Below, piece after piece: positions 1 through 64,000 of a DNA stretch of 64,000 nucleotides. Below the pieces are notes generated by a model, which was given only the letters and a program-made list of their open reading frames with translations, was not told where the DNA came from and did not search any database. Location of the stretch: assembly GCA_019746095.1 (NCBI GenBank), contig JAIESL010000007.1:1-64000 (forward strand), in the 5' to 3' direction. The position numbers and the translations under genes are program-made. The stretch comes from Caulobacteraceae bacterium (GTDB lineage: Bacteria > Pseudomonadota > Alphaproteobacteria > Caulobacterales > Caulobacteraceae). Each line of letters opens with the position of its first letter. Position 1 is the stretch's first letter.

Positions 1-381
1 GCGTCGGCCCAGCTGACGGAACGGGCCGGGATCAATCCGCGGCGTGTGGCTCTCTGGGGCTATTCGCGAGGGGCCGGGGTCGCGGTCAATGCCGCCACGA
101 CGCCTGACAGCGGGGTACGGTCGGCGATCCTCGTCGCCGGTGGTGGATCGATCGGGGAAAGCCCCGCCAGGACTGACCTGTCGGTCCTGCTGCTGCATGC
201 CCGGCGCGATGAGGCCGTGCCGGTGCGGGCGACCCTGGAACTGGCCGACGCCCTGCGCGCGGCCGGAGCCGAGGTCCAGGTGCAGGGCCTCGACTTCGAC
301 GGGCACCAGTATGACCTGCCGACCTGGTGCGCGGTCATGGGCCGGACGCGGTCCTTTCTGGAGACCCGGACCGACGACTGA
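1..381 (+). CDS. alpha/beta hydrolase (dienelactone hydrolase/prolyl oligopeptidase-like), 3' fragment cut by window edge
   Basis: Frame open from base 1 (ASAQLTERAGINPRRVALWGYSRGAG...); GYSRGA nucleophile elbow and C-terminal GHQYD-like His motif. Confidence 0.75.
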   Translation, partial: ASAQLTERAGINPRRVALWGYSRGAGVAVNAATTPDSGVRSAILVAGGGSIGESPARTDLSVLLLHARRDEAVPVRATLELADALRAAGAEVQVQGLDFDGHQYDLPTWCAVMGRTRSFLETRTDD

Positions 382-504
382 ACGAAACCATCCCGGTCCG
401 GGTTGAAGTGATCGCTGCCGAAGCGCACCTGTTCGCCCATGGTGCCGGATCGCGATCCTCACCAGACCACCGGGCCCTGCCGGTCGCCACCTTTATCGGA
501 ACGA

Positions 505-1671
505 ATGATGACGAAGCTGAAGAACAGTCAGGGCTTTTCGACCCGCGCCATCCATGCGGGCCAGCGGCCGGATCCGACGACGGGTGCGGTGATGACCCCG
601 ATCTACGCCACCTCGACCTATGCCCAGGAAAGCCCGGGCGTGAACAAGGGCTATGAATACGCCCGCGGGAAGAACCCGACGCGCGAGGCCTTCGAGGCCT
701 GTCTGGCGGATCTGGAGGGCGGGACCCACGGCTTCGGCTTCGCCTCCGGCATGGCGGCGACCTCGACGGCACTGGAACTGCTCGACGCCGGGTCGCACAT
801 CATCTCGGGGGACGATCTGTATGGCGGCAGCTGGCGGCTGTTCGAGCGGGTGCGGCGCCGGTCGATGGGGCTGGATTTCAGCTATGTCGACATGGCGGAC
901 ATGGCGGCCGTCGAGGCGGCGATCACGCCGAAGACGAAGCTGATCTGGGCCGAAACCCCCACCAATCCGCTGATGAAACTGGCCGACATCGCCGGCCTGT
1001 CGAGGATCGCCAGGGCCCATGGCCTGCTGCTGATCGTCGACAACACCTTCGCCACGCCCTGGAGCCAGCAGCCGCTGAAGCTGGGGGCCGATGTGGTGAT
1101 GCATTCGGCGACCAAATATCTGAACGGCCACTCCGACATCATCGGCGGCGCGCTGGTGACGGCGAACCCCGAACTGGCGAAGGAGATCAAGTTTCTGCAG
1201 AATTCGGTCGGCGGGGTGATGGGGCCGTTCGACGCCTTCCTCGCCAACCGGGGCCTGAAGACGCTGGGCCTGCGCATGAAGGCGCATAATGAGAACGCGC
1301 TTGCCGTGGCGCGCTGGCTGGAGGACCGGAAGGGGATCGCGAAGGTGATCTATCCCGGTCTGGTCAGCCATCCGCAGCATGCACTGGCGTCACGGCAGAT
1401 GAACGGACGCTACGGCGGCATGGTCACGGCCCTGATCGACGGCGATCTGGAGCGGACCAAACGGGTGCTGGAGCGGGTGCAGGTCTTCACCCTGGCGGAG
1501 TCGCTGGGCGGGGTCGAAAGCCTGGTCAATCACCCGGCCATCATGACCCACGCCTCGGTGCCGAAAGAGGTGCGCGAGGCCGGCGGGGTGACCGACAACC
1601 TGATCCGGCTGTCGGTGGGCGTGGAGGAGGTCGAGGACCTGATCGCGGACCTGGATCAGGCGCTGGGGTGA
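505..1671 (+). CDS. trans-sulfuration family PLP enzyme (cystathionine gamma-synthase/lyase-like)
   Basis: ORF 439-1671, likely start ATG 505; STRAIHAGQ, YARGKNPTR, PTNPLMKL and SATKYLNGHSD (PLP Lys) motifs. Confidence 0.9.
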   Translation: MMTKLKNSQGFSTRAIHAGQRPDPTTGAVMTPIYATSTYAQESPGVNKGYEYARGKNPTREAFEACLADLEGGTHGFGFASGMAATSTALELLDAGSHIISGDDLYGGSWRLFERVRRRSMGLDFSYVDMADMAAVEAAITPKTKLIWAETPTNPLMKLADIAGLSRIARAHGLLLIVDNTFATPWSQQPLKLGADVVMHSATKYLNGHSDIIGGALVTANPELAKEIKFLQNSVGGVMGPFDAFLANRGLKTLGLRMKAHNENALAVARWLEDRKGIAKVIYPGLVSHPQHALASRQMNGRYGGMVTALIDGDLERTKRVLERVQVFTLAESLGGVESLVNHPAIMTHASVPKEVREAGGVTDNLIRLSVGVEEVEDLIADLDQALG

Positions 1672-2187
1672 TCAGGGCGCGACGCGCCAACCGTCTTCCC
1701 GCCTCACCCAAAGAACCGTGTCTTCGGAGTCCGCACGACGAACTCCATCCACGGTGACGATGGCCCGAAAGGAGCCATCGGCCTCGGCGTGATACGTCGA
1801 ACAGTACTCGCCCGTCCCAATGCCTTCCCGAAAACCGGCGGCCAGTCTGGACCGAACTGATGACAGGTTGGCACCTTCAAGTTTTGCCCCGTCGACTTCA
1901 ACCGACTGGATATGGCCTTCCTGGAAGGCGTCAGTCGCGCACACAGCGCCGTCGCGGACGTAAACGTCGTCGCGGGCACGCATGACAACGAAAGGCTCCT
2001 CGTTGAGCATATTCTCCGCTTCGTTGATTATCCGGCCGTCGACCTCAAAGCGATACGAACCGATGGCCCGGCAGGTCTTGCGGGGGATATCGGGCGTGTA
2101 GCACTGAACTTGACCACCACGCGCGGGTGCTAGGGGGTCGGTGCTGGCGGCTGATAGTGCCAAGCCGATAAATGCAACGCTGATCAT
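1672..2187 (-). CDS. hypothetical secreted protein
   Basis: Complete ORF with N-terminal signal-like MISVAFIGLALSAAS; no family recognised. Confidence 0.5.
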   Translation of the reverse strand: MISVAFIGLALSAASTDPLAPARGGQVQCYTPDIPRKTCRAIGSYRFEVDGRIINEAENMLNEEPFVVMRARDDVYVRDGAVCATDAFQEGHIQSVEVDGAKLEGANLSSVRSRLAAGFREGIGTGEYCSTYHAEADGSFRAIVTVDGVRRADSEDTVLWVRREDGWRVAP

Positions 2188-2308
2188 GCAACCCCCTGGA
2201 GCCACTTGATCTCTAGCAGGTGAAGGCGGGCTGCGTCACCGCACTGGTAGGCGTCCCGGCGGCCTTCGAGTCCCGCAGAACGATCTGACGACCGGCCGAA
2301 AGCAGCCA

Positions 2309-4246
2309 TCAGTCCACGCTCAGCAGGGTCTCGCGCCAGAACAGCAGACTGGCCCAGAACTGGTAGTCCTGGTTCACTTTTTTCGCGAAGCCGTGCCCCT
2401 CGTCCTGACCGAGAAGGTGCCAGGCGGTGCGGCCGTTGGCGCGGACGGCGGCGATCATCTGGTCGGCCTCAGACGCCGGGACGCGCGGGTCGTTGCCGCC
2501 GGTGACCACCATCAGCGGGATGTTGATCTCGTTGACCCGGGTCATGGGGGAGATCTCGAGCAGGCGGGCGCGCTGGCCCGGGTCGCGCTCGTCGCCGTAT
2601 TCGACCCGGCGCAGATCGCGCCGATAAGCCTCGGTGTTCTCGAGGAAGGTCACGAAGTTGGAGATGGCGACCACGCAGTTCGCGCCGCGCAGGCGGTCGC
2701 CGTAGTGGATGGCTCCAGCATAGCACATGTACCCGCCATAAGAGCCGCCGGTGACGGCGACGCGCTCCGCATCGATGGCCGGATCGGCACCCAGTCGGTC
2801 AAGGTAGGCACCGATATCCCGCACCGAATTCTCGCGCAGGTAGGGTCCGTTATCCAGGCTGACGAACCGCTTGCCGTAGCCGGTGGAGCCGCGGACGTTG
2901 GGGAAGAAGATGGCCACCCCGAGCTCATTGATCAGGTAGTTGTTGCGGCCCATGAAGCCGGGGCGGCTCTGGCCTTCAGGTCCGCCGTGGATGTTGACGA
3001 TCAGCGGACGGGGCCCCGGGAAGCGGGCTGCGTCGGGGCGGTAGAGAAAGCCGGAGACGAGCTCTCCGTCGAAGCTGGCGACCTCGATCAGTTCAGGCTC
3101 GACATTGCGCGTGACATCCAGCCCGCCGGTCTCGCTGCGGGTCCAACGGGTGACCGCAAGGGAGGTGGGGTCTATGGAGAAGGCGTCGGAGGCGCTGCGG
3201 GCCGAGGAGTAGGTCAGACCGATATCGCCCCATGGCGCGATGTCGAGGCTGCCGGCGATGCCCGCGGGCAGGCTGTCGACCCTGCGAACCTGACCAGACG
3301 CGGGGTCGAGCAGGCGCAGACGGGTGCTGCCGGCCTCGTTGATCGTGTAGGCGATGAAGGAACCGTCCTCGGCGATGTCGAAGTCCTCGACGTCCCAGCG
3401 CGGCTCCGTCGAGACGGGCGTGAAGGCGCCGGTGGCGAGGTTGATCCGGCCCAGCCGCTGGAAGTCGCTGTCCTGGTCCGAGGTGACCCAAAGCGTCCCG
3501 TCAGCGGCGAACTGGGCACCACCATAGGCAATCGGCAGGCTGTGATCGCCGATCGGGGTCATGCGACCGCTCGCTAGGTCGAGGGCATGCAGGTTCGACT
3601 TGGTGACCTGGATCCCCTGAACGACAAGGGCGGTGCGACCGTCCGGCGAGAAATCCGCGATGCTCCAGCCGCCGCCGCTGACCTCGGCCACCATGCGGGC
3701 GGTCGAGGGGTCACGCGGGTCCATCACATAGAGGTCGCTGTCCCGGCCGTTGCGCCGGGTAGAGGCGTAGCCGATCAGGCGTCCGTCCTGACTCCAGGCC
3801 CCGAAACTGTTGCGGCTGCGCGCTCCGTCCGTCAGCAGAGTCAGGCGGCCCTCGGCCAGCGTGTATAACTGGAAGAACTCATCGCCCCCCCTGTCCTTGC
3901 TGACGACCAGCACGTCACCGGCGGGGGACCAACGGCCGCCGACGGGTTCCACCTCGAAGCTGAGCTGTTCGCGAGCGCCCATCGGCATGGCGACGCGATG
4001 GATCTGGGCCGTATTGCCGAAGCGGGTCGAAATCAGCATCGACCGGTCAGCCGCATTCCAGCCCGCGAAGCCGGCGGTACGGAATTCCATATACGGTCGC
4101 GTCTCGGCCGCCAGTGCCGCCGGAATGGCCGGGACGCCGTCGGCGACCAGGGCTGCGGGCTTTTCGACGACACCGGAGGCCTGGGCCAAAGCGGATGTCG
4201 GCACCAGGGTGCAGGCGAGGACAATGGCGAGCGACCGGATGCGCAT
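2309..4246 (-). CDS. S9 family prolyl oligopeptidase-type peptidase
   Basis: Signal peptide, beta-propeller-like N-terminus, GGSYGGYM catalytic Ser motif, GHGFAKK His motif. Confidence 0.92.
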   Translation of the reverse strand: MRIRSLAIVLACTLVPTSALAQASGVVEKPAALVADGVPAIPAALAAETRPYMEFRTAGFAGWNAADRSMLISTRFGNTAQIHRVAMPMGAREQLSFEVEPVGGRWSPAGDVLVVSKDRGGDEFFQLYTLAEGRLTLLTDGARSRNSFGAWSQDGRLIGYASTRRNGRDSDLYVMDPRDPSTARMVAEVSGGGWSIADFSPDGRTALVVQGIQVTKSNLHALDLASGRMTPIGDHSLPIAYGGAQFAADGTLWVTSDQDSDFQRLGRINLATGAFTPVSTEPRWDVEDFDIAEDGSFIAYTINEAGSTRLRLLDPASGQVRRVDSLPAGIAGSLDIAPWGDIGLTYSSARSASDAFSIDPTSLAVTRWTRSETGGLDVTRNVEPELIEVASFDGELVSGFLYRPDAARFPGPRPLIVNIHGGPEGQSRPGFMGRNNYLINELGVAIFFPNVRGSTGYGKRFVSLDNGPYLRENSVRDIGAYLDRLGADPAIDAERVAVTGGSYGGYMCYAGAIHYGDRLRGANCVVAISNFVTFLENTEAYRRDLRRVEYGDERDPGQRARLLEISPMTRVNEINIPLMVVTGGNDPRVPASEADQMIAAVRANGRTAWHLLGQDEGHGFAKKVNQDYQFWASLLFWRETLLSVD

Positions 4247-4352
4247 GCAACCCCCTGTTCAGGCGGACCCGATCCGCCGATGCGGGAGGTTGTCAGCGAA
4301 AGGGGCTTGAGTCCAATCGAGGGGGCAGGAGCCGCCGCTCGCGGAGAAGGGT

Positions 4353-4619
4353 CTAGGCGGCCTTGGAGTCCGGCAGGGCGGTCTGGTGACCGGTCGCGGG
4401 GACGACCTTCTTCTTGGCCGGGGCGCGGGGCTTCTTGACCGTGACGGTGGTCTTGTCGGCGGCGCGGCGGGCCACTTCGGCGTCGATCAGGGGCACCAGT
4501 TCGGCAGCGGTGGCCATCTTGGTGGGAGAGCCGCTCTCGGACAGCCGGACCGCATTGAGGCGCAGGGCCTTCAGATCGGGGTCGGTCATGGTGGGGAGCT
4601 TGTCGGCCAGCGGGGTCAT
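4353..4619 (-). CDS. conserved small basic hypothetical protein
   Basis: 88-aa ORF with Lys/Ala/Pro-rich C-terminus; intergenic position downstream of csp. Confidence 0.55.
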   Translation of the reverse strand: MTPLADKLPTMTDPDLKALRLNAVRLSESGSPTKMATAAELVPLIDAEVARRAADKTTVTVKKPRAPAKKKVVPATGHQTALPDSKAA

Positions 4620-4647
4620 CGGCTTCTCCGGAAGTTGAAAAACAGTC

Positions 4648-4675
4648 GGGCCGGCCCCTGTTCGGCGGCCGGCCC
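4648..4675 (-). terminator. rho-independent terminator of csp gene
   Basis: GGGCCGGC...GCCGGCCC stem; U-rich GACTGTTTTTC follows on the minus strand. Confidence 0.6.
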
Positions 4676-4719
4676 TTCCGTCAGCCGGGGCTGAGCCCGG
4701 CAGGGTCGTGTGTCGGAAA

Positions 4720-4932
4720 CTATTCGGCGGCCTTGAGGCGACCGGCCGATTCCTTGCCCGAACGCGAGTCGCGCTCGACTTCGTAGGAAATCTTCTGGTT
4801 TTCGTTCAGCGTGCCCAGATCGGACGTTTCAACGGCCGAGGCGTGGACGAACACGTCCTTGCCGCCGTCATCGGGGGCGATGAAGCCGTAACCCTTGGTG
4901 GAGTTGTACCATTTCACAGTGCCGGTAGCCAT
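4720..4932 (-). CDS. cold-shock protein (CspA family)
   Basis: [42 protein letters not shown]. Confidence 0.97.
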   Translation of the reverse strand: MATGTVKWYNSTKGYGFIAPDDGGKDVFVHASAVETSDLGTLNENQKISYEVERDSRSGKESAGRLKAAE

Positions 4933-5113
4933 TTTGAGACCTCCGTTAGGCGTTGACCGCCGGAAGAGGTTCCGGGTCGGCCTGTCGGGTCTGAATGGGA
5001 TCGGCTTTGGACCTCGGTGCGCGATGCAAAGGGGCAGCAGCGTTTCGCAGAGAGATCGACGTAGCCTCAGGTGGGCGCTTTCCGGACCAATAGCAAGCGG
5101 CGCGGTGCAGATA

Positions 5114-5150
5114 GCAAAACGGCGGCGAAGGCCTTAGCCCCCGCCGCCGT
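5114..5150 (-). terminator. rho-independent terminator downstream of second csp
   Basis: ACGGCGGCG (5119-5127)/CGCCGCCGT (5142-5150) stem followed by TTTT on the minus strand. Confidence 0.55.
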
Positions 5151-5182
5151 CGAAATCATGCACCCGGGAAGGGTGCGTGAAC

Positions 5183-5395
5183 TCAGCCTTCGGTCTTCAG
5201 CTGACCAGCCGATTCCTTGCCCGAACGCTTGTCGCGCTCGATTTCGTAGGAAACCTTCTGGTTTTCATCCAGGCCGCGCAGGCCCGCTTGTTCGACGGCC
5301 GAGATGTGGACGAAAACGTCCTTGCCGCCGTCGTCAGGCTGGATGAAGCCGTAGCCCTTGGTGGAGTTGAACCATTTCACAGTGCCGGTAGCCAT
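5183..5395 (-). CDS. cold-shock protein (CspA family), tandem paralog
   Basis: [43 protein letters not shown]. Confidence 0.97.
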
Positions 5396-5566
5396 TTTCA
5401 GGACCTCCGCTAGCAGTTGACCACAGGGAAAAGCCCCTGCGGTCTGTCGGGTCTGAAAGGAGCGGCTAGACCTCAGTGCGAAAGCAGAGGGTGGCGTTTC
5501 GCAGAGAGCTCGACAAAAGGCTTCTGGACCGGCGGCGTCCCAAAATCAAGCTGGAGCCCGGTGCGA

Positions 5567-5779
5567 CTAATCGGCCGCCTGGCCCTCGGGGGCGGCCACA
5601 TGGTGTTCCTGGCAGAGCTTGCGCAGGGCCGCCGTCAGGGTCGGGCCGTAGAGGGAATCCTGGATCCTCTCGAAACCCTCGGCCTGGAGCGCCTGTTTGA
5701 TGTCGCCGACGGTGCGGCAGCCGCCGCCACGCGCCAGCTCATAGGCGCGTTCGAGGGTCGTGGGACGGTGACTGCTCAT
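5567..5779 (-). CDS. conserved hypothetical protein (70 aa)
   Basis: Compact ORF MSSHRPTTLERAYELARGGGCRTVGDIKQALQAEGF... Confidence 0.6.
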   Translation of the reverse strand: MSSHRPTTLERAYELARGGGCRTVGDIKQALQAEGFERIQDSLYGPTLTAALRKLCQEHHVAAPEGQAAD

Positions 5780-5830
5780 CTGACACAGATAGGAAGCCTG
5801 GCGGGAATAGCGAGGCCCGGGCGGCGGGCA

Positions 5831-6538
5831 TCAGAAGGCGAAGCTGATCCCGGCCATGAGCGTGTCGGCAAATTGCTCGCCCGGCACATCGGCGTCGGTG
5901 GCGAAACAGCGCAACTCACCCTCAAGGGTATCGGTCAGCGCATAGGTCAGCCCGGCGTTCCAGGCGGTGTAGTCCCGGCCGTTGTCCTGTTCGCGGTGAC
6001 CGATGGCGGCTGTGCCCTGCAGGCGGGGGGTGAATTCCCAGCCGGCGCGAGCCTCAACCCAGCTCCAGGCCCTGGTGCCGCCCATGCCGTCGGGCGAATA
6101 CTGCAGACGAAGCCGGCCGCTGGCCGGGCCAATCGACCGCGCCACATCGGCGGTGAGTTCCCAGGCTGTGTCGTCGAAGCCCGGGGCCGCATCGATCTGA
6201 AACTTGCGGGTGATGTTCAGGTTCAGGTCGAACCCGGCGACCTCGGGCCGGAGGCCGGAGCCGATCTCGACTTCCAGCTCGGAACCACTGGGGTTGCGGA
6301 TCGTCTGGAAGCCGGACGTTGCGTAGAACAGCCCCGAAGCATTCTCCCATTCGGCCTCGCCCCAGACAAAGGCTTCACCGTCGGATTTCGAAATCCCCTT
6401 GGACCGGTTGTCCGTGGCGCTGCCGACCTCGAACGACCAACGGCCGGACGTGGCCGGGGCCTCCTGGGCCGCGATTGATGTTGAACCGGCCACCCAGACG
6501 GTTGCGAGGGCCGCGGCTGTGGTCAGTGTGCGGCGCAT
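5831..6538 (-). CDS. putative outer-membrane/porin-like protein (TorF/gcw_chp-like)
   Basis: Signal peptide; WSFEVGSATDNRSKGISKSDGEAFVWGEAEW..., beta-rich, terminal Phe (GISFAF). Confidence 0.65.
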   Translation of the reverse strand: MRRTLTTAAALATVWVAGSTSIAAQEAPATSGRWSFEVGSATDNRSKGISKSDGEAFVWGEAEWENASGLFYATSGFQTIRNPSGSELEVEIGSGLRPEVAGFDLNLNITRKFQIDAAPGFDDTAWELTADVARSIGPASGRLRLQYSPDGMGGTRAWSWVEARAGWEFTPRLQGTAAIGHREQDNGRDYTAWNAGLTYALTDTLEGELRCFATDADVPGEQFADTLMAGISFAF

Positions 6539-6571
6539 GACTTCAATCGCTTCGTTGGAACGAAGCGGGGT

Positions 6572-7498
6572 CTAGAGCCGCTTCTTGTCGAATTTGTTAC
6601 AGGCCTGTGTAAATTCGTCCGCAAGCCGATGAATGAGCTGCGCCGTGGGCAGGACGTCGCGGACCCCGGCCGAGCCCTGGCCGGCGGACCAGACCGTCTT
6701 CCAGGCCTTGGCCTCGTCGGCCATGTCGAGCTTGTGCTCGGGCAGGGATTTCGGGTCGATGCCGTTGGCGACCAGCGAAGGGGTCAGGAAATTGGCCGGA
6801 ATGCCCGAGACGGCAGGCGTGTAGGTGATGTCGGAGGCTCCGGCCTCGACGATCATCTGCTTGTACTCGGACTGGGCCATGGATTCCGTCGTCGAGATGA
6901 AGCGGGTGCCCATATAGGCGAAGTCGGCCCCCATCATGATCGCTGCCGCCACGTCGCCGCCGGTCGAGAGGCAGCCGGACAGGATGATGGTGCCGTCGTA
7001 GAAGGAGCGGACCTCCTCGACGAGGGCGAAGGGGTTGACCACCCCGGCGTGGCCACCCGCGCCGTTGGCCACCAGGATCAGGCCGTCGACGCCCGCCTCG
7101 GCCGCCTTGCGGGCATGGCGGACATTGGCGATGTCGTGAAAGACCACCCCGCCATAGCCGTGCACCGCCTCGACCACATCGCGGACGGCACCGAGCGAGG
7201 TGATGATCAGCGGCACCTTCTCCTCGACCGAGACCATCATGTCGGCCATCAGGCGCGGATTGGTCGGATGGACGATGTGGTTGACGCCGAAGGCGGCCGC
7301 GTCCGGGTTCAGGCGCGACTTGATGTCGTGCAGCCATTCCCGATAGCCCTCGGTGGTGCGCTGGTTCAGCGAGGGGAAGGTGCCGATGACGCCGGCATTG
7401 CAGGTCTCGACCACCAGATCCGGGCCGGAGACCAGGAACATGGGTGCCGCGATGACGGGCAGCTTCAGACCGTGTTGCAGAGATGTCGGAATGGCCAT
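6572..7498 (-). CDS. NAD(P)H-dependent flavin oxidoreductase / nitronate monooxygenase family
   Basis: LPVIAAPMFLVSGPDLV, DGLILVANGAGGHAG, GADFAYMGTRFISTTES motifs. Confidence 0.92.
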   Translation of the reverse strand: MAIPTSLQHGLKLPVIAAPMFLVSGPDLVVETCNAGVIGTFPSLNQRTTEGYREWLHDIKSRLNPDAAAFGVNHIVHPTNPRLMADMMVSVEEKVPLIITSLGAVRDVVEAVHGYGGVVFHDIANVRHARKAAEAGVDGLILVANGAGGHAGVVNPFALVEEVRSFYDGTIILSGCLSTGGDVAAAIMMGADFAYMGTRFISTTESMAQSEYKQMIVEAGASDITYTPAVSGIPANFLTPSLVANGIDPKSLPEHKLDMADEAKAWKTVWSAGQGSAGVRDVLPTAQLIHRLADEFTQACNKFDKKRL

Positions 7499-7570
7499 GG
7501 CGAGTCCCCGGGTTGTCTTTCGCTACGGATAGCGGGGTGACGACGGGGAAGGCAACTGGAAGAGAGTGAT

Positions 7571-7686
7571 GGGTGGTTGGTGATTGGTGGCTGGCCGCCG
7601 CCTGTGCGGGGGCGCGGTCCGCGCCGCCCTTCCGCTGGCAGGGCGCGGGCGATCACCAATCACCAATCACCAATCACCAACCACCC
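7571..7686. repeat. 116-bp inverted-repeat element with tandem ATCACCA heptamers in the right arm
   Basis: Perfect 19-bp arms GGGTGGTTGGTGATTGGTG (7571-7589) / CACCAATCACCAACCACCC (7668-7686); four perfect ATCACCA units at 7652-7679. Confidence 0.85.
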
Positions 7687-7723
7687 GGATGACGCCGACG
7701 GGCGAACCCGCTACATCGCCCCC

Positions 7724-8185
7724 ATGACCACTGACACCTCAGGCCTGCACCAGCTCGGCCAGCACACCGTCCAGCCCAGCAGCCCGGAAACGGCCGAGCT
7801 GGAGCGGGTGCCCAACCCCCATCCGGGGACCCTGTACCTCGCCCGGTTCACGGCCCCGGAATTCACCAGCCTGTGCCCGGTGACGGCCCAGCCGGACTTC
7901 GCCCATATCGTCATCGACTATGCGCCGGGCGACTGGCTGGTCGAGTCCAAGAGCCTGAAGCTCTATCTGACCGCCTTCCGCAATCACGGTGCCTTCCACG
8001 AGGACTGCACCGTCGCCATCGGCAAGAAGATCGTCGACCTGCTGCAGCCGAAATGGCTGCGCATCGGTGGCTACTGGTATCCCCGCGGCGGCATCCCGAT
8101 CGACGTCTTCTGGCAGACCGGCGCGCCGCCCGAGGGGTTGTGGCTGCCGGACCAGGGCGTGCCGACCTATCGCGGGCGGGGGTGA
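7724..8185 (+). CDS. queF: NADPH-dependent 7-cyano-7-deazaguanine reductase QueF
   Basis: [51 protein letters not shown]. Confidence 0.96.
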
Positions 8186-8269
8186 GGTGACCTGCCGTGT
8201 CTATCCGCCCCGGGATCGCACGGTCAGCCGCATGCAAGCTTCGACGGAATACGACAGGCCCGGCACATC

Positions 8270-8758
8270 ATGAACCAGCCCACCCTGCCTGAAGGGCAAC
8301 AGACCCTGCCGCTTGCCGCCCGGGCACTGGGGCTTGCCGGCCTGATACCGCAGGGGCTGGTCGTGGCCGCGCTGGTGACGGGTGGGGCTGACATCTGGTT
8401 TGTGGCTCTGAGCGTCGGCTATGCCTATGCCGCGTTGATCTTCAGCTTCCTCGGCGGGCTGTGGTGGGGGCTGGCTGCGATGGGCGGTGCGCGAACCCCG
8501 ACCTGGGCCTGGGTCGCGGCTGTGGTGCCGTCCCTTTTGGCTTTGGCCAGCGCCTGGCCATGGGCCACCGGCGGGACCTGGCCCGGCCCCTCCCTGATCT
8601 TTCTGGGCTTCGCCATCGGGGCCAGCCTGCTCGTGGACCTGCGGCTCAAGGCGGCGGGCGTGACGCCTGGCGGGTGGCTGGCGCTGCGCGTGCCCCTGTC
8701 CCTCGGGCTCGGCGGCCTCACCATGGCCGCGGGCCTCATCTCGCTTCTCAGGTCATGA
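8270..8758 (+). CDS. DUF3429-like integral membrane protein
   Basis: Multiple TM helices; SVGYAYAALIFSFLGGLWWGLA motif. Confidence 0.7.
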   Translation: MNQPTLPEGQQTLPLAARALGLAGLIPQGLVVAALVTGGADIWFVALSVGYAYAALIFSFLGGLWWGLAAMGGARTPTWAWVAAVVPSLLALASAWPWATGGTWPGPSLIFLGFAIGASLLVDLRLKAAGVTPGGWLALRVPLSLGLGGLTMAAGLISLLRS

Positions 8759-8835
8759 AAACAGTCCGGCCGGGCCCAGGCACGGCGCCGGAAATCTTCG
8801 ATGCCCTCGCGGCTCGGGATCGATAGCCTCACCCT

Positions 8836-9717
8836 GTGAACGAATCCCCGCGCCTCCCGCTCGAAACCCGGGGCCGTCAGTGGCTGCTGCGGCTCCAGAC
8901 CGTTGCCGACCGGCGCGCCTGGTCCCGCTCCGGCTTCGAATTCCTCATGTTCGGGATCAAACAGGCCTGGGCCTGTCTGTTCGGCGGGGCGATGCTGGCC
9001 CTGTTGCTGGCGACCCATCTGTGGTGGCCGGATGAGGCCCCGGTCAGCCGCTACGACTTTCTGGTGATCGCGGCTGTCGGCATCCAGGCGGCGATGCTGG
9101 CGCTGAAGCTGGAGAGCTGGGAGGAGGCGAGGGTGATCTTCGTCTTCCATGTGGTCGGGACCCTCATGGAGCTGTTCAAGACCCAGGCGGGGTCGTGGAT
9201 CTATCCCGAGGACAGCGTCCTTCGGATCGGCATGGTGCCGCTGTTTTCGGGCTTCATGTATGCGGCGGTTGGCAGTTACATCGCCCGGATCCAGCGCATC
9301 TTCGACATCAGGTTCCGCCACTATCCGCCGCTCTGGACGACCTGGGCGCTGGCGGCGGCGATCTACGTCAACTTCTTTGCCCACCACTGGCTGCCGGATA
9401 TCCGCCTGGGCCTGTTCGTGCTGACGGTCGTGTTGTTCGGGCGCGGCTGGTTCTATTTCACCCCGGACCGGGTGCGGCGGCGGATGCCCTTCCTGCTGGG
9501 CTTTTTCCTCGTGGCCGTCTTCATCTGGCTGGCCGAGAATCTCGGGACCTGGGCCCGGGCCTGGGCCTATCCGGGGCAGGAGGACGGCTGGGAGATGGTG
9601 TCGCTGGCCAAGCTCGGCAGCTGGTTCCTGCTGATGATGATCAGCGTGGTACTGGTGTCGCTGGTGCACCGGCCGGAGGAAGAGCCGGCCGGGGCAGCCG
9701 GGGGAGGGGATCGATGA
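8836..9717 (+). CDS. DUF817-like integral membrane protein
   Basis: GTG start; IYPEDSVLRIGMVPLFSGFMYAAVGSYIARIQRIFDIRF. Confidence 0.75.
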   Translation: MNESPRLPLETRGRQWLLRLQTVADRRAWSRSGFEFLMFGIKQAWACLFGGAMLALLLATHLWWPDEAPVSRYDFLVIAAVGIQAAMLALKLESWEEARVIFVFHVVGTLMELFKTQAGSWIYPEDSVLRIGMVPLFSGFMYAAVGSYIARIQRIFDIRFRHYPPLWTTWALAAAIYVNFFAHHWLPDIRLGLFVLTVVLFGRGWFYFTPDRVRRRMPFLLGFFLVAVFIWLAENLGTWARAWAYPGQEDGWEMVSLAKLGSWFLLMMISVVLVSLVHRPEEEPAGAAGGGDR

Positions 9718-10430
9718 ACGACGGGTGGCAGGATTCGACGGAGGCCTGGATCGCGGCTCAGGGCGAGGCCGGCGACTATGGCCGGCAGTTTGTTCTCGAC
9801 GCGCCGATGATGGAGCGGGTGCGGGCAGGGGCCTATGGCTCGGCGCTGGACGTGGGCTGCGGCGAGGGCCGCTTCTGCCGCCGGCTCAAGGCGGAAGGGG
9901 TCCGCGCGGTCGGTATCGATCCCACGCCCGCGATGATCGACCGGGCCCGAGCCCTGGACCCCGACGGCGACTACCGCATCGAGGCTGCGGAGGCGCTGGG
10001 CTTCGCTGATGCGGAGTTCGATCTGGTGGTCAGCTATCTGTCGCTGATCGACATCCCCGATGCGGCGGCGGCGATCCGGGAGATGGCGCGGGTGCTGAAG
10101 CCCGGCGGGACCCTGTTGATCGCCAATCTGACCAATTTCAACTCGGCGGGGGATGTGTCGGAACTGGGCTGGTCGGACATGGCGGACGGCCGTCGCGCCT
10201 TCGCCATCGACCGCTATCTGGAAGAACGCTCCGCCTGGGTCGCCTGGCGCGGCATCCGGATCATCAACTGGCATCGGCCGCTGTCCACCTACATGACCCT
10301 GCTGCTTGATCAGGGGCTGGTGCTGCGCCATTTCGCCGAACCGGCCCCGCGGGGCGGCGATCCGGAGCGCGCTGCGCACTACCGTCGCGCGCCCTGGTTC
10401 CTGATCATGGAATGGGTCAAGCCGGGCTGA
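9714..10430 (+). CDS. class I SAM-dependent methyltransferase
   Basis: ALDVGCGEGRFCRRLKAEGVRAVGIDPTPAMI (motif I); overlaps upstream stop (ATGA). Confidence 0.92.
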   Translation: MNDGWQDSTEAWIAAQGEAGDYGRQFVLDAPMMERVRAGAYGSALDVGCGEGRFCRRLKAEGVRAVGIDPTPAMIDRARALDPDGDYRIEAAEALGFADAEFDLVVSYLSLIDIPDAAAAIREMARVLKPGGTLLIANLTNFNSAGDVSELGWSDMADGRRAFAIDRYLEERSAWVAWRGIRIINWHRPLSTYMTLLLDQGLVLRHFAEPAPRGGDPERAAHYRRAPWFLIMEWVKPG

Positions 10431-10484
10431 GGGGGTGACCCCTGAAACGGCTGTGCTAGAGCGTCGGTCGAGACGGGAGAGACC

Positions 10485-12068
10485 ATGGCCGCCACCCAAA
10501 CCGACGTCGTCATCCTGGGCGGGGGCCACAACGGCCTCGTCTGTGCCTTCTATCTGGCGCGGGCCGGGCTGAAGGTCACCGTCCTGGAGCGGCGGCACGT
10601 CGTCGGCGGGGCGGCGGTGACGGAGGAATTCCAACCGGGCTTCCGCAACTCGACCGCCAGCTACACCGTCAGCCTGCTCAACCCCAAGGTCATTGCCGAC
10701 ATGGACCTGGCCCGGCACGGGCTGACCGTGGTCGAGCGCTTGGTGTCAAACTTCCTGCCGCTGGACGACGGCCGTCATTTTCTGGCGGGCGAGGGGCGGA
10801 CGCAGGCGCAGGTGGCCAAATTCTCGACGCGGGATGCGGCGCGGCTGCCGGAGTACGAGCGGCGGCTGGAGGTCGTGGCCGGGGTATTGCGGGACTGGAT
10901 CCTGAAGGCACCGCCGAATGTGGTGGACGGCGGCTGGATGGCGATGCTGCCGGAACTGCTGACCGCCGGGGCCCTGGGCCGTCAGGCGGCGGCGCTGGAC
11001 ACCCAGGGCCGGCGCGACCTGCTGGACCTGTTCGCCAAGTCCGCGGGCGACTGGCTGGACGGCTGGTTCGAGAGCGATCCGATCAAGGCGCTGTTCGGTT
11101 TCGACAGCATCGTCGGTGCCTATGGCAGCCCCTATACGCCGGGCTCGGCCTATGTGCTGCTGCACCATGTCTTCGGCGAGGTGAACGGGCGCAAGGGCGT
11201 CTGGGGCCATGCGCTGGGCGGCATGGGCGCGATCACCCAGGCCATGGCTGCGGCCAGCGCGGAACAGGGCGTCGATGTGCGACTGGAGGCACCGGTCGCC
11301 GAGGTCCTGACCGAAAAGGGCCGGGCCGTCGGGGCCGTGACCGAGGCAGGCGATGTGGTGCGGGCGCGGGCCGTGGTGTCCAACCTGCATCCGCGCCTGC
11401 TGTTCGAACGGTTCGTCGACGCCGCCGTGGTCCCGCCGGACTTCCGCGAGAGGATCGGCAACTACCAGTCCGGATCGGGCACCTTCCGCATGAATGTGGC
11501 CCTGTCGGCGCTGCCGAATTTCACCAGCCTGCCGGGGACGGGCGACCATCTGACCGCCGGGATCATCATGGCCCCTTCGCTGGCCTATATGGACCGGGCC
11601 CATGCCGAGGCGCGGCTGAACGGCTGGTCGTCGAAGCCGATCGTCGAGATGCTGATCCCCTCGACCCTCGACGACAGTCTCGCGCCGTCCGGCCAGCATG
11701 TGGCCAGCCTGTTCTGCCAGCATGTCGATCCGACCCTGGCGGACGAGCATCGCGACACGGTGGCCGATCTGATGATCGAGACGGTCGACCACTATGCTCC
11801 GGGCTTCAAGGCCTCGGTGGTCGGGCGGCTGGCGCTGGGGCCGCGCGATCTGGAGCGGCGGTTCGGGCTCGTGGGTGGCGACATCTTCCATGGCCGGCTG
11901 ACGCTGGATCAACTGTTCAGCGCCCGCCCGGTGCTGGGCCACGCGGATCATCGCATGCCGGTGCCGGGGCTTTATCTCTGCGGCTCCGGTGCCCATCCGG
12001 GCGGTGGCGTCACCGGCGCGCCGGGGCACAATGCGGCGCGGGCGGTGATCCGGGACCTGGGGCGGTAG
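10485..12068 (+). CDS. phytoene-desaturase-like NAD(P)/FAD-dependent oxidoreductase (PYROXD2-like)
   Basis: DVVILGGGHNGLVCAFYLARAGLKVTVLERRHVVGG; C-terminal GLYLCGSGAHPGGGVTGAPGHNAA. Confidence 0.92.
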   Translation: MAATQTDVVILGGGHNGLVCAFYLARAGLKVTVLERRHVVGGAAVTEEFQPGFRNSTASYTVSLLNPKVIADMDLARHGLTVVERLVSNFLPLDDGRHFLAGEGRTQAQVAKFSTRDAARLPEYERRLEVVAGVLRDWILKAPPNVVDGGWMAMLPELLTAGALGRQAAALDTQGRRDLLDLFAKSAGDWLDGWFESDPIKALFGFDSIVGAYGSPYTPGSAYVLLHHVFGEVNGRKGVWGHALGGMGAITQAMAAASAEQGVDVRLEAPVAEVLTEKGRAVGAVTEAGDVVRARAVVSNLHPRLLFERFVDAAVVPPDFRERIGNYQSGSGTFRMNVALSALPNFTSLPGTGDHLTAGIIMAPSLAYMDRAHAEARLNGWSSKPIVEMLIPSTLDDSLAPSGQHVASLFCQHVDPTLADEHRDTVADLMIETVDHYAPGFKASVVGRLALGPRDLERRFGLVGGDIFHGRLTLDQLFSARPVLGHADHRMPVPGLYLCGSGAHPGGGVTGAPGHNAARAVIRDLGR

Positions 12069-12071
12069 GCC

Positions 12072-12449
12072 TCAGGCGTTCTCGACGCCCATGGCCTGCA
12101 TCAGGGCGTTCCGGATGGCCGCCTCGGTGAAGGGTTTCTGGACCGTGGGGTGGCCACGCCATGTCTCGGACAGGCTGCCCTCGCCATAGCCGGTCGAGAA
12201 GACGAAGGGCACGCCCCGGGCCCTCAGGGCCTCTGCGATGGGAAAGACCAGCTGGCCGCCGACATTGACGTCCAGCAGGGCGGCGTCGAGCGGGGCGGCG
12301 TCGGCGACCATGGCCAGCCCCTCCCCGACGGTCGCGGCGGGACCGACGGGGACGCAGCCCATGTCTTCGAGGATGGTTTCCAGCAGCATGGCGACGAGCG
12401 CCTCGTCTTCCACCAGCAGGATGCGGCGGCCCGAGAGCGGCTGGTTCAT
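12072..12449 (-). CDS. single-domain response regulator
   Basis: RRILLVEDEALVAMLLETIL, DAALLDVNVGG, VFSTGYGE, VQKPF receiver motifs. Confidence 0.9.
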   Translation of the reverse strand: MNQPLSGRRILLVEDEALVAMLLETILEDMGCVPVGPAATVGEGLAMVADAAPLDAALLDVNVGGQLVFPIAEALRARGVPFVFSTGYGEGSLSETWRGHPTVQKPFTEAAIRNALMQAMGVENA

Positions 12450-12597
12450 GAAGATATGCTCGTTCGGCGAACGGGTGACGACCGTGCCTTGTTGTGAAAA
12501 CGCGTAGTGGACTTCGTCCCCGCCCGCCAGTTGCTGAATTCGCCCGATGACGGCGACCGGATGGTCATTGAGGGCCGGAGCCGGTTAGGGTTGAGCG

Positions 12598-14145
12598 ATG
12601 GTCCTGGCCTCCATCCTCGCAGCGGCGGTGCTGATGACGACTCCGGCTTCGCATTCCGACACCGCCCCTCGCGTCGCGATCGGGCAGGGCATGCTGGTGG
12701 GCCGTGCGGCTGAAGGCGTGGCCGGTTTCAGGGCCATCCCCTATGCCGCGCCGCCGGTCGGGCCGCTGCGCTGGCGCGCACCGCAACGCCCCGAAGCCTG
12801 GCAGGGCGAGCGCGATGCGACGCAGGTCGGCGCCATCTGCATCCAGCCGCCGTCGAACGGCGACCCCGGCGTCGGCCCCCTGCCGATGAGCGAGGACTGT
12901 CTGACGCTGAACGTGTGGACGCCGCAGCCGTGGGGCGATGAGCCGCTGCCGGTCATGGTCTGGATCCACGGCGGCGGGCTGAATAACGGCTCGGGCACGG
13001 CGGCGCTCTACGACGGGACCAATCTGGCGAAGCGCGGGGTGGTGGTGGTGACGGTGAACTACCGGCTGGGGCGGCTGGGGTTCTTCGGACATCCGGCCCT
13101 GACGGCCGAGGCGGGCGACGAGGAGCTTGTCGGGAACTACGGGCTGGCGGACATCATCGCGGCGCTGGAATGGGTGCGGGGCAACGTCTCCGCGTTCGGG
13201 GGCGATCCGGGCAAGGTCACCGTCTTCGGGGAATCGGCCGGCGGGGTGATGGTGACACGGCTGATGATTTCCGAGCCCGCGCGGGGGCTGTTCCACCGGG
13301 CCATCGTCCAGTCCGGCCTCGGCCGGGACAAGGGCACGGCCACCTTCCGGACTCTCGACGGGTCTCCCTCCCTTGAGGACCGGGGCACCGCCTTTGCGAT
13401 CGCGGCCGGCCTGCCTCCGAACGCCTCGGTCGAACAACTCCGGGCGCTCCCGGCGGAGCGGCTGCTGACACCCGCTCCGAGCTTCTATGGCGGCGATCTG
13501 ATGGTGCTGGATGGCCATGACGGCGGTGGCCTTATCGGGGAGAATGTGGCCCCGGCCTTCGCTGCCGGACTCGAAGCCCCCGTACCCCTGATCATCGGTG
13601 CCAACAGTGCCGAATTCTGGTGGATGAAGCCGTCAGACCTGAGCCCCTATGGCGCGCTGGACGACCCCATGACGGCGGAGGAGCGGTCGGCCTTTCTCGC
13701 GGCCTATGGCGGGCAGGACGGCTATGACGCCCATGTTCTGAGCGATCTGGTCTTCAACGAGCCGGCTCGGCATCTGGCGCGGCTGCATGCGGCCAACGGC
13801 CATCCGACCTTTCTGTACCGGTTCGATGTGGTGCCGGAATCCAATCCCGAGCCCAGCGGCGGTGCCACCCATGCATCGGAGCGGCCCTATGTATTCGACA
13901 ATCTGCACACCGTCGGGCGGCCGATGGGCGAGCGGGACGCAAGGGCGGCGACCGCCATGGCGGACTACTGGGCCACCTTCGCAGCCCGGGGCGATCCGAA
14001 CGGATCAGGCCGGCCGGTCTGGCCCGAGTTCCGGGCGGAGCGCGACCGGCTGCTGGAGTTCACCAATGACGGGCCGGTGGCGGGCCCGGTCCCGTTCGCG
14101 GAACGGCTCGACCTGGTCGAGGCCCATTACGACCGGCTGAGGTGA
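12598..14145 (+). CDS. type B carboxylesterase family protein
   Basis: FRAIPYAAPPVGPLRWRAPQ, EDCLTLNVWTP, PVMVWIHGGGLNNGS, FGESAGGVMV. Confidence 0.93.
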   Translation: MVLASILAAAVLMTTPASHSDTAPRVAIGQGMLVGRAAEGVAGFRAIPYAAPPVGPLRWRAPQRPEAWQGERDATQVGAICIQPPSNGDPGVGPLPMSEDCLTLNVWTPQPWGDEPLPVMVWIHGGGLNNGSGTAALYDGTNLAKRGVVVVTVNYRLGRLGFFGHPALTAEAGDEELVGNYGLADIIAALEWVRGNVSAFGGDPGKVTVFGESAGGVMVTRLMISEPARGLFHRAIVQSGLGRDKGTATFRTLDGSPSLEDRGTAFAIAAGLPPNASVEQLRALPAERLLTPAPSFYGGDLMVLDGHDGGGLIGENVAPAFAAGLEAPVPLIIGANSAEFWWMKPSDLSPYGALDDPMTAEERSAFLAAYGGQDGYDAHVLSDLVFNEPARHLARLHAANGHPTFLYRFDVVPESNPEPSGGATHASERPYVFDNLHTVGRPMGERDARAATAMADYWATFAARGDPNGSGRPVWPEFRAERDRLLEFTNDGPVAGPVPFAERLDLVEAHYDRLR

Positions 14146-14149
14146 CCGC

Positions 14150-15517
14150 TCACAGCGTGTTCAGCACCTCACCGTGGGTCTTGATGACCTCGGCATAGAG
14201 CAGGCCCGAATCCTTGATGGTCCGCTCCTGCGTCTGGAAATTGACGTGGGTGATGCCGAACCGCTTGGAATAGCCCAGCGACCACTCGAGATTGTCGAGC
14301 AGCGACCAGGCCATGTAGCCGCGCACGTCGACGCCCTTGCCGATGGCGTCGTGCAGGGCCTTGAGGTGGTTCTTCAGATAGTCGACCCGCAGGGGGTCCT
14401 GGACGCGGCCGTCGATGGCGTGGGGCGGATCGTACCATGCCGAGCCGTTCTCGGTGACCATCAGCGGCAGGCCGTTGGTCTGCTCATGCAGCCAGACCAG
14501 GGTGTCGGTGAGGGCAGGGGGATAGACCTCCCAGCCGGTCTCGGTGTGGGCGTGCTGGACCTGTTTCACCGGGCGGGCGCGAACAGGCCAGGCGTCCGGC
14601 GCATTCTCGGGCACCGAGCGGGTGTACCAGTTCAGACCCATCCAGTCGGTCGGCTGGGCGATCAGGTCGAAGTCTTCCTGCGGGAACTCCCGATAGGCCT
14701 CGCCATAGACGTCCTTCAGCTCCGCCGGATAGCCGCGGCCCATGAGGGGATCGAGGAACCAGCGGTTCATCTGGGCCTCGGCGCGTCTGCGCGCGGCCTC
14801 GTCCTCGGGCTTGTCCGAGGCGCTGTATTTGGGCTCGATGTTGAGGACGATACCGATCTGGCCCTCACCGACCTCGCGGAAACGCTTCACCGCCGCGCCG
14901 TGGGCCCGCAGGACGTTGTGGCCGGCGATCATGGCCTCGAAGGCGGACTTGTGGCCGGGGGCCAGGGCACCGTGCAGATAGCCGCCGTCGACGATCACCC
15001 AGGGCTCGTTGATCGTCCCCCAGGTCTTCACCCGGCCCTTGAACTTCTCGAACAGGACCTGGCCGTAGTCGGCGAACCAGTCGGCGATGTCGGGGTTGAG
15101 CCAGCCGCCGCGATCGTCGAGCGCTGCCGGCAGGTCCCAGTGATAGAGGGTGCAAAGAGGCTCGATCCCGGCCTCGAGCAGGCCGTCGACCAGCCGGTCG
15201 TAGAAGTCGAGTCCCGGGGCATTGATGGCCCCGCGGCCCTCCGGAATCACCCGGCTCCAGCTGACCGAGAATCGGTAGGCCTGTAGATTGAGCCGCTTCA
15301 TGATTTCGATGTCTTCGCGCCAGCGATTGTAGTGGTCGCAGGCCACGTCGCCGGTGTCGCCGTTCAGCATCATGCCGGGCGTGTGGCTGAAGCGATCCCA
15401 TATCGAGGCCCCCGCCCCATCGGCCATGGACGCCCCTTCAATCTGATAGGCGGCTGTTGCAGCGCCCCACAGAAAACCGTCGGGAAACCGATAGTTGCCT
15501 GTGTTATTTGAAGTCAT
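14150..15517 (-). CDS. GH1 family beta-glucosidase
   Basis: FPDGFLWGAATAAYQIEG; TINEP acid/base; VTENGSAW nucleophile; GYMAWSLLDNLEWSLGYSKRFGI. Confidence 0.96.
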   Translation of the reverse strand: MTSNNTGNYRFPDGFLWGAATAAYQIEGASMADGAGASIWDRFSHTPGMMLNGDTGDVACDHYNRWREDIEIMKRLNLQAYRFSVSWSRVIPEGRGAINAPGLDFYDRLVDGLLEAGIEPLCTLYHWDLPAALDDRGGWLNPDIADWFADYGQVLFEKFKGRVKTWGTINEPWVIVDGGYLHGALAPGHKSAFEAMIAGHNVLRAHGAAVKRFREVGEGQIGIVLNIEPKYSASDKPEDEAARRRAEAQMNRWFLDPLMGRGYPAELKDVYGEAYREFPQEDFDLIAQPTDWMGLNWYTRSVPENAPDAWPVRARPVKQVQHAHTETGWEVYPPALTDTLVWLHEQTNGLPLMVTENGSAWYDPPHAIDGRVQDPLRVDYLKNHLKALHDAIGKGVDVRGYMAWSLLDNLEWSLGYSKRFGITHVNFQTQERTIKDSGLLYAEVIKTHGEVLNTL

Positions 15518-15651
15518 GGTCAAAAGCCTTGGCGAGCGGAAACGCGGACGGAATGGGCAGGTTGGGGGCGGTCGGTACGCCTGTCGATCCGTCAGCACAA
15601 CCTCGATGTGGCCAAACTAGGGCACTTGCGGGGGCCATGGCTAGTGTGTCA

Positions 15652-15665
15652 TGTAATCGGTTACA
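15652..15665. promoter_or_regulatory. candidate LacI-family operator TGTAATCGGTTACA
   Basis: Near-palindrome with central CG, in the divergent intergenic region between GH1 and lacI-type regulator genes. Confidence 0.65.
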
Positions 15666-15773
15666 CGGTTTTTTCAGACGGACCTGCGCAAAGCGGGCCG
15701 GGACTGGAAACACTCAGGGAGGATGGACTTTGGCGCCCAGGGCGATCCGGCACATCTGCGTGGAGGCGGTGGC

Positions 15774-16847
15774 GTGAAGGCCGCCACGATCCGCGATGTC
15801 GCTGAACGCGCCGAGGTGTCCGTGGCCTCTGTATCGCGTGTGCTGAACGGGGCCGGTCCGGTCACCGAGGCGACGAAGAACCGGGTGTTCGAGGCAGCCC
15901 GGGCACTCCAGTACGTGCCCCACTCCGGAGCCCGAAGCCTGTCGACCAGCAAGACCCAGACGATCGGGGTGATCCTGCCGGACCTGTACGGCGAGTTCTT
16001 CTCGGAGCTGATCCGCGGCATGGACGTGGCTGCCCGGTCCCTGGGCTATCACCTGATCGTTTCCAGCTCGCACGACGACGCCGAGGAGGCCTCGGCCGCC
16101 ATCCGTTCAATGCGCGGTCGGGTCGACGGCCTGATCGTGCTCTCGCCCCATCTGGACGCCGCCAACCTGGCGGCCGGCCTCGCCGGGCGGACGCCGATCC
16201 TGCTGATGAACGGTGGTGCCGATGCCGGTCGCCCGTCCATCGTCGTCGACAACCATGGCGGCGCAGTCCAGGCCGTCGAGCATCTGGTTGCCACGGGCCG
16301 CCGTCGTATCGCCCACATCGCCGGTCCGGCCGGAAACCTCGAGGCAGAGGCGCGTCTGGCGGGCTATCTCGAAGCCATGGCCCGCGCCGGCCTGCCGACC
16401 TCTGTGGTGGACGGCGAGTTCACCCAGACCTCGGGTCACGCCGCAGGGGTAGAGCTGGCCGGTCGTGAACTGCGCCCCGACGCCGTCTTTGCCGGCAATG
16501 ACATCATGGCCGTCGGTGCCATGCTGGCCCTGCAGGATGCCGGTCTGCGCGTCCCGGAGGACATCGCCCTGATCGGCTTCGACGACGTGCCGATCGCGGC
16601 CCTGGTCCGGCCCGGCCTGACCACACTCAGGATCAGGATCGCCGAAACCGGACGGGGCGCGCTCGAGCGTCTGGTCCGTCTCATCAACGCAGCGGGCGAA
16701 GCCGTCGCCGACACCGCCTGCGAGGTCGTACGCCCCGAATTGGTCGTTCGTCCGTCAAGCCACCCGGCGACGTCGACCCAGTCCAACCCCGGTGACCGCC
16801 TTCGCGCCACCGCCGAAACGCCATCTCTGAAGGGGGAGAATTCCTGA
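15774..16847 (+). CDS. LacI family transcriptional regulator
   Basis: ATIRDVAERAEVSVASVSRVLNGAGPVTEATKNRVFEAARAL HTH; periplasmic-binding-like core. GTG 15774 start preferred over ATG 15723. Confidence 0.93.
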   Translation: MKAATIRDVAERAEVSVASVSRVLNGAGPVTEATKNRVFEAARALQYVPHSGARSLSTSKTQTIGVILPDLYGEFFSELIRGMDVAARSLGYHLIVSSSHDDAEEASAAIRSMRGRVDGLIVLSPHLDAANLAAGLAGRTPILLMNGGADAGRPSIVVDNHGGAVQAVEHLVATGRRRIAHIAGPAGNLEAEARLAGYLEAMARAGLPTSVVDGEFTQTSGHAAGVELAGRELRPDAVFAGNDIMAVGAMLALQDAGLRVPEDIALIGFDDVPIAALVRPGLTTLRIRIAETGRGALERLVRLINAAGEAVADTACEVVRPELVVRPSSHPATSTQSNPGDRLRATAETPSLKGENS

Positions 16848-19822
16848 TGACCCGCAAATCCATCCAGTATCTGGGGGCCGCGTCGGCCCTTGCCATGGCC
16901 GTGTCACTGGCCTGCGCCGGAGGGGCCTCGGCCCAGGGTGCCACGTCCACTCTCCGGGGGACGATCTATGAAGGTCAGGCCGTCGAGGCCGGCGGCAGCA
17001 TCACGGCGACCGAAGTCTCCACCGGCTATGTCAGCCGGGGCCGGATCGGCGATGACGGCGGCTATGTGCTCGCGGGCCTGCGTCCGGGGACCTACCGGAT
17101 CAACGTCACCTCGGCGGACGGCCAGACGGTCGAGGACCTGATCACCATCGCCCTGGGTCAGGTCGCGACGCTGGATCTTGATGTGGCCCCGATTGTAACC
17201 GGTTCCAGCAACGCCGGGGCCGCTGAACTCGACGATGTGGTCGTCACCGGTCGTCGCCTGTTCGAGGTTCGCACGTCGGAAGTCGCGACCAATGTCAGCC
17301 AGGTCCAGATCAACAGCCTGCCGCAGATCAGCCGCAACTTCCTGAATTTCGCAGCCCTCGCGCCCGGCGTTCGGGTCACGGAAGGCGAAACCGAGCGCAC
17401 CATCTCGGCCGGTGGCCAGGGGGCCTCGGCCATCAACGTCTTCATCGACGGGCAGAACCAGAAGTCGACCATCATCGACGGCGGCGTCGGCGGTCAGGAC
17501 GACAGCCGCGGCAACCCCTTCCCGCAGGTGGCGATCCAGGAGTTCCGGGTCATCTCCCAGAATTTCAAGGCCGAGTATGAGCAGGCCTCGTCCTCGATCA
17601 TCACCTCGGTGACCCGTTCGGGCACCAACGAACTGACCGGCGACGCCTTCATCACCTACCAGGACGCGGACTGGACCGCCGAGGACTTCCGCGGCAACGA
17701 GGTCGGGGTCGAGCGTCTGCAGTACGGCGGATCGGTCGGCGGCCCGATCATCGAGGACCGGCTGCATTTCTTCGGCGCCTATGAGCGCAAGGACGAAACC
17801 CGCCGCAACACCGTCTCCCTGTTCCGCGCCGCCTATGCGCCGTTGTTCGCGGCCGACACCGGGACCTTCGACGCACCGTTCGAGGAAGACCTGTTCTTCG
17901 GCAAGCTGTCCTGGTCGATCGATGATCGCCAGCGGCTGGACCTGAGCGCCACCTACCGCACCGAGGCCGACATCCGCGACTTCGGCGGCAACAGCGCCTA
18001 CAGCCGCGCCAATGAGATCAATACGGACGTGACCTCCATCGTCCTGCGCCATCAGTATCAGGGCGACAACTTCCTGAACGAGGCCCAGTTCGACCTCTAT
18101 GAGTACACCTACAATCCGACGGCGCTGAACTTCTCGGACTACGGCCGTGAGTTCGTGATCTTCCGGGATGACAACCCTGCGGCGGGCTTCCAGTACAATG
18201 TGTTCAACCGTGAGGACACGGTGTTCAGGACCGGCGGCCAGAGCAACAACCAGGACATCCGCCAGCGGAGCTTCACCTTCCGCAATGACCTGACGTTCAA
18301 CGACATCGAGTGGAACGGCCAGCACACCATCAAGATGGGCGTCAAATTCTCCGCCCAGAACATGTATGTGAACAAGCAGTTCGGCCGGAACCCGCAGTTC
18401 ATCTTCGACGTCGATGCACGGCCCGAGATCAACGGCAGCCGGGACATTCCGGTCCGGGTCGAACTGGGTGCCTCGGTCGCTCCGGCTGATGTCGATAACA
18501 ATGTCATCGGCCTCTACATCCAGGACGACTGGCAGATTTCCAGCCAGCTGGAGGTCAACCTCGGCCTGCGTTGGGACTATGAGGACAATGCGGTCAACAA
18601 TGACTATGTGACCCCGACCGCGATCCGCGACACGCTGAACGCCATCCAGGCCCTGCCGGGCTATGACTTCCCGTCCTACTTCAACCCGGCCGACTACATC
18701 ACCAACGGGCGTGACGCCTTCGCCGGGGCCTTCCAGCCACGTATCGGCTTCTCGTTCGACGTCTTCGACGACGAGCAGACGGTGATCTTCGGCGGTGCCG
18801 GTCGCTACTACGACCGCGTCGGCTTCAACTTCGCCTTCGACGAGCGCTTCAAGCCCTTCCAGTTCAACAAGGAGATCTTCTTCTCCGTGGCCGGCGGCAT
18901 GCGTGGCGGCGTCAACACCGTCGCCTGGAACCCGACCTATCTGACGCCGGCCGGTCTGGATCCGCTGCTGGCCGCGACCCCGGGGTCGGGCGAGATCTTC
19001 CTGATCAACAACGACATGGAGCCGCCGCGGACCGACCAGTTCAACTTCGGCGTCCGCCAGAAGTTCGGCGACTTCCAGACCGCCCTGACCTTCGCCTATG
19101 GCAAGACCTCGAACCTGTTCGCCTGGTACATCGCCAACGCCGGGTCGGAGACCGGCAACCGCTTCTCAGGCCCTACCCCCGGTTCGGTCGGTCATCCGGA
19201 GTTCCGCAACCTGATCTTCTTCGGCAACAACGACGCCGAACAGACCTTCCGCGCCATGTATCTGACGGTCGACAAGCCGTTCGACACCCAGAGCGGCTGG
19301 GGGATGCAGTTCACCTACACCCTGTCCGAGGCCGAGCGTAACGGCAGCCGCGACAACGGCCTGACCGGCTTCGATTTCGACTACAACCGCCCGGGCCTGT
19401 CGCCGACCTTCCCGACCAACCAGGATGAACGTCACCGGATCGTGGCCTCGGGCATCGTTGCCCTGCCGTACGACTTCCGCCTGTCGGGCATCATGACCCT
19501 GGGATCGGGCCTGCCGTTCACCCAGTTCGTCTGCCCGACGGCGTCCAATCCGGACATCTGCTGGAACGGTGGCCGGCCGGAGAAGCAGGACTTCATCGTC
19601 TCCAACGCCTTCGCCTTCCGCCAGATCGACCTGCGCCTGACCAAGTCGTTCGACGTGTTCAACGGCCAACAGGTCGAAATGATCCTGGACGCGATCAACG
19701 TGTTCAACTTCGAGAACTATTCGAACTTCGAGCAGTGCCTCTGCTCGGCGCAATACGGCGATCCTCGCGGCCAGTTCCTGCCCACGCGCAGCTTCCAGCT
19801 GGGTCTGCGCTACCGCTGGTAG
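16847..19822 (+). CDS. TonB-dependent receptor with N-terminal carboxypeptidase-regulatory-like domain (Oar-like)
   Basis: Signal peptide, STLRGTIYEGQAVEAGGSITATEVSTG, plug and beta-barrel, terminal LGLRYRW; start overlaps lacI stop. Confidence 0.92.
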   Translation: MTRKSIQYLGAASALAMAVSLACAGGASAQGATSTLRGTIYEGQAVEAGGSITATEVSTGYVSRGRIGDDGGYVLAGLRPGTYRINVTSADGQTVEDLITIALGQVATLDLDVAPIVTGSSNAGAAELDDVVVTGRRLFEVRTSEVATNVSQVQINSLPQISRNFLNFAALAPGVRVTEGETERTISAGGQGASAINVFIDGQNQKSTIIDGGVGGQDDSRGNPFPQVAIQEFRVISQNFKAEYEQASSSIITSVTRSGTNELTGDAFITYQDADWTAEDFRGNEVGVERLQYGGSVGGPIIEDRLHFFGAYERKDETRRNTVSLFRAAYAPLFAADTGTFDAPFEEDLFFGKLSWSIDDRQRLDLSATYRTEADIRDFGGNSAYSRANEINTDVTSIVLRHQYQGDNFLNEAQFDLYEYTYNPTALNFSDYGREFVIFRDDNPAAGFQYNVFNREDTVFRTGGQSNNQDIRQRSFTFRNDLTFNDIEWNGQHTIKMGVKFSAQNMYVNKQFGRNPQFIFDVDARPEINGSRDIPVRVELGASVAPADVDNNVIGLYIQDDWQISSQLEVNLGLRWDYEDNAVNNDYVTPTAIRDTLNAIQALPGYDFPSYFNPADYITNGRDAFAGAFQPRIGFSFDVFDDEQTVIFGGAGRYYDRVGFNFAFDERFKPFQFNKEIFFSVAGGMRGGVNTVAWNPTYLTPAGLDPLLAATPGSGEIFLINNDMEPPRTDQFNFGVRQKFGDFQTALTFAYGKTSNLFAWYIANAGSETGNRFSGPTPGSVGHPEFRNLIFFGNNDAEQTFRAMYLTVDKPFDTQSGWGMQFTYTLSEAERNGSRDNGLTGFDFDYNRPGLSPTFPTNQDERHRIVASGIVALPYDFRLSGIMTLGSGLPFTQFVCPTASNPDICWNGGRPEKQDFIVSNAFAFRQIDLRLTKSFDVFNGQQVEMILDAINVFNFENYSNFEQCLCSAQYGDPRGQFLPTRSFQLGLRYRW

Positions 19823-19840
19823 TCTTCTCCCGTGCCTGAC

Positions 19841-19882
19841 GGCCGCCTCCCGGATCCTGACCGGGGGGCGGCCCACTTTTTT
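19841..19882 (+). terminator. rho-independent terminator/attenuator after TonB-dependent receptor
   Basis: GGCCGCCTCCCGG/CCGGGGGGCGGCC stem followed by CACTTTTTT. Confidence 0.75.
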
Positions 19883-19907
19883 GACTGAGCTGCGTTTGAG
19901 TAAGAGG

Positions 19908-21362
19908 ATGGAGCCCATGGATCGTCGCCGGTTTCTGATGGGTTCCACGGTCGCCGGCGGGACGGCGCTGGCCCTTGCCGGCTGTACGCCTGTCCAGACC
20001 AGTTGGGCGTCCATTCTGATCCCGAGGGAAGGCGATCCCGAGATCAATGAACTGCAGGAACGCACCTTCCGCTGGTTCACCCATGTCACCAGTCGGGCCA
20101 ATGGCCTGACACCTGACCGCTGGCCGACCGAGTCCTTTTCGTCGGTGGCCGCCGTCGGCTTTGCCTTGACCTGTTGGCCGATCGGGGTCGAGCGCGGCTG
20201 GATGACGCGTGACGAGGCGCGCGAGCGCACCCTGACGACCATCCGCTTCTTTCATGATCTGCCGCAGGGCCCGGAGGCGACCGGCGTCGGCGGCTACAAG
20301 GGCTTCTTCTACCATTTCCTCGACATGCGGACCGGCCACCGGTTCGGCCAGACCGAGCTGTCGACGGTCGACACTGCCCTGTTGGTGGCGGGCATGCTGT
20401 TCAGTGCGCGCTGGTTCGATGGCGACCATGCCGAGGAGGCGGAGATCCGCCGGCTGGCCCAGGCGGTCTACGACCGGATCGAATGGGACTGGGCCATGGT
20501 CCGTCCCAACCGCATCTCCATGGGCTGGCATCCGGAGACCGGCCACATCCCGCATGACTGGCACGTCTACAATGAGGGCATGGTGGTATTGCTGCTGGCC
20601 ATCGGCAGCGCGACCCATCCGGTTCCGGCGACCGTCTGGGACGAGTGGTGCAGCGTCTATGACCGCAGCTGGACCGACCGATGGGGTCCGGCCCACCTGC
20701 ATTTCCCGCCGCTGTTCGGCCATCAGTACAGCCATATGTTCATCGACTACCGGGGCATTCGCGATGCCTGGATGCGGACGAAGGCGGCCGAGATCGGCGA
20801 CTTCGACTATTTCGAGAACAGCGTCCGCGCCGTCGCGGCACAGCGGAAATACGCCGTGGACAATCCTATGGGCTGGACCGGCTATTCCGCTGACGTCTGG
20901 GGCCTGACCGCCTGCGACGGTCCGGGCGACTTCAAACAGGTGATCGGCGGGCGCGAGCGCGAGTTCTTCAGCTATTCGGCGCGCGGACCGGGTGACCGGG
21001 ATGACGGCACGCTTGCGCCGACTGCGGCCATGGCCTGCTACCCCTTCGCCCCGGCCGAGGTCACGGCCTGCCTGAAGGCAATGAAGGTCCGCTACGGGGC
21101 GGCGATCTACACCGGGTTCGGTTTCCTCGACTCCTTCAACCCGACGCTGACGCAGACCGATCAGACCCTGCTGCACGGGCGGATCGTGCCCGGCGTGGGC
21201 TGGGTCGACGGCGACTATCTGGGCATCGACCAGGGACCGATCGTCATCCAGATCGAGAACCATCGCTCGGACATCGTCTGGCGGCGCATGCGCGGCGAGC
21301 CCAATGTGACACGCGGCCTGAAGCGGGCCGGGTTCACCGGCGGCTGGCTGGACGAGGCATGA
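19908..21362 (+). CDS. glycoamylase-domain (PF10091 / GH144-like) Tat lipoprotein, putative endo-beta-1,2-glucanase
   Basis: RRRFLMGSTVAGGTALALAGC Tat/lipobox; GFFYHFLDMRTGHRFGQTELSTVDTALLVAG, HVYNEGMVVLLLAIGSATHP, PLFGHQYSHMFIDYRGIRD, WGLTACDGP. Alternative start 19917. Confidence 0.8.
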   Translation: MEPMDRRRFLMGSTVAGGTALALAGCTPVQTSWASILIPREGDPEINELQERTFRWFTHVTSRANGLTPDRWPTESFSSVAAVGFALTCWPIGVERGWMTRDEARERTLTTIRFFHDLPQGPEATGVGGYKGFFYHFLDMRTGHRFGQTELSTVDTALLVAGMLFSARWFDGDHAEEAEIRRLAQAVYDRIEWDWAMVRPNRISMGWHPETGHIPHDWHVYNEGMVVLLLAIGSATHPVPATVWDEWCSVYDRSWTDRWGPAHLHFPPLFGHQYSHMFIDYRGIRDAWMRTKAAEIGDFDYFENSVRAVAAQRKYAVDNPMGWTGYSADVWGLTACDGPGDFKQVIGGREREFFSYSARGPGDRDDGTLAPTAAMACYPFAPAEVTACLKAMKVRYGAAIYTGFGFLDSFNPTLTQTDQTLLHGRIVPGVGWVDGDYLGIDQGPIVIQIENHRSDIVWRRMRGEPNVTRGLKRAGFTGGWLDEA

Positions 21363-22633
21363 TCGCGGCCCGGCCGGATCGACGGGCGACGCTCGGCCTG
21401 CTGGCCGGGGGCGCGGCGTCGGGTCTGGTCGGTTGCGGTCGGGGCGACGACGGGACGACCCGCCTGTCCTTCTGGGCCATGGGCAATGAGGCGACCCATG
21501 TCCCGCAGATCCTGCCGGAGTTCGAGCGGCTGAACCCCGGCATCAAGGTGGTGGTCCAGGCCCTGCCGTGGACGGCGGCCCACTCCAAGCTGCTGACGGC
21601 CTATGCCGGCAATTCGCTGCCGGACCTCAGCCAGGTGGGCAACACCTGGGTCTCGGAAATGGCCGCTATCGGGGCCATCAGCCCGACCCCCGCCTTTGCC
21701 GCCGACCTTCTGACCGACCAGTTCCCGGCCGTGCTGGAAACCAACCGGATCGGCGGGCAGGTTGTCGGTACGCCCTGGTATGTCGATACCCGGCTGATCT
21801 ACTACCGCTCGGATCTGCTGGAGCAGGCCGGCTACGAGGCCGTGCCCCAGACCTGGGACGGCTGGAAGGCCGCGATGCATGCGGTCAAGCGCCGGGCCCC
21901 GGCCGGGGGCTATGCCGTCCTGCTGCCGGTCAATGAGTTCGAACAACTGCTGACCTTCGGCCTGCAGGGCACCGAGCCCCTGCTGCGCGAGCGGGACACG
22001 CGCGGGAATTTCTCGAGCGCCTCCTTCATCGCCGCCCTGGAATTCTACAAGAGCCTGTTCGACGAGGGCCTGGCTCCGGTGGCGTCCTCGACCCAGATCT
22101 CCAATGTCTGGACCGAGTTCGAGCGGGGCTGGTTCAGCTTCTATTTCTCGGGTCCCTGGACCATCGGTGACTTCAAGAGCCGGCTGAAGCCGACCACCCG
22201 CTGGATGACCTCCGGCGTGCCGGGGCCGACGGGGCCGGGGGCCTCGGCACCGGGCGGGTCTTCGCTGGTGGTCTATCGTCACTCGCCGCATCAGGACGCG
22301 GCCTGGAAACTGGTGCGCTTCCTGTCCGATCCGGCGGTGCAGGCGCGGTTCAACGGGATCACCGGCAATCTGCCGGCGCGCGAGAGCGCCTGGGCGACGC
22401 CGGCGGTCGCGGGCGACCCCTATATCGCCGCCTTCAAGGGCCAGCTGTCGCGGGCCAGGGCCGTGCCCAAGGTGCCCGAGTGGGAGCGGATCGTCACCGA
22501 GATGCAGATCGTCGCCGAGCGGATGGTCCGCGGTGAATACACCCCTCGCACCGCCGCCGCCGAGATCGACCGCCGCGCCGACCGGCTGCTGGAGAAACGC
22601 CGCTGGATGATCGAACAGGGGAGGGCCGCATGA
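21359..22633 (+). CDS. ABC transporter sugar-binding lipoprotein
   Basis: Lipobox-like GLVGC; TRLSFWAMGNEATHVPQILPEFERLNPGIKVVVQ. Confidence 0.92.
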   Translation: MIAARPDRRATLGLLAGGAASGLVGCGRGDDGTTRLSFWAMGNEATHVPQILPEFERLNPGIKVVVQALPWTAAHSKLLTAYAGNSLPDLSQVGNTWVSEMAAIGAISPTPAFAADLLTDQFPAVLETNRIGGQVVGTPWYVDTRLIYYRSDLLEQAGYEAVPQTWDGWKAAMHAVKRRAPAGGYAVLLPVNEFEQLLTFGLQGTEPLLRERDTRGNFSSASFIAALEFYKSLFDEGLAPVASSTQISNVWTEFERGWFSFYFSGPWTIGDFKSRLKPTTRWMTSGVPGPTGPGASAPGGSSLVVYRHSPHQDAAWKLVRFLSDPAVQARFNGITGNLPARESAWATPAVAGDPYIAAFKGQLSRARAVPKVPEWERIVTEMQIVAERMVRGEYTPRTAAAEIDRRADRLLEKRRWMIEQGRAA

Positions 22634-23562
22634 CCGCCGTGCCTCTCGTGAACAAGCCCGCGCGCCGGACCGGTAACCGCCGGTCGCGCGAGCGGGCGGC
22701 CTGGGGCTTCGTCGCCCCCTCCCTGATCGCCATCGGCCTGTTCTTCGTCATCCCGGTTTTTTCGGCCCTGCTGCTCAGCCTGACCGATTTCGACATCTAT
22801 GCCCTGGCCGACATCGGCAATGTCCGCTTTGTCGGCCTGCAGAACTATGAGCGGCTGCTGGGCAATCCGCTGTTCTGGACGGCGATGAAGAATACCGGCC
22901 TGTTCGCCGTGATCGGCGTCCCCCTGTCGATCGCCGCCTCACTGGGTGCGGCAGTGCTGCTCAATGCCCGGGTGGTGAAATGGCGGCCGCTCTGGCGGGT
23001 CATCTTCTTCGCTCCCTTTGTCACGACCCTCGTCGCCACGGCGGTGCTCTGGAACTATCTGCTGCACACCCGCTACGGCATCATCAACTGGGCCATGACC
23101 AGCCTCGGCCTGCCGCCGGTCGACTGGCTGGGTGATCCCTCGACCTCCATCCCGGCGATCCTGATGTTCGTGGTCTGGAAGAGTTTCGGCTACAATATGC
23201 TGATCTTCCTCGCGGTTTTGCAGACGGTGCCGGACGATCTCTACGAGGCCGCGCGCATCGACGGGGCCGGACCCTGGAAGCAGTTCCTGAATGTGACCCT
23301 GCCGGCGATCGCCCCGACCCTGCTGCTGGTCTCGATCATCTCGGTCGCGGGCTTCTTCCAGCTGTTCGCCGAACCCTATGTCATGACCCAGGGCGGGCCG
23401 GCCCAGTCCACGGTGACGGTGCTCTACTTCATGTATGAAGAGGGCTTCAAATGGTGGAACCTCGGTTCCGCCAGCGCCGTCGCCTTCGTCCTGTTCCTGT
23501 GCATTCTGGCCGTGACCCTGGTGCAGCTGGCGGTGGCCAAACGGATGGGGGCCTACGAATGA
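22630..23562 (+). CDS. sugar ABC transporter permease (MalF/UgpA type)
   Basis: EAARIDGAGPWKQFLNVTLPAIAPTLL EAA loop; six-TM pattern. Confidence 0.95.
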   Translation: MTAVPLVNKPARRTGNRRSRERAAWGFVAPSLIAIGLFFVIPVFSALLLSLTDFDIYALADIGNVRFVGLQNYERLLGNPLFWTAMKNTGLFAVIGVPLSIAASLGAAVLLNARVVKWRPLWRVIFFAPFVTTLVATAVLWNYLLHTRYGIINWAMTSLGLPPVDWLGDPSTSIPAILMFVVWKSFGYNMLIFLAVLQTVPDDLYEAARIDGAGPWKQFLNVTLPAIAPTLLLVSIISVAGFFQLFAEPYVMTQGGPAQSTVTVLYFMYEEGFKWWNLGSASAVAFVLFLCILAVTLVQLAVAKRMGAYE

Positions 23563-24383
23563 GGGTCCGGACCGTCAAAGCCATCCTGCTGAACCTCGCC
23601 GTGGCGTTCATCGCCCTGGTGGTTCTCTTCCCCCTGGCCTGGATGGTGTCGGTCAGCTTCATGTCGACCGGCGAGGCCGCCGTCTTCCCGCCGCCCCTGC
23701 TGCCCGGGACCTGGACGCTGGATCACTATCGCGACCTGTTCCTGACCCAGGGGATGGGCCGCTATCTGTGGAACAGTTTCGCCCTCGCCTGCATGGCCAC
23801 CGGACTGGCCCTGGCCTTCACCGTCCCGGCCGGCTACGCCTTCGCCAAACTGGCCTTCAGGGGGCGGGACCGGGTGTTCCAGGCCCTGGTCGCGGCCCTG
23901 GTGGTGCCGGCCCAGATCGGAACCCTGCCGCTGTTCCTGATGCTCAAACAGATGGGACTGGTGAACACCTATGCCGGGGCGCTGGTGCCCTGGCTGGCCT
24001 CCATCTTCGGCCTGTTCCTCGTGCGCCAGTATGCCCTGAGCATTCCCGACGAAATGCTTGAGGCCGCCCGTATCGACGGTGCCTCCGAGGGGCAGATCTT
24101 CCGTCGCGTGGTCCTGCCGACCCTGCAGCCGATTATCGTGACCCTGGCCCTGTTCGTCTTCCTCGGCAGCTGGAACGACTTCCTGTGGCCGTTGATCATC
24201 CTGACGGACCAGTCCAACTACACCCTGCCGGTGGCGCTGGCGGCCCTGTCGCGCGAGCATGTGCAGGACATCGAGATGATGATGGCCGGGGCGGTGATCA
24301 CCGTGGCCCCGGTCCTGATCCTCTTCCTCGCCCTGCAGCGCTACTACATCCGCGGCATGCTGGCCGGGAGTGTAAAGGGGTGA
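23559..24383 (+). CDS. sugar ABC transporter permease (MalG/UgpE type)
   Basis: EAARIDGASEGQIFRRVVLPTLQPIIVTLALF EAA loop; start ATG 23559 overlaps previous stop. Confidence 0.95.
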   Translation: MRVRTVKAILLNLAVAFIALVVLFPLAWMVSVSFMSTGEAAVFPPPLLPGTWTLDHYRDLFLTQGMGRYLWNSFALACMATGLALAFTVPAGYAFAKLAFRGRDRVFQALVAALVVPAQIGTLPLFLMLKQMGLVNTYAGALVPWLASIFGLFLVRQYALSIPDEMLEAARIDGASEGQIFRRVVLPTLQPIIVTLALFVFLGSWNDFLWPLIILTDQSNYTLPVALAALSREHVQDIEMMMAGAVITVAPVLILFLALQRYYIRGMLAGSVKG

Positions 24384-27300
24384 GGGCTTTCGTCGCCCTC
24401 GTCGGTGCGCTCGGGCTGCTGGCCACCGCCGCCCAGGCCCAGTCCGCGCGCATCCTCGATCCGTTCGAGACCCTGACGCCCTGGACCGCCGACGCCTCGA
24501 CCGATGTGTCCTCGACCCTCTCCGCCGTTGACGGCCAGGACGGCCGGGCCCTGCGGCTGAGCTATGATTTCAACGGCCGGTCCGGCTACGCCTTTGTGGC
24601 GCGGGCCCTCGATCTGGATGTCCCCGAAAACTACGAGATCAGCTTCTGGCTGCGGGGCGAAATGGCACCCAATACGCTGGAGATAAAGTTCGTCGACGCC
24701 TCGGGCGAGAACGTCCACTGGCGGCAGATCCGCGGCTTCCGGGCGACAGCCGACTGGACCCGCTACACCATCAAGAAGCGCCAGATCATCCGCGCCTGGG
24801 GCCCGAACCCGGACCACACCTTCCGCGGCGCCGAGCGGCTGGAGTTCGTCGTCACCGCCGGCGAGGGCGGGGCGGGCTGGATCGAGGTCGACCAGCTGGA
24901 GCTGCGCGAACTGCCGCCCGAGCCTTCGGTGCCACCCCGCCCCTTGGCCAGTGCGACCAGCGAGGACGGGCTGAATGTCGCCGCCCGCGCGGTGGACGAT
25001 GATCCGGCGACGGCCTGGCGTTCGGCCGGCCCGGGCGAACAGGGCCTGACGCTCGATCTCGGCCATGAGCGCGAGTTCGGCGGGGTCACCCTGCGCTGGG
25101 TCGAGCGGGCCGCGGCCTCGGCCTACCGGCTGCAGGCGTCCTCCGACGGCGCGACCTGGCGAGAGCTCGCGGCTGTGGACGACGGCGACGGCGGGGTCGA
25201 CCGGCTGCGCACGCCCGAGGCTTCCGCGCGCTGGCTGCGGCTGGAGCTGCGCTCGCCGGTCGCGGCAGCCGGGGGAGATCGCCCGGTCAGTGCCTATGCC
25301 CTCAACAGTCTCGAGATCGAGCCCCTGTCGTTCGGCGAGAGCCCCACGGCCTTCATGCGCGCGGTGGCGGGCGAGAGCCGGCGTGGCCTCTATCCGCGCG
25401 GTTTCCACGGCGAACAGCCCTACTGGACCCTGGTCGGTGTCGACGGCGGCGGTGAGAGCGGCCTGATGGGCGAGGATGGGGCCATCGAGCTGCGCCGCGG
25501 CGGGCCGTCGATCGAGCCCTTCGTGATCGACAACGGGCGGCTGGTGACCTGGGCGGATGTGAACATCACCCAGGGGCTGCAGGACGGTGACCTGCCCATC
25601 CCGACCGTGACCTGGACCTCAGACGACTGGAGCCTGGCCGTCACCGCCTTCGCCGAGGGAACGCCTGAGCAGGCGCAACTGTATGGCCAGTATGTCCTGA
25701 CCAATACCTCGAACCGGCCCGCAACCCTGACCCTGGCGCTCATGGCCCGGCCGTTCCAGGTCAACGGACCGTCGCAGTTCCTCGCCATTCCGGGCGGGGT
25801 CGGGCTGATCGAACAGATCGACTGGAACGGTGCGACCCTGGTGCTCAATGACGCCATCCGCATCAGCCCCCTCGCGGCACCCGACGGCCTGGTCACCGCC
25901 CGGTTCACCGCCGGGGCCGACCCGCAGAGCCTGCTGACCCGCGCGGACCGGCCCCGCGACCCGTCGGGGCCCCAGGTGGATTCCGACCCCAGCGGCCTCA
26001 TGTCCGGTGCCCTGCTGTATGATGTCACCCTGCAGCCGGGTGAGGCCCGGACCTTCGGCCTTGTCGCGCGACTGGCCGGTCCGACGCCCGATCTGGCCCC
26101 GGTCGCGGACGTCGCGGGGACGCTGGAGGCCGCTCGCAGCCGGGTCGCGGCCGATTGGCGCGGGAAGCTCGACCGCTTCGACCTGACCCTGCCCGCCGGC
26201 CAGCAGCGGATCGAGGACGTCATGCGCGCCTCCCTCGCCCACATGCTCATGTCCCGGCAGGGGCCGGTCCTGCAGCCCGGTACGCGGTCCTATAACCGCA
26301 GCTGGATCCGCGACGGGGCGATGATGGCCGAGGGGCTGAACCGGCTGGGCCATGCCGATCTGTCGGCCGACTATCTGCGCTGGTATGCCCCGTTCGTGTT
26401 CGACAACGGCAAGGTGCCGTGCTGCGTCGATTTCCGCGGGGCCGATCCGGTGCCCGAGAATGACAGCCACGGCGAGTTCGTCTTCCTCGCTGCCGAGACC
26501 TATCGCTATACGGGTGACGCGGCCCTGCTGCGCGAGGTCTGGCCGCAGGTGCAGGGCGCGATCCATTACATGGACGAACTGCGCGCCTCGACCCGGACCC
26601 CTGCCTATGAGGTCGCGGACCAGCGCCACCTCTACGGACTGCTGCCGCCGTCGATCAGCCACGAGGGCTATTCGGACCGTCCGGCGTATTCCAACTGGGA
26701 TAATTTCTGGGGTCTGCTCGGCTATCGCGACGCCGCCTTCATCGCCGACACGCTCGGCGACCCGGCGGCCGCCGCCCGCATCCGCGTCGCCGAGGCCGAG
26801 TTCCGGGCCGATCTCATGGCCTCCATCGCGGCGACGGCGCGGGTGCACGGCATCGACTGGATCGCCGGCGCGGCGGACCGGGGTGATTTCGACGCCACCT
26901 CGACTACCATAGCCCTGTCGCCGGCGGGCCTGATCGACGACCTGCCGCAGGATCTGCTGAACCGGACCTTCGAGAAATGGTGGGAGAATTTCACGGCCCG
27001 GCAGGAGAACCGTCAGGCCTGGAAGGACTACACCCCCTATGAGCTGCGCAATGTCGGAGCCCTGGTCCGTCTGGGGCGCCGTGGAGACGCCCTGCGCGCG
27101 CTCGATTTCTATTTTGCCGACATGCGTCCCCGGGCCTGGAACGGCTGGGCCGAGGTGGTCGGCCGCGACGAGCGCGAGCCGCGCTTCATCGGCGACATGC
27201 CCCATGCGTGGATCAGTTCGGACTATATCCGCTCAACGCTGGACCTGCTGGTCCATGAGCGCGACCGTGACCACGCCCTGGTGCTGGCGGCGGGCGTTCC

Positions 27301-27562
27301 GACGGACTGGCTGGCCGGGGAAGGTGTGGGCGTGACCGGCGTGCGCACGGCCTATGGGCCGCTGACCTACAATCTGCGTGAGACCGGCGGCGACTTCCTG
27401 CTGACACTGGACGGCGAGGTCACGCCGCCGGGTGGCTTCGTGATCCGCTGGCCCGAGGGTGAAACGCCACCGGCCCGGGTCCGGATAGACGGCAGGCCGG
27501 CAGCGTGGGCGGACGGCGAACTGTCGATCCCTGCCGGCACCCGGCGGGTGGATATGCGCTGA
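24380..27562 (+). CDS. secreted multidomain protein: CBM11-like N-domain, F5/8 (discoidin) domain, (alpha/alpha)6-type putative glycoside hydrolase
   Basis: GTG 24380 overlaps permease stop; signal peptide; discoidin-like SAYRLQASSDGATWRELAAVDDGDGGVDRLRTPEASARWLRLEL; SYNRSWIRDGAMMAEGLNRLG toroid motif. Confidence 0.75.
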   Translation: MRAFVALVGALGLLATAAQAQSARILDPFETLTPWTADASTDVSSTLSAVDGQDGRALRLSYDFNGRSGYAFVARALDLDVPENYEISFWLRGEMAPNTLEIKFVDASGENVHWRQIRGFRATADWTRYTIKKRQIIRAWGPNPDHTFRGAERLEFVVTAGEGGAGWIEVDQLELRELPPEPSVPPRPLASATSEDGLNVAARAVDDDPATAWRSAGPGEQGLTLDLGHEREFGGVTLRWVERAAASAYRLQASSDGATWRELAAVDDGDGGVDRLRTPEASARWLRLELRSPVAAAGGDRPVSAYALNSLEIEPLSFGESPTAFMRAVAGESRRGLYPRGFHGEQPYWTLVGVDGGGESGLMGEDGAIELRRGGPSIEPFVIDNGRLVTWADVNITQGLQDGDLPIPTVTWTSDDWSLAVTAFAEGTPEQAQLYGQYVLTNTSNRPATLTLALMARPFQVNGPSQFLAIPGGVGLIEQIDWNGATLVLNDAIRISPLAAPDGLVTARFTAGADPQSLLTRADRPRDPSGPQVDSDPSGLMSGALLYDVTLQPGEARTFGLVARLAGPTPDLAPVADVAGTLEAARSRVAADWRGKLDRFDLTLPAGQQRIEDVMRASLAHMLMSRQGPVLQPGTRSYNRSWIRDGAMMAEGLNRLGHADLSADYLRWYAPFVFDNGKVPCCVDFRGADPVPENDSHGEFVFLAAETYRYTGDAALLREVWPQVQGAIHYMDELRASTRTPAYEVADQRHLYGLLPPSISHEGYSDRPAYSNWDNFWGLLGYRDAAFIADTLGDPAAAARIRVAEAEFRADLMASIAATARVHGIDWIAGAADRGDFDATSTTIALSPAGLIDDLPQDLLNRTFEKWWENFTARQENRQAWKDYTPYELRNVGALVRLGRRGDALRALDFYFADMRPRAWNGWAEVVGRDEREPRFIGDMPHAWISSDYIRSTLDLLVHERDRDHALVLAAGVPTDWLAGEGVGVTGVRTAYGPLTYNLRETGGDFLLTLDGEVTPPGGFVIRWPEGETPPARVRIDGRPAAWADGELSIPAGTRRVDMR

Positions 27563-27574
27563 CGCGCCGGGGTC

Positions 27575-29074
27575 TCAGTCCCCGTAGTTCTCGTACCTCT
27601 GACCCTGGGCCAGGTTGCCGAACTTGGTCGTATTGGCGTCGAAGCTGAGCTTGATGATGCCGATCGGGCCGTGGCGCTGCTTGCCGATGACGACCTCGGC
27701 CTGGTGCTCCAGACGGTCCATGTCCTCCTGCCATTGCAGGTGTTCGGGCGAGCCCTCGCGCGGCTCTGCGCGGCCCAGGTAGTAGCTCTCGCGGTACACG
27801 AACATGACGCAGTCGGCGTCCTGCTCGATCGAGCCGGATTCGCGCAGGTCGGACAGCTGGGGCCGCTTGTCCTCGCGCTGCTCGACCTGACGCGACAGCT
27901 GCGACAGGGCCAGGATGGGCACGCTCAGTTCCTTGGCCAGGGCCTTGAGGGCGCCGGTGATTTCCGACACCTCCTGCACCCGGTTCTTCTGGTTGTTGCC
28001 CTCGCCGACCGTGATGAGCTGGAGGTAGTCGACGATGATCAGGTCGAGGCCGTGTTCCTGCCGTTTCAGGCGGCGGGCGCGGGCGGCCAGTTTGGAGATC
28101 GACAGGCCGCCGGTGGCATCGATGAACAGGGGGCTCTCGCCGATCTCGACGGCCGCCTCGCGGATACGGCCGAAGTCGGCGGCATCGATCTCGCCCTTGC
28201 GCAGCTTGTCGGACGACACGCCGGAGGCATCGGCCAGGATGCGCATGGCCAGTTGTTCGGCGCTCATTTCCAGCGAATAGAAGGCGACCACCCCGCCGCT
28301 GACCGTCTTGCGGCCCTCGGGCGTCGGCTCCCAGCGGTAGTTGCGCGCGACGTTGAAGGCGATGTTCGTCGCGAGCGCCGTCTTGCCCATCGACGGGCGG
28401 CCGGCGAGGACCAGCAGGTCGGACGGGTGCAGGCCACCCAGCTTGGCGTCGAGGTCGTCCAGATGGGTGGCCAGACCGGCCAGCTTGCCGTCGCGCTGAT
28501 AGGCCTCTGCGGCCATCTGCACCGCGCCACCGAGGGCACTGGAGAAGCTGACGAAGCCCGAGGACGGCTTGCCGGTCTCGGCCAGGGTGTAGAGCTGCTG
28601 CTCGGCCTGTTCGATCTGGTCGATGGCGGCGGTTTCGGGCTGGGGTGCCTCGCGCACGATTGCACCGCCGATGCGGATCAGGTCACGGCGCAGGGCCAGG
28701 TCATAGACGACCCGGGCATAGTCGGGGGCATTGGCCGCCGGTGGGGCGCGATCCACCAGGTCGGCGAGATAGCGCAGGCCGCCGAACTCCTGGAAGGCCG
28801 GGTCCAGCTTGAACCGCTCCATCAGGATGGTCGGCTCGGCCAGCATGCCCTGGCGGATATGGTCCTCGATCGCCTCATAGAGGCGCTGGTGGAAGGGCTC
28901 ATGGAAATGCGAGCCGCGCAGCCGGTCGGACAGCCGTTCGAAGACGGCGTTGTCGAACATCAGCGAGCCGAGAAGCGCCTGTTCCGCCTCAAGATTGTGC
29001 GGCATCGACGGGATGGAGCCGGAGTCCATCGGCGAGGGGAATTGGACGGGGGCAAAGGCGTTCATCGCGGTCAT
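27575..29074 (-). CDS. dnaB: replicative DNA helicase
   Basis: LLVLAGRPSMGKTALATNIA Walker A; IIVDYLQLI; LSQLSRQVEQREDKRPQLSDLRESGSIEQDAD. Confidence 0.98.
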   Translation of the reverse strand: MTAMNAFAPVQFPSPMDSGSIPSMPHNLEAEQALLGSLMFDNAVFERLSDRLRGSHFHEPFHQRLYEAIEDHIRQGMLAEPTILMERFKLDPAFQEFGGLRYLADLVDRAPPAANAPDYARVVYDLALRRDLIRIGGAIVREAPQPETAAIDQIEQAEQQLYTLAETGKPSSGFVSFSSALGGAVQMAAEAYQRDGKLAGLATHLDDLDAKLGGLHPSDLLVLAGRPSMGKTALATNIAFNVARNYRWEPTPEGRKTVSGGVVAFYSLEMSAEQLAMRILADASGVSSDKLRKGEIDAADFGRIREAAVEIGESPLFIDATGGLSISKLAARARRLKRQEHGLDLIIVDYLQLITVGEGNNQKNRVQEVSEITGALKALAKELSVPILALSQLSRQVEQREDKRPQLSDLRESGSIEQDADCVMFVYRESYYLGRAEPREGSPEHLQWQEDMDRLEHQAEVVIGKQRHGPIGIIKLSFDANTTKFGNLAQGQRYENYGD

Positions 29075-29183
29075 GTCTTAACCATGCCCGAGGCCTGCGA
29101 CATGCCCGGACGTAGCCGCGGCACAGGGATAAGTCGGCGGTTCTGTGGATGCCCCGGAATTCCGTAGCCGGATCAGTTACGGC

Positions 29184-29552
29184 TCAGCTTGCGGGGCAGG
29201 GATGACGCTCGGCCATCCATTCGCGCATCGCCTGAGTGACGCTGATATTGCGCCGGCTCGCCGGGATGGAGTTGAACCGCCCGAGGATGGCACTGGGCGA
29301 GAATGACACCCGCTCGGGCATACAGGTCGAGGGCCTCCGGCCGGCCTCGCGGGCCGCGACCTGTTCGGCTCGAACCGTGCGAACGGCGCCCTCGAACTCC
29401 CGGATGAGTCGGCGGGTATCCGCCCGGAGCATGGCCGTCGGATTCTGTGGAATACGGGCGGCAGTGGTCAGGAACTCCTGGACCGTCATGGCCTGGGCCG
29501 CGGTGGCGAACAGGGTCGCGGCGAGGCCGACGACAAGCGCGAGTTTCTTCAT
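29184..29552 (-). CDS. small secreted protein, possible Rap1a/Tai-like fold
   Basis: Signal peptide MKKLALVVGLAATLFATAAQA; C..P..VSFSPSAILGRFNSIP...HPC pattern. Confidence 0.5.
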   Translation of the reverse strand: MKKLALVVGLAATLFATAAQAMTVQEFLTTAARIPQNPTAMLRADTRRLIREFEGAVRTVRAEQVAAREAGRRPSTCMPERVSFSPSAILGRFNSIPASRRNISVTQAMREWMAERHPCPAS

Positions 29553-29611
29553 GATCGATCTCCCCTAACCCCGAAACGTGGCCGTGCCTTTGCGGCGGTA
29601 TAGCGGCCAAG

Positions 29612-29640
29612 AGAAAGGGCGCGCCCGACTGGACGCGCCC
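29612..29640 (-). terminator. terminator of rpsF-rpsR-rplI operon
   Basis: GGGCGCG/CGCGCCC stem followed by TTTCTCTT on the minus strand. Confidence 0.55.
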
Positions 29641-29671
29641 GATCACTGACTTGTTATCAGAAGGCGACGGT

Positions 29672-30256
29672 TCAGGCTTCCGAACCGAGGCCGTCCTGCT
29701 GGCCGGCACCGCCGGCGACCATGTCCTTGGCCTGTTCGAGGGCCAGTTCGCGGTCCTCGTCATAGGCGGCCTTGATCACGTCCTCACCTTTCGCCTGACG
29801 CTCGGCTTCGTCGGCCGAACGGGCGATGTTGATCTTGACAGTGGCCGAGACCTCGGCGTGCAGGCGAACCAGCACTTCGTGGACGCCCAGCGTCTTGATC
29901 GGGGTGTTGAGCACGATCTGGCTGCGCTCGACCTTGCCGCCTTCGGCCGTGACGGCCTCGACGATGTCGCGGGCGGCGACCGAACCGTACAGCTGACCCG
30001 TCTCACCGGCTTGCCGGATCATGACATAGGTCTGGCCGTCGATCTTGGAACCGATCGCGCCGGCGTCGGCCTTGTTCTTCTCGTTGCGGGCCTCGATGGC
30101 GGCGCGGTCGAGTTCGAAGGCCTTCAGGTTCGCCGACGTGGCCCGACGGGCCTTGTCGCGCGGCAGAAGGAAGTTACGGGCGAAGCCGTCCTTGACGGAC
30201 ACGACGTCGCCGATGGCGCCGAGATTATCGACGCGCTCAAGCAGAACGACCTTCAT
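29672..30256 (-). CDS. rplI: 50S ribosomal protein L9
   Basis: MKVVLLERVDNLGAIGDVVSVKDGFARNFLLPRDKA. Confidence 0.98.
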   Translation of the reverse strand: MKVVLLERVDNLGAIGDVVSVKDGFARNFLLPRDKARRATSANLKAFELDRAAIEARNEKNKADAGAIGSKIDGQTYVMIRQAGETGQLYGSVAARDIVEAVTAEGGKVERSQIVLNTPIKTLGVHEVLVRLHAEVSATVKINIARSADEAERQAKGEDVIKAAYDEDRELALEQAKDMVAGGAGQQDGLGSEA

Positions 30257-30257
30257 C

Positions 30258-30536
30258 TTATTTCACCACGTAAGGCAGGAGGGCCAGATAACGGGCGCGC
30301 TTGATGGCCTTGGCCAGTTCGCGTTGCTTGATCTGGGAAACAGCGGTGATGCGCGACGGGACGATCTTGCCGCGCTCGCTGATGTAGCGTTGCAGCAGTT
30401 TGACGTCCTTGTAGTCGATCTTCGGTGCGCCTTCACCCGTGAACGGGCAGACCTTGCGGCGGCGGTAGAAGGGGCGGCGTCCGGCGGCGCCGGAGCCGGC
30501 CGGCGCGCCCGGCGACGGAGCGGTGGTGTCGGTCAT
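30258..30536 (-). CDS. rpsR: 30S ribosomal protein S18
   Basis: [50 protein letters not shown]. Confidence 0.98.
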
Positions 30537-30548
30537 GTTCCGGGTTCC

Positions 30549-30938
30549 TTAAAAGGTGGCTTCGGCGGCGGCGTCGTCACGCGGCGTGCGCTCACGCTCA
30601 CGTTCGCGCTCGCGTTCGCGGCGGGCCAGCAGGGGCGACAGTTCCAGGTCGAGTTCCTCGACGCGGACGGTCAGCCAGCGAAGGACGTCTTCGTTGATCG
30701 ACAGCTGACGCTCGACCTCGGCCATGGCGGCGGGCGGGCAGTCGACGGCGAGCAGCGAATAGTGCGCCTTGCGGTTCTTTTTGACCCGATAGGTCAGGTT
30801 GCGCAGACCCCAGTATTCGATCTTGGCGACGGTGCCGCCGCCGGCTTCGATCAAACCCTTGATGGTGTCGTTCAGCGCTTCGGCCTGTTGCGCGCTGATA
30901 TCCTGGCGCGACATGACCGTGTGCTCGTAAAGAGCCAT
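30549..30938 (-). CDS. rpsF: 30S ribosomal protein S6
   Basis: [22 protein letters not shown]...; start at 30938 rather than the ORF start. Confidence 0.96.
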
Positions 30939-31210
30939 GCGGTATTCTCCCTTGTAGGACGTCGGCGCGAGGGGACCGGGTAAGTCCTCTCCCACGATGG
31001 ATCCTGGCGCGGCGGCCGGGATGACTTCCCGAACCCTTTGGAACTCCGCGTCAGGACCGAAGCCCTGGAAAGGCGGCGCGTATAGGGGAAAAGGGCCGGC
31101 CGGGCAAGCCTTGCCGCGGTCGGGAGCCGCGCCGCACGCTCACACAGGCCCGGCGGTGCCGGAACGGCGGCTGGTCCGGCGGAACAGGGACGACTGACGT
31201 CGCTCCGCGG

Positions 31211-32644
31211 CTAGTCCTGGGGCCGCACGACCATACAGGTCACCCGGCGTTCCGCCAGGGCCGCGCAGGCGGCCTGGGCCCCCTGTTCGGTCATGCCGGT
31301 GAAGCGGGACCGGTACCAGCCCTCGGCATTCTGGACCGTCCGCTCGGCGGCGGTGAACTGGCTGCGGAAGCGGCGATTGACCTCGGTCAACCAGTCGCGG
31401 GCCACGGTCTCGTCGCGGAAGGCCCCGACCTGGACCGACCAGCGGCCGGCAGCCGCCCGCGCGGGTTCGCGCGCCGGCTCGCGCGCGGGTGGCCGGGCCG
31501 GAGGTCTGGGGCGCGGCGGGGTCGCGACCGAGGATCCGCCGTTGAGGATGGCGGTGACGTCTGCGGGGCGTTCGGCGGCGGCCCGCTCCGACGGGGCCGG
31601 GGTCACCCGGGCGACGGCGGGCGGATTGGCGGGCAGGGCGGCATAGGCGACCCCGCTGGAGGGCGGCGCACTGGAGCCGACGCCGGCTTCGCCGTTGTCG
31701 TCATCGGCACCGGCGGCATATTCGATGGGCCCATTGCTGTCCGGGCCGACGCCGAAGCCTCGCGCCTCGAAGAAGGTCTGGGCCACCTGGATGGTCTCGC
31801 CGCGGGCCCGGGCCTGTTCGACCTCGAAGCCAGTGTCCATCAGGGCCGCGACATGGGCATTGCGGCTGGCCGTTGTACGCCCGCCCAGGACGATGGTGAT
31901 GATGCGGCGACCGTCACGCACCGCCGAGGCCGCCAGATTGTAGCCCGAGGCGTTGGTGTAGCCGGTCTTCATCCCGTCATAGCCCGCGCCGCTGCGCAGC
32001 AGGCCGTTGGTGTTGCGATAGTCGCGGCCGTTGTAGGCCCAGTCCTGCTGACCGAAATAGCTGTAGTACTGCGGGTAGTCGCGCATGACCGCCCGGGCCA
32101 GGATGGCCAGGTCGCGGGCCGAGGTCAGCTGGCGGGCGTCGGGCAGGCCGTTCGGATTGACATAGCGGGTCTGGGTCATGCCCAACTCGCGGGCCTTCAG
32201 GGTCATCTGCGCAGCGAACCGGTCCTGCGATCCGCCGATATGCTCCGCCAGGGCCATGGCCATGTCATTGGCGCTGCGGACCGAGGTCGCGCGCATCGCA
32301 TCGTCAACGGTGATGGTCTGGCCGGCGGCGAGCCCCAGTTTGGAAGGCGGCTGGCTGGCGGCGCGGGGGGAGACAGTAATGACGTCATCCAGCTTGATCC
32401 GGCCTTCGGCGAGCGCTTCGAAGGCCAGATAGAGCGTCATCACCTTGGTGATGGACGCCGGATAGCGGCGGCTGTCGGCGTGGCGGGCGAACAGGACCTC
32501 GCCGGACTCGGCATCCACGACGATGGCGGCATAGCGGGCGTTGTCGGCCGACTGGGCCAGCGGGGCATGTGTCGGCGTCAGCGTGACCGCGACGGCCAGC
32601 AACAGCGACAGGAACCCTCGGCGGATCAGGGCGGTGAACGACAA
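31211..32644 (-). CDS. D-alanyl-D-alanine carboxypeptidase (S11) with C-terminal SPOR domain
   Basis: YPASITKVMTLYLAFEAL (SxxK), SANDMA (SxN), KTGYT (KTG); C-terminal WSVQVGAFRDETVARDWLTEV SPOR. Confidence 0.94.
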   Translation of the reverse strand: MSFTALIRRGFLSLLLAVAVTLTPTHAPLAQSADNARYAAIVVDAESGEVLFARHADSRRYPASITKVMTLYLAFEALAEGRIKLDDVITVSPRAASQPPSKLGLAAGQTITVDDAMRATSVRSANDMAMALAEHIGGSQDRFAAQMTLKARELGMTQTRYVNPNGLPDARQLTSARDLAILARAVMRDYPQYYSYFGQQDWAYNGRDYRNTNGLLRSGAGYDGMKTGYTNASGYNLAASAVRDGRRIITIVLGGRTTASRNAHVAALMDTGFEVEQARARGETIQVAQTFFEARGFGVGPDSNGPIEYAAGADDDNGEAGVGSSAPPSSGVAYAALPANPPAVARVTPAPSERAAAERPADVTAILNGGSSVATPPRPRPPARPPAREPAREPARAAAGRWSVQVGAFRDETVARDWLTEVNRRFRSQFTAAERTVQNAEGWYRSRFTGMTEQGAQAACAALAERRVTCMVVRPQD

Positions 32645-32896
32645 AGATCAGGCCTCACAAGACATTAGCGCGACGGCGGCCCCACCACGCGACGCTGACG
32701 AAACGCTAACATGCGTCATTCGGGTTTCGTGAGGGTAAACAACCCGTCAACGATTTTGTGAAGTTTTGTGCACCGCACCATTTTCCCTTGACGCACCTTC
32801 GCACTTGCACCATATGGCTCCCAATCGCGATGGACGGGTTCCTCGCGGAGACATTTCAGGCGGTCCCCCGGCCGCGAATACGATCAGGAGACCATC

Positions 32897-33436
32897 ATGG
32901 CCGACACCACCGCCGACACCGTCAAGAAGACCGTCGAAGCTGCCACGGACACCGTGAAGAAGACCGTTGAAACCGCGACCGCCACCGTCAAGGCGAACGC
33001 TGAAAAGGCCCAGGCCTCCTTCCAGGCCAATGCCGAGCAGGCCCAGGCCGCCGGTGCCAAGGCTCTGAAGGACGTCGCCGACAAGTCGGCCGCCGGCCTG
33101 ACCGAGCTGAACGCCCAGGGCAAGCAGAACCTGGAAGCCATCGTCGCCTCGGCCGCCGCCGCCCAGAAGGGCGTAGAGACCCTGTCGGCCCAGTCGGCCG
33201 CCTTCACCAAGAAGTCGTGGGAAGACAGCGTCGCTGCTGCCCAGTCGATGGCGCAGGCCCGTTCGATCCAGGAGCTGCTCGAGCTGCAGACGACCTGGGC
33301 CAAGTCGGCGACCGAAGCCTATCTGGCTGAAGTCACCAAGGCGACGGACGTCCTGACCGCCTCGGTCAAGAACAGCTTCAAGCCGATCAACGAGCGCGTC
33401 ACCGCCTCGGTCGAAAAGTTCCAGGCCGCCCGCTAA
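32897..33436 (+). CDS. phasin family protein
   Basis: KKTVEAATDTVKKTVE..., ARSIQELLELQTTWAKSATEAYLAEVTKATDVLTAS. Confidence 0.9.
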   Translation: MADTTADTVKKTVEAATDTVKKTVETATATVKANAEKAQASFQANAEQAQAAGAKALKDVADKSAAGLTELNAQGKQNLEAIVASAAAAQKGVETLSAQSAAFTKKSWEDSVAAAQSMAQARSIQELLELQTTWAKSATEAYLAEVTKATDVLTASVKNSFKPINERVTASVEKFQAAR

Positions 33437-33480
33437 GGCGACCGACCGCTTCAGTAAGCATAGCCTGTAAGCGTACGAGG

Positions 33481-33508
33481 GGCCCCGGCGGAAACGCCGG
33501 GGCCTTTT
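33481..33508 (+). terminator. rho-independent terminator downstream of phasin
   Basis: GGCCCCGGCG GAAA CGCCGGGGCC TTTT. Confidence 0.9.
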
Positions 33509-33522
33509 CATTTGGCCGGCTT

Positions 33523-34014
33523 CTATTCCGCCACCGCCGCGTGATCGATGCTGAGTCCCCGCCCGGCGCGCCAGCGGTCGTCCTCGAAAGTCCAGACGAT
33601 CGAGAAGCGCGCACGGCCGACGAGCCGCTCCGGCCCGTCGCCCCGTCGTTCGTAGAACAGGTGCGTGCCTTCCTCGACCGCACCATAGCCCGGGATCGCA
33701 TAGACTTTCAGGCTGCCGGCCACGAGCTCGCGGCGGGACCGCCACGCATCGGGTGCCTTTTTTGCCTCGCAACCTGCGGCATAGTCACTGACGAACGCCT
33801 CGCGTCCGGCCATTCGTCCGGCCTTGTCATGATAGAATTCGAAGTCGGCCGTGATGATGTCCGACAGTGCCTCGGGCTCGCATCGGTCAAACATGACCGA
33901 GAAAAGCGCGGCGTCCCGTTCGGCGATAGCGGCCGTCAGGGCCAGGCCATCGGGAAGCGCGACCGGCGCGGTCTGAAGAAGCACCATGACGCTCAGAATG
34001 GCAGGGGTGAACAT
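33523..34014 (-). CDS. NTF2/SnoaL-like (DUF4440-like) secreted protein
   Basis: IAERDAALFSVMFDRCEPEALSDIITADFEFYHDKAGRMAGREAFV. Confidence 0.7.
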   Translation of the reverse strand: MFTPAILSVMVLLQTAPVALPDGLALTAAIAERDAALFSVMFDRCEPEALSDIITADFEFYHDKAGRMAGREAFVSDYAAGCEAKKAPDAWRSRRELVAGSLKVYAIPGYGAVEEGTHLFYERRGDGPERLVGRARFSIVWTFEDDRWRAGRGLSIDHAAVAE

Positions 34015-34190
34015 GGAACGGCCTCCGCCGTCGGGGCTGACGGCGCGGCCGAACCTGCGGGCACGAAAGACCCATGTCCCGTGAATCTTTGGTCATGGCG
34101 CATCTGTCACGCAAGCTGTGACTGGACGCGCCTTCAATTCAGGCCATCATTCCCCATCTGCTACACCGACTCTCCCCATACGGATTACGA

Positions 34191-34526
34191 ATGCCGCCGT
34201 CCCGCAGGCCAGGTGAACAACAGGGTGGAGGCCTCGGGGCCGCCACGGTCACCGAGACCAAGCCGAAGCTCCAGAAGCCGTCGCTCTATCGGGTGCTGAT
34301 CCTGAACGACGACTACACGCCGATGGAATTCGTCATCTATGTGCTGGAGCGGTTCTTCCAGAAGGACCGCGAGGCGGCCACCCGCATCATGCTGCATGTG
34401 CACCAGCATGGCGTCGGGGTGTGCGGCGTCTTCACCTATGAAGTGGCCGAGACCAAGGTCGCCCAGGTGATCGAGACGGCGCGACGCCACCAGCACCCGC
34501 TGCAATGCACGATGGAAAAGGACTGA
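34191..34526 (+). CDS. clpS: ATP-dependent Clp protease adaptor ClpS
   Basis: [57 protein letters not shown]. Confidence 0.98.
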
Positions 34527-34539
34527 GAGGAACCTCCCC

Positions 34540-36852
34540 ATGCCCTCATTTTCGCGTCCTCTCGAAGAGACCCTGCACCGCGCGGTGCACTACGCCAATG
34601 AACGTCGGCACGAGTACGCCACGCTCGAACACCTGCTGCTGGCCCTGGTCGACGACCCGGACGCCGGCAATGTGATGACCGCCTGCAATGTCGATCTGGT
34701 CGCGCTGAAGACGGCGCTGACCCTCTATGTCGACACCGACCTTGCGGCCCTGGCCACCAGCGACGGCGAGGACGCCAAGCCCACGGCCGGTTTCCAGCGC
34801 GTCATCCAGCGCGCGGTGATCCACGTCCAGAGCTCGGGACGCGAGGAGGTCTCGGGCGCAAACGTGCTGGTCGCCATCTTCTCGGAGCGCGAGAGCCACG
34901 CCGCCTATTTCCTGCAGGAGCAGGACATGACCCGGTATGACGCGGTCAACTACATCGCCCACGGCATCGCCAAGAAGGCCGGAAGCAGTGTGGACAAGAG
35001 CCCCGCCAAGACCGGTGGCAGCCCCGAGGACGCCGAGGACGCCGCCGCCGCCAAGACCGGCGGCGAGGCGCTGGAAGCCTATTGCGTCGACCTCAACGAG
35101 AAGTCGCGCAACGGCAAGATCGACCCCCTGATCGGCCGTCACGCCGAGGTCGAGCGGGCCATCCAGATCCTGTGCCGCCGGACCAAGAACAACCCCCTGC
35201 TGGTCGGCGACCCCGGTGTCGGCAAGACCGCCATCGCCGAAGGCCTGGCCCGCAAGATCGTCAACCACGAGGTTCCGGAGGTGCTGGAAGGCGCCACCAT
35301 CTACAGCCTCGACATGGGGGCGCTGCTGGCCGGCACCCGCTATCGCGGCGATTTCGAGGAGCGGCTGAAACAGGTCGTCAAGGAGCTGGAGACGCACGAC
35401 AACGCCATCCTGTTCATCGACGAGATCCATACGGTGATCGGTGCCGGTGCGACCTCGGGCGGGGCCATGGACGCCTCCAACCTGCTCAAACCTGCCCTGG
35501 CCTCGGGCAGCCTGCGCTGCATGGGCTCAACCACCTACAAGGAATACCGCCAGCATTTTGAAAAGGACCGGGCCCTGGCCCGTCGCTTCCAGAAGATCGA
35601 CGTCAATGAGCCGACGGTCGAGGACACGATCAAGATCCTGAAGGGGCTCAAGACCTCCTACGAAGGCCACCACAAGCTCCGCTACACCGACGGGGCCCTG
35701 CGCACCGCGGTCGAGCTGTCGGCCCGCTACATGACCGACCGCAAACTGCCGGACAAGGCGATCGACGTGATCGACGAGGCGGGTGCCAGCCAGATGCTGC
35801 TGCCGGAATCGAAGCGGAAGAAGGTCATCGGCCAGAAGGAGATCGAGGTCGTCATCGCCCGCATGGCCCGGATCCCGGCCAAGTCGGTCTCCAAGTCCGA
35901 CACCGAGGGCCTGCGACAGCTGGATGCGGACCTGAACCGCGTCGTCTTCGGCCAGTCGGCGGCGATCGAACAGGTCTCCGCGGCCATGAAACTGGCCCGC
36001 GCCGGCCTGCGTGATCCGTCCAAGCCGATCGGGGCCTTCCTGTTCAGCGGTCCGACCGGCGTGGGCAAGACCGAGGTGGCCAAACAGCTGGCCTCGACCC
36101 TCGGCATCGAGATGCTGCGCTTCGACATGTCGGAATACATGGAGCGGCACACCGTCAGCCGGCTGATCGGCGCGCCTCCGGGCTATGTCGGCCATGACCA
36201 GGGCGGCCTGCTGACCGATGCCGTCGACCAGCATCCCCACGCCGTGGTGCTGCTCGACGAGATCGAGAAGGCCCACCCGGACGTCTACAACATCCTGCTG
36301 CAGGTGATGGACAACGGCATGCTGACCGATGCGGTCGGCAAGAAGGTCGATTTCCGGAACACCATCCTGATCATGACCACCAATGCCGGGGCCGCCGACA
36401 ACGCCCGCGCCTCCATCGGCTTCGGTCGGGGCAAGGTCGAGGGCGAGGACGACAAGGCCATCCAGCGGCTGTTCGCGCCGGAATTCCGCAACCGCCTCGA
36501 CGCCATCGTGGCGTTCAAGGCGCTGGACTCCGAGACGATCAAGTCGGTGGTGAGCAAATTCATCATCCAGCTGGAGGCCCAGCTGGCCGACCGGAACATC
36601 ACGATCGAACTGACCGATGAGGCGGCCGACTGGCTGGCCAAGAACGGCTTCGATGAACTCTATGGCGCGCGGCCGCTGGCCCGGGTGATCCAGGAGCACA
36701 TCAAGAAGCCGCTGGCCGACGACATCCTGTTCGGACGTCTGACCCGCGGCGGCCATGTGAAGGTGACCCTGACCGACGGCAAGATCGCCTTCGACGTCAC
36801 CGGCCCCAATGCGGCCCAGGTCAAGGCGGTGGAGGCCCAGGCCGCGGACTGA
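34540..36852 (+). CDS. clpA: ATP-dependent Clp protease ATP-binding subunit ClpA
   Basis: Clp_N repeats; [15 protein letters not shown] and [15 protein letters not shown] Walker A motifs; immediately downstream of clpS. Confidence 0.98.
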
Positions 36853-36874
36853 CCGGGGTCTTTGCCGGAAACGA

Positions 36875-36910
36875 AAAAGGCCCGGGCAGCGATGCCCGGG
36901 CCTTTTGAGT
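36875..36910. terminator. bidirectional terminator between clpA and CsbD-like gene
   Basis: AAAAGGCCCGGGCAGCGATGCCCGGGCCTTTT. Confidence 0.9.
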
Positions 36911-36927
36911 GTTGGAGCCGTTCGGCT

Positions 36928-37233
36928 CTAGCGGCGGCGGCCGAGGCCGCTGAGCAGCAGGGCCAGGCCGGCGACGATGCCGGTGGTCAGCAGCGGCTTG
37001 CGGCGGGCGAACTCGAGGCCCTGGCGCGCCCGGCCCTGGTATTCGCGCGGGGCCTTCTCGACCAGTCCTTCCAGCCCGTCGATGACACGGCCATAGGCGT
37101 CACGCGCCTTGCCCTTCACTTCGTTGAGACGGCCGTCCAGCTGCAGCCGGCTGTCGCCGGTCAGGCGGCCGATGGCGGACTGGGCCTTGCCGGTCAGGGT
37201 GTCTGCGGCACCGTCGATGCGTGGGTTGGTCAT
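36928..37233 (-). CDS. CsbD-like stress protein with C-terminal TM segment
   Basis: RIDGAADTLTGKAQSAIGRLTGDSRLQLDGRLNEVKGKARDAYG. Confidence 0.85.
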   Translation of the reverse strand: MTNPRIDGAADTLTGKAQSAIGRLTGDSRLQLDGRLNEVKGKARDAYGRVIDGLEGLVEKAPREYQGRARQGLEFARRKPLLTTGIVAGLALLLSGLGRRR

Positions 37234-37349
37234 GGGAGAAATCCTTGGGGTCGGGGAGGGGGAGACTGCCGATGGAGCGCATGTGGGAACGGCCGGTTCC
37301 CGGGAAAAGAGCATGCCGGTGAAGTGGGACAGCCTGCCGCGCCTCTATA

Positions 37350-37389
37350 TTACCCGGGCGATATTGACTGGTCCATTATATCCGGGTAA
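37350..37389. promoter_or_regulatory. inverted-repeat candidate operator TTACCCGG-N24-CCGGGTAA
   Basis: AT-rich island 31 bp upstream of DUF2239-like gene; contains TATAAT on the minus strand and TTGACT on the plus strand. Confidence 0.45.
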
Positions 37390-37419
37390 ATCCAGCGAAC
37401 TGAACCGAGGATCTGCCCG

Positions 37420-37998
37420 ATGACCGTGCCTGCCGACCAAGCCCTGCTCGCCTTCGCCGGCCATCGCCTGCTGGCCCGCGGCCCGGCCACGGAGGTCGTG
37501 GCGGCGGTCAAGACGGCGACGGATGCGGGCGAGACCGTCCTGACCTTTGATGCCGTCTCTGGCGGGGTCGTCGATCTTGACCTGCGTGGCGAGATCGCCG
37601 CCGTCCTGGCCCGGCTGACTCCGGCGTCCGGGCCGGAGAAGCGCGGCCCCGGCCGTCCGAAACTGGGCGTCACAGCGCGCGAGGTGACCCTGCTGCCGCG
37701 CCACTGGGACTGGCTGGCCGGCCAGCCCGGCGGGGCGTCTGTTGCCTTGCGCAAACTGGTCGAGGGCGCGCTGAAGGAGGCCGAGGGCCCGGACCGGGCG
37801 CGCCGTGCGAAGGAGGCGGCGTACCGGTTCATGACGGCGATCGCTGGCGACCTGCCCGGCTATGAGGCGGCGGTGCGGAGGCTGTTCGCGGGGGACTGGA
37901 CGGCGTTCGACGCGGCGGTGGAAGGCTGGCCGGAGGGGGTGCGGGATGCGGTGCGCGGGATGGCGGCGGGGGCGTGGGGTGAGAGGGTGAAAGCCTAA
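37420..37998 (+). CDS. DUF2239-like protein
   Basis: [75 protein letters not shown]. Confidence 0.8.
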
Positions 37999-38999
37999 CC
38001 CACCTTTACCCGCGTCGCGGCCTCAGGCAGGTCTTCCCCGAAGGCCCGCTGGTAGAATTCCGCGATCGTCGGGCGTTCCAGCTCGTCGCATTTGTTCAGG
38101 AAGGTCAGGCGGAAGGCCAGGCCGACGTCGCCCGCGAAGATGATGGCGTTCTGGGCCCAGGTGATGACCGTGCGCGGGCTCATCACAGTCGAGATGTCGC
38201 CGTTCATGAAGGCGTTGCGGGTCATGTCGGCGACGCGGACCATGGCGGCGATGCGGCGGCGGCCGTCTGCGTCCTGCCACTCGGGGACCTTGGCGGCCAC
38301 GATCCCGGCCTCGACGTCGTGGTCGAGGTAGTTGAGCGTGGTGACGATGTTCCAGCGGTCCATCTGGCCCTGATTGATCTGCTGGGTGCCGTGGTACAGG
38401 CCCGAGGTGTCGCCCAGGCCGATGGTGTTGGTGGTCGAGAACAGGCGGAACCAGGGGTTCGGCCGGATGACGCGGTTCTGGTCCAGCAGGGTCAGGCGGC
38501 CCTGGGCCTCCAGCACGCGCTGGATCACGAACATCACATCGGGGCGGCCGGCGTCATATTCGTCGAACACCAGGGCGATCGGGCGCTGGATGGCCCAGGG
38601 CAGCATGCCCTCGCGGAATTCGGTGATCTGTTTGCCGTCCTTGAGGATGATGGCGTCCTTGCCGACCAGATCGATACGGCTGACGTGGCTGTCGAGGTTC
38701 ACGCGCACCATCGGCCAGTTCAGCCGGGCGGCGACCTGCTCGATATGGGTCGACTTGCCGGTGCCGTGATAGCCCTGGACCATGACGCGGCGGTCGAAGG
38801 CGAAGCCGGCGCAGATGGCCAGCGTCGTCTGCGGATCGAAGCGATAGGCCTCGTCGATCTCGGGGACATGGCTGTCGCGCTCGGTGAAGACCGGCACCAC
38901 CATGTCGGAATCGACCCCGAAGATCTCGCGCACGGTCGCCTTGCGGTGCGGTTCCAGGGCCAGGAGAGGGTCGGGTGTCGAGTCGAGCGGGGAGGTCAT
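37995..38999 (-). CDS. cobS: cobaltochelatase subunit CobS
   Basis: [46 protein letters not shown]. Confidence 0.96.
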
Positions 39000-39073
39000 G
39001 CTGTGCGATTAGCGCAGGCCCGCCCACACTTAAACCCCGCCCGACCGGTCCGGTGCGAAGACGGTGTCGCGGT

Positions 39074-39745
39074 TCAGGCCAGGCCGGCCTTCTTAAGGGT
39101 CTTGTAGGCCTTGATCACGCTCTGCAGCTTGGCCTCGGCCCCGCGGTCGCCCTGGTTCAGGTCGGGGTGGAAGCGTTTCAGCATCTCGTGATAGCGCGCC
39201 TTGACCCCGGCCTTGCTGGTGCGGGCATCGAGGTCGAGCACGGCCAGGGCCGCACGCTCCAGCTTGCCGAGGCGCAGCGCGTCCTCACCGGCCGGTCCGG
39301 CCTGCTCCCGGGTGCGGCGGCCGAACAGGCCAAAACTGTCCTGCCAGCTGCCGGCCCCCCTGGTGTTGGCCGTGCCCATCTTGGAGGCGAAGGCGGCGGC
39401 CTCACGGCTGAACTTGCCCGCCTTCATTTCCCAGGTCGGGCGGCCGCCGGTCATGGCCTCGTTTTCCTTGGCCGCGCGGACCTCGCCGTCGCTCATGCCG
39501 GCGTAGAAATTCCAGCCCTTGTTGTACTCGCCCGCATGGCCCTGGCAGAAGTCGTAGAAGTCGTTCAGCCGCTCGCGCGACTTGGGCGCGCGCGCCGTCG
39601 CCGGCTTGCTGCAGTCGGGCCACTGGCAGCGGACCTCGCCCGGCTTCAGATGCAGGACATCGGCCTCCGCCGCCGCCTCTTCGGGGCGCGGTGGCTTGAT
39701 CCGCATATCCTTGAAGCGCGGCTTGTATTCAAATTCGGATGACAT
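39074..39745 (-). CDS. J-domain (DnaJ-like) protein
   Basis: C-terminal ALAVLDLDARTSKAGVKARYHEMLKRFHPDLNQGDRGAEAKLQSVIKAYKTL (HPD). Confidence 0.92.
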   Translation of the reverse strand: MSSEFEYKPRFKDMRIKPPRPEEAAAEADVLHLKPGEVRCQWPDCSKPATARAPKSRERLNDFYDFCQGHAGEYNKGWNFYAGMSDGEVRAAKENEAMTGGRPTWEMKAGKFSREAAAFASKMGTANTRGAGSWQDSFGLFGRRTREQAGPAGEDALRLGKLERAALAVLDLDARTSKAGVKARYHEMLKRFHPDLNQGDRGAEAKLQSVIKAYKTLKKAGLA

Positions 39746-39790
39746 CGGACCCAGTGTAGGGTCGAATTGGTCACCAACAAGGACACACCC

Positions 39791-40090
39791 ATGCCGGAAG
39801 GCCCGATTGCGACGATTATCCGGGAAAAGCTGACGGCGGGCCTGTCGCCCGAGCGGCTGGAGATCGAGGACGACAGCGCGCGGCACGCCGGGCACCACCA
39901 TGAGGGCGGGATGGATGCGCGCCCCGGCGGCGAGAGCCACTTCAATCTGACGGTCGTAGCCGCGGCCTTCGAGGGCCAGGGACGGGTGCAGCGTCAGCGG
40001 GCGATCAATGCCCTACTGCGTGACGAACTTGCCGGACCGGTGCACGCCCTGTCGATCAGGGCCCTGACCCCGGGCGAGGCTGCAGGGTGA
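39791..40090 (+). CDS. BolA family protein
   Basis: IIREKLTAGLSPERLEIEDDSARHAGHHHEGG...ESHFNLTVV. Confidence 0.92.
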   Translation: MPEGPIATIIREKLTAGLSPERLEIEDDSARHAGHHHEGGMDARPGGESHFNLTVVAAAFEGQGRVQRQRAINALLRDELAGPVHALSIRALTPGEAAG

Positions 40091-40170
40091 TGTCCGCGCT
40101 GCGGGAATGTTGCGGAACAGACACGTTCACCTCGTCTTAGAACGTTCACCCTAACGTCCCGTCGAGGTTA

Positions 40171-42003
40171 ATGAGGGGCGGGCCTGTGGTGGAATCCGAC
40201 GGCATCGGCAAGTCGACCAGTGGCGAGCCCGGCGCCGGCGAGGCCGCGCAGGCCCTGCGTGCGATTCTGCAGACCCATTATCTCCGCTACATGATCATCG
40301 GCACCTGGGCCCTGGGCCTGCTGGCGACCGTCGGCTTCACCAGTGCCGCCCTCTGGTTCGTCGCCACCGTCGCCGCCGGCACCCTTCGGGGAGCCGTCGA
40401 GAAGCGGATCAGTGACCGGGTCGGCGCCGGCTGGGGTCTGGTTTTCCCGGCTGTGGCCACCGCGACCACCGCCGCCTGGGCCACCGCGCCTGTCATCGCC
40501 TGGTATTCCGGCCATCCGTTCGGCCCCACGCTTGCCGCAGTTCTGCTGATCTGCGGCTATGTTCTGGTGTTCTCCCAGCTGCGCGCCTCCCCGCGCCAGG
40601 CCCTGGTGATCTCGTCACCCTATGGGCTGGCGGCCGCGGTCATCCTGGCCGGTATGTGGGGTGGGCCCCTTTTCTGGCCCTTCCTCGCCATCATGCCTCT
40701 GGCGGCCTCCGGTCTGGTGGTGCTGGTCATGATGACCATGTTGCGCGAGGAGCGCATCCGCGCCTTCCAGGAACACCAGGCCCATCTGATCGAGGAACTG
40801 GAGGCCGCGCGCGACAAGGCCAATGCCGCCAGCGACGCCAAGTCCAACTTCCTCGGCGTCATCTCCCATGAGCTGCGGACCCCGATGAACGGCGTGCTGG
40901 GCGCAGCCCAGCTGCTCGGCACCACCCGGCTGGAGCCGACCCAGCGCGAATATCTGTCGATCATCCGCAACTCGGGCGACAATCTGCTCAGCCTGCTCAA
41001 CGACATCCTCGACATGACCAAGATCGAGGCGGGCAAGATGACCTTCGAGATCGTCGATGTTTCGATCGAGGATCTGCACAAGCGCGTCACCGGTCCCTTC
41101 CAGGCCCAGGCCGAGGCCAAGGGCCTGACCTTCAACGCCCGGTTCGAGGGCGATATTCCGGCCGTCGTGCGCGGCGACCCGCTGCGCGTCTGCCAGGTCA
41201 TTCACAACCTGCTCTCCAATGCCGTAAAATTCACCGACAATGGCGAGGTCTCCTACCTGGTCCGCGGCGAGCGTCTCGAGAACGGCCGTGTCCGCTTCGA
41301 CTTTGCCGTCACCGATTCCGGAGCCGGCATCGCCCCGGACGACCTGGCACGGCTGTTCCAGCCCTTCACCCAGGTGGATGCCTCCTCGACGCGCCGCTTC
41401 GGCGGCACCGGCCTCGGCCTGACCATTTCGCGCCGCATGGCCAACATCATGGATGGGGACATCACCGTGGTGTCGACCCTGGGACAGGGCTCGACCTTCA
41501 CCTTCTCGGTCGAGGCCGATGTGGTTGAATGGACGCGCCAGACGGCCGCCGAACCCATCCATGCCGAGACCCAGGACGGCCGGGCCCTGAGCGTGCTGGT
41601 GGTCGAGGACCACCCGGTCAACCGCATGATCCTCGAAGCCTGGATGGGCTCCGCCGGCCACGCCTCCGCCACCGCCGAGAACGGGCAGGTCGCCATCGAG
41701 GCCGCGGACGAACAGCGGTTCGACCTGATCATCATGGATGTGAACATGCCGGTGATGGACGGCCTGACCGCCACGCGGGCCATCCGCGCCGGGGACGGCC
41801 CCAACCGGGACACCCCGATCGTCGTTCTCTCGGCCTCTGCCCGCCGTGAGGACCATGCCGCCGGCCTGGACGCAGGCGCGGATGCCTATCTGAACAAGCC
41901 CATCGATTTCGCCGCCCTCGCCAAGGTGATGAACCGCGTCGGTGGCGGGCGTTCGGCGGTCCGGGCGCTGGTCGACGCCGGCGAGACGACCGCAGCGGCC
42001 TGA
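40171..42003 (+). CDS. hybrid sensor histidine kinase/response regulator
   Basis: N-terminal TMs; FLGVISHELRTPMNG H-box; RRFGGTGLGLTISRR; C-terminal receiver SVLVVEDHPVNRMILEAWM, LIIMDVNMP, LNKPID. Confidence 0.95.
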   Translation: MRGGPVVESDGIGKSTSGEPGAGEAAQALRAILQTHYLRYMIIGTWALGLLATVGFTSAALWFVATVAAGTLRGAVEKRISDRVGAGWGLVFPAVATATTAAWATAPVIAWYSGHPFGPTLAAVLLICGYVLVFSQLRASPRQALVISSPYGLAAAVILAGMWGGPLFWPFLAIMPLAASGLVVLVMMTMLREERIRAFQEHQAHLIEELEAARDKANAASDAKSNFLGVISHELRTPMNGVLGAAQLLGTTRLEPTQREYLSIIRNSGDNLLSLLNDILDMTKIEAGKMTFEIVDVSIEDLHKRVTGPFQAQAEAKGLTFNARFEGDIPAVVRGDPLRVCQVIHNLLSNAVKFTDNGEVSYLVRGERLENGRVRFDFAVTDSGAGIAPDDLARLFQPFTQVDASSTRRFGGTGLGLTISRRMANIMDGDITVVSTLGQGSTFTFSVEADVVEWTRQTAAEPIHAETQDGRALSVLVVEDHPVNRMILEAWMGSAGHASATAENGQVAIEAADEQRFDLIIMDVNMPVMDGLTATRAIRAGDGPNRDTPIVVLSASARREDHAAGLDAGADAYLNKPIDFAALAKVMNRVGGGRSAVRALVDAGETTAAA

Positions 42004-42018
42004 TCCCTCCGCAAAAGC

Positions 42019-42044
42019 GTTCAGAAGGCGACCGCCTTCTGAAC
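42019..42044. terminator. perfect 12-bp inverted repeat downstream of kinase (terminator or structured leader)
   Basis: GTTCAGAAGGCG AC CGCCTTCTGAAC, no clear T-tract. Confidence 0.4.
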
Positions 42045-42137
42045 CTGGGGTGACCCGCGCCGTTCAGACGCGGCTCAACCCGCACGGTCCAGAGTGGGCA
42101 CAGGTCGAAATCCTTCGGCTCCATCTGGAGACGTCTC

Positions 42138-42641
42138 ATGAAGAAGATTCTCACCGCTGCTCTCGCCGCAACGCTCGCCGTAAGCTCGCTGGGCGTGGCC
42201 TCTGCCGCCGAAGCCCAGTCGCGGGGCAACCACGAACAGCGCCAGGATCGCCGCGACGATCGCCGTGACGATCGTGGCGACCGCCAGGAAGAGCGCCGCG
42301 ACGATCGCGATGACCGTCGAGAGTGGCGTCAGGACAGCCGTGACGACCGTCGCGAGTTCCGCCAGGACCAGCGAGCCTATGGCCGCTGGCAGCAGTCGCA
42401 ACGCCGCTATAGCGCCGGCCGGTACTATGCGCCGCGTGGCTACCAGCAGCGTGACTGGTCCTATGGCCAGCGCATGCCGAGCTACTACCGCTCGAACCAG
42501 TACGTGGTGAACGACTACAGCCGCTACGGCCTCCGCGCCCCGCCCCGTGGATACCACTATATCCGCAGTGGCGATGATGTCGTCCTCGCCGCGATCGCCG
42601 GCGGCGTGATCGTCGCCGTGATCGCCGGCCTGTTCAACTAG
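42138..42641 (+). CDS. RcnB-family-like periplasmic protein with Arg/Asp-rich linker
   Basis: Signal peptide; RRDDRRDDRGDRQEERRDDRDDRREWRQ; C-terminal PPRGYHYIRSGDDVVLAAIAGGVIVAVI. Confidence 0.85.
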   Translation: MKKILTAALAATLAVSSLGVASAAEAQSRGNHEQRQDRRDDRRDDRGDRQEERRDDRDDRREWRQDSRDDRREFRQDQRAYGRWQQSQRRYSAGRYYAPRGYQQRDWSYGQRMPSYYRSNQYVVNDYSRYGLRAPPRGYHYIRSGDDVVLAAIAGGVIVAVIAGLFN

Positions 42642-42665
42642 GGCCGGTCGCCTCCACACGCTGAA

Positions 42666-42695
42666 CGCCCCGCAGGGAAACCTGCGGGGTGTTTT
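42666..42695 (+). terminator. rho-independent terminator downstream of RcnB-like gene
   Basis: CGCCCCGCAGG GAAA CCTGCGGGGTG TTTT. Confidence 0.85.
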
Positions 42696-42699
42696 CGCA

Positions 42700-43305
42700 T
42701 CAGCCGTCCGGGTCGGCCCGGCCGGGCTCGCCATCGTCCGTCAGGCCGCACAGCTGCAGGAAGCCGATCACCGGGATCGTGCGTTGTCGTACCGGCCGGG
42801 CGAGGAACAACTGGGCCGGGGCCTCGGCCCGCGCCATCAGTGGCAGGACGATCCAGCGCCCGGGGAAGCGGCGCACATCGATATCCGGGTCGGCCTTGAG
42901 CTGCGGGCAGTACCGCAGCGAGCGGTCCACACAGGCCCGGTGCAGGGGCGCGATGGCCCCGGCGTCGATCAGAACCGTGTCGTTCGCCAGATCGCCCGGC
43001 AGCCCGTCGCCCCGGGCGGCGGCGCGCAGCCGGCCCACGGTCACCGGGTGAGCGACCTGCGTCCAGCGGTTGTCCGCCGCCGTCGGCTGTCCGCACATCG
43101 GGCAGAGCATGTCGCGCACCGACAGCCGCTGCCGCACGGCATGGTTCTGGGAATACAGCGGCTTGCCCCTGCCGGGATGGTCGGCCTGGAGGATGGCCAG
43201 GGCCCCGCCGACGGACGGGCAGGGACCCACTCCCAGCCCGGGCTCCCCGGTCCAGCTGGTGACCCAGGGCACGTCAACGCCGACCTTCAGTGACGACAGC
43301 TTCAT
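42700..43305 (-). CDS. hypothetical protein
   Basis: 201-aa complete ORF with CPMCGQPTAADNRW motif; no overlapping better ORF. Confidence 0.45.
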   Translation of the reverse strand: MKLSSLKVGVDVPWVTSWTGEPGLGVGPCPSVGGALAILQADHPGRGKPLYSQNHAVRQRLSVRDMLCPMCGQPTAADNRWTQVAHPVTVGRLRAAARGDGLPGDLANDTVLIDAGAIAPLHRACVDRSLRYCPQLKADPDIDVRRFPGRWIVLPLMARAEAPAQLFLARPVRQRTIPVIGFLQLCGLTDDGEPGRADPDG

Positions 43306-43410
43306 TGGGGCCCCTCAGACCAACCCTTGCGCTTCCGAAGCGACGCCGTCGAGGTCCGTCTGACGGCTCGCAGGGGTTCCAAATCGGGCCGGAGGCGTTA
43401 GACCCGGCCC

Positions 43411-44388
43411 ATGGCGTCCCGTATTCCGATCCTGAGCGAGGCCCTGGCCGCCGGCGAGAAGGCCACGGCTGTCGACGCGGCGATGGTCACCAAACTGACC
43501 GACATGGCCGGCGACTTTGCCGTCAATCTGATGATCGCCCTGATCATCGTGGTCATCACGGTCCTGGCGTCGCGCTGGATCTCGGGGATGATGCGGCGGA
43601 CCCTGTTGCGGGTGCGGGGCTTCCGCCACGACCAGACCGTATTGAGCTTTGCGGTCCAGGTGGTGCGGGTCGTTGTCTACATCATCGGCCTGATTGCCGT
43701 GCTGCAGCGGCTGGGTGTCCAGACCACCTCGATCATTGCCGTCCTCGGGGCCGCCTCCCTGGCCGTCGGCCTGGCGTTGCAGGGGACCCTGTCCAATGTC
43801 GCGGCCGGGGTGCTGCTGCTGATCCTGCGTCCCTACAAGGTCGGCGATGTCATCGAGATCGGCGGGGTCACCGGCTCGGTCCAGCGGCTGGACCTGTTCA
43901 CCACCCAGATGTCGAACGCCAACAATCACAAGATCGTCGTGCCTAATGCCAAGGTTCTGGGGGACGTCATCATCAATCTGACCGGCCAGAAGACCCGCCG
44001 GATCGAGATCCTGTTCGCTGTCGGCTACAGCGCCAACCTGAAACAGGCCCGGGCGGTGATCGAGGGTGTGGCGGCGGCCCATGAGCTTGTGCTGCCGGAC
44101 CCGGCCCCCTGGGTCGGGGTGACCGACCTGCGGGACAGCGCGGTCGAGGTGACCCTGCAGGCCTGGGTCCTTGTCGACGACTGGTGGCAGGTCAAGGCGG
44201 ACCTGACCCAGGGGGTGAAGGAGGCTCTGGACGCGGCCGGGGTCGAAATCCCCTTCCCGCATCAGGTTGCAGTGGCCTATGAACCGCCCGCGCCCGGGCC
44301 CGACCCGGTCGAAAAGCCGAAACCTGAACCCAGGCCCGAGCCTCTCGCGCCGGCCCCGCGCCGCCGCCGGTCGGGCCACAAGAGCTGA
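43411..44388 (+). CDS. mechanosensitive ion channel family protein (MscS type)
   Basis: IIAVLGAASLAVGLALQGTLSNVAAGVLLLILRPYKVGDVIEIGGVTGSVQ. Confidence 0.96.
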   Translation: MASRIPILSEALAAGEKATAVDAAMVTKLTDMAGDFAVNLMIALIIVVITVLASRWISGMMRRTLLRVRGFRHDQTVLSFAVQVVRVVVYIIGLIAVLQRLGVQTTSIIAVLGAASLAVGLALQGTLSNVAAGVLLLILRPYKVGDVIEIGGVTGSVQRLDLFTTQMSNANNHKIVVPNAKVLGDVIINLTGQKTRRIEILFAVGYSANLKQARAVIEGVAAAHELVLPDPAPWVGVTDLRDSAVEVTLQAWVLVDDWWQVKADLTQGVKEALDAAGVEIPFPHQVAVAYEPPAPGPDPVEKPKPEPRPEPLAPAPRRRRSGHKS

Positions 44389-44394
44389 CTGCCC

Positions 44395-45408
44395 ATGCGT
44401 TACGATTTCGGGTCCGACAACACCGCCGGCATGGCCCCCGCCGCCCTTGCGGCCCTGACAGCCGCAAACGACGGCCATGCCCGGGCCTATGGTGCGGATG
44501 ACGTCACCGCGCGGACCGCAGACCTGATCCGTGCGCGCCTCGACGCCGATGCCGAGATCCGCTTCGTCTTTTCCGGCACCGCCGCCAATGCCATCGCCCT
44601 GTCGATGCTGGCCTGGCCACATGAGGCCGTGCTGGCCCATCACGCCGCCCATGTCTGCACCGACGAGACGGGTGCGCCCGGCTTCTTCGGCTCGGGCGTC
44701 GGCCTGCTGGGCCTGCCGGGCCTGTCCGGAAAGATCGAGCCTGCCGCGCTGCATGCCGTCCTCGCAGAGCCCGAGGTCGGCCACCGCCAGCCCCCGGCGG
44801 CCCTCAGCCTGACCCAGTCCACTGAATACGGCACCGTCTATACCGAGGAGGAGCTGCGCCACCTGATCGAGCCGGTGAAGCTGAGGGGCTTTGGTGTCCA
44901 TATGGACGGCGCGCGGCTGGCCAATGCGGCGGCGGCGGGCTTCGACCTGACGCAGATCGCCCGGCTGGGTGTTGATGTGCTGGTGTTCGGCGGAGCCAAG
45001 GCCGGGGCCAACTGTGCCGAAGCCATTGTGATGTTCGACAAGTCGCTGGCGCGCCGCATCGATAACCGGCTGAAGCAGGCCGGTCAGACCGCCTCCAAGA
45101 CCCGGTTTCTCTCTGCCCCCATCCTGGGCCTGCTGGAGAGCGGAGACTGGGAGGCGGGTGCCGCCCATGCCAACCTCATGGCGCAAAGGCTGGCTGCGGG
45201 CATCGCCACCCGCTCGCCCTTTGTCCTGGCCCATCCGGTCGAGGCCAATGCGGTGTTCGTCCGCATGCCGGCCGAGGCACACGAGCGGCTGAATGCCGCC
45301 GGCTGGGCCTGCTACCGGTTCGACGACGGCTCTGTCCGGTTCGTCTGCTCCTGGGCCACGACGGAAGCGGCCGTCGACGAAGTTTTGCAGGCCATCGCAA
45401 CGCTTTGA
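44395..45408 (+). CDS. threonine aldolase / beta-eliminating lyase family PLP enzyme
   Basis: FGSDNTAGMAP, FSGTAANAIAL, GFGVHMDGARLANAAAA, FGGAKAGA. Confidence 0.9.
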   Translation: MRYDFGSDNTAGMAPAALAALTAANDGHARAYGADDVTARTADLIRARLDADAEIRFVFSGTAANAIALSMLAWPHEAVLAHHAAHVCTDETGAPGFFGSGVGLLGLPGLSGKIEPAALHAVLAEPEVGHRQPPAALSLTQSTEYGTVYTEEELRHLIEPVKLRGFGVHMDGARLANAAAAGFDLTQIARLGVDVLVFGGAKAGANCAEAIVMFDKSLARRIDNRLKQAGQTASKTRFLSAPILGLLESGDWEAGAAHANLMAQRLAAGIATRSPFVLAHPVEANAVFVRMPAEAHERLNAAGWACYRFDDGSVRFVCSWATTEAAVDEVLQAIATL

Positions 45409-45504
45409 GCGTGTCGTTCATTGAACGGTCGCCACGCCCTGCCTAGATAGAACAAAGCGTGACCATTCTTGTCCGGCAGTGGGGCAGAGGTCGGAGGGAC
45501 TGAG

Positions 45505-47664
45505 ATGAACGCACCGTCGCGAATTGCCGATCGCGCGGCCGATGATCTGGTCGCCTATCGCACGGTCCGGGCGGCCATGCCTGGCCTCGCAGCAGGTCTG
45601 GGCCCCGAGGACCTGTCGGCCCAGTCGATGCCGGACTGCAGCCCCGGCAAATGGCATCTGGCGCACACCAGCTGGTTCTTCGAGGCGATGATCCTGGGCC
45701 AGGAGCCCGGTTATTGCCCGGTCGATCCGCGGTTCCAGTCCCTGTTCAACAGCTATTATGAAGCGCTCGGGCCGCGGGTTCAGCGTCCTCAAAGGGGCCT
45801 GATGACCCGGCCCTCCCTGGATGAGGTGCTGGCCTATCGCCGCGAAATCGACCGCCGGATGGTCGCATGGCTGGGCGAGGGGCAGGCCGATCCGCATGCG
45901 CGGTACCTGCTCGCCCTCGGCCTGAATCACGACCAGCAACATCAGGAACTGTTCCTGATGGACATCCTCAACCTGATGGCGTGCTCGCCGCTGGATCCGG
46001 CAGCCTACGGGGCCGAGCCGCGGTCCGGTCCCGTCCAGGCGAGACGCGGCGGGACGACCCGCTTCGATGGCGGCCTGGTCGGGATCGGCCACGGGGACTG
46101 GGGCTTTGCCTTCGACAATGAGGGGCCGGCGCATCGGGTCTGGCTCGAGCCCTATGCCCTGGGCAACGACCTCGTCTCCAACGGCGACTGGACCGCCTTC
46201 ATCGACGACGGCGGCTACAGCCGGCCCGAGCTGTGGCTGTCCGACGGCTGGGCGGCGGTGCAGGTCGAGGGCTGGGTCGCCCCCCTGTACTGGAGCCCCG
46301 AGGGTGACGCCTGGACGACCCTGGGCCTGACCGGCCGCCGGCCTGTCGATCCGGCCGCGCCGGTCCGCCATGTCAGCCTCTATGAGGCCGACGCCTATGC
46401 CCGTTGGGCGGGCAAGCGGCTGCCGACCGAGGCGGAGTGGGAGCACGCCGTGCGGTGCCGCCCGGAGGCCTTCTCCAATGCCTTCGGCGAAGTCTGGCAA
46501 TGGACCGCCAGCGCCTATTCCCCCTATCCGGGATTCCAGCCCACCGAGGGCACAGCCTCGGAATACAACGGGAAATTCATGGCCAACCAGATGGTCTTGC
46601 GAGGTTCCAGCTTCGCCACGCCCGAGGGGCATGCCCGGATCAGCTATCGCAATTTCTTCCATCCCCACCAGCGGTGGGCCTTTACCGGCCTGCGGCTGGC
46701 CGAGGATGCGCCGGTACGGCCGGCGCGGGCGACCGATGAAGGCGAGACCGCCCGGTTCCGCCGTGACCTGGTCGCTGGTCTTTCGCGTGCTCCCAAGGTC
46801 GCCTCACCGAAATGGTTCTACGACGCCGAGGGGTCGGACCTGTTCGAGGCCATTACCCGCCTCCCGGAATACTATCCGACTCGACAGGAGGCGGCCCTGC
46901 TGCGCCGCGTGGCCCCGGAATGGGCGGCGCGGTTCGGCCCGGGTGCGACCCTTGTCGAATTCGGATCCGGGGCCAGTGAAAAGACCCGGATCGTGCTCGA
47001 TGCCGCGCCGGCGATGGGGGCCTATGTTCCGATCGATATCAGTGCCGATGCCCTGGACGCCGCCGCCCGAAGGATCGCCGAGGCCTATCCGGCCCTGACC
47101 GTTGCGCCGCTGGTCGGCGACTTCCTGCATCTTGGGGCCCTTCCGCCGGGGGTCGGTCAGGGGCGGCGGGTCGGATTCTTTCCGGGCTCGACCATCGGCA
47201 ACCTCGAACGGGACGAGGCCGTCGCCTTCCTCACGGCGGCCCGCGGGATGCTCGGACCCGCCGCCCTGTTCATCCTGGGCGTCGATCTGGTGAAGGCTCC
47301 GGAGACACTGATCCTCGCCTATGACGACCCGGCCGGTGTCACCGCGGCCTTCAACCGCAACCTGCTGGTTCGCGCCAATCGTGAACTCGGGGCAGAGTTC
47401 GACGTCGACGGTTTCGCACACCGCGCGGTCTGGAACGCCACGGCCTCGCGTATGGAAATGCATCTTGAGGCCCGGCGCGACATGACCGTCCTGCTGGAAG
47501 GCCGCCGGGTGAGCTTTATGCGGGGCGAGACCATCCACACGGAGAGCTCACGGAAATACACCGAGGCCTCGGTGCGGGAACTGGCGGTGGCGGCCGGTTG
47601 GGCGGTCGTTGCCTTCGAGACTAGCCCGGACCCGGCGGTCGCCCTGGTCCTGCTTGAAGCCTGA
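45505..47664 (+). CDS. fused EgtB (sulfoxide synthase) - EgtD (L-histidine N-alpha-methyltransferase) ergothioneine biosynthesis protein
   Basis: N-half: PGKWHLAHTSWFFE, LNHDQQHQELFLMDILNLM, FGE-sulfatase ending WQWTASAYSPYPGFQ..EYNGKFMANQMVLRG. C-half: SPKWFYDAEGSDLFEAITRLPEYYPTRQE, LVEFGSGASEKTR, FFPGSTIGNL, ESSRKYT. One uninterrupted ORF, SD GGAGGG upstream of ATG 45505. Confidence 0.93.
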   Translation: MNAPSRIADRAADDLVAYRTVRAAMPGLAAGLGPEDLSAQSMPDCSPGKWHLAHTSWFFEAMILGQEPGYCPVDPRFQSLFNSYYEALGPRVQRPQRGLMTRPSLDEVLAYRREIDRRMVAWLGEGQADPHARYLLALGLNHDQQHQELFLMDILNLMACSPLDPAAYGAEPRSGPVQARRGGTTRFDGGLVGIGHGDWGFAFDNEGPAHRVWLEPYALGNDLVSNGDWTAFIDDGGYSRPELWLSDGWAAVQVEGWVAPLYWSPEGDAWTTLGLTGRRPVDPAAPVRHVSLYEADAYARWAGKRLPTEAEWEHAVRCRPEAFSNAFGEVWQWTASAYSPYPGFQPTEGTASEYNGKFMANQMVLRGSSFATPEGHARISYRNFFHPHQRWAFTGLRLAEDAPVRPARATDEGETARFRRDLVAGLSRAPKVASPKWFYDAEGSDLFEAITRLPEYYPTRQEAALLRRVAPEWAARFGPGATLVEFGSGASEKTRIVLDAAPAMGAYVPIDISADALDAAARRIAEAYPALTVAPLVGDFLHLGALPPGVGQGRRVGFFPGSTIGNLERDEAVAFLTAARGMLGPAALFILGVDLVKAPETLILAYDDPAGVTAAFNRNLLVRANRELGAEFDVDGFAHRAVWNATASRMEMHLEARRDMTVLLEGRRVSFMRGETIHTESSRKYTEASVRELAVAAGWAVVAFETSPDPAVALVLLEA

Positions 47665-47706
47665 AGGCGCGGAGGCGGAGACCAGAGCCGGTCCCCGCCC
47701 CGGGTG

Positions 47707-47952
47707 TCACTCCGGCCGGCCCGGCTTGACGGCAGGCGGCGAGGGCCTGTCGCGGCTGCGTGTGCCGTGAGAGGCCTCGCCGCCCTTGCGGCCGGCCTGC
47801 GCCGCCAGGCTGCGATCCTGCGAGAAGCTGCGCTTTTCGCCGGGAACGCTGGCACCGCCCTTGCGGGCGATCTCGCGCTGGCGTTCCGGATCCATGGAGG
47901 CAAAGCCCCGTTTGGAGACGCCGGAGGCCCGGTCGGGCTGTCCTTGAGCCAT
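47707..47952 (-). CDS. KGG-motif general stress protein
   Basis: KRGFASMDPERQREIARKGGASVPGEKRSFSQDRSLAAQAGRKGGEASHG. Confidence 0.9.
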   Translation of the reverse strand: MAQGQPDRASGVSKRGFASMDPERQREIARKGGASVPGEKRSFSQDRSLAAQAGRKGGEASHGTRSRDRPSPPAVKPGRPE

Positions 47953-48004
47953 GGGAGAATCCTTTCTTGGCGACGGTCCCGTCTGGTGGGCCGGTTCGGG
48001 AAAT

Positions 48005-48030
48005 GAACCCCCGGCCTTCGGTGCGGTTCC
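48005..48030 (-). promoter_or_regulatory. candidate EcfG (general stress) promoter for KGG gene
   Basis: Minus strand GGAAC-N16-GGTT. Confidence 0.5.
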
Positions 48031-48083
48031 GCTGTCGCCGTCACGCAATTGCGAGCGAATCGGAGGGTTTGGGCGTTTGGCGG

Positions 48084-48242
48084 TCACGGGCGGTCGTACG
48101 GCCGGTCGTCGCCTGGACCCCCTTCGTCGGGGGCCGGTTGCGGCATTTCGTCGGGCGCGCCGGAGGGATCAAGCTCCGGTCCCGGAGTTTCGGGCGGCAT
48201 CATTTCCGGACCATCGGGGCCGTCGGGTTCGATAGGGCTCAT
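48084..48242 (-). CDS. small proline/acid-rich ORF (52 aa), not in supplied ORF track
   Basis: Translation MSPIEPDGPDGPEMMPPETPGPELDPSGAPDEMPQPAPDEGGPGDDRPYDRP*; SD GAAGGAG 7 nt upstream of ATG. Confidence 0.65.
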   Translation of the reverse strand: MSPIEPDGPDGPEMMPPETPGPELDPSGAPDEMPQPAPDEGGPGDDRPYDRP

Positions 48243-48266
48243 GACTGTCTCCTTCTCTCGAAGGCA

Positions 48267-48293
48267 GAACGCGGCGGCGGGCAGCAGCGTTCA
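48267..48293 (-). promoter_or_regulatory. candidate EcfG-type promoter for sORF 48084-48242
   Basis: Minus strand TGAAC-N17-CGTT, 25 nt upstream of the ATG. Confidence 0.45.
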
Positions 48294-48372
48294 ATCACGA
48301 TTGCCGTCAGCGGCCCTGTGGTCCGGAAACGGTGAGGTCATCGGGCGTCTGATCGCCCGCCAGACCCCCTTG

Positions 48373-49077
48373 TCAGGACGGCCCGCTCGCCGGCCGGGCG
48401 ATCGGCGTCCCGCGCATGGCGGCGTCCGACACGAAGGGATTGGTTCGCCGCTCGGCCCCGAAGGTCGAGGTCGGTCCGTGGCCCGGCACGAAGGTCACAT
48501 CATCACCCAGCGGCCAGAGCTTGGTGGTGATGGCATGCAGCAGGCTGGCGTGGTCGCTGCGCGGGAAGTCGGTGCGTCCGATCGAGCCCTGAAACAGCAC
48601 GTCGCCGACCTGTGCGAAGCGGGCCTCGCGGTTGAAGAAGATCACATGGCCGGGCGTGTGGCCCGGGCAGTGCCAGACCTCCCAGGTCGTCTCGCCCAGA
48701 GTCAGCACGTCACCTTCGGCCAGCCAACGGGTCGGGGTGAAGCTGCGCGCCTCCGGCAGGCCGTACATCTGACCCTGGGCCGGGATACCGTCGATCCAGA
48801 ACTGGTCGTCCGGATGCGGGCCGATGATATCCAGCCCGGTCTTCTCCTGCATCTCCGCCGCCCCGCCGGCATGGTCGAGGTGGCCGTGGGTGATCCAGAT
48901 GGCGTCCAGCGTCAGGCCCTGCTTCGCCACCGCCCCCAGCAGGCCGTCGACCGACGCTCCCGGATCGATGATCGCGGCCTTCAGTGTCTTGCGACACCAG
49001 ACCAGGGTGCAGTTCTGCTGCAGGGGCGTGACCGGGAAGACGGCGACGCCGATGGGGGAGGAGGACGAGGAGCTCAT
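48373..49077 (-). CDS. MBL-fold metallo-hydrolase (glyoxalase II-like)
   Basis: ITHGHLDHAGGA, CPGHTPGHVIFFN, VLFQGSIGRTDFP, VPGHGP. Confidence 0.96.
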   Translation of the reverse strand: MSSSSSSPIGVAVFPVTPLQQNCTLVWCRKTLKAAIIDPGASVDGLLGAVAKQGLTLDAIWITHGHLDHAGGAAEMQEKTGLDIIGPHPDDQFWIDGIPAQGQMYGLPEARSFTPTRWLAEGDVLTLGETTWEVWHCPGHTPGHVIFFNREARFAQVGDVLFQGSIGRTDFPRSDHASLLHAITTKLWPLGDDVTFVPGHGPTSTFGAERRTNPFVSDAAMRGTPIARPASGPS

Positions 49078-49283
49078 CCCGCCCAGATAGCGCGCCGGCG
49101 TCCTGACCGAAACCGTCCCGTTGCCGGCGTCTCACGTTGACCTTTCGGGCGGTCCTCGACATAAGGGCGGGCTTCAAAGGTGCCGCCTCTCCGGAAACGG
49201 ATTTGGGGCGGCCCTTTTTGCTTTACCCACACAGTGCAGCGCCCGGCTTCGGGTCGCCGCCCCAGAGCGTCAGAATCCCGACC

Positions 49284-50627
49284 ATGCAAGTCGTCGAAAA
49301 GTCCAACGAAGGCCTCAGCCGCGTCATCGCGGTGACCATTCCCGTTGCCGAGCTGAACCAGAAGCTGGACGCGAAGCTGAAGGAAGTCGCGCCGCAGATG
49401 AAGCTCAAGGGCTTCCGTCCCGGCAAGGTCCCGATGTCGCACGTCAAGAAGACCTTCGGTCGTGACCTGATGGGCGAGATCGTCAATGACGCGCTGAACA
49501 GCTCCAGCCAGAAGGCCCTGGACGACGCCAAGGTGCGGCCGGCCGCGCCTGCCGAGATGAAGCTGACCTCCGATATGGAGAAGGTCATCGCCGGCACCGA
49601 GGACCTGGCCTACGAAATGGCCCTTGAAGTCATGCCCGACTTCACCCCGACCGACATCACCAAGCTGAAGCTGGCCCGCCCGACCTATGAGGCGACCGAC
49701 GCCGACCTGGACGAAGCCCTCGCCGAACTGGCCGGCCAGGCCAAGGCCTATGAGGACAAGAAGGGCAAGGCCCCGAAGGCCGCCGAGGGCGACGAGGTCA
49801 CCATCGACTTCCTCGGCAAGCTGGACGGCGAACCCTTCGAGGGCGGCGCTGCCGAGGACACCCAGCTGGTGATCGGCTCGAACCGCTTCATCCCGGGCTT
49901 CGAAGAGCAGCTCAAGGGTGCCAAGGTCGGCGACGAGACCGTCCTGAACGTGACCTTCCCCGAGGACTACCAGGCCAAGCATCTGGCCGGTAAGGCCGTG
50001 ACCTTCGACGTCAAGGTCAAGGCCATCAAGGCCGAGGTCCCCGCCGTGGTCGATGAGGATTTCGCCAAGCGCATCGGCATCGAGTCGCTGGACAAGCTGA
50101 AAGAGCTGCTGCGCGACAATCTGAACCAGCAGTACACCGGCGCTGCCCGCTTCAAGCTGAAGCGCGCCCTGCTGGACGCCCTGGACAAGGCCCACGACTT
50201 CCCCCTGCCGCCCAAGATGGTCGAGGCCGAGTTCGACGGCATCTGGCAGCAGGTGCAGTCCGACAAGGAGGCCGGCCGCTTGCCGGAAGAGGACGCCAAG
50301 AAGTCCGAGAAGAAGCTCAAGGACGAGTATCAGAAGATCGCCGAGCGCCGCGTGCGCCTGGGCCTGGTGCTGGCCGAGATCGGCCGTGCCAACAACGTCC
50401 AGATCACCGATCAGGAACTGAACAACGCCATCATGAACGAGGCCCGCAACTATCCGGGCCAGGAGCGTCAGGTGCTGGACTTCTATCGCCAGAACCCCAA
50501 CGCCGCCGCCCAGATGCGCGCTCCGATCTATGAGGAAAAGGTCTGCGACCTGATCTTCGGTACGGCCAAGGTCACCGACACGCCGATCACCAAGGAAGAG
50601 CTGCTCAAGGAAGACGAAGAACTCTAG
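49284..50627 (+). CDS. tig: trigger factor
   Basis: MQVVEKSNEGLSRVIAVTIP; LKGFRPGKVPMSHVKKTFG; FKBP-type GDEVTIDFLGKLDGEPFEGG. Confidence 0.98.
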   Translation: MQVVEKSNEGLSRVIAVTIPVAELNQKLDAKLKEVAPQMKLKGFRPGKVPMSHVKKTFGRDLMGEIVNDALNSSSQKALDDAKVRPAAPAEMKLTSDMEKVIAGTEDLAYEMALEVMPDFTPTDITKLKLARPTYEATDADLDEALAELAGQAKAYEDKKGKAPKAAEGDEVTIDFLGKLDGEPFEGGAAEDTQLVIGSNRFIPGFEEQLKGAKVGDETVLNVTFPEDYQAKHLAGKAVTFDVKVKAIKAEVPAVVDEDFAKRIGIESLDKLKELLRDNLNQQYTGAARFKLKRALLDALDKAHDFPLPPKMVEAEFDGIWQQVQSDKEAGRLPEEDAKKSEKKLKDEYQKIAERRVRLGLVLAEIGRANNVQITDQELNNAIMNEARNYPGQERQVLDFYRQNPNAAAQMRAPIYEEKVCDLIFGTAKVTDTPITKEELLKEDEEL

Positions 50628-50653
50628 GGGCGCGCTTCGCGACTACCTTCCTG

Positions 50654-50687
50654 ACCCCCGTTCCGGTCCATCCGGAGCGGGGGTTTC
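50654..50687 (+). terminator. rho-independent terminator downstream of tig
   Basis: ACCCCCGTTCCGG TCCA TCCGGAGCGGGGGTTT. Confidence 0.7.
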
Positions 50688-50833
50688 GCGTTTCAGGACC
50701 TGTCGATTGACGGCGCAGGCGTTCGGGAGGAAGGTTCAACTGCGGCTCCGCCATTGTTGCAACCTGTGGAACTGCCGCAGCCGGACCACCCGTCCCGGAT
50801 CGGCGGGGCGCCCCAGCCCTCGAGACCTTTCCC

Positions 50834-51799
50834 ATGCTTGCCACGCTCATTGTCGCTGCCACGCTGGCCCTGCCGCAGGAACCGGTTGCCCGGACCGACC
50901 CCGGCGCCGCGCCGGTCGTGCGCCTCGAGGATGTGGTGGTGGACGCACAGCGGCTTGAGGACGCGGCCGAGGCGTTCGTGGACGCTGTCGCCGCCCCCGT
51001 GGGACGACGCGGCCTGGCGCGCTGGCATGAGGGCGTTTGCGTCGGGGTCGCGAACCTGGACGGCGACACCGCCCAGTACATTGCCGATCGTGTATCCGAC
51101 GTCGCGCGCGAGCTTGGACTTCGGGGGCATGAGCCGCCCTGCCATCCCAGTATCCTGATTGTCGCCACCACCGACGGTGCCGCCTTCGCCGAAGAGTTCA
51201 TCGCCATGCGTCCCGTGCTGTTCCGCCCGGGTGGTGCGGACATGAACCAGGGTCCCGCCGCACTGGAGCGTTTCAGGACCTCCGACCGGGCTGTCCGCTG
51301 GTGGAGCGTCAGCCAGCCCACGGACGTCGATACCGGCCAGTCCGCCGTGCGGATGGCCGGCCAGTGCAGCGGGACATGCACCCCGCCGGCCGGCAACGGC
51401 ACGTCGGTCTATGATTTCGCTCCGAATACGGCGGTCAGAAGCGTTTCCCGGCTCTCTGCCCAGTATCGCCAGGACCTGAAACGCACCTTTGTGATCGTCG
51501 ATGTCGACCGGATCGGGGATGTGACCCTGCAACAGCTGGGCGACTATATCGCCATGGTCTCCCTGGCCCAGATCGACCCCGACGCCGACACTGCCCGGTT
51601 CGAGACCATCCTCAACCTGTTCGACGAGCCTGGTGCGGTCCAGGGCCTGACCGGCTGGGACCGGGCCTATCTGGAAGGCCTGTATGAAAGCGAGTGGTAT
51701 CGGGTCAGCCAGAACAGCCAGGTCCGGGCCATTTCAACCACCATCTCAAACGAATACCGCGGCGCGCGCCTGGCCGAGCCGGTCGACGGCGCGGAATAG
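50834..51799 (+). CDS. uncharacterised secreted protein, paralog A
   Basis: Signal-like N-terminus; shares [71 protein letters not shown] with the downstream ORF. Confidence 0.85.
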   Translation: MLATLIVAATLALPQEPVARTDPGAAPVVRLEDVVVDAQRLEDAAEAFVDAVAAPVGRRGLARWHEGVCVGVANLDGDTAQYIADRVSDVARELGLRGHEPPCHPSILIVATTDGAAFAEEFIAMRPVLFRPGGADMNQGPAALERFRTSDRAVRWWSVSQPTDVDTGQSAVRMAGQCSGTCTPPAGNGTSVYDFAPNTAVRSVSRLSAQYRQDLKRTFVIVDVDRIGDVTLQQLGDYIAMVSLAQIDPDADTARFETILNLFDEPGAVQGLTGWDRAYLEGLYESEWYRVSQNSQVRAISTTISNEYRGARLAEPVDGAE

Positions 51800-51847
51800 G
51801 CCGGAACCCCGTGATCGAATGACAATGCAAGTCTGGAGGGCTTTCTG

Positions 51848-52765
51848 ATGCTCGCTGCCATGATGGTGGCGGCCGCCCTGGCCCTGCCACAGGACCGGGG
51901 CCCGCCGTCGCCGCCCGCTTCGGGAGCCGATCCCATGGTCCGCCTGGAGGATATCGTCGTCGACGCCCGCCGGCTTGAGGATGCGGCCCGCGAGTTCGTG
52001 GACGAGGTCGCCCATCCGGTCCAGCGGCGCGGGATGGCGCGCTGGCATGACGGCGTCTGCGTCGGCGTGGCCAATCTCCAGCCCGAACTGGCCCAGCAAC
52101 TGATCGACCGGGTCTCCGACGTGGCCCGGGACATCGGCCTGAGCTCGAGCGAGCCGCCCTGCCACCCGACCATTCTGATCATCGCCACAACCGATGCGGC
52201 CGCCTTCACCGAACAGTTCATCGAAATGCGCCCGGCCCTGTTCCGGCCCGGCGGTTCGGGCATGGACCACGGCCGGGCGGCGCTGGACCGTTTCCGGAGG
52301 ACGGATGCCGCGGTCCGTTGGTGGAGCATCAGCCAGCCGACCGATTCCGACACCGGCCAGGCGACCGTGCGCATGCCGGGCGAGGCCGCGCCCACCACCA
52401 CCATCCGGGGCGTGTCCCGAATGTCCTCGCAATACCGGCAGGACCTGAAACGGACCTTCGTCATCGTCGACGTTGATCGTCTCGGCGAGGTCACCCTGTC
52501 CCAGCTGGGCGACTATATCGCCATGGTCAGTCTGGCCCAGATCGACCCGGAAGCGGACACCAGCGGGTTCGAGACCGTGCTGAACGTGTTCGATTCGCCG
52601 TCAAGCGTGTCGGGCCTCAGCAGCTGGGACCGGGCCTATCTCGAAGGCCTGTACGGCGCGTCCTGGTACCGGATCAACCAGACCAGTCAGGTGCGCGCGA
52701 TCTCGGACAACATCGCCCGTGAGTACCGGGGCGCCCAGGCTGCGGAGCCCGACGAGACGGAATAG
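51848..52765 (+). CDS. uncharacterised secreted protein, paralog B
   Basis: [48 protein letters not shown]...[42 protein letters not shown]. Confidence 0.87.
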
Positions 52766-52902
52766 CCTGCTCCGGCACGGCCCGGCACGGCCCAGGCATG
52801 ATGACGGCCCCGCCGTCGCTTGCGCTGGGTCGCCGGGAACGCGATATGTTTGAAGAACGGCGCGACAAGCGAGTCGCGCCCATCCATCCCGAGAAAGCCC
52901 CC

Positions 52903-53544
52903 ATGCGCGATCCCATCGAACTGATGAACATGAACCTCGTCCCCATGGTGGTGGAGCAGTCCAGCCGCGGCGAGCGGTCGTTCGACATCTTCTCGCGCCT
53001 GCTGCGGGAACGGATCATCTTCCTGACCGGCCCCTTCGAGGACGGCATGGCCTCGCTGATCTGCGCCCAGCTGCTGTTCCTGGAGTCGGAGAATCCGAAG
53101 AAGGAAATTTCCATGTATATCAACAGCCCCGGCGGACAGGTGTCCTCGGCGCTCGCGATCTACGACACCATGCAATACATCCGCTCGCCGGTTTCGACCG
53201 TCTGTATGGGCATGGCCGCCTCGGCCGGTTCGCTGATCCTCGCCGCCGGCGCCGCCGGCCAGCGCGTGGCCCTGCCGAACGCCCGCATCATGGTGCACCA
53301 GCCCTCGGGCGGTTTCCGCGGTCAGGCCTCTGACATCGAGCTGCACGCGGCCGACATCCGCTACACCAAGCGCCGCCTCAACGAGATCTACGTCCACCAC
53401 ACCGGCCGGACCTATGAGGAGGTCGAGAAGACCCTCGACCGCGACCATTTCATGAGCGCCGAGGACGCCAAGGCCTGGGGAGTCGTCGACCACGTCTACG
53501 ACCGCCGCGAACAGGCCGAAGGCGACGGGGTCAAGACGGTCTGA
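52903..53544 (+). CDS. clpP: ATP-dependent Clp protease proteolytic subunit ClpP
   Basis: [46 protein letters not shown] (Ser); [15 protein letters not shown] (His). Confidence 0.98.
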
Positions 53545-53573
53545 CGACTTCCGAACCGGAAGAAGGCGGAATG

Positions 53574-53600
53574 GGCGCGCCGGGGACGGCGCGCCTTTTT
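53574..53600 (+). terminator. rho-independent terminator downstream of clpP
   Basis: GGCGCGCCG GGGA CGGCGCGCC TTTTT. Confidence 0.88.
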
Positions 53601-53620
53601 CTTTGTGCTATCAGGACGCC

Positions 53621-53938
53621 ATGCAGACGCGTGACAACACCGGGACTGTCGGGATCGACGGCGACATCTACCATTGGGAGCTGCGGCGACAGCCCCGGCC
53701 CCTGAGCGGCGGCAAGTGGGAGGGTATCGCCGTGACCCTGCGGCTGGACGGCTTCAAGCGGGAGGCCATTGTGCAGTTCCCGCCGCCCCTGCGCCCCAAT
53801 GGACGACCGGACACGGAGAAGCAGTTCGTGAACCCGGACCACATTCGCAACGCCGTGACGGCGGTAATCGAGGCCGGCTGGAACCCGACCTCCCGTGGCA
53901 AGCCGATGGTCTTTGACGTCGACGCCGAAGGGCACTGA
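53621..53938 (+). CDS. conserved hypothetical protein
   Basis: MQTRDNTGTVGIDGDIYHWELRRQPRPLSGGKWEGIAVTLRLDGFKREAIVQFP. Confidence 0.7.
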   Translation: MQTRDNTGTVGIDGDIYHWELRRQPRPLSGGKWEGIAVTLRLDGFKREAIVQFPPPLRPNGRPDTEKQFVNPDHIRNAVTAVIEAGWNPTSRGKPMVFDVDAEGH

Positions 53939-53947
53939 CCGCGAGGC

Positions 53948-54589
53948 TCAGCCCTTGAACCGCCGGAACCCAGCCTCGTCTGCCATGGCCAGCATCTCGG
54001 TGTCGCCCGTGGTGTCGCCATAGGCCGCCGCCAGCGGCATATCGTCCCCGAAGGCCGCCCGCAGACGTCGCACCTTTTCCTCGCCCCGGCAGTTCGGGCC
54101 GGCGAAGGCGCCCGTGACCCGGTCGCCGCTGTCGAAAACCAGCGGCGTGCCCAGCAAGGCCTCCGCGCCGAGGCGTCGGGCGAACGGTGACACGGTGATG
54201 TCGGGACTGGCGGTGACGATCACCCGAAAGGCCCCGCGGCGGCCCCAGTCATTCCAGCAGGCGAGGGCGTCATGGCGAATGAAGCCCGGCCAGACCTGAC
54301 CGGCGAAGGCCTCGGCGTCGGCCTCCAGCTGGCCCCGGGGCACGCCCTTCAGGAATTCCCGCACCGAGGCGGCCTTCAGTCGCCCGCGGTCCCGGTCCCC
54401 CACATAGGCGGCGACATCCGGCGTCAGCCGCGCCAGGCCCTTGAGCCAGCCGCGCCCGCCCGCCCGCCAGCGCAGAAAGCCGGTGAAACTGTCGCGAACC
54501 GTCAGTGTGCCGTCGAAATCGAAGGCGACAATCGGCTGATCCTTGTGCGGCGGCTGGTGAATCAGGGCAGGGCTTCCCATGTCAGACAT
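53948..54589 (-). CDS. HAD-IB family hydrolase
   Basis: IVAFDFDGTLTVRDSFTGFLRW; VTASPDITVSPFARRLG; AAYGDTTGDTEMLAMADEAGF. Confidence 0.93.
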   Translation of the reverse strand: MSDMGSPALIHQPPHKDQPIVAFDFDGTLTVRDSFTGFLRWRAGGRGWLKGLARLTPDVAAYVGDRDRGRLKAASVREFLKGVPRGQLEADAEAFAGQVWPGFIRHDALACWNDWGRRGAFRVIVTASPDITVSPFARRLGAEALLGTPLVFDSGDRVTGAFAGPNCRGEEKVRRLRAAFGDDMPLAAAYGDTTGDTEMLAMADEAGFRRFKG

Positions 54590-54778
54590 TCGCCGCGATC
54601 TCCCTCGACATTTGACCGTCTGCTTCGGACTCCGGCCACGCTTGGCCGGGGTTGTGGAGGGGCTCGGTATGGGTGATTGTCAATTTTTGAAGACCTTTGC
54701 GCCCAATGTCCGGGAATCAACGCGAAGGATGCGCGTCAGCCCCATATCGGGGTGAACCGCGGGAGTGAGAAGACCTCG

Positions 54779-56053
54779 ATGACCAAAGCAGCCGGCACCG
54801 ACGCCAAGAGCACGCTCTACTGCTCATTCTGCGGCAAAAGCCAGCACGAGGTGCGCAAGCTCATCGCCGGGCCAACCGTGTTCATCTGCGATGAATGCGT
54901 CGAGCTCTGCATGGACATCATCCGCGAAGAGCACAAAATCTCCTTCTCCAAGGCCAAGGACGGCGTGCCGTCGCCCAAGGAGATCCGTGAGGTCCTGGAC
55001 GACTACGTCATCGGCCAGTCGCACGCCAAGAAGGTACTCTCGGTCGCGGTCCACAATCATTACAAGCGGCTGAACCACGCGACGAAGAACAACGACGTCG
55101 AACTGGCCAAGTCCAACATCATGCTCATCGGGCCGACCGGCTCGGGCAAGACGCTGCTGGCCCAGACCCTGGCCCGCATCATCGACGTGCCCTTCACCAT
55201 GGCCGACGCCACGACCCTGACCGAAGCCGGTTATGTCGGTGAGGACGTCGAGAACATCATCCTCAAGCTGCTCCAGGCCTCGGACTACAATGTCGAGCGG
55301 GCCCAGCGCGGCATCGTCTACATCGACGAGATCGACAAGATTTCGCGCAAGTCGGACAATCCCTCGATCACCCGCGACGTCTCGGGCGAGGGCGTGCAGC
55401 AGGCCCTGCTGAAGATCATGGAAGGCACGGTCGCCTCCGTGCCCCCGCAGGGCGGCCGCAAGCATCCGCAGCAGGAGTTCTTGCAGGTCGACACAGCCAA
55501 CATCCTGTTCATTGTCGGCGGTGCCTTCGCCGGCCTGGAGAAGGTGATCACCGCACGGGGCGACGGGGCCTCGATCGGCTTCGGGGCCAAGGTCAAGGAA
55601 GTCGATGAGCGCCGCACCGGCGACATCCTGAAGGGTGTCGAGCCCGACGATCTGATGCGGTTCGGCCTGATCCCCGAGTTCATCGGCCGTCTGCCGGTTC
55701 TGGCGACGCTTGAGGACCTGGACGAACCGGCGCTGGTCACCATCCTGACCGAGCCCAAGAACGCCCTGGTCAAACAGTACAAGCGTCTGTTCGAGATGGA
55801 GAATGTCGATCTGACCTTCACCGACGACGCCCTGATGGCCGTCGCCAAGAAGGCCATAACCCGCAAGACCGGGGCCCGCGGTCTGCGTTCCATCCTGGAA
55901 GGCATCCTGCTGGAGACCATGTTCGAACTGCCGACCTACGAAGGCGTCGAGGAAGTGGTCGTCAACGCCGAGGTCATCGAGGGCAAGGCCCAGCCGCTGC
56001 TGATCTATTCCGAGACCAAGTCCAAGAAGGCCGCGCCCGACAGCGCGGCCTGA
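54779..56053 (+). CDS. clpX: ATP-dependent Clp protease ATP-binding subunit ClpX
   Basis: [31 protein letters not shown] zinc domain; [17 protein letters not shown]. Confidence 0.98.
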
Positions 56054-56074
56054 TGCGCCTGGACGGCGTGGCCC

Positions 56075-57883
56075 TTGGCTGACGTCCCGGACAACGACAC
56101 AGGAGCCGTCCGCCAGTTCTGGCGGGCGGCTCTTGTCATTGCGGCGGCGCTCCTGGCCATGACCCTGGCCGAGCGGCTGGCCTTCATGCGGGCGTCGGCT
56201 GAGCCGTCGCTGTTCGACCTGATCTTCGACGCGGCCTTCCTGATCGCCGGCCTGGCCACGACCCGACTCATGCTGGCACCTGGCCGGCCAGGGCTTGTCG
56301 AGGTCTGGGCCACGGCCCTGCGCCGGGCTCTGCCGGCGTTGGTGGCCGTGGTCATCGGGGTTCTCGCGGTCAGTGCGGTCGTGCTGCCGCCTGCGGATCT
56401 CACCCTTCAGGCCTGGACCGCCCTCTGGACCGCCCTGGGCGCGAGCGGCCTGCATCTGATGAGACAGGGGGGGGCGGAGGCCGCGGCCGCTGATGAATTG
56501 CTGCTGCACCTCTCGGCGACAGGCGTCGCGCTCCAGCTGTTCGCGGGCTGGACCCTGACCCTGGCCGCCCTGATCCGGCTGCGACTGACCCGATGGACCG
56601 GCGCGGTTGCGGCGGCGGGGCTCCTGCTGTCGCTGGGACTGGAGGTCTGGATGCGCGGGCAGGGGATGCACCCCCAGGCCTTCTATCTGGCCCCGGCCAA
56701 TGGCTGGCCCTTCCTGCTGGGGGCCCTCCTCGCCGGACTGCCGCCGGAACGGGTCAACTGGACACTGCCTTCAGGGGGCCGCCCAAGGCAGGTCGTCGAA
56801 TTGGTCTGGCCCTTCGTCCTCTGGCTCTGGCCGATCGCCACCCTGCCTCGGATGATTCTGGCGCGGCCCCTGACCCTGGCCGAGCTCGCCGCGGTCCTGG
56901 CTGTCGCCTTGCTGTTTGCGCTGGCCACACGGCGCTGGATCGAGAGGCCGGTCCGGCAGCGGCTCGGCCACCGCCCCCGCACCGTTCTCGCCGCCGGGGC
57001 GGCCTGTGCGCTTGCCCTGGCCCTGATCCCGGCTGGAATCGTCGCGGGCCACGGGCTTCCCGGGCGGGCCCACGCCCGTCTGCTGGCCGAGGCGGCATCC
57101 ATCCAGCGACACCCGCCGCTGCAGGCGGCCTGTCATGTCGACGCCGGCGAGACGCGGCCGAATCCGGATTGCACGATGCCGGCCGGCGGCCCGGCAGAGG
57201 TGGTGGTCTGGGGTAATTCCCATACGTCCCATCTGACCCCGGCGATCCTTGACTGGACCACGCGCCGGGGCCTGCGGATGCGGCAGGCGACCAAGTCCGG
57301 CTGCCCGGCCCTGCTGGTATCCGGGGGCGGACTGGCCAGCGCGGAATGCCTCGCCTTCAACCGGGCCGCCGTGGCTGGGATGGGTGAGGGGACACCCCCT
57401 CGCCTGGTCATCCTCGGCGGGGCCTGGACGGTGGTCATGGCCCGTTCTTCCGCCGACGACCGGCAGGAGGTCGAGGGACTGGAACGCGATCTGGCAGCGA
57501 CGGTGCAGCGTGTCCGGGCCGTTGTCGGACCCGGGGCCGGTATTGTTCTGGTGGGAACCACGCCCGATTTCGACTTCGCCCCGGCCGCCTGCCATTCGCG
57601 CCGCCGCTTCCTGGGACTGGACACACGCCGCTGCGACATTGCGCCCCCTGCAAACGCCGCGATGGCGGCGGTCATGGACGGGGTGCTGGCCCGCGTCGCG
57701 GCGGGGCAGGCCGGCGTCCGAGTGTTCGATCCGGCGATCGCCCTCTGCGAGCCGGGTCTGTGCCGGACCCGCGCGGTCGGGGGGCCCTGGTACGCGGATC
57801 GCCATCACCTGACGCCGGCGGGCGGACTGGCCCAGTCACAGGCCCTGGCGGCCGTCCTGGACGCCGCATGGCCGGCTCCGTGA
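56075..57883 (+). CDS. acyltransferase-3-like membrane protein with C-terminal SGNH domain
   Basis: ~10 hydrophobic segments, RRALPALVAVVIGVLAVSAVVLPP; SGNH block I VVVWGNSHTSHL; block V DRHHLTPAGG. Confidence 0.75.
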   Translation: MADVPDNDTGAVRQFWRAALVIAAALLAMTLAERLAFMRASAEPSLFDLIFDAAFLIAGLATTRLMLAPGRPGLVEVWATALRRALPALVAVVIGVLAVSAVVLPPADLTLQAWTALWTALGASGLHLMRQGGAEAAAADELLLHLSATGVALQLFAGWTLTLAALIRLRLTRWTGAVAAAGLLLSLGLEVWMRGQGMHPQAFYLAPANGWPFLLGALLAGLPPERVNWTLPSGGRPRQVVELVWPFVLWLWPIATLPRMILARPLTLAELAAVLAVALLFALATRRWIERPVRQRLGHRPRTVLAAGAACALALALIPAGIVAGHGLPGRAHARLLAEAASIQRHPPLQAACHVDAGETRPNPDCTMPAGGPAEVVVWGNSHTSHLTPAILDWTTRRGLRMRQATKSGCPALLVSGGGLASAECLAFNRAAVAGMGEGTPPRLVILGGAWTVVMARSSADDRQEVEGLERDLAATVQRVRAVVGPGAGIVLVGTTPDFDFAPAACHSRRRFLGLDTRRCDIAPPANAAMAAVMDGVLARVAAGQAGVRVFDPAIALCEPGLCRTRAVGGPWYADRHHLTPAGGLAQSQALAAVLDAAWPAP

Positions 57884-58078
57884 TGCCGGAAAGCGGCGTC
57901 GCTTGTGGACGGAAGGACACGACCGGTATCCCTCCCGCTTGAACCGCGCCGCCGGTAAACCACATACTCATCCGAAGGCCGCCGATTGGCGGGCCGAGTC
58001 GAAACGGCGGGGCACAGGCGCCCCGCACGCCGCCGCGGCGGGTCCGAGATCAACGAGGACCCCGTGAGAGTAGGCATT

Positions 58079-60475
58079 ATGTCCGAGACCAAAACCCTGC
58101 CCGTCCTGCCGCTGAGAGACATTGTCGTCTTTCCGCACATGGTCGTTCCGCTGTTCGTCGGCCGCGAAAAGTCGGTCAAGGCGCTCGACGAGATCATGAA
58201 GGGCGAAAAGCAGATCCTGCTGGCCACCCAGAAGAACAGCGTCGATGACGACCCGTCCGCCGACGCCATCTATCCGATCGGCGTTCTGGCGACCGTGCTG
58301 CAGCTGCTCAAACTGCCCGACGGCACCGTCAAGGTTCTGGTCGAGGGCAAGAGCCGCGCGCGCCTGACGAAATTTACCGAGCGCACCGAATATTTCGAGG
58401 CCGAGGCCGTCGAGATCGCCGATGAACCGGGCGAGCCCGCCCAGTCGGAAGCGCTTCTGCGCGCCGTGATCGAGCAGTTCGAAAACTATGTGAAGCTGAA
58501 CAAGAAGGTCCCGCCCGAGGCCCTGAGCTCCATCCCCCAGATCACCGACCCGTCCAAGCTGGCCGACAGCGTGGCCGCCCATCTGTCGGTCAAGATCGGC
58601 GACAAACAGGGCCTGCTGGAGACCATCGCCGTCCCGGAACGGCTGGAGAAGGTCTACGGCCTGATGGAGGGCGAAATCTCCGTCCTGCAGGTCGAGAAGA
58701 AGATCCGCTCGCGCGTGAAGCGCCAGATGGAGAAGACCCAGCGCGAATACTACCTGAACGAGCAGATGAAGGCGATCCAGCGCGAGCTGGGCGAGACCGA
58801 CGACAGCCGTGACGAGATCATGGAGCTGGAGAAGCGGATCCGGAAGACGCGCCTGTCGAAGGAAGCCCGCACCAAGGCCGAGGCCGAGGTCAAGAAGCTG
58901 CGCAACATGAGCCCGATGTCGGCGGAATCGACCGTGGTTCGCAACTACCTCGACTGGCTGCTGTCCATCCCCTGGGGCAAGGCCAAGTCCAAGGCGATCG
59001 ATCTCAACAAGGCCGAGGAGATCCTCGAGGAGGACCACTACGGCCTCGAGAAGGTCAAGGAACGGATCATCGAATATCTGGCGGTCCAGGCCCGCACCAA
59101 CACGCTCAAGGGTCCGATCCTGTGCCTCGTCGGCCCTCCGGGCGTCGGCAAGACCTCGCTGGCCAAGTCGATCGCCAAGGCCACCGGCCGGGAATACATC
59201 CGCATGTCGCTGGGCGGCGTGCGCGATGAGGCCGAGATCCGCGGCCACCGCCGGACCTATATCGGCTCCATGCCGGGCAAGATCATCCAGTCGATGAAGA
59301 AGGTGAAGACCACCAACGCCTTCATCCTGCTGGACGAGATCGACAAGCTGGGTGCCGACTGGCGCGGCGACCCGACCTCGGCCCTGCTGGAAGTGCTTGA
59401 TCCGGCGCAGAACAATGCGTTCGGCGACCACTATCTGGAGGTCGATTACGACCTGTCGAACGTCATGTTCGTGACCACGGCCAATACGCTCAACATGCCC
59501 CAGCCCCTGCTGGATCGCATGGAGATCATTCGGGTCAGCGGCTACACCGAGGACGAGAAGGTCCAGATCGCCCTGCGCCATGTCCTGCCCAAGGTGACGA
59601 CCGAGAACGGGCTCAAGCCGGCGGAATTCGTCGTGCCGGAGGAGATGGTCCGCGACCTGATCCGCTACTACACCCGAGAAGCCGGCGTGCGCTCGCTGGA
59701 GCGCGCCCTGGGCGGCCTGGCCCGCAAGGCGGTGCGTGAAATGGCGCGCGAGAAGACGCTGTCGATCACCATCGACGCCGAGAAGCTGGCCAAATATGCG
59801 GGCGTGCGGAAATACCGCTACGGCGAGACCGACGAGGAAGATCAGGTCGGAATCGTCACCGGCCTGGCCTGGACCGAGTTCGGCGGCGAGATCCTGACCA
59901 TCGAGGCGATCAAGATGCCGGGCCGCGGTCGCATGACCGTGACCGGCAACCTCAAGGAGGTGATGAAGGAGTCCATCTCCGCCGCCGCCTCCTATGTCCG
60001 GGCCCGTTCGCTCAGCATCGGCGTCAAGCCACCGATGTTCGAGAAGACCGACATCCACGTCCACGTGCCGGACGGTGCCACGCCCAAGGACGGCCCCTCG
60101 GCCGGCGTGGCCATGACGGTGGCCATGGTCTCGGTCCTGACCGGCATCCCGATCCGCAAGGACATCGCCATGACCGGCGAGATCACCCTGCGCGGCCGGG
60201 TCACCGCCATCGGCGGCCTGAAGGAGAAGCTGCTGGCGGCCCTCCGCTCGGGCATCAAGACGGTGTTGATCCCCGAGGAGAACGAGAAGGACCTCGCCGA
60301 CGTGCCGGACAATGTGAAGGGCGGGCTGGAGATCATCCCGATCAAGACCGCCGACGAGGCCCTGAAATGGGCCCTGACCGGTAGCCTGACCCCCGTGGAA
60401 TGGGACGAGGCCGCTGACCCGCTGCCCGCCGCCCAGCCGGCCCAGGACCCGGGCGCGGCGATCGCCACCCACTGA
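58079..60475 (+). CDS. lon: endopeptidase La (Lon protease)
   Basis: [52 protein letters not shown] Ser; GLKEKLLAA Lys. Confidence 0.98.
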
Positions 60476-60496
60476 CGGTCTGAAGCAGACAGAAAG

Positions 60497-60529
60497 AACC
60501 CCGCCCGGAGCGATCCGGGCGGGGTTTTT
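60497..60529 (+). terminator. rho-independent terminator downstream of lon
   Basis: AACCCCGCCCGG/CCGGGCGGGGTTTTT. Confidence 0.9.
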
Positions 60530-60545
60530 CTTGCGGTCCGGTATT

Positions 60546-61751
60546 CTATTCGGCCGCCGGCACTGCCGCCGCCGACCCGCCCACATAGCCGGGCTCGAAA
60601 GGTGCACCGGGAATTTCGAGGGCGTAGAAATAGACCAGGCCGCACGGGGACTGGTTGCCGTTGCGCCACGCCGCCGGGCGGAGCCGCGCCCGACGCGCCG
60701 GGTCATTCACCAGAAAGGCCTCGGCCGGCGCAAGTGCGAGATCCGGTCCCATCACCGGCCCGGCGATGTCAAAGGTGCCGAGAAACACCACCTCGCCGGC
60801 CTTTACCTCGGTGACCGGCGCGCCAAGGCAATACTCCATGGTGTTCATGCGGGACTCGATCCGGTACGCCCCGGGCACCACGGGAATGGCGATGAGGCTC
60901 TCGCGTCTTTCCCGGTCTGATCCCTTGAACAGGGTCCACCGGACACCGGCATAGAAGCCTTCAACCGGGTCGCTCTCGACGCGCCTTTCAACCGGCGGAA
61001 GCGCCCTGAAGCCGACCCGGCCGATGCCCAGACCCTCGCCGTTGGTACGCCCGGTGCCGACGACCCTGATGATCACCAGAGCCGTCTCCGGCGGAAGCTC
61101 GGCCACATTGTCGGCGGTCAGCTGGATAACCGGAATTGCCGGCCCCGGCCGCGGGGGCTGCCGATCCGGATGCAGAGGCACCAGGGCGGGCTCTGCCGCT
61201 GGCAGGTTCTCCAGATCAACACTCCTCAGACTCAGGGAATCCTCCCCGTAGTAGGCGGGCATCGCCCCCCAGATGGTGTCGCCGCGCGCAGCCTCATTGC
61301 CGAAGACCCGGATGATCTGGCCAAGTTCGGGAGTCTGGACGCCAACCACCGTCGCCAGCTGGGGTGACAGGTCCTCGGGCTTCATCCGGAACAGCCGCTG
61401 CCCGATGCCGTCGGGCAGCCGAACGACGCGCCAGCCGCCGACAACCATGCAGTTCTCGATATTCGCCTGGAAGCGCGCTCCGTCCTGGGCTGCGGCAAGC
61501 CCCTGGGCGACGAGGCCGGGCATGATCACATTGTCGACCATCTGGTTCAGGCCCGCTGCCCGGGCCGCACAGGCCCGCACCGCGGCGTCATGGTCCTCGA
61601 TCGTCGCACCGGCCCGGTTGTAGTAGGTGTAGCCGTCCGACGGGCGGGTCAGGTCGACCCGCGCCGGCCGGTTCTGGGCACTGGCCTCCGGAACAAAGCC
61701 ACCGAGAGAAAGGCCCAAGGCCAAGGCCGCGCCAGTCCATCGAGCATTCAT
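60546..61751 (-). CDS. hypothetical secreted protein
   Basis: Signal peptide MNARWTGAALALGLSLGGFVPEASAQ; 401-aa complete ORF. Confidence 0.7.
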   Translation of the reverse strand: MNARWTGAALALGLSLGGFVPEASAQNRPARVDLTRPSDGYTYYNRAGATIEDHDAAVRACAARAAGLNQMVDNVIMPGLVAQGLAAAQDGARFQANIENCMVVGGWRVVRLPDGIGQRLFRMKPEDLSPQLATVVGVQTPELGQIIRVFGNEAARGDTIWGAMPAYYGEDSLSLRSVDLENLPAAEPALVPLHPDRQPPRPGPAIPVIQLTADNVAELPPETALVIIRVVGTGRTNGEGLGIGRVGFRALPPVERRVESDPVEGFYAGVRWTLFKGSDRERRESLIAIPVVPGAYRIESRMNTMEYCLGAPVTEVKAGEVVFLGTFDIAGPVMGPDLALAPAEAFLVNDPARRARLRPAAWRNGNQSPCGLVYFYALEIPGAPFEPGYVGGSAAAVPAAE

Positions 61752-61827
61752 TCAGATTCCCCCCGCCGGTCCCCTGCCGGACAGGCTTGTTAGCAGGGCA
61801 ACCTGCGGGCGGATATGCAGATCGCAA

Positions 61828-62523
61828 TCAGAGGCTGTCGACCATCACCAGTTCGGCGTCGGCCTTCGCCGTGATCGTGATCTCTGCCTCATCCTTGATC
61901 GCCGCACCGTCGCGGGCGTTCAGGGCCGTACCGTTGACCTCGACCGCACCGACCGCCGGCACCAGATAGGCGCGACGGCCCGCGGCCAGGCTGTAGGTCA
62001 GGCTTTCACCGGCCTTCAGCGTCGCGCCCAGAACCCGGGCGTCGGCGTTGATGGTCAGGGCCTCGTCGGTGGGATCGCCCGAGGCCAGCACCTGGAATTT
62101 TCCGGTCCGGTCGGACTTCGGGAAGGGCTTCATGCCCCAGCCCGGCTGGGCACCTGGCTTGTCGGTCTCGATCCAGATCTGGAACAGGGTGGTCATCTCG
62201 TCCTCGAGATTGAACTCGGAGTGACGCACGCCCGTGCCCGCGCTCATCACCTGGACGTCGCCGGCACCGGTGCGGCCCTTGTTGCCCATGGAATCCTCAT
62301 GGGTGATGGCTCCGGTGCGGACATAGGTGATGATCTCCATGTCGGCGTGGGGATGGGGCGGAAAGCCCGACCGGGCGGCGATCTCGTCGTCATTCCAGAC
62401 GCGCAGCCGGCCCCAGCTCATACGGGCGGGGTCATAGTAGTTGGCGAAGGAAAAGTGATGTTTGGCGTTCAGCCAGCCGTGGTTGGCGCCGCCGAGGGTG
62501 TTGAAGGGTCGAACGTCGATCAT
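61828..62523 (-). CDS. pirin family protein
   Basis: FSFANYYDPARMSWGRLRVWNDDEIAARSGFPPHPHADMEIITYV. Confidence 0.95.
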   Translation of the reverse strand: MIDVRPFNTLGGANHGWLNAKHHFSFANYYDPARMSWGRLRVWNDDEIAARSGFPPHPHADMEIITYVRTGAITHEDSMGNKGRTGAGDVQVMSAGTGVRHSEFNLEDEMTTLFQIWIETDKPGAQPGWGMKPFPKSDRTGKFQVLASGDPTDEALTINADARVLGATLKAGESLTYSLAAGRRAYLVPAVGAVEVNGTALNARDGAAIKDEAEITITAKADAELVMVDSL

Positions 62524-62584
62524 GGGGATGCTCCCGGGACTCCGAGGGTTATGAACCTCGCTGGCGGCTATATAGGAAACAGTG

Positions 62585-62971
62585 TCAGTGGCGGAAAGGG
62601 GGTGTTTCGCGTCGGCACGGCTGGCCAGTGGTCACGGCCAGCGATGACCTGGAAACCGCCCGTGGAATCCGCGAAAGCTCAATTACATCGCCGGGTCGAC
62701 AGTCGGCGCTGAGGGGCAGTTCCACATACTCGAGCCTGCCATCGAGCATTATCCGGGTATTCTCATGCCGATCGGCTTTCCCTTGTCGAATGTGAAAGCC
62801 CACCACTGTTCCTTGTACAGTCTCGGGTGGTCCGACCGGTCGGCCGAGCCAGACTCCGACGGCACACATGGCCCCTATTACCATCACCACGAGAGGCACG
62901 CCCCACCCCGCGCCGCGTTGCCTTGAGTCGAACTCGAACGGGGGTGCAGAGGGCAGCCGATCCAGCTTCAT
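62585..62971 (-). CDS. hypothetical protein with one TM segment
   Basis: [23 protein letters not shown]; stop overlaps neighbourhood of aroC. Confidence 0.5.
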
Positions 62972-64000
62972 CCCACCTGCGCCCTGTGCCTCAGCATCGC
63001 ATCGGCCAGCACGCAGGCCGCCATGGCCTCGACCACCGGCACGCCGCGCAGGGCGACGCAGGGGTCGTGCCGCCCCTTGGTCCGCACCTCGGTCTCGGTG
63101 CCGTCCCGGGTGATGGTCTGGCCCGGCGTCAGGATGGAGGAGGTCGGCTTGAAGGCGACGCGCGCCGTCAGCGGCTGGCCCGTCGAGATGCCGCCCAGAA
63201 CCCCGCCCGCGTGGTTGGACAGGAAGACCGGCCGCCCGTCCTCACCCAGCCGCATGGCGTCAGCGTTCTCTTCACCCGTCAGTTCGGCCGAGCCGAAGCC
63301 CGCGCCGATCTCGACGCCCTTGACTGCATTGATCGACATCATCGCCGCCGCCAGTTCGGCGTCCAGCTTGCCATAGAGGGGTGAGCCCCAGCCGGCGGGC
63401 ACTCCCGTGACCTCCAGCGCCACGATCGCGCCGATCGAGGAGCCGGCCTTGCGGATGCCGTCGAGGTAAGACTCCCATGCCGGGACGACCGAGCCCGAGG
63501 CCGCGAACAGGGCGTTGTCATAGACCGCTTCGAAATCCACGGCGTCGGGCGCGATCCTGTGCGGTCCCAACTGGATGACGCCGGCGCGGATAGAGACACC
63601 CTCGCCCAGAACCTTGCGCGCCACCGCCCCCGCCGCCACCCGCATCGCCGTCTCGCGCGCCGAAGAGCGGCCGCCGCCACGGTGATCGCGGACGCCGTAT
63701 TTGGCCTGGTAGGTGTAGTCGGCGTGGCCGGGCCGGAAGGCGCGGGCGATCTCGCCATAGTCCTTCGACCGGGCGTCCTCATTCTCGATCTGGATGGCGA
63801 TGGGGGCACCGGTGGTGACCGGGCCGTTCCCGTCCTCGAACACGCCGGACAGGATGCGCGCCGTGTCGCTCTCCTGCCGCTGGGTTACGAACCGGCTGCC
63901 ACCCGGCTTGCGCCGATCCAGCCAGGGCTGGAGGTCGGCCTCGGTCAGGGGGATCAGGGGCGGGCAACCGTCCACGACACAGCCGATCGTCGGCCCGTGG
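62968..64000 (-). CDS. aroC: chorismate synthase, 5' end cut by window edge
   Basis: [33 protein letters not shown] reads through the window end; [40 protein letters not shown]. Confidence 0.98.

Follow-up and report, generated by a model that had tools for sequence, protein, structure and literature searches.

Does the 2.16-kb open reading frame at positions 45505-47664 of the forward strand encode, as the earlier note proposed, two enzymes of ergothioneine synthesis in one polypeptide, with EgtB ahead of EgtD, and if so, how did this architecture arise and what does it serve? The window considered here is the whole 64,000-nt stretch of Caulobacteraceae DNA in which the frame lies. From the ATG at 45505, preceded at a distance of 7 nt by a Shine-Dalgarno-like GGAGG (45493-45497), to the stop ending at 47664, the frame is uninterrupted and codes for 719 residues. 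Along the product, here called EgtBD, the Pfam domains DinB_2 (residues 18-145), FGE-sulfatase and Methyltransf_33 follow one another, so the FGE-like domain does come after the N-terminal EgtB histidine motifs, as had been claimed. Residues 17-399 (45553-46701), with the DinB-like and FGE-like domains of a type II sulfoxide synthase, score 510 bits against egtB_TIGR03440 (NCBIfam cut-off 360). Residues 418-718 (46756-47658), predicted to be a SAM-dependent histidine N-alpha-trimethyltransferase, match Methyltransf_33 (PF10017; E = 3e-104; 349 bits, Pfam cut-off 23), and residues 418-715 score 358 bits against egtD_ergothio (TIGR03438; NCBIfam cut-off 291). Given these NCBIfam and Pfam matches, a chance open frame is excluded. 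No other gene of the genome matches either the EgtB or the EgtD family. We consider, with a probability of about 0.92, that it encodes a bifunctional ergothioneine enzyme which was fused by loss of a stop codon in a tandem egtB-egtD pair.

We aligned both halves to characterised enzymes. The EgtB half is 56% identical over 393 aligned positions to EgtB of Chloracidobacterium thermophilum, and places H54, the second histidine of KWHLAH (45664-45666), and H142 and H146 of HDQQH (45928-45942) opposite H62, H153 and H157, which we take to be the iron ligands of that enzyme. Among the candidate iron-binding histidines proposed earlier, these three are thus the ligands according to the alignment. 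Y84-Y85 (45754-45759) correspond to Tyr93-Tyr94, the acid-base pair of the type II EgtB of C. thermophilum (PMC10903977). The offset fixed independently by this tyrosine pair puts a histidine at all three ligand positions, and all five residues are invariant among 42 fused homologues. The EgtD half aligns Y456, N566, Y606, M652, E680 and S682 with Y56, N166, Y206, M252, E282 and S284 of Mycobacterium smegmatis EgtD, its histidine-binding residues; M252 and E282 also appear in the title of structure 4pip. The first five are invariant in the same 42 homologues and S682 nearly so. Catalytic residues are intact in both halves and, as far as the alignments tell, neither is decaying. The linker (residues about 402-417; 46708-46755), by contrast with these residues, varies in length and sequence among the 42 homologues.

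The remark that the FGE domain looks shortened holds only in part. At the place named, the region is ~14 residues shorter than in C. thermophilum EgtB, whose loop between the motifs EWE and EVWQWT is the longer one; the segment is, however, an ordinary variable loop, spanning 14 to 39 residues among homologues, fused or split alike, and given this spread we rejected the shortening as a functional adaptation.

An AlphaFold2 model computed from a 42-row alignment (mean pLDDT 83, pTM 0.67) predicts both folds well and the linker weakly. Confidence is low at residues 1-9, 40-45, 84-100 and 408-411 (pLDDT <50 for the last stretch); as 84-100 is among these, part of the EgtB active-site region is poorly modelled. 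By Foldseek, the modelled EgtB half resembles C. thermophilum EgtB (6qkj; TM of target 0.84), whose structures (6qki, 6qkj, 6o6l, 8qf6) are the best PDB relatives and share the iron ligands, the tyrosine pair and the fold, in a stand-alone protein. There are four chains in the crystals of this enzyme. The modelled EgtD half resembles M. smegmatis EgtD (4pip/4pio; TM 0.94), of the same family and fold; in the Foldseek alignment with this enzyme (4pim, 4pio, 4uy6) it is 44% identical at TM 0.9. M. smegmatis EgtD is again a stand-alone protein, unlike EgtBD.

Could one half be an inactive scaffold, or could the EgtB half make a compound of the selenoneine or ovothiol type? The SenA and OvoA (ovoA_Nterm) profiles do match EgtBD, but with 345 bits against a cut-off of 420 and 88 bits against 400, respectively, compared to 510 against 360 for EgtB, and they match at all because the families are related. 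OvoA takes histidine, not hercynine, as substrate, and its methyltransferase acts last and is of another family. It also carries the sulfoxide synthase first and the methyltransferase second in one chain, and its structure (8khq) is found by Foldseek as a full-length match to the EgtBD model; at an rmsd of ~15-16 Å over the full length, the domains are either arranged differently or cannot be compared, and a common order does not imply a common arrangement. With the catalytic residues of type II EgtB invariant, both an inactive half and another product are very improbable.

We then asked whether the fusion is peculiar to this genome, as the earlier framing as something unusual implied. The closest named relatives belong to Brevundimonas (up to 87% identity), where EgtD is present in 123 of 131 genomes and frames of fused length (at least 640 residues) hold 115 of the 127 EgtD matches. 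Across the Caulobacteraceae, 201 of 249 genomes have a match, mostly in fused-length frames. As frame length alone misleads, the junctions were read directly. Six long open frames in the phylum list (G803, G897, G856, G866, G893, G832), taken up as candidate additional fusions, each have a stop after EgtB and were discarded. Junctions from the genus and family surveys are fused in 55 of 60 loci; among GTDB loci for which both halves were located the figure is 78 of 79, a fraction biased upwards since the query that retrieved these loci was the fused protein. The fusion is, by these counts, the standard form in Caulobacteraceae and not an oddity of one genome. Two Brevundimonas (L160 in G083 and L161 in G046) carry, besides the fusion, a second, divergent stand-alone EgtD-like gene, ~42% identical and without an EgtB neighbour.

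The same readings bear on the suspicion that an artefact of assembly or sequencing merged two separate genes into one frame. With the genome being a draft of 138 contigs, there would be room for such an error. The junction sequence quoted in the earlier note (residues 394-422) is correct, and a stop or frameshift there is excluded by independent genomes: the junction is open in the 78 GTDB loci and in most genomes of the genus and the family, single-contig ones included. We regard the artefact as refuted.

Outside the family, the two genes are for the most part separate, as had been stated. In most other Proteobacteria of the surveyed set that carry the pair, egtB and egtD lie in tandem in the same order, and the survey of EgtB-EgtD order thus returned the arrangement of the fusion in unfused form. 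Such tandem pairs, e.g., in Methylobacterium (PMC4621440), encode the same two enzymes as separate polypeptides from adjacent genes, with a stop (often single and in frame) or a change of frame between them. In eleven tandem examples read directly (L188-L198), both genes are in one frame, with a stop right after EgtB, a gap of ~90-155 nt and one or no additional stop in between; other tandem pairs differ in frame. Were the EgtB stop lost, alone or along with a small indel, the fused architecture would result. We propose that this stop was lost early in Caulobacteraceae and that the single chain, inherited by most of the family, was acquired once by another class and reverted to two genes in some lineages.

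The phylogeny was computed from 92 rows using both halves; it comes from a quick search, is unrooted and carries SH-aLRT support only. In this tree the Caulobacteraceae fusions form the main clade and at least 5 state changes are required. Six split rows (L004, L011, L026, L158, L159, L162) are nested in the main fused clade, and a topology with no fission, i.e., with all split rows outside the fused clade, is rejected (p-AU 5e-50). The junctions of these six rows, where, for example, the EgtB stop is followed or overlapped by a new start in another frame, are typical of the re-splitting of an ancestral fusion; stop and start overlap or are close together. That the five split Brevundimonas rows go back to one fission is not rejected (p-AU 0.28); we therefore claim at least two fissions rather than three. 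Fusions outside Caulobacteraceae occur in G386 and in G592 and G590. The fusion of the latter two may be shared with that of Caulobacteraceae (support 69), hence two or three origins of the fusion. G843 belongs to another class; its fused gene (L181) branches inside a Caulobacteraceae genus with a support of 99 and is best read as a probable horizontal transfer. A divergent split pair in other Caulobacteraceae was probably also transferred.

The comparison with fungi follows from this origin. Fungal Egt1, or EgtA of Aspergillus fumigatus, unites both activities in one chain as EgtBD does; the methyltransferase stands at its N-terminus and the FGE-like domain at its C-terminus (PMC5066259). The Pfam and NCBIfam matches bear out the claim that the order in EgtBD is the opposite one. 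The order is inverse to the fungal one because the stop would have been lost in an egtB-egtD pair already so ordered, and the opposite order of the fungal protein implies a different fusion, not a rearrangement of the bacterial one. A possible gene fusion in bacteria is mentioned in a passage of PMC5066259 that cites Jones et al (2014). In the literature searched, a set to which Jones et al (2014) did not belong, we found no description of a characterised bacterial EgtB-EgtD fusion. The EgtB-EgtD architecture is common in public genomes and, going by the passage just named, a bacterial fusion has at least been hinted at in print.

What would the protein do? The EgtD half is expected to convert L-histidine and three SAM into hercynine, and the EgtB half, a type II non-haem iron oxygenase, would use O2 to join hercynine to a thiol, cysteine or gamma-glutamylcysteine, yielding the sulfoxide. 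The type II EgtB of C. thermophilum has both EgtB-type and Egt1-type activity (PMC9103826), and cysteine may therefore serve directly as the thiol. Ergothioneine would then be released by a separate PLP-dependent C-S lyase encoded elsewhere in the genome. Profile searches of the genome returned no EgtE and no EgtC above cut-off; L151 and L152, candidate PLP enzymes for the lyase step, match TIGR04343 weakly. Directly upstream of egtBD lies a threonine-aldolase-like PLP gene (PF01212; about 44395-45408), which we considered as the missing lyase and set aside, finding no ergothioneine-specific link. It occurs within ~2 kb upstream of egtBD in only 30 of 80 loci, and all 26 genomes tested have it, even the six among them that lack egtD. 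This makes it a threonine-aldolase-like core gene, universal in the genus, which adjoins egtBD in part of it.

The region upstream of the gene also raises the question of its control. The motif GGAAC-N15-18-CGTT is the EcfG promoter of the alphaproteobacterial general stress response, whose regulon in Sphingopyxis granuli includes egtB and egtD (PMC7083833). Of 80 loci, 28 carry this motif in the 150 bp upstream of egtBD, as opposed to 4 of 6422 background windows; many Brevundimonas carry a perfect copy there. In the window no strict EcfG promoter is present, and a scan for sigma-70-type promoters over 45380-48200 gave nothing above chance. Comparison with homologous upstream regions points to a degenerate homologue of the EcfG promoter on the forward strand at 45449-45473, of the form AGAAC-N15-... 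(AGAACAAAGCGTGACCATTCTTGTC at 45449). The clade of the window shows, over 45421-45473, a conserved degenerate EcfG site together with TTGAAC-N17-TAGATA. In that clade, regulation by stress may have disappeared or been replaced. On the other side of egtBD, a convergent gene for a KGG-repeat (con-10-like) stress protein (reverse strand, region 47707-48030, start 47952) is preceded by GGAAC-N16-GGTT at 48006-48030. Of 80 loci, 75 have this gene immediately downstream of egtBD, and 72 of these 75 show such a site. Note that, the loci being related, neither these counts nor those of the EcfG site are independent.

The simplest benefit of the fusion would be that two consecutive enzymes are made together and in equal amounts from a single message. 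The earlier note suggested that hercynine could be channelled between the two active sites, from EgtD to EgtB; in its strong form, this proposal makes channelling the purpose of the fusion and the joined protein kinetically superior to the separate enzymes. That consecutive steps sit in one chain, and that the fusion is kept family-wide and arose more than once, speak for this proposal; the linker, on the other hand, is short, hypervariable and weakly modelled, and relatives in the family that have lost the fusion keep both genes adjacent, with their frames overlapping or touching. As these relatives retain both genes, covalent joining is dispensable. Channelling as the purpose of the fusion is thus unsupported, and we think it unlikely. 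Equally doubtful is a related proposal in which fusion and fission act as a recurrent functional switch, the fused form passing hercynine within one particle and the re-split Brevundimonas having lost this transfer or having no need of it; if this were true, sister species would offer a natural experiment on substrate channelling.

Taken as an ergothioneine enzyme fused by stop loss, EgtBD would be a bacterial counterpart of Egt1 with the order reversed, and is most likely an ordinary enzyme pair in one chain. Having both activities in a single gene could aid production in laboratory hosts, and with closely related versions at hand, fused and re-split, one can test cleanly whether it pays to join consecutive enzymes. 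For the family, it means that two consecutive steps of ergothioneine synthesis would be carried out by one protein throughout a whole bacterial family, in an order opposite to that of fungi which would follow simply from the bacterial gene order.
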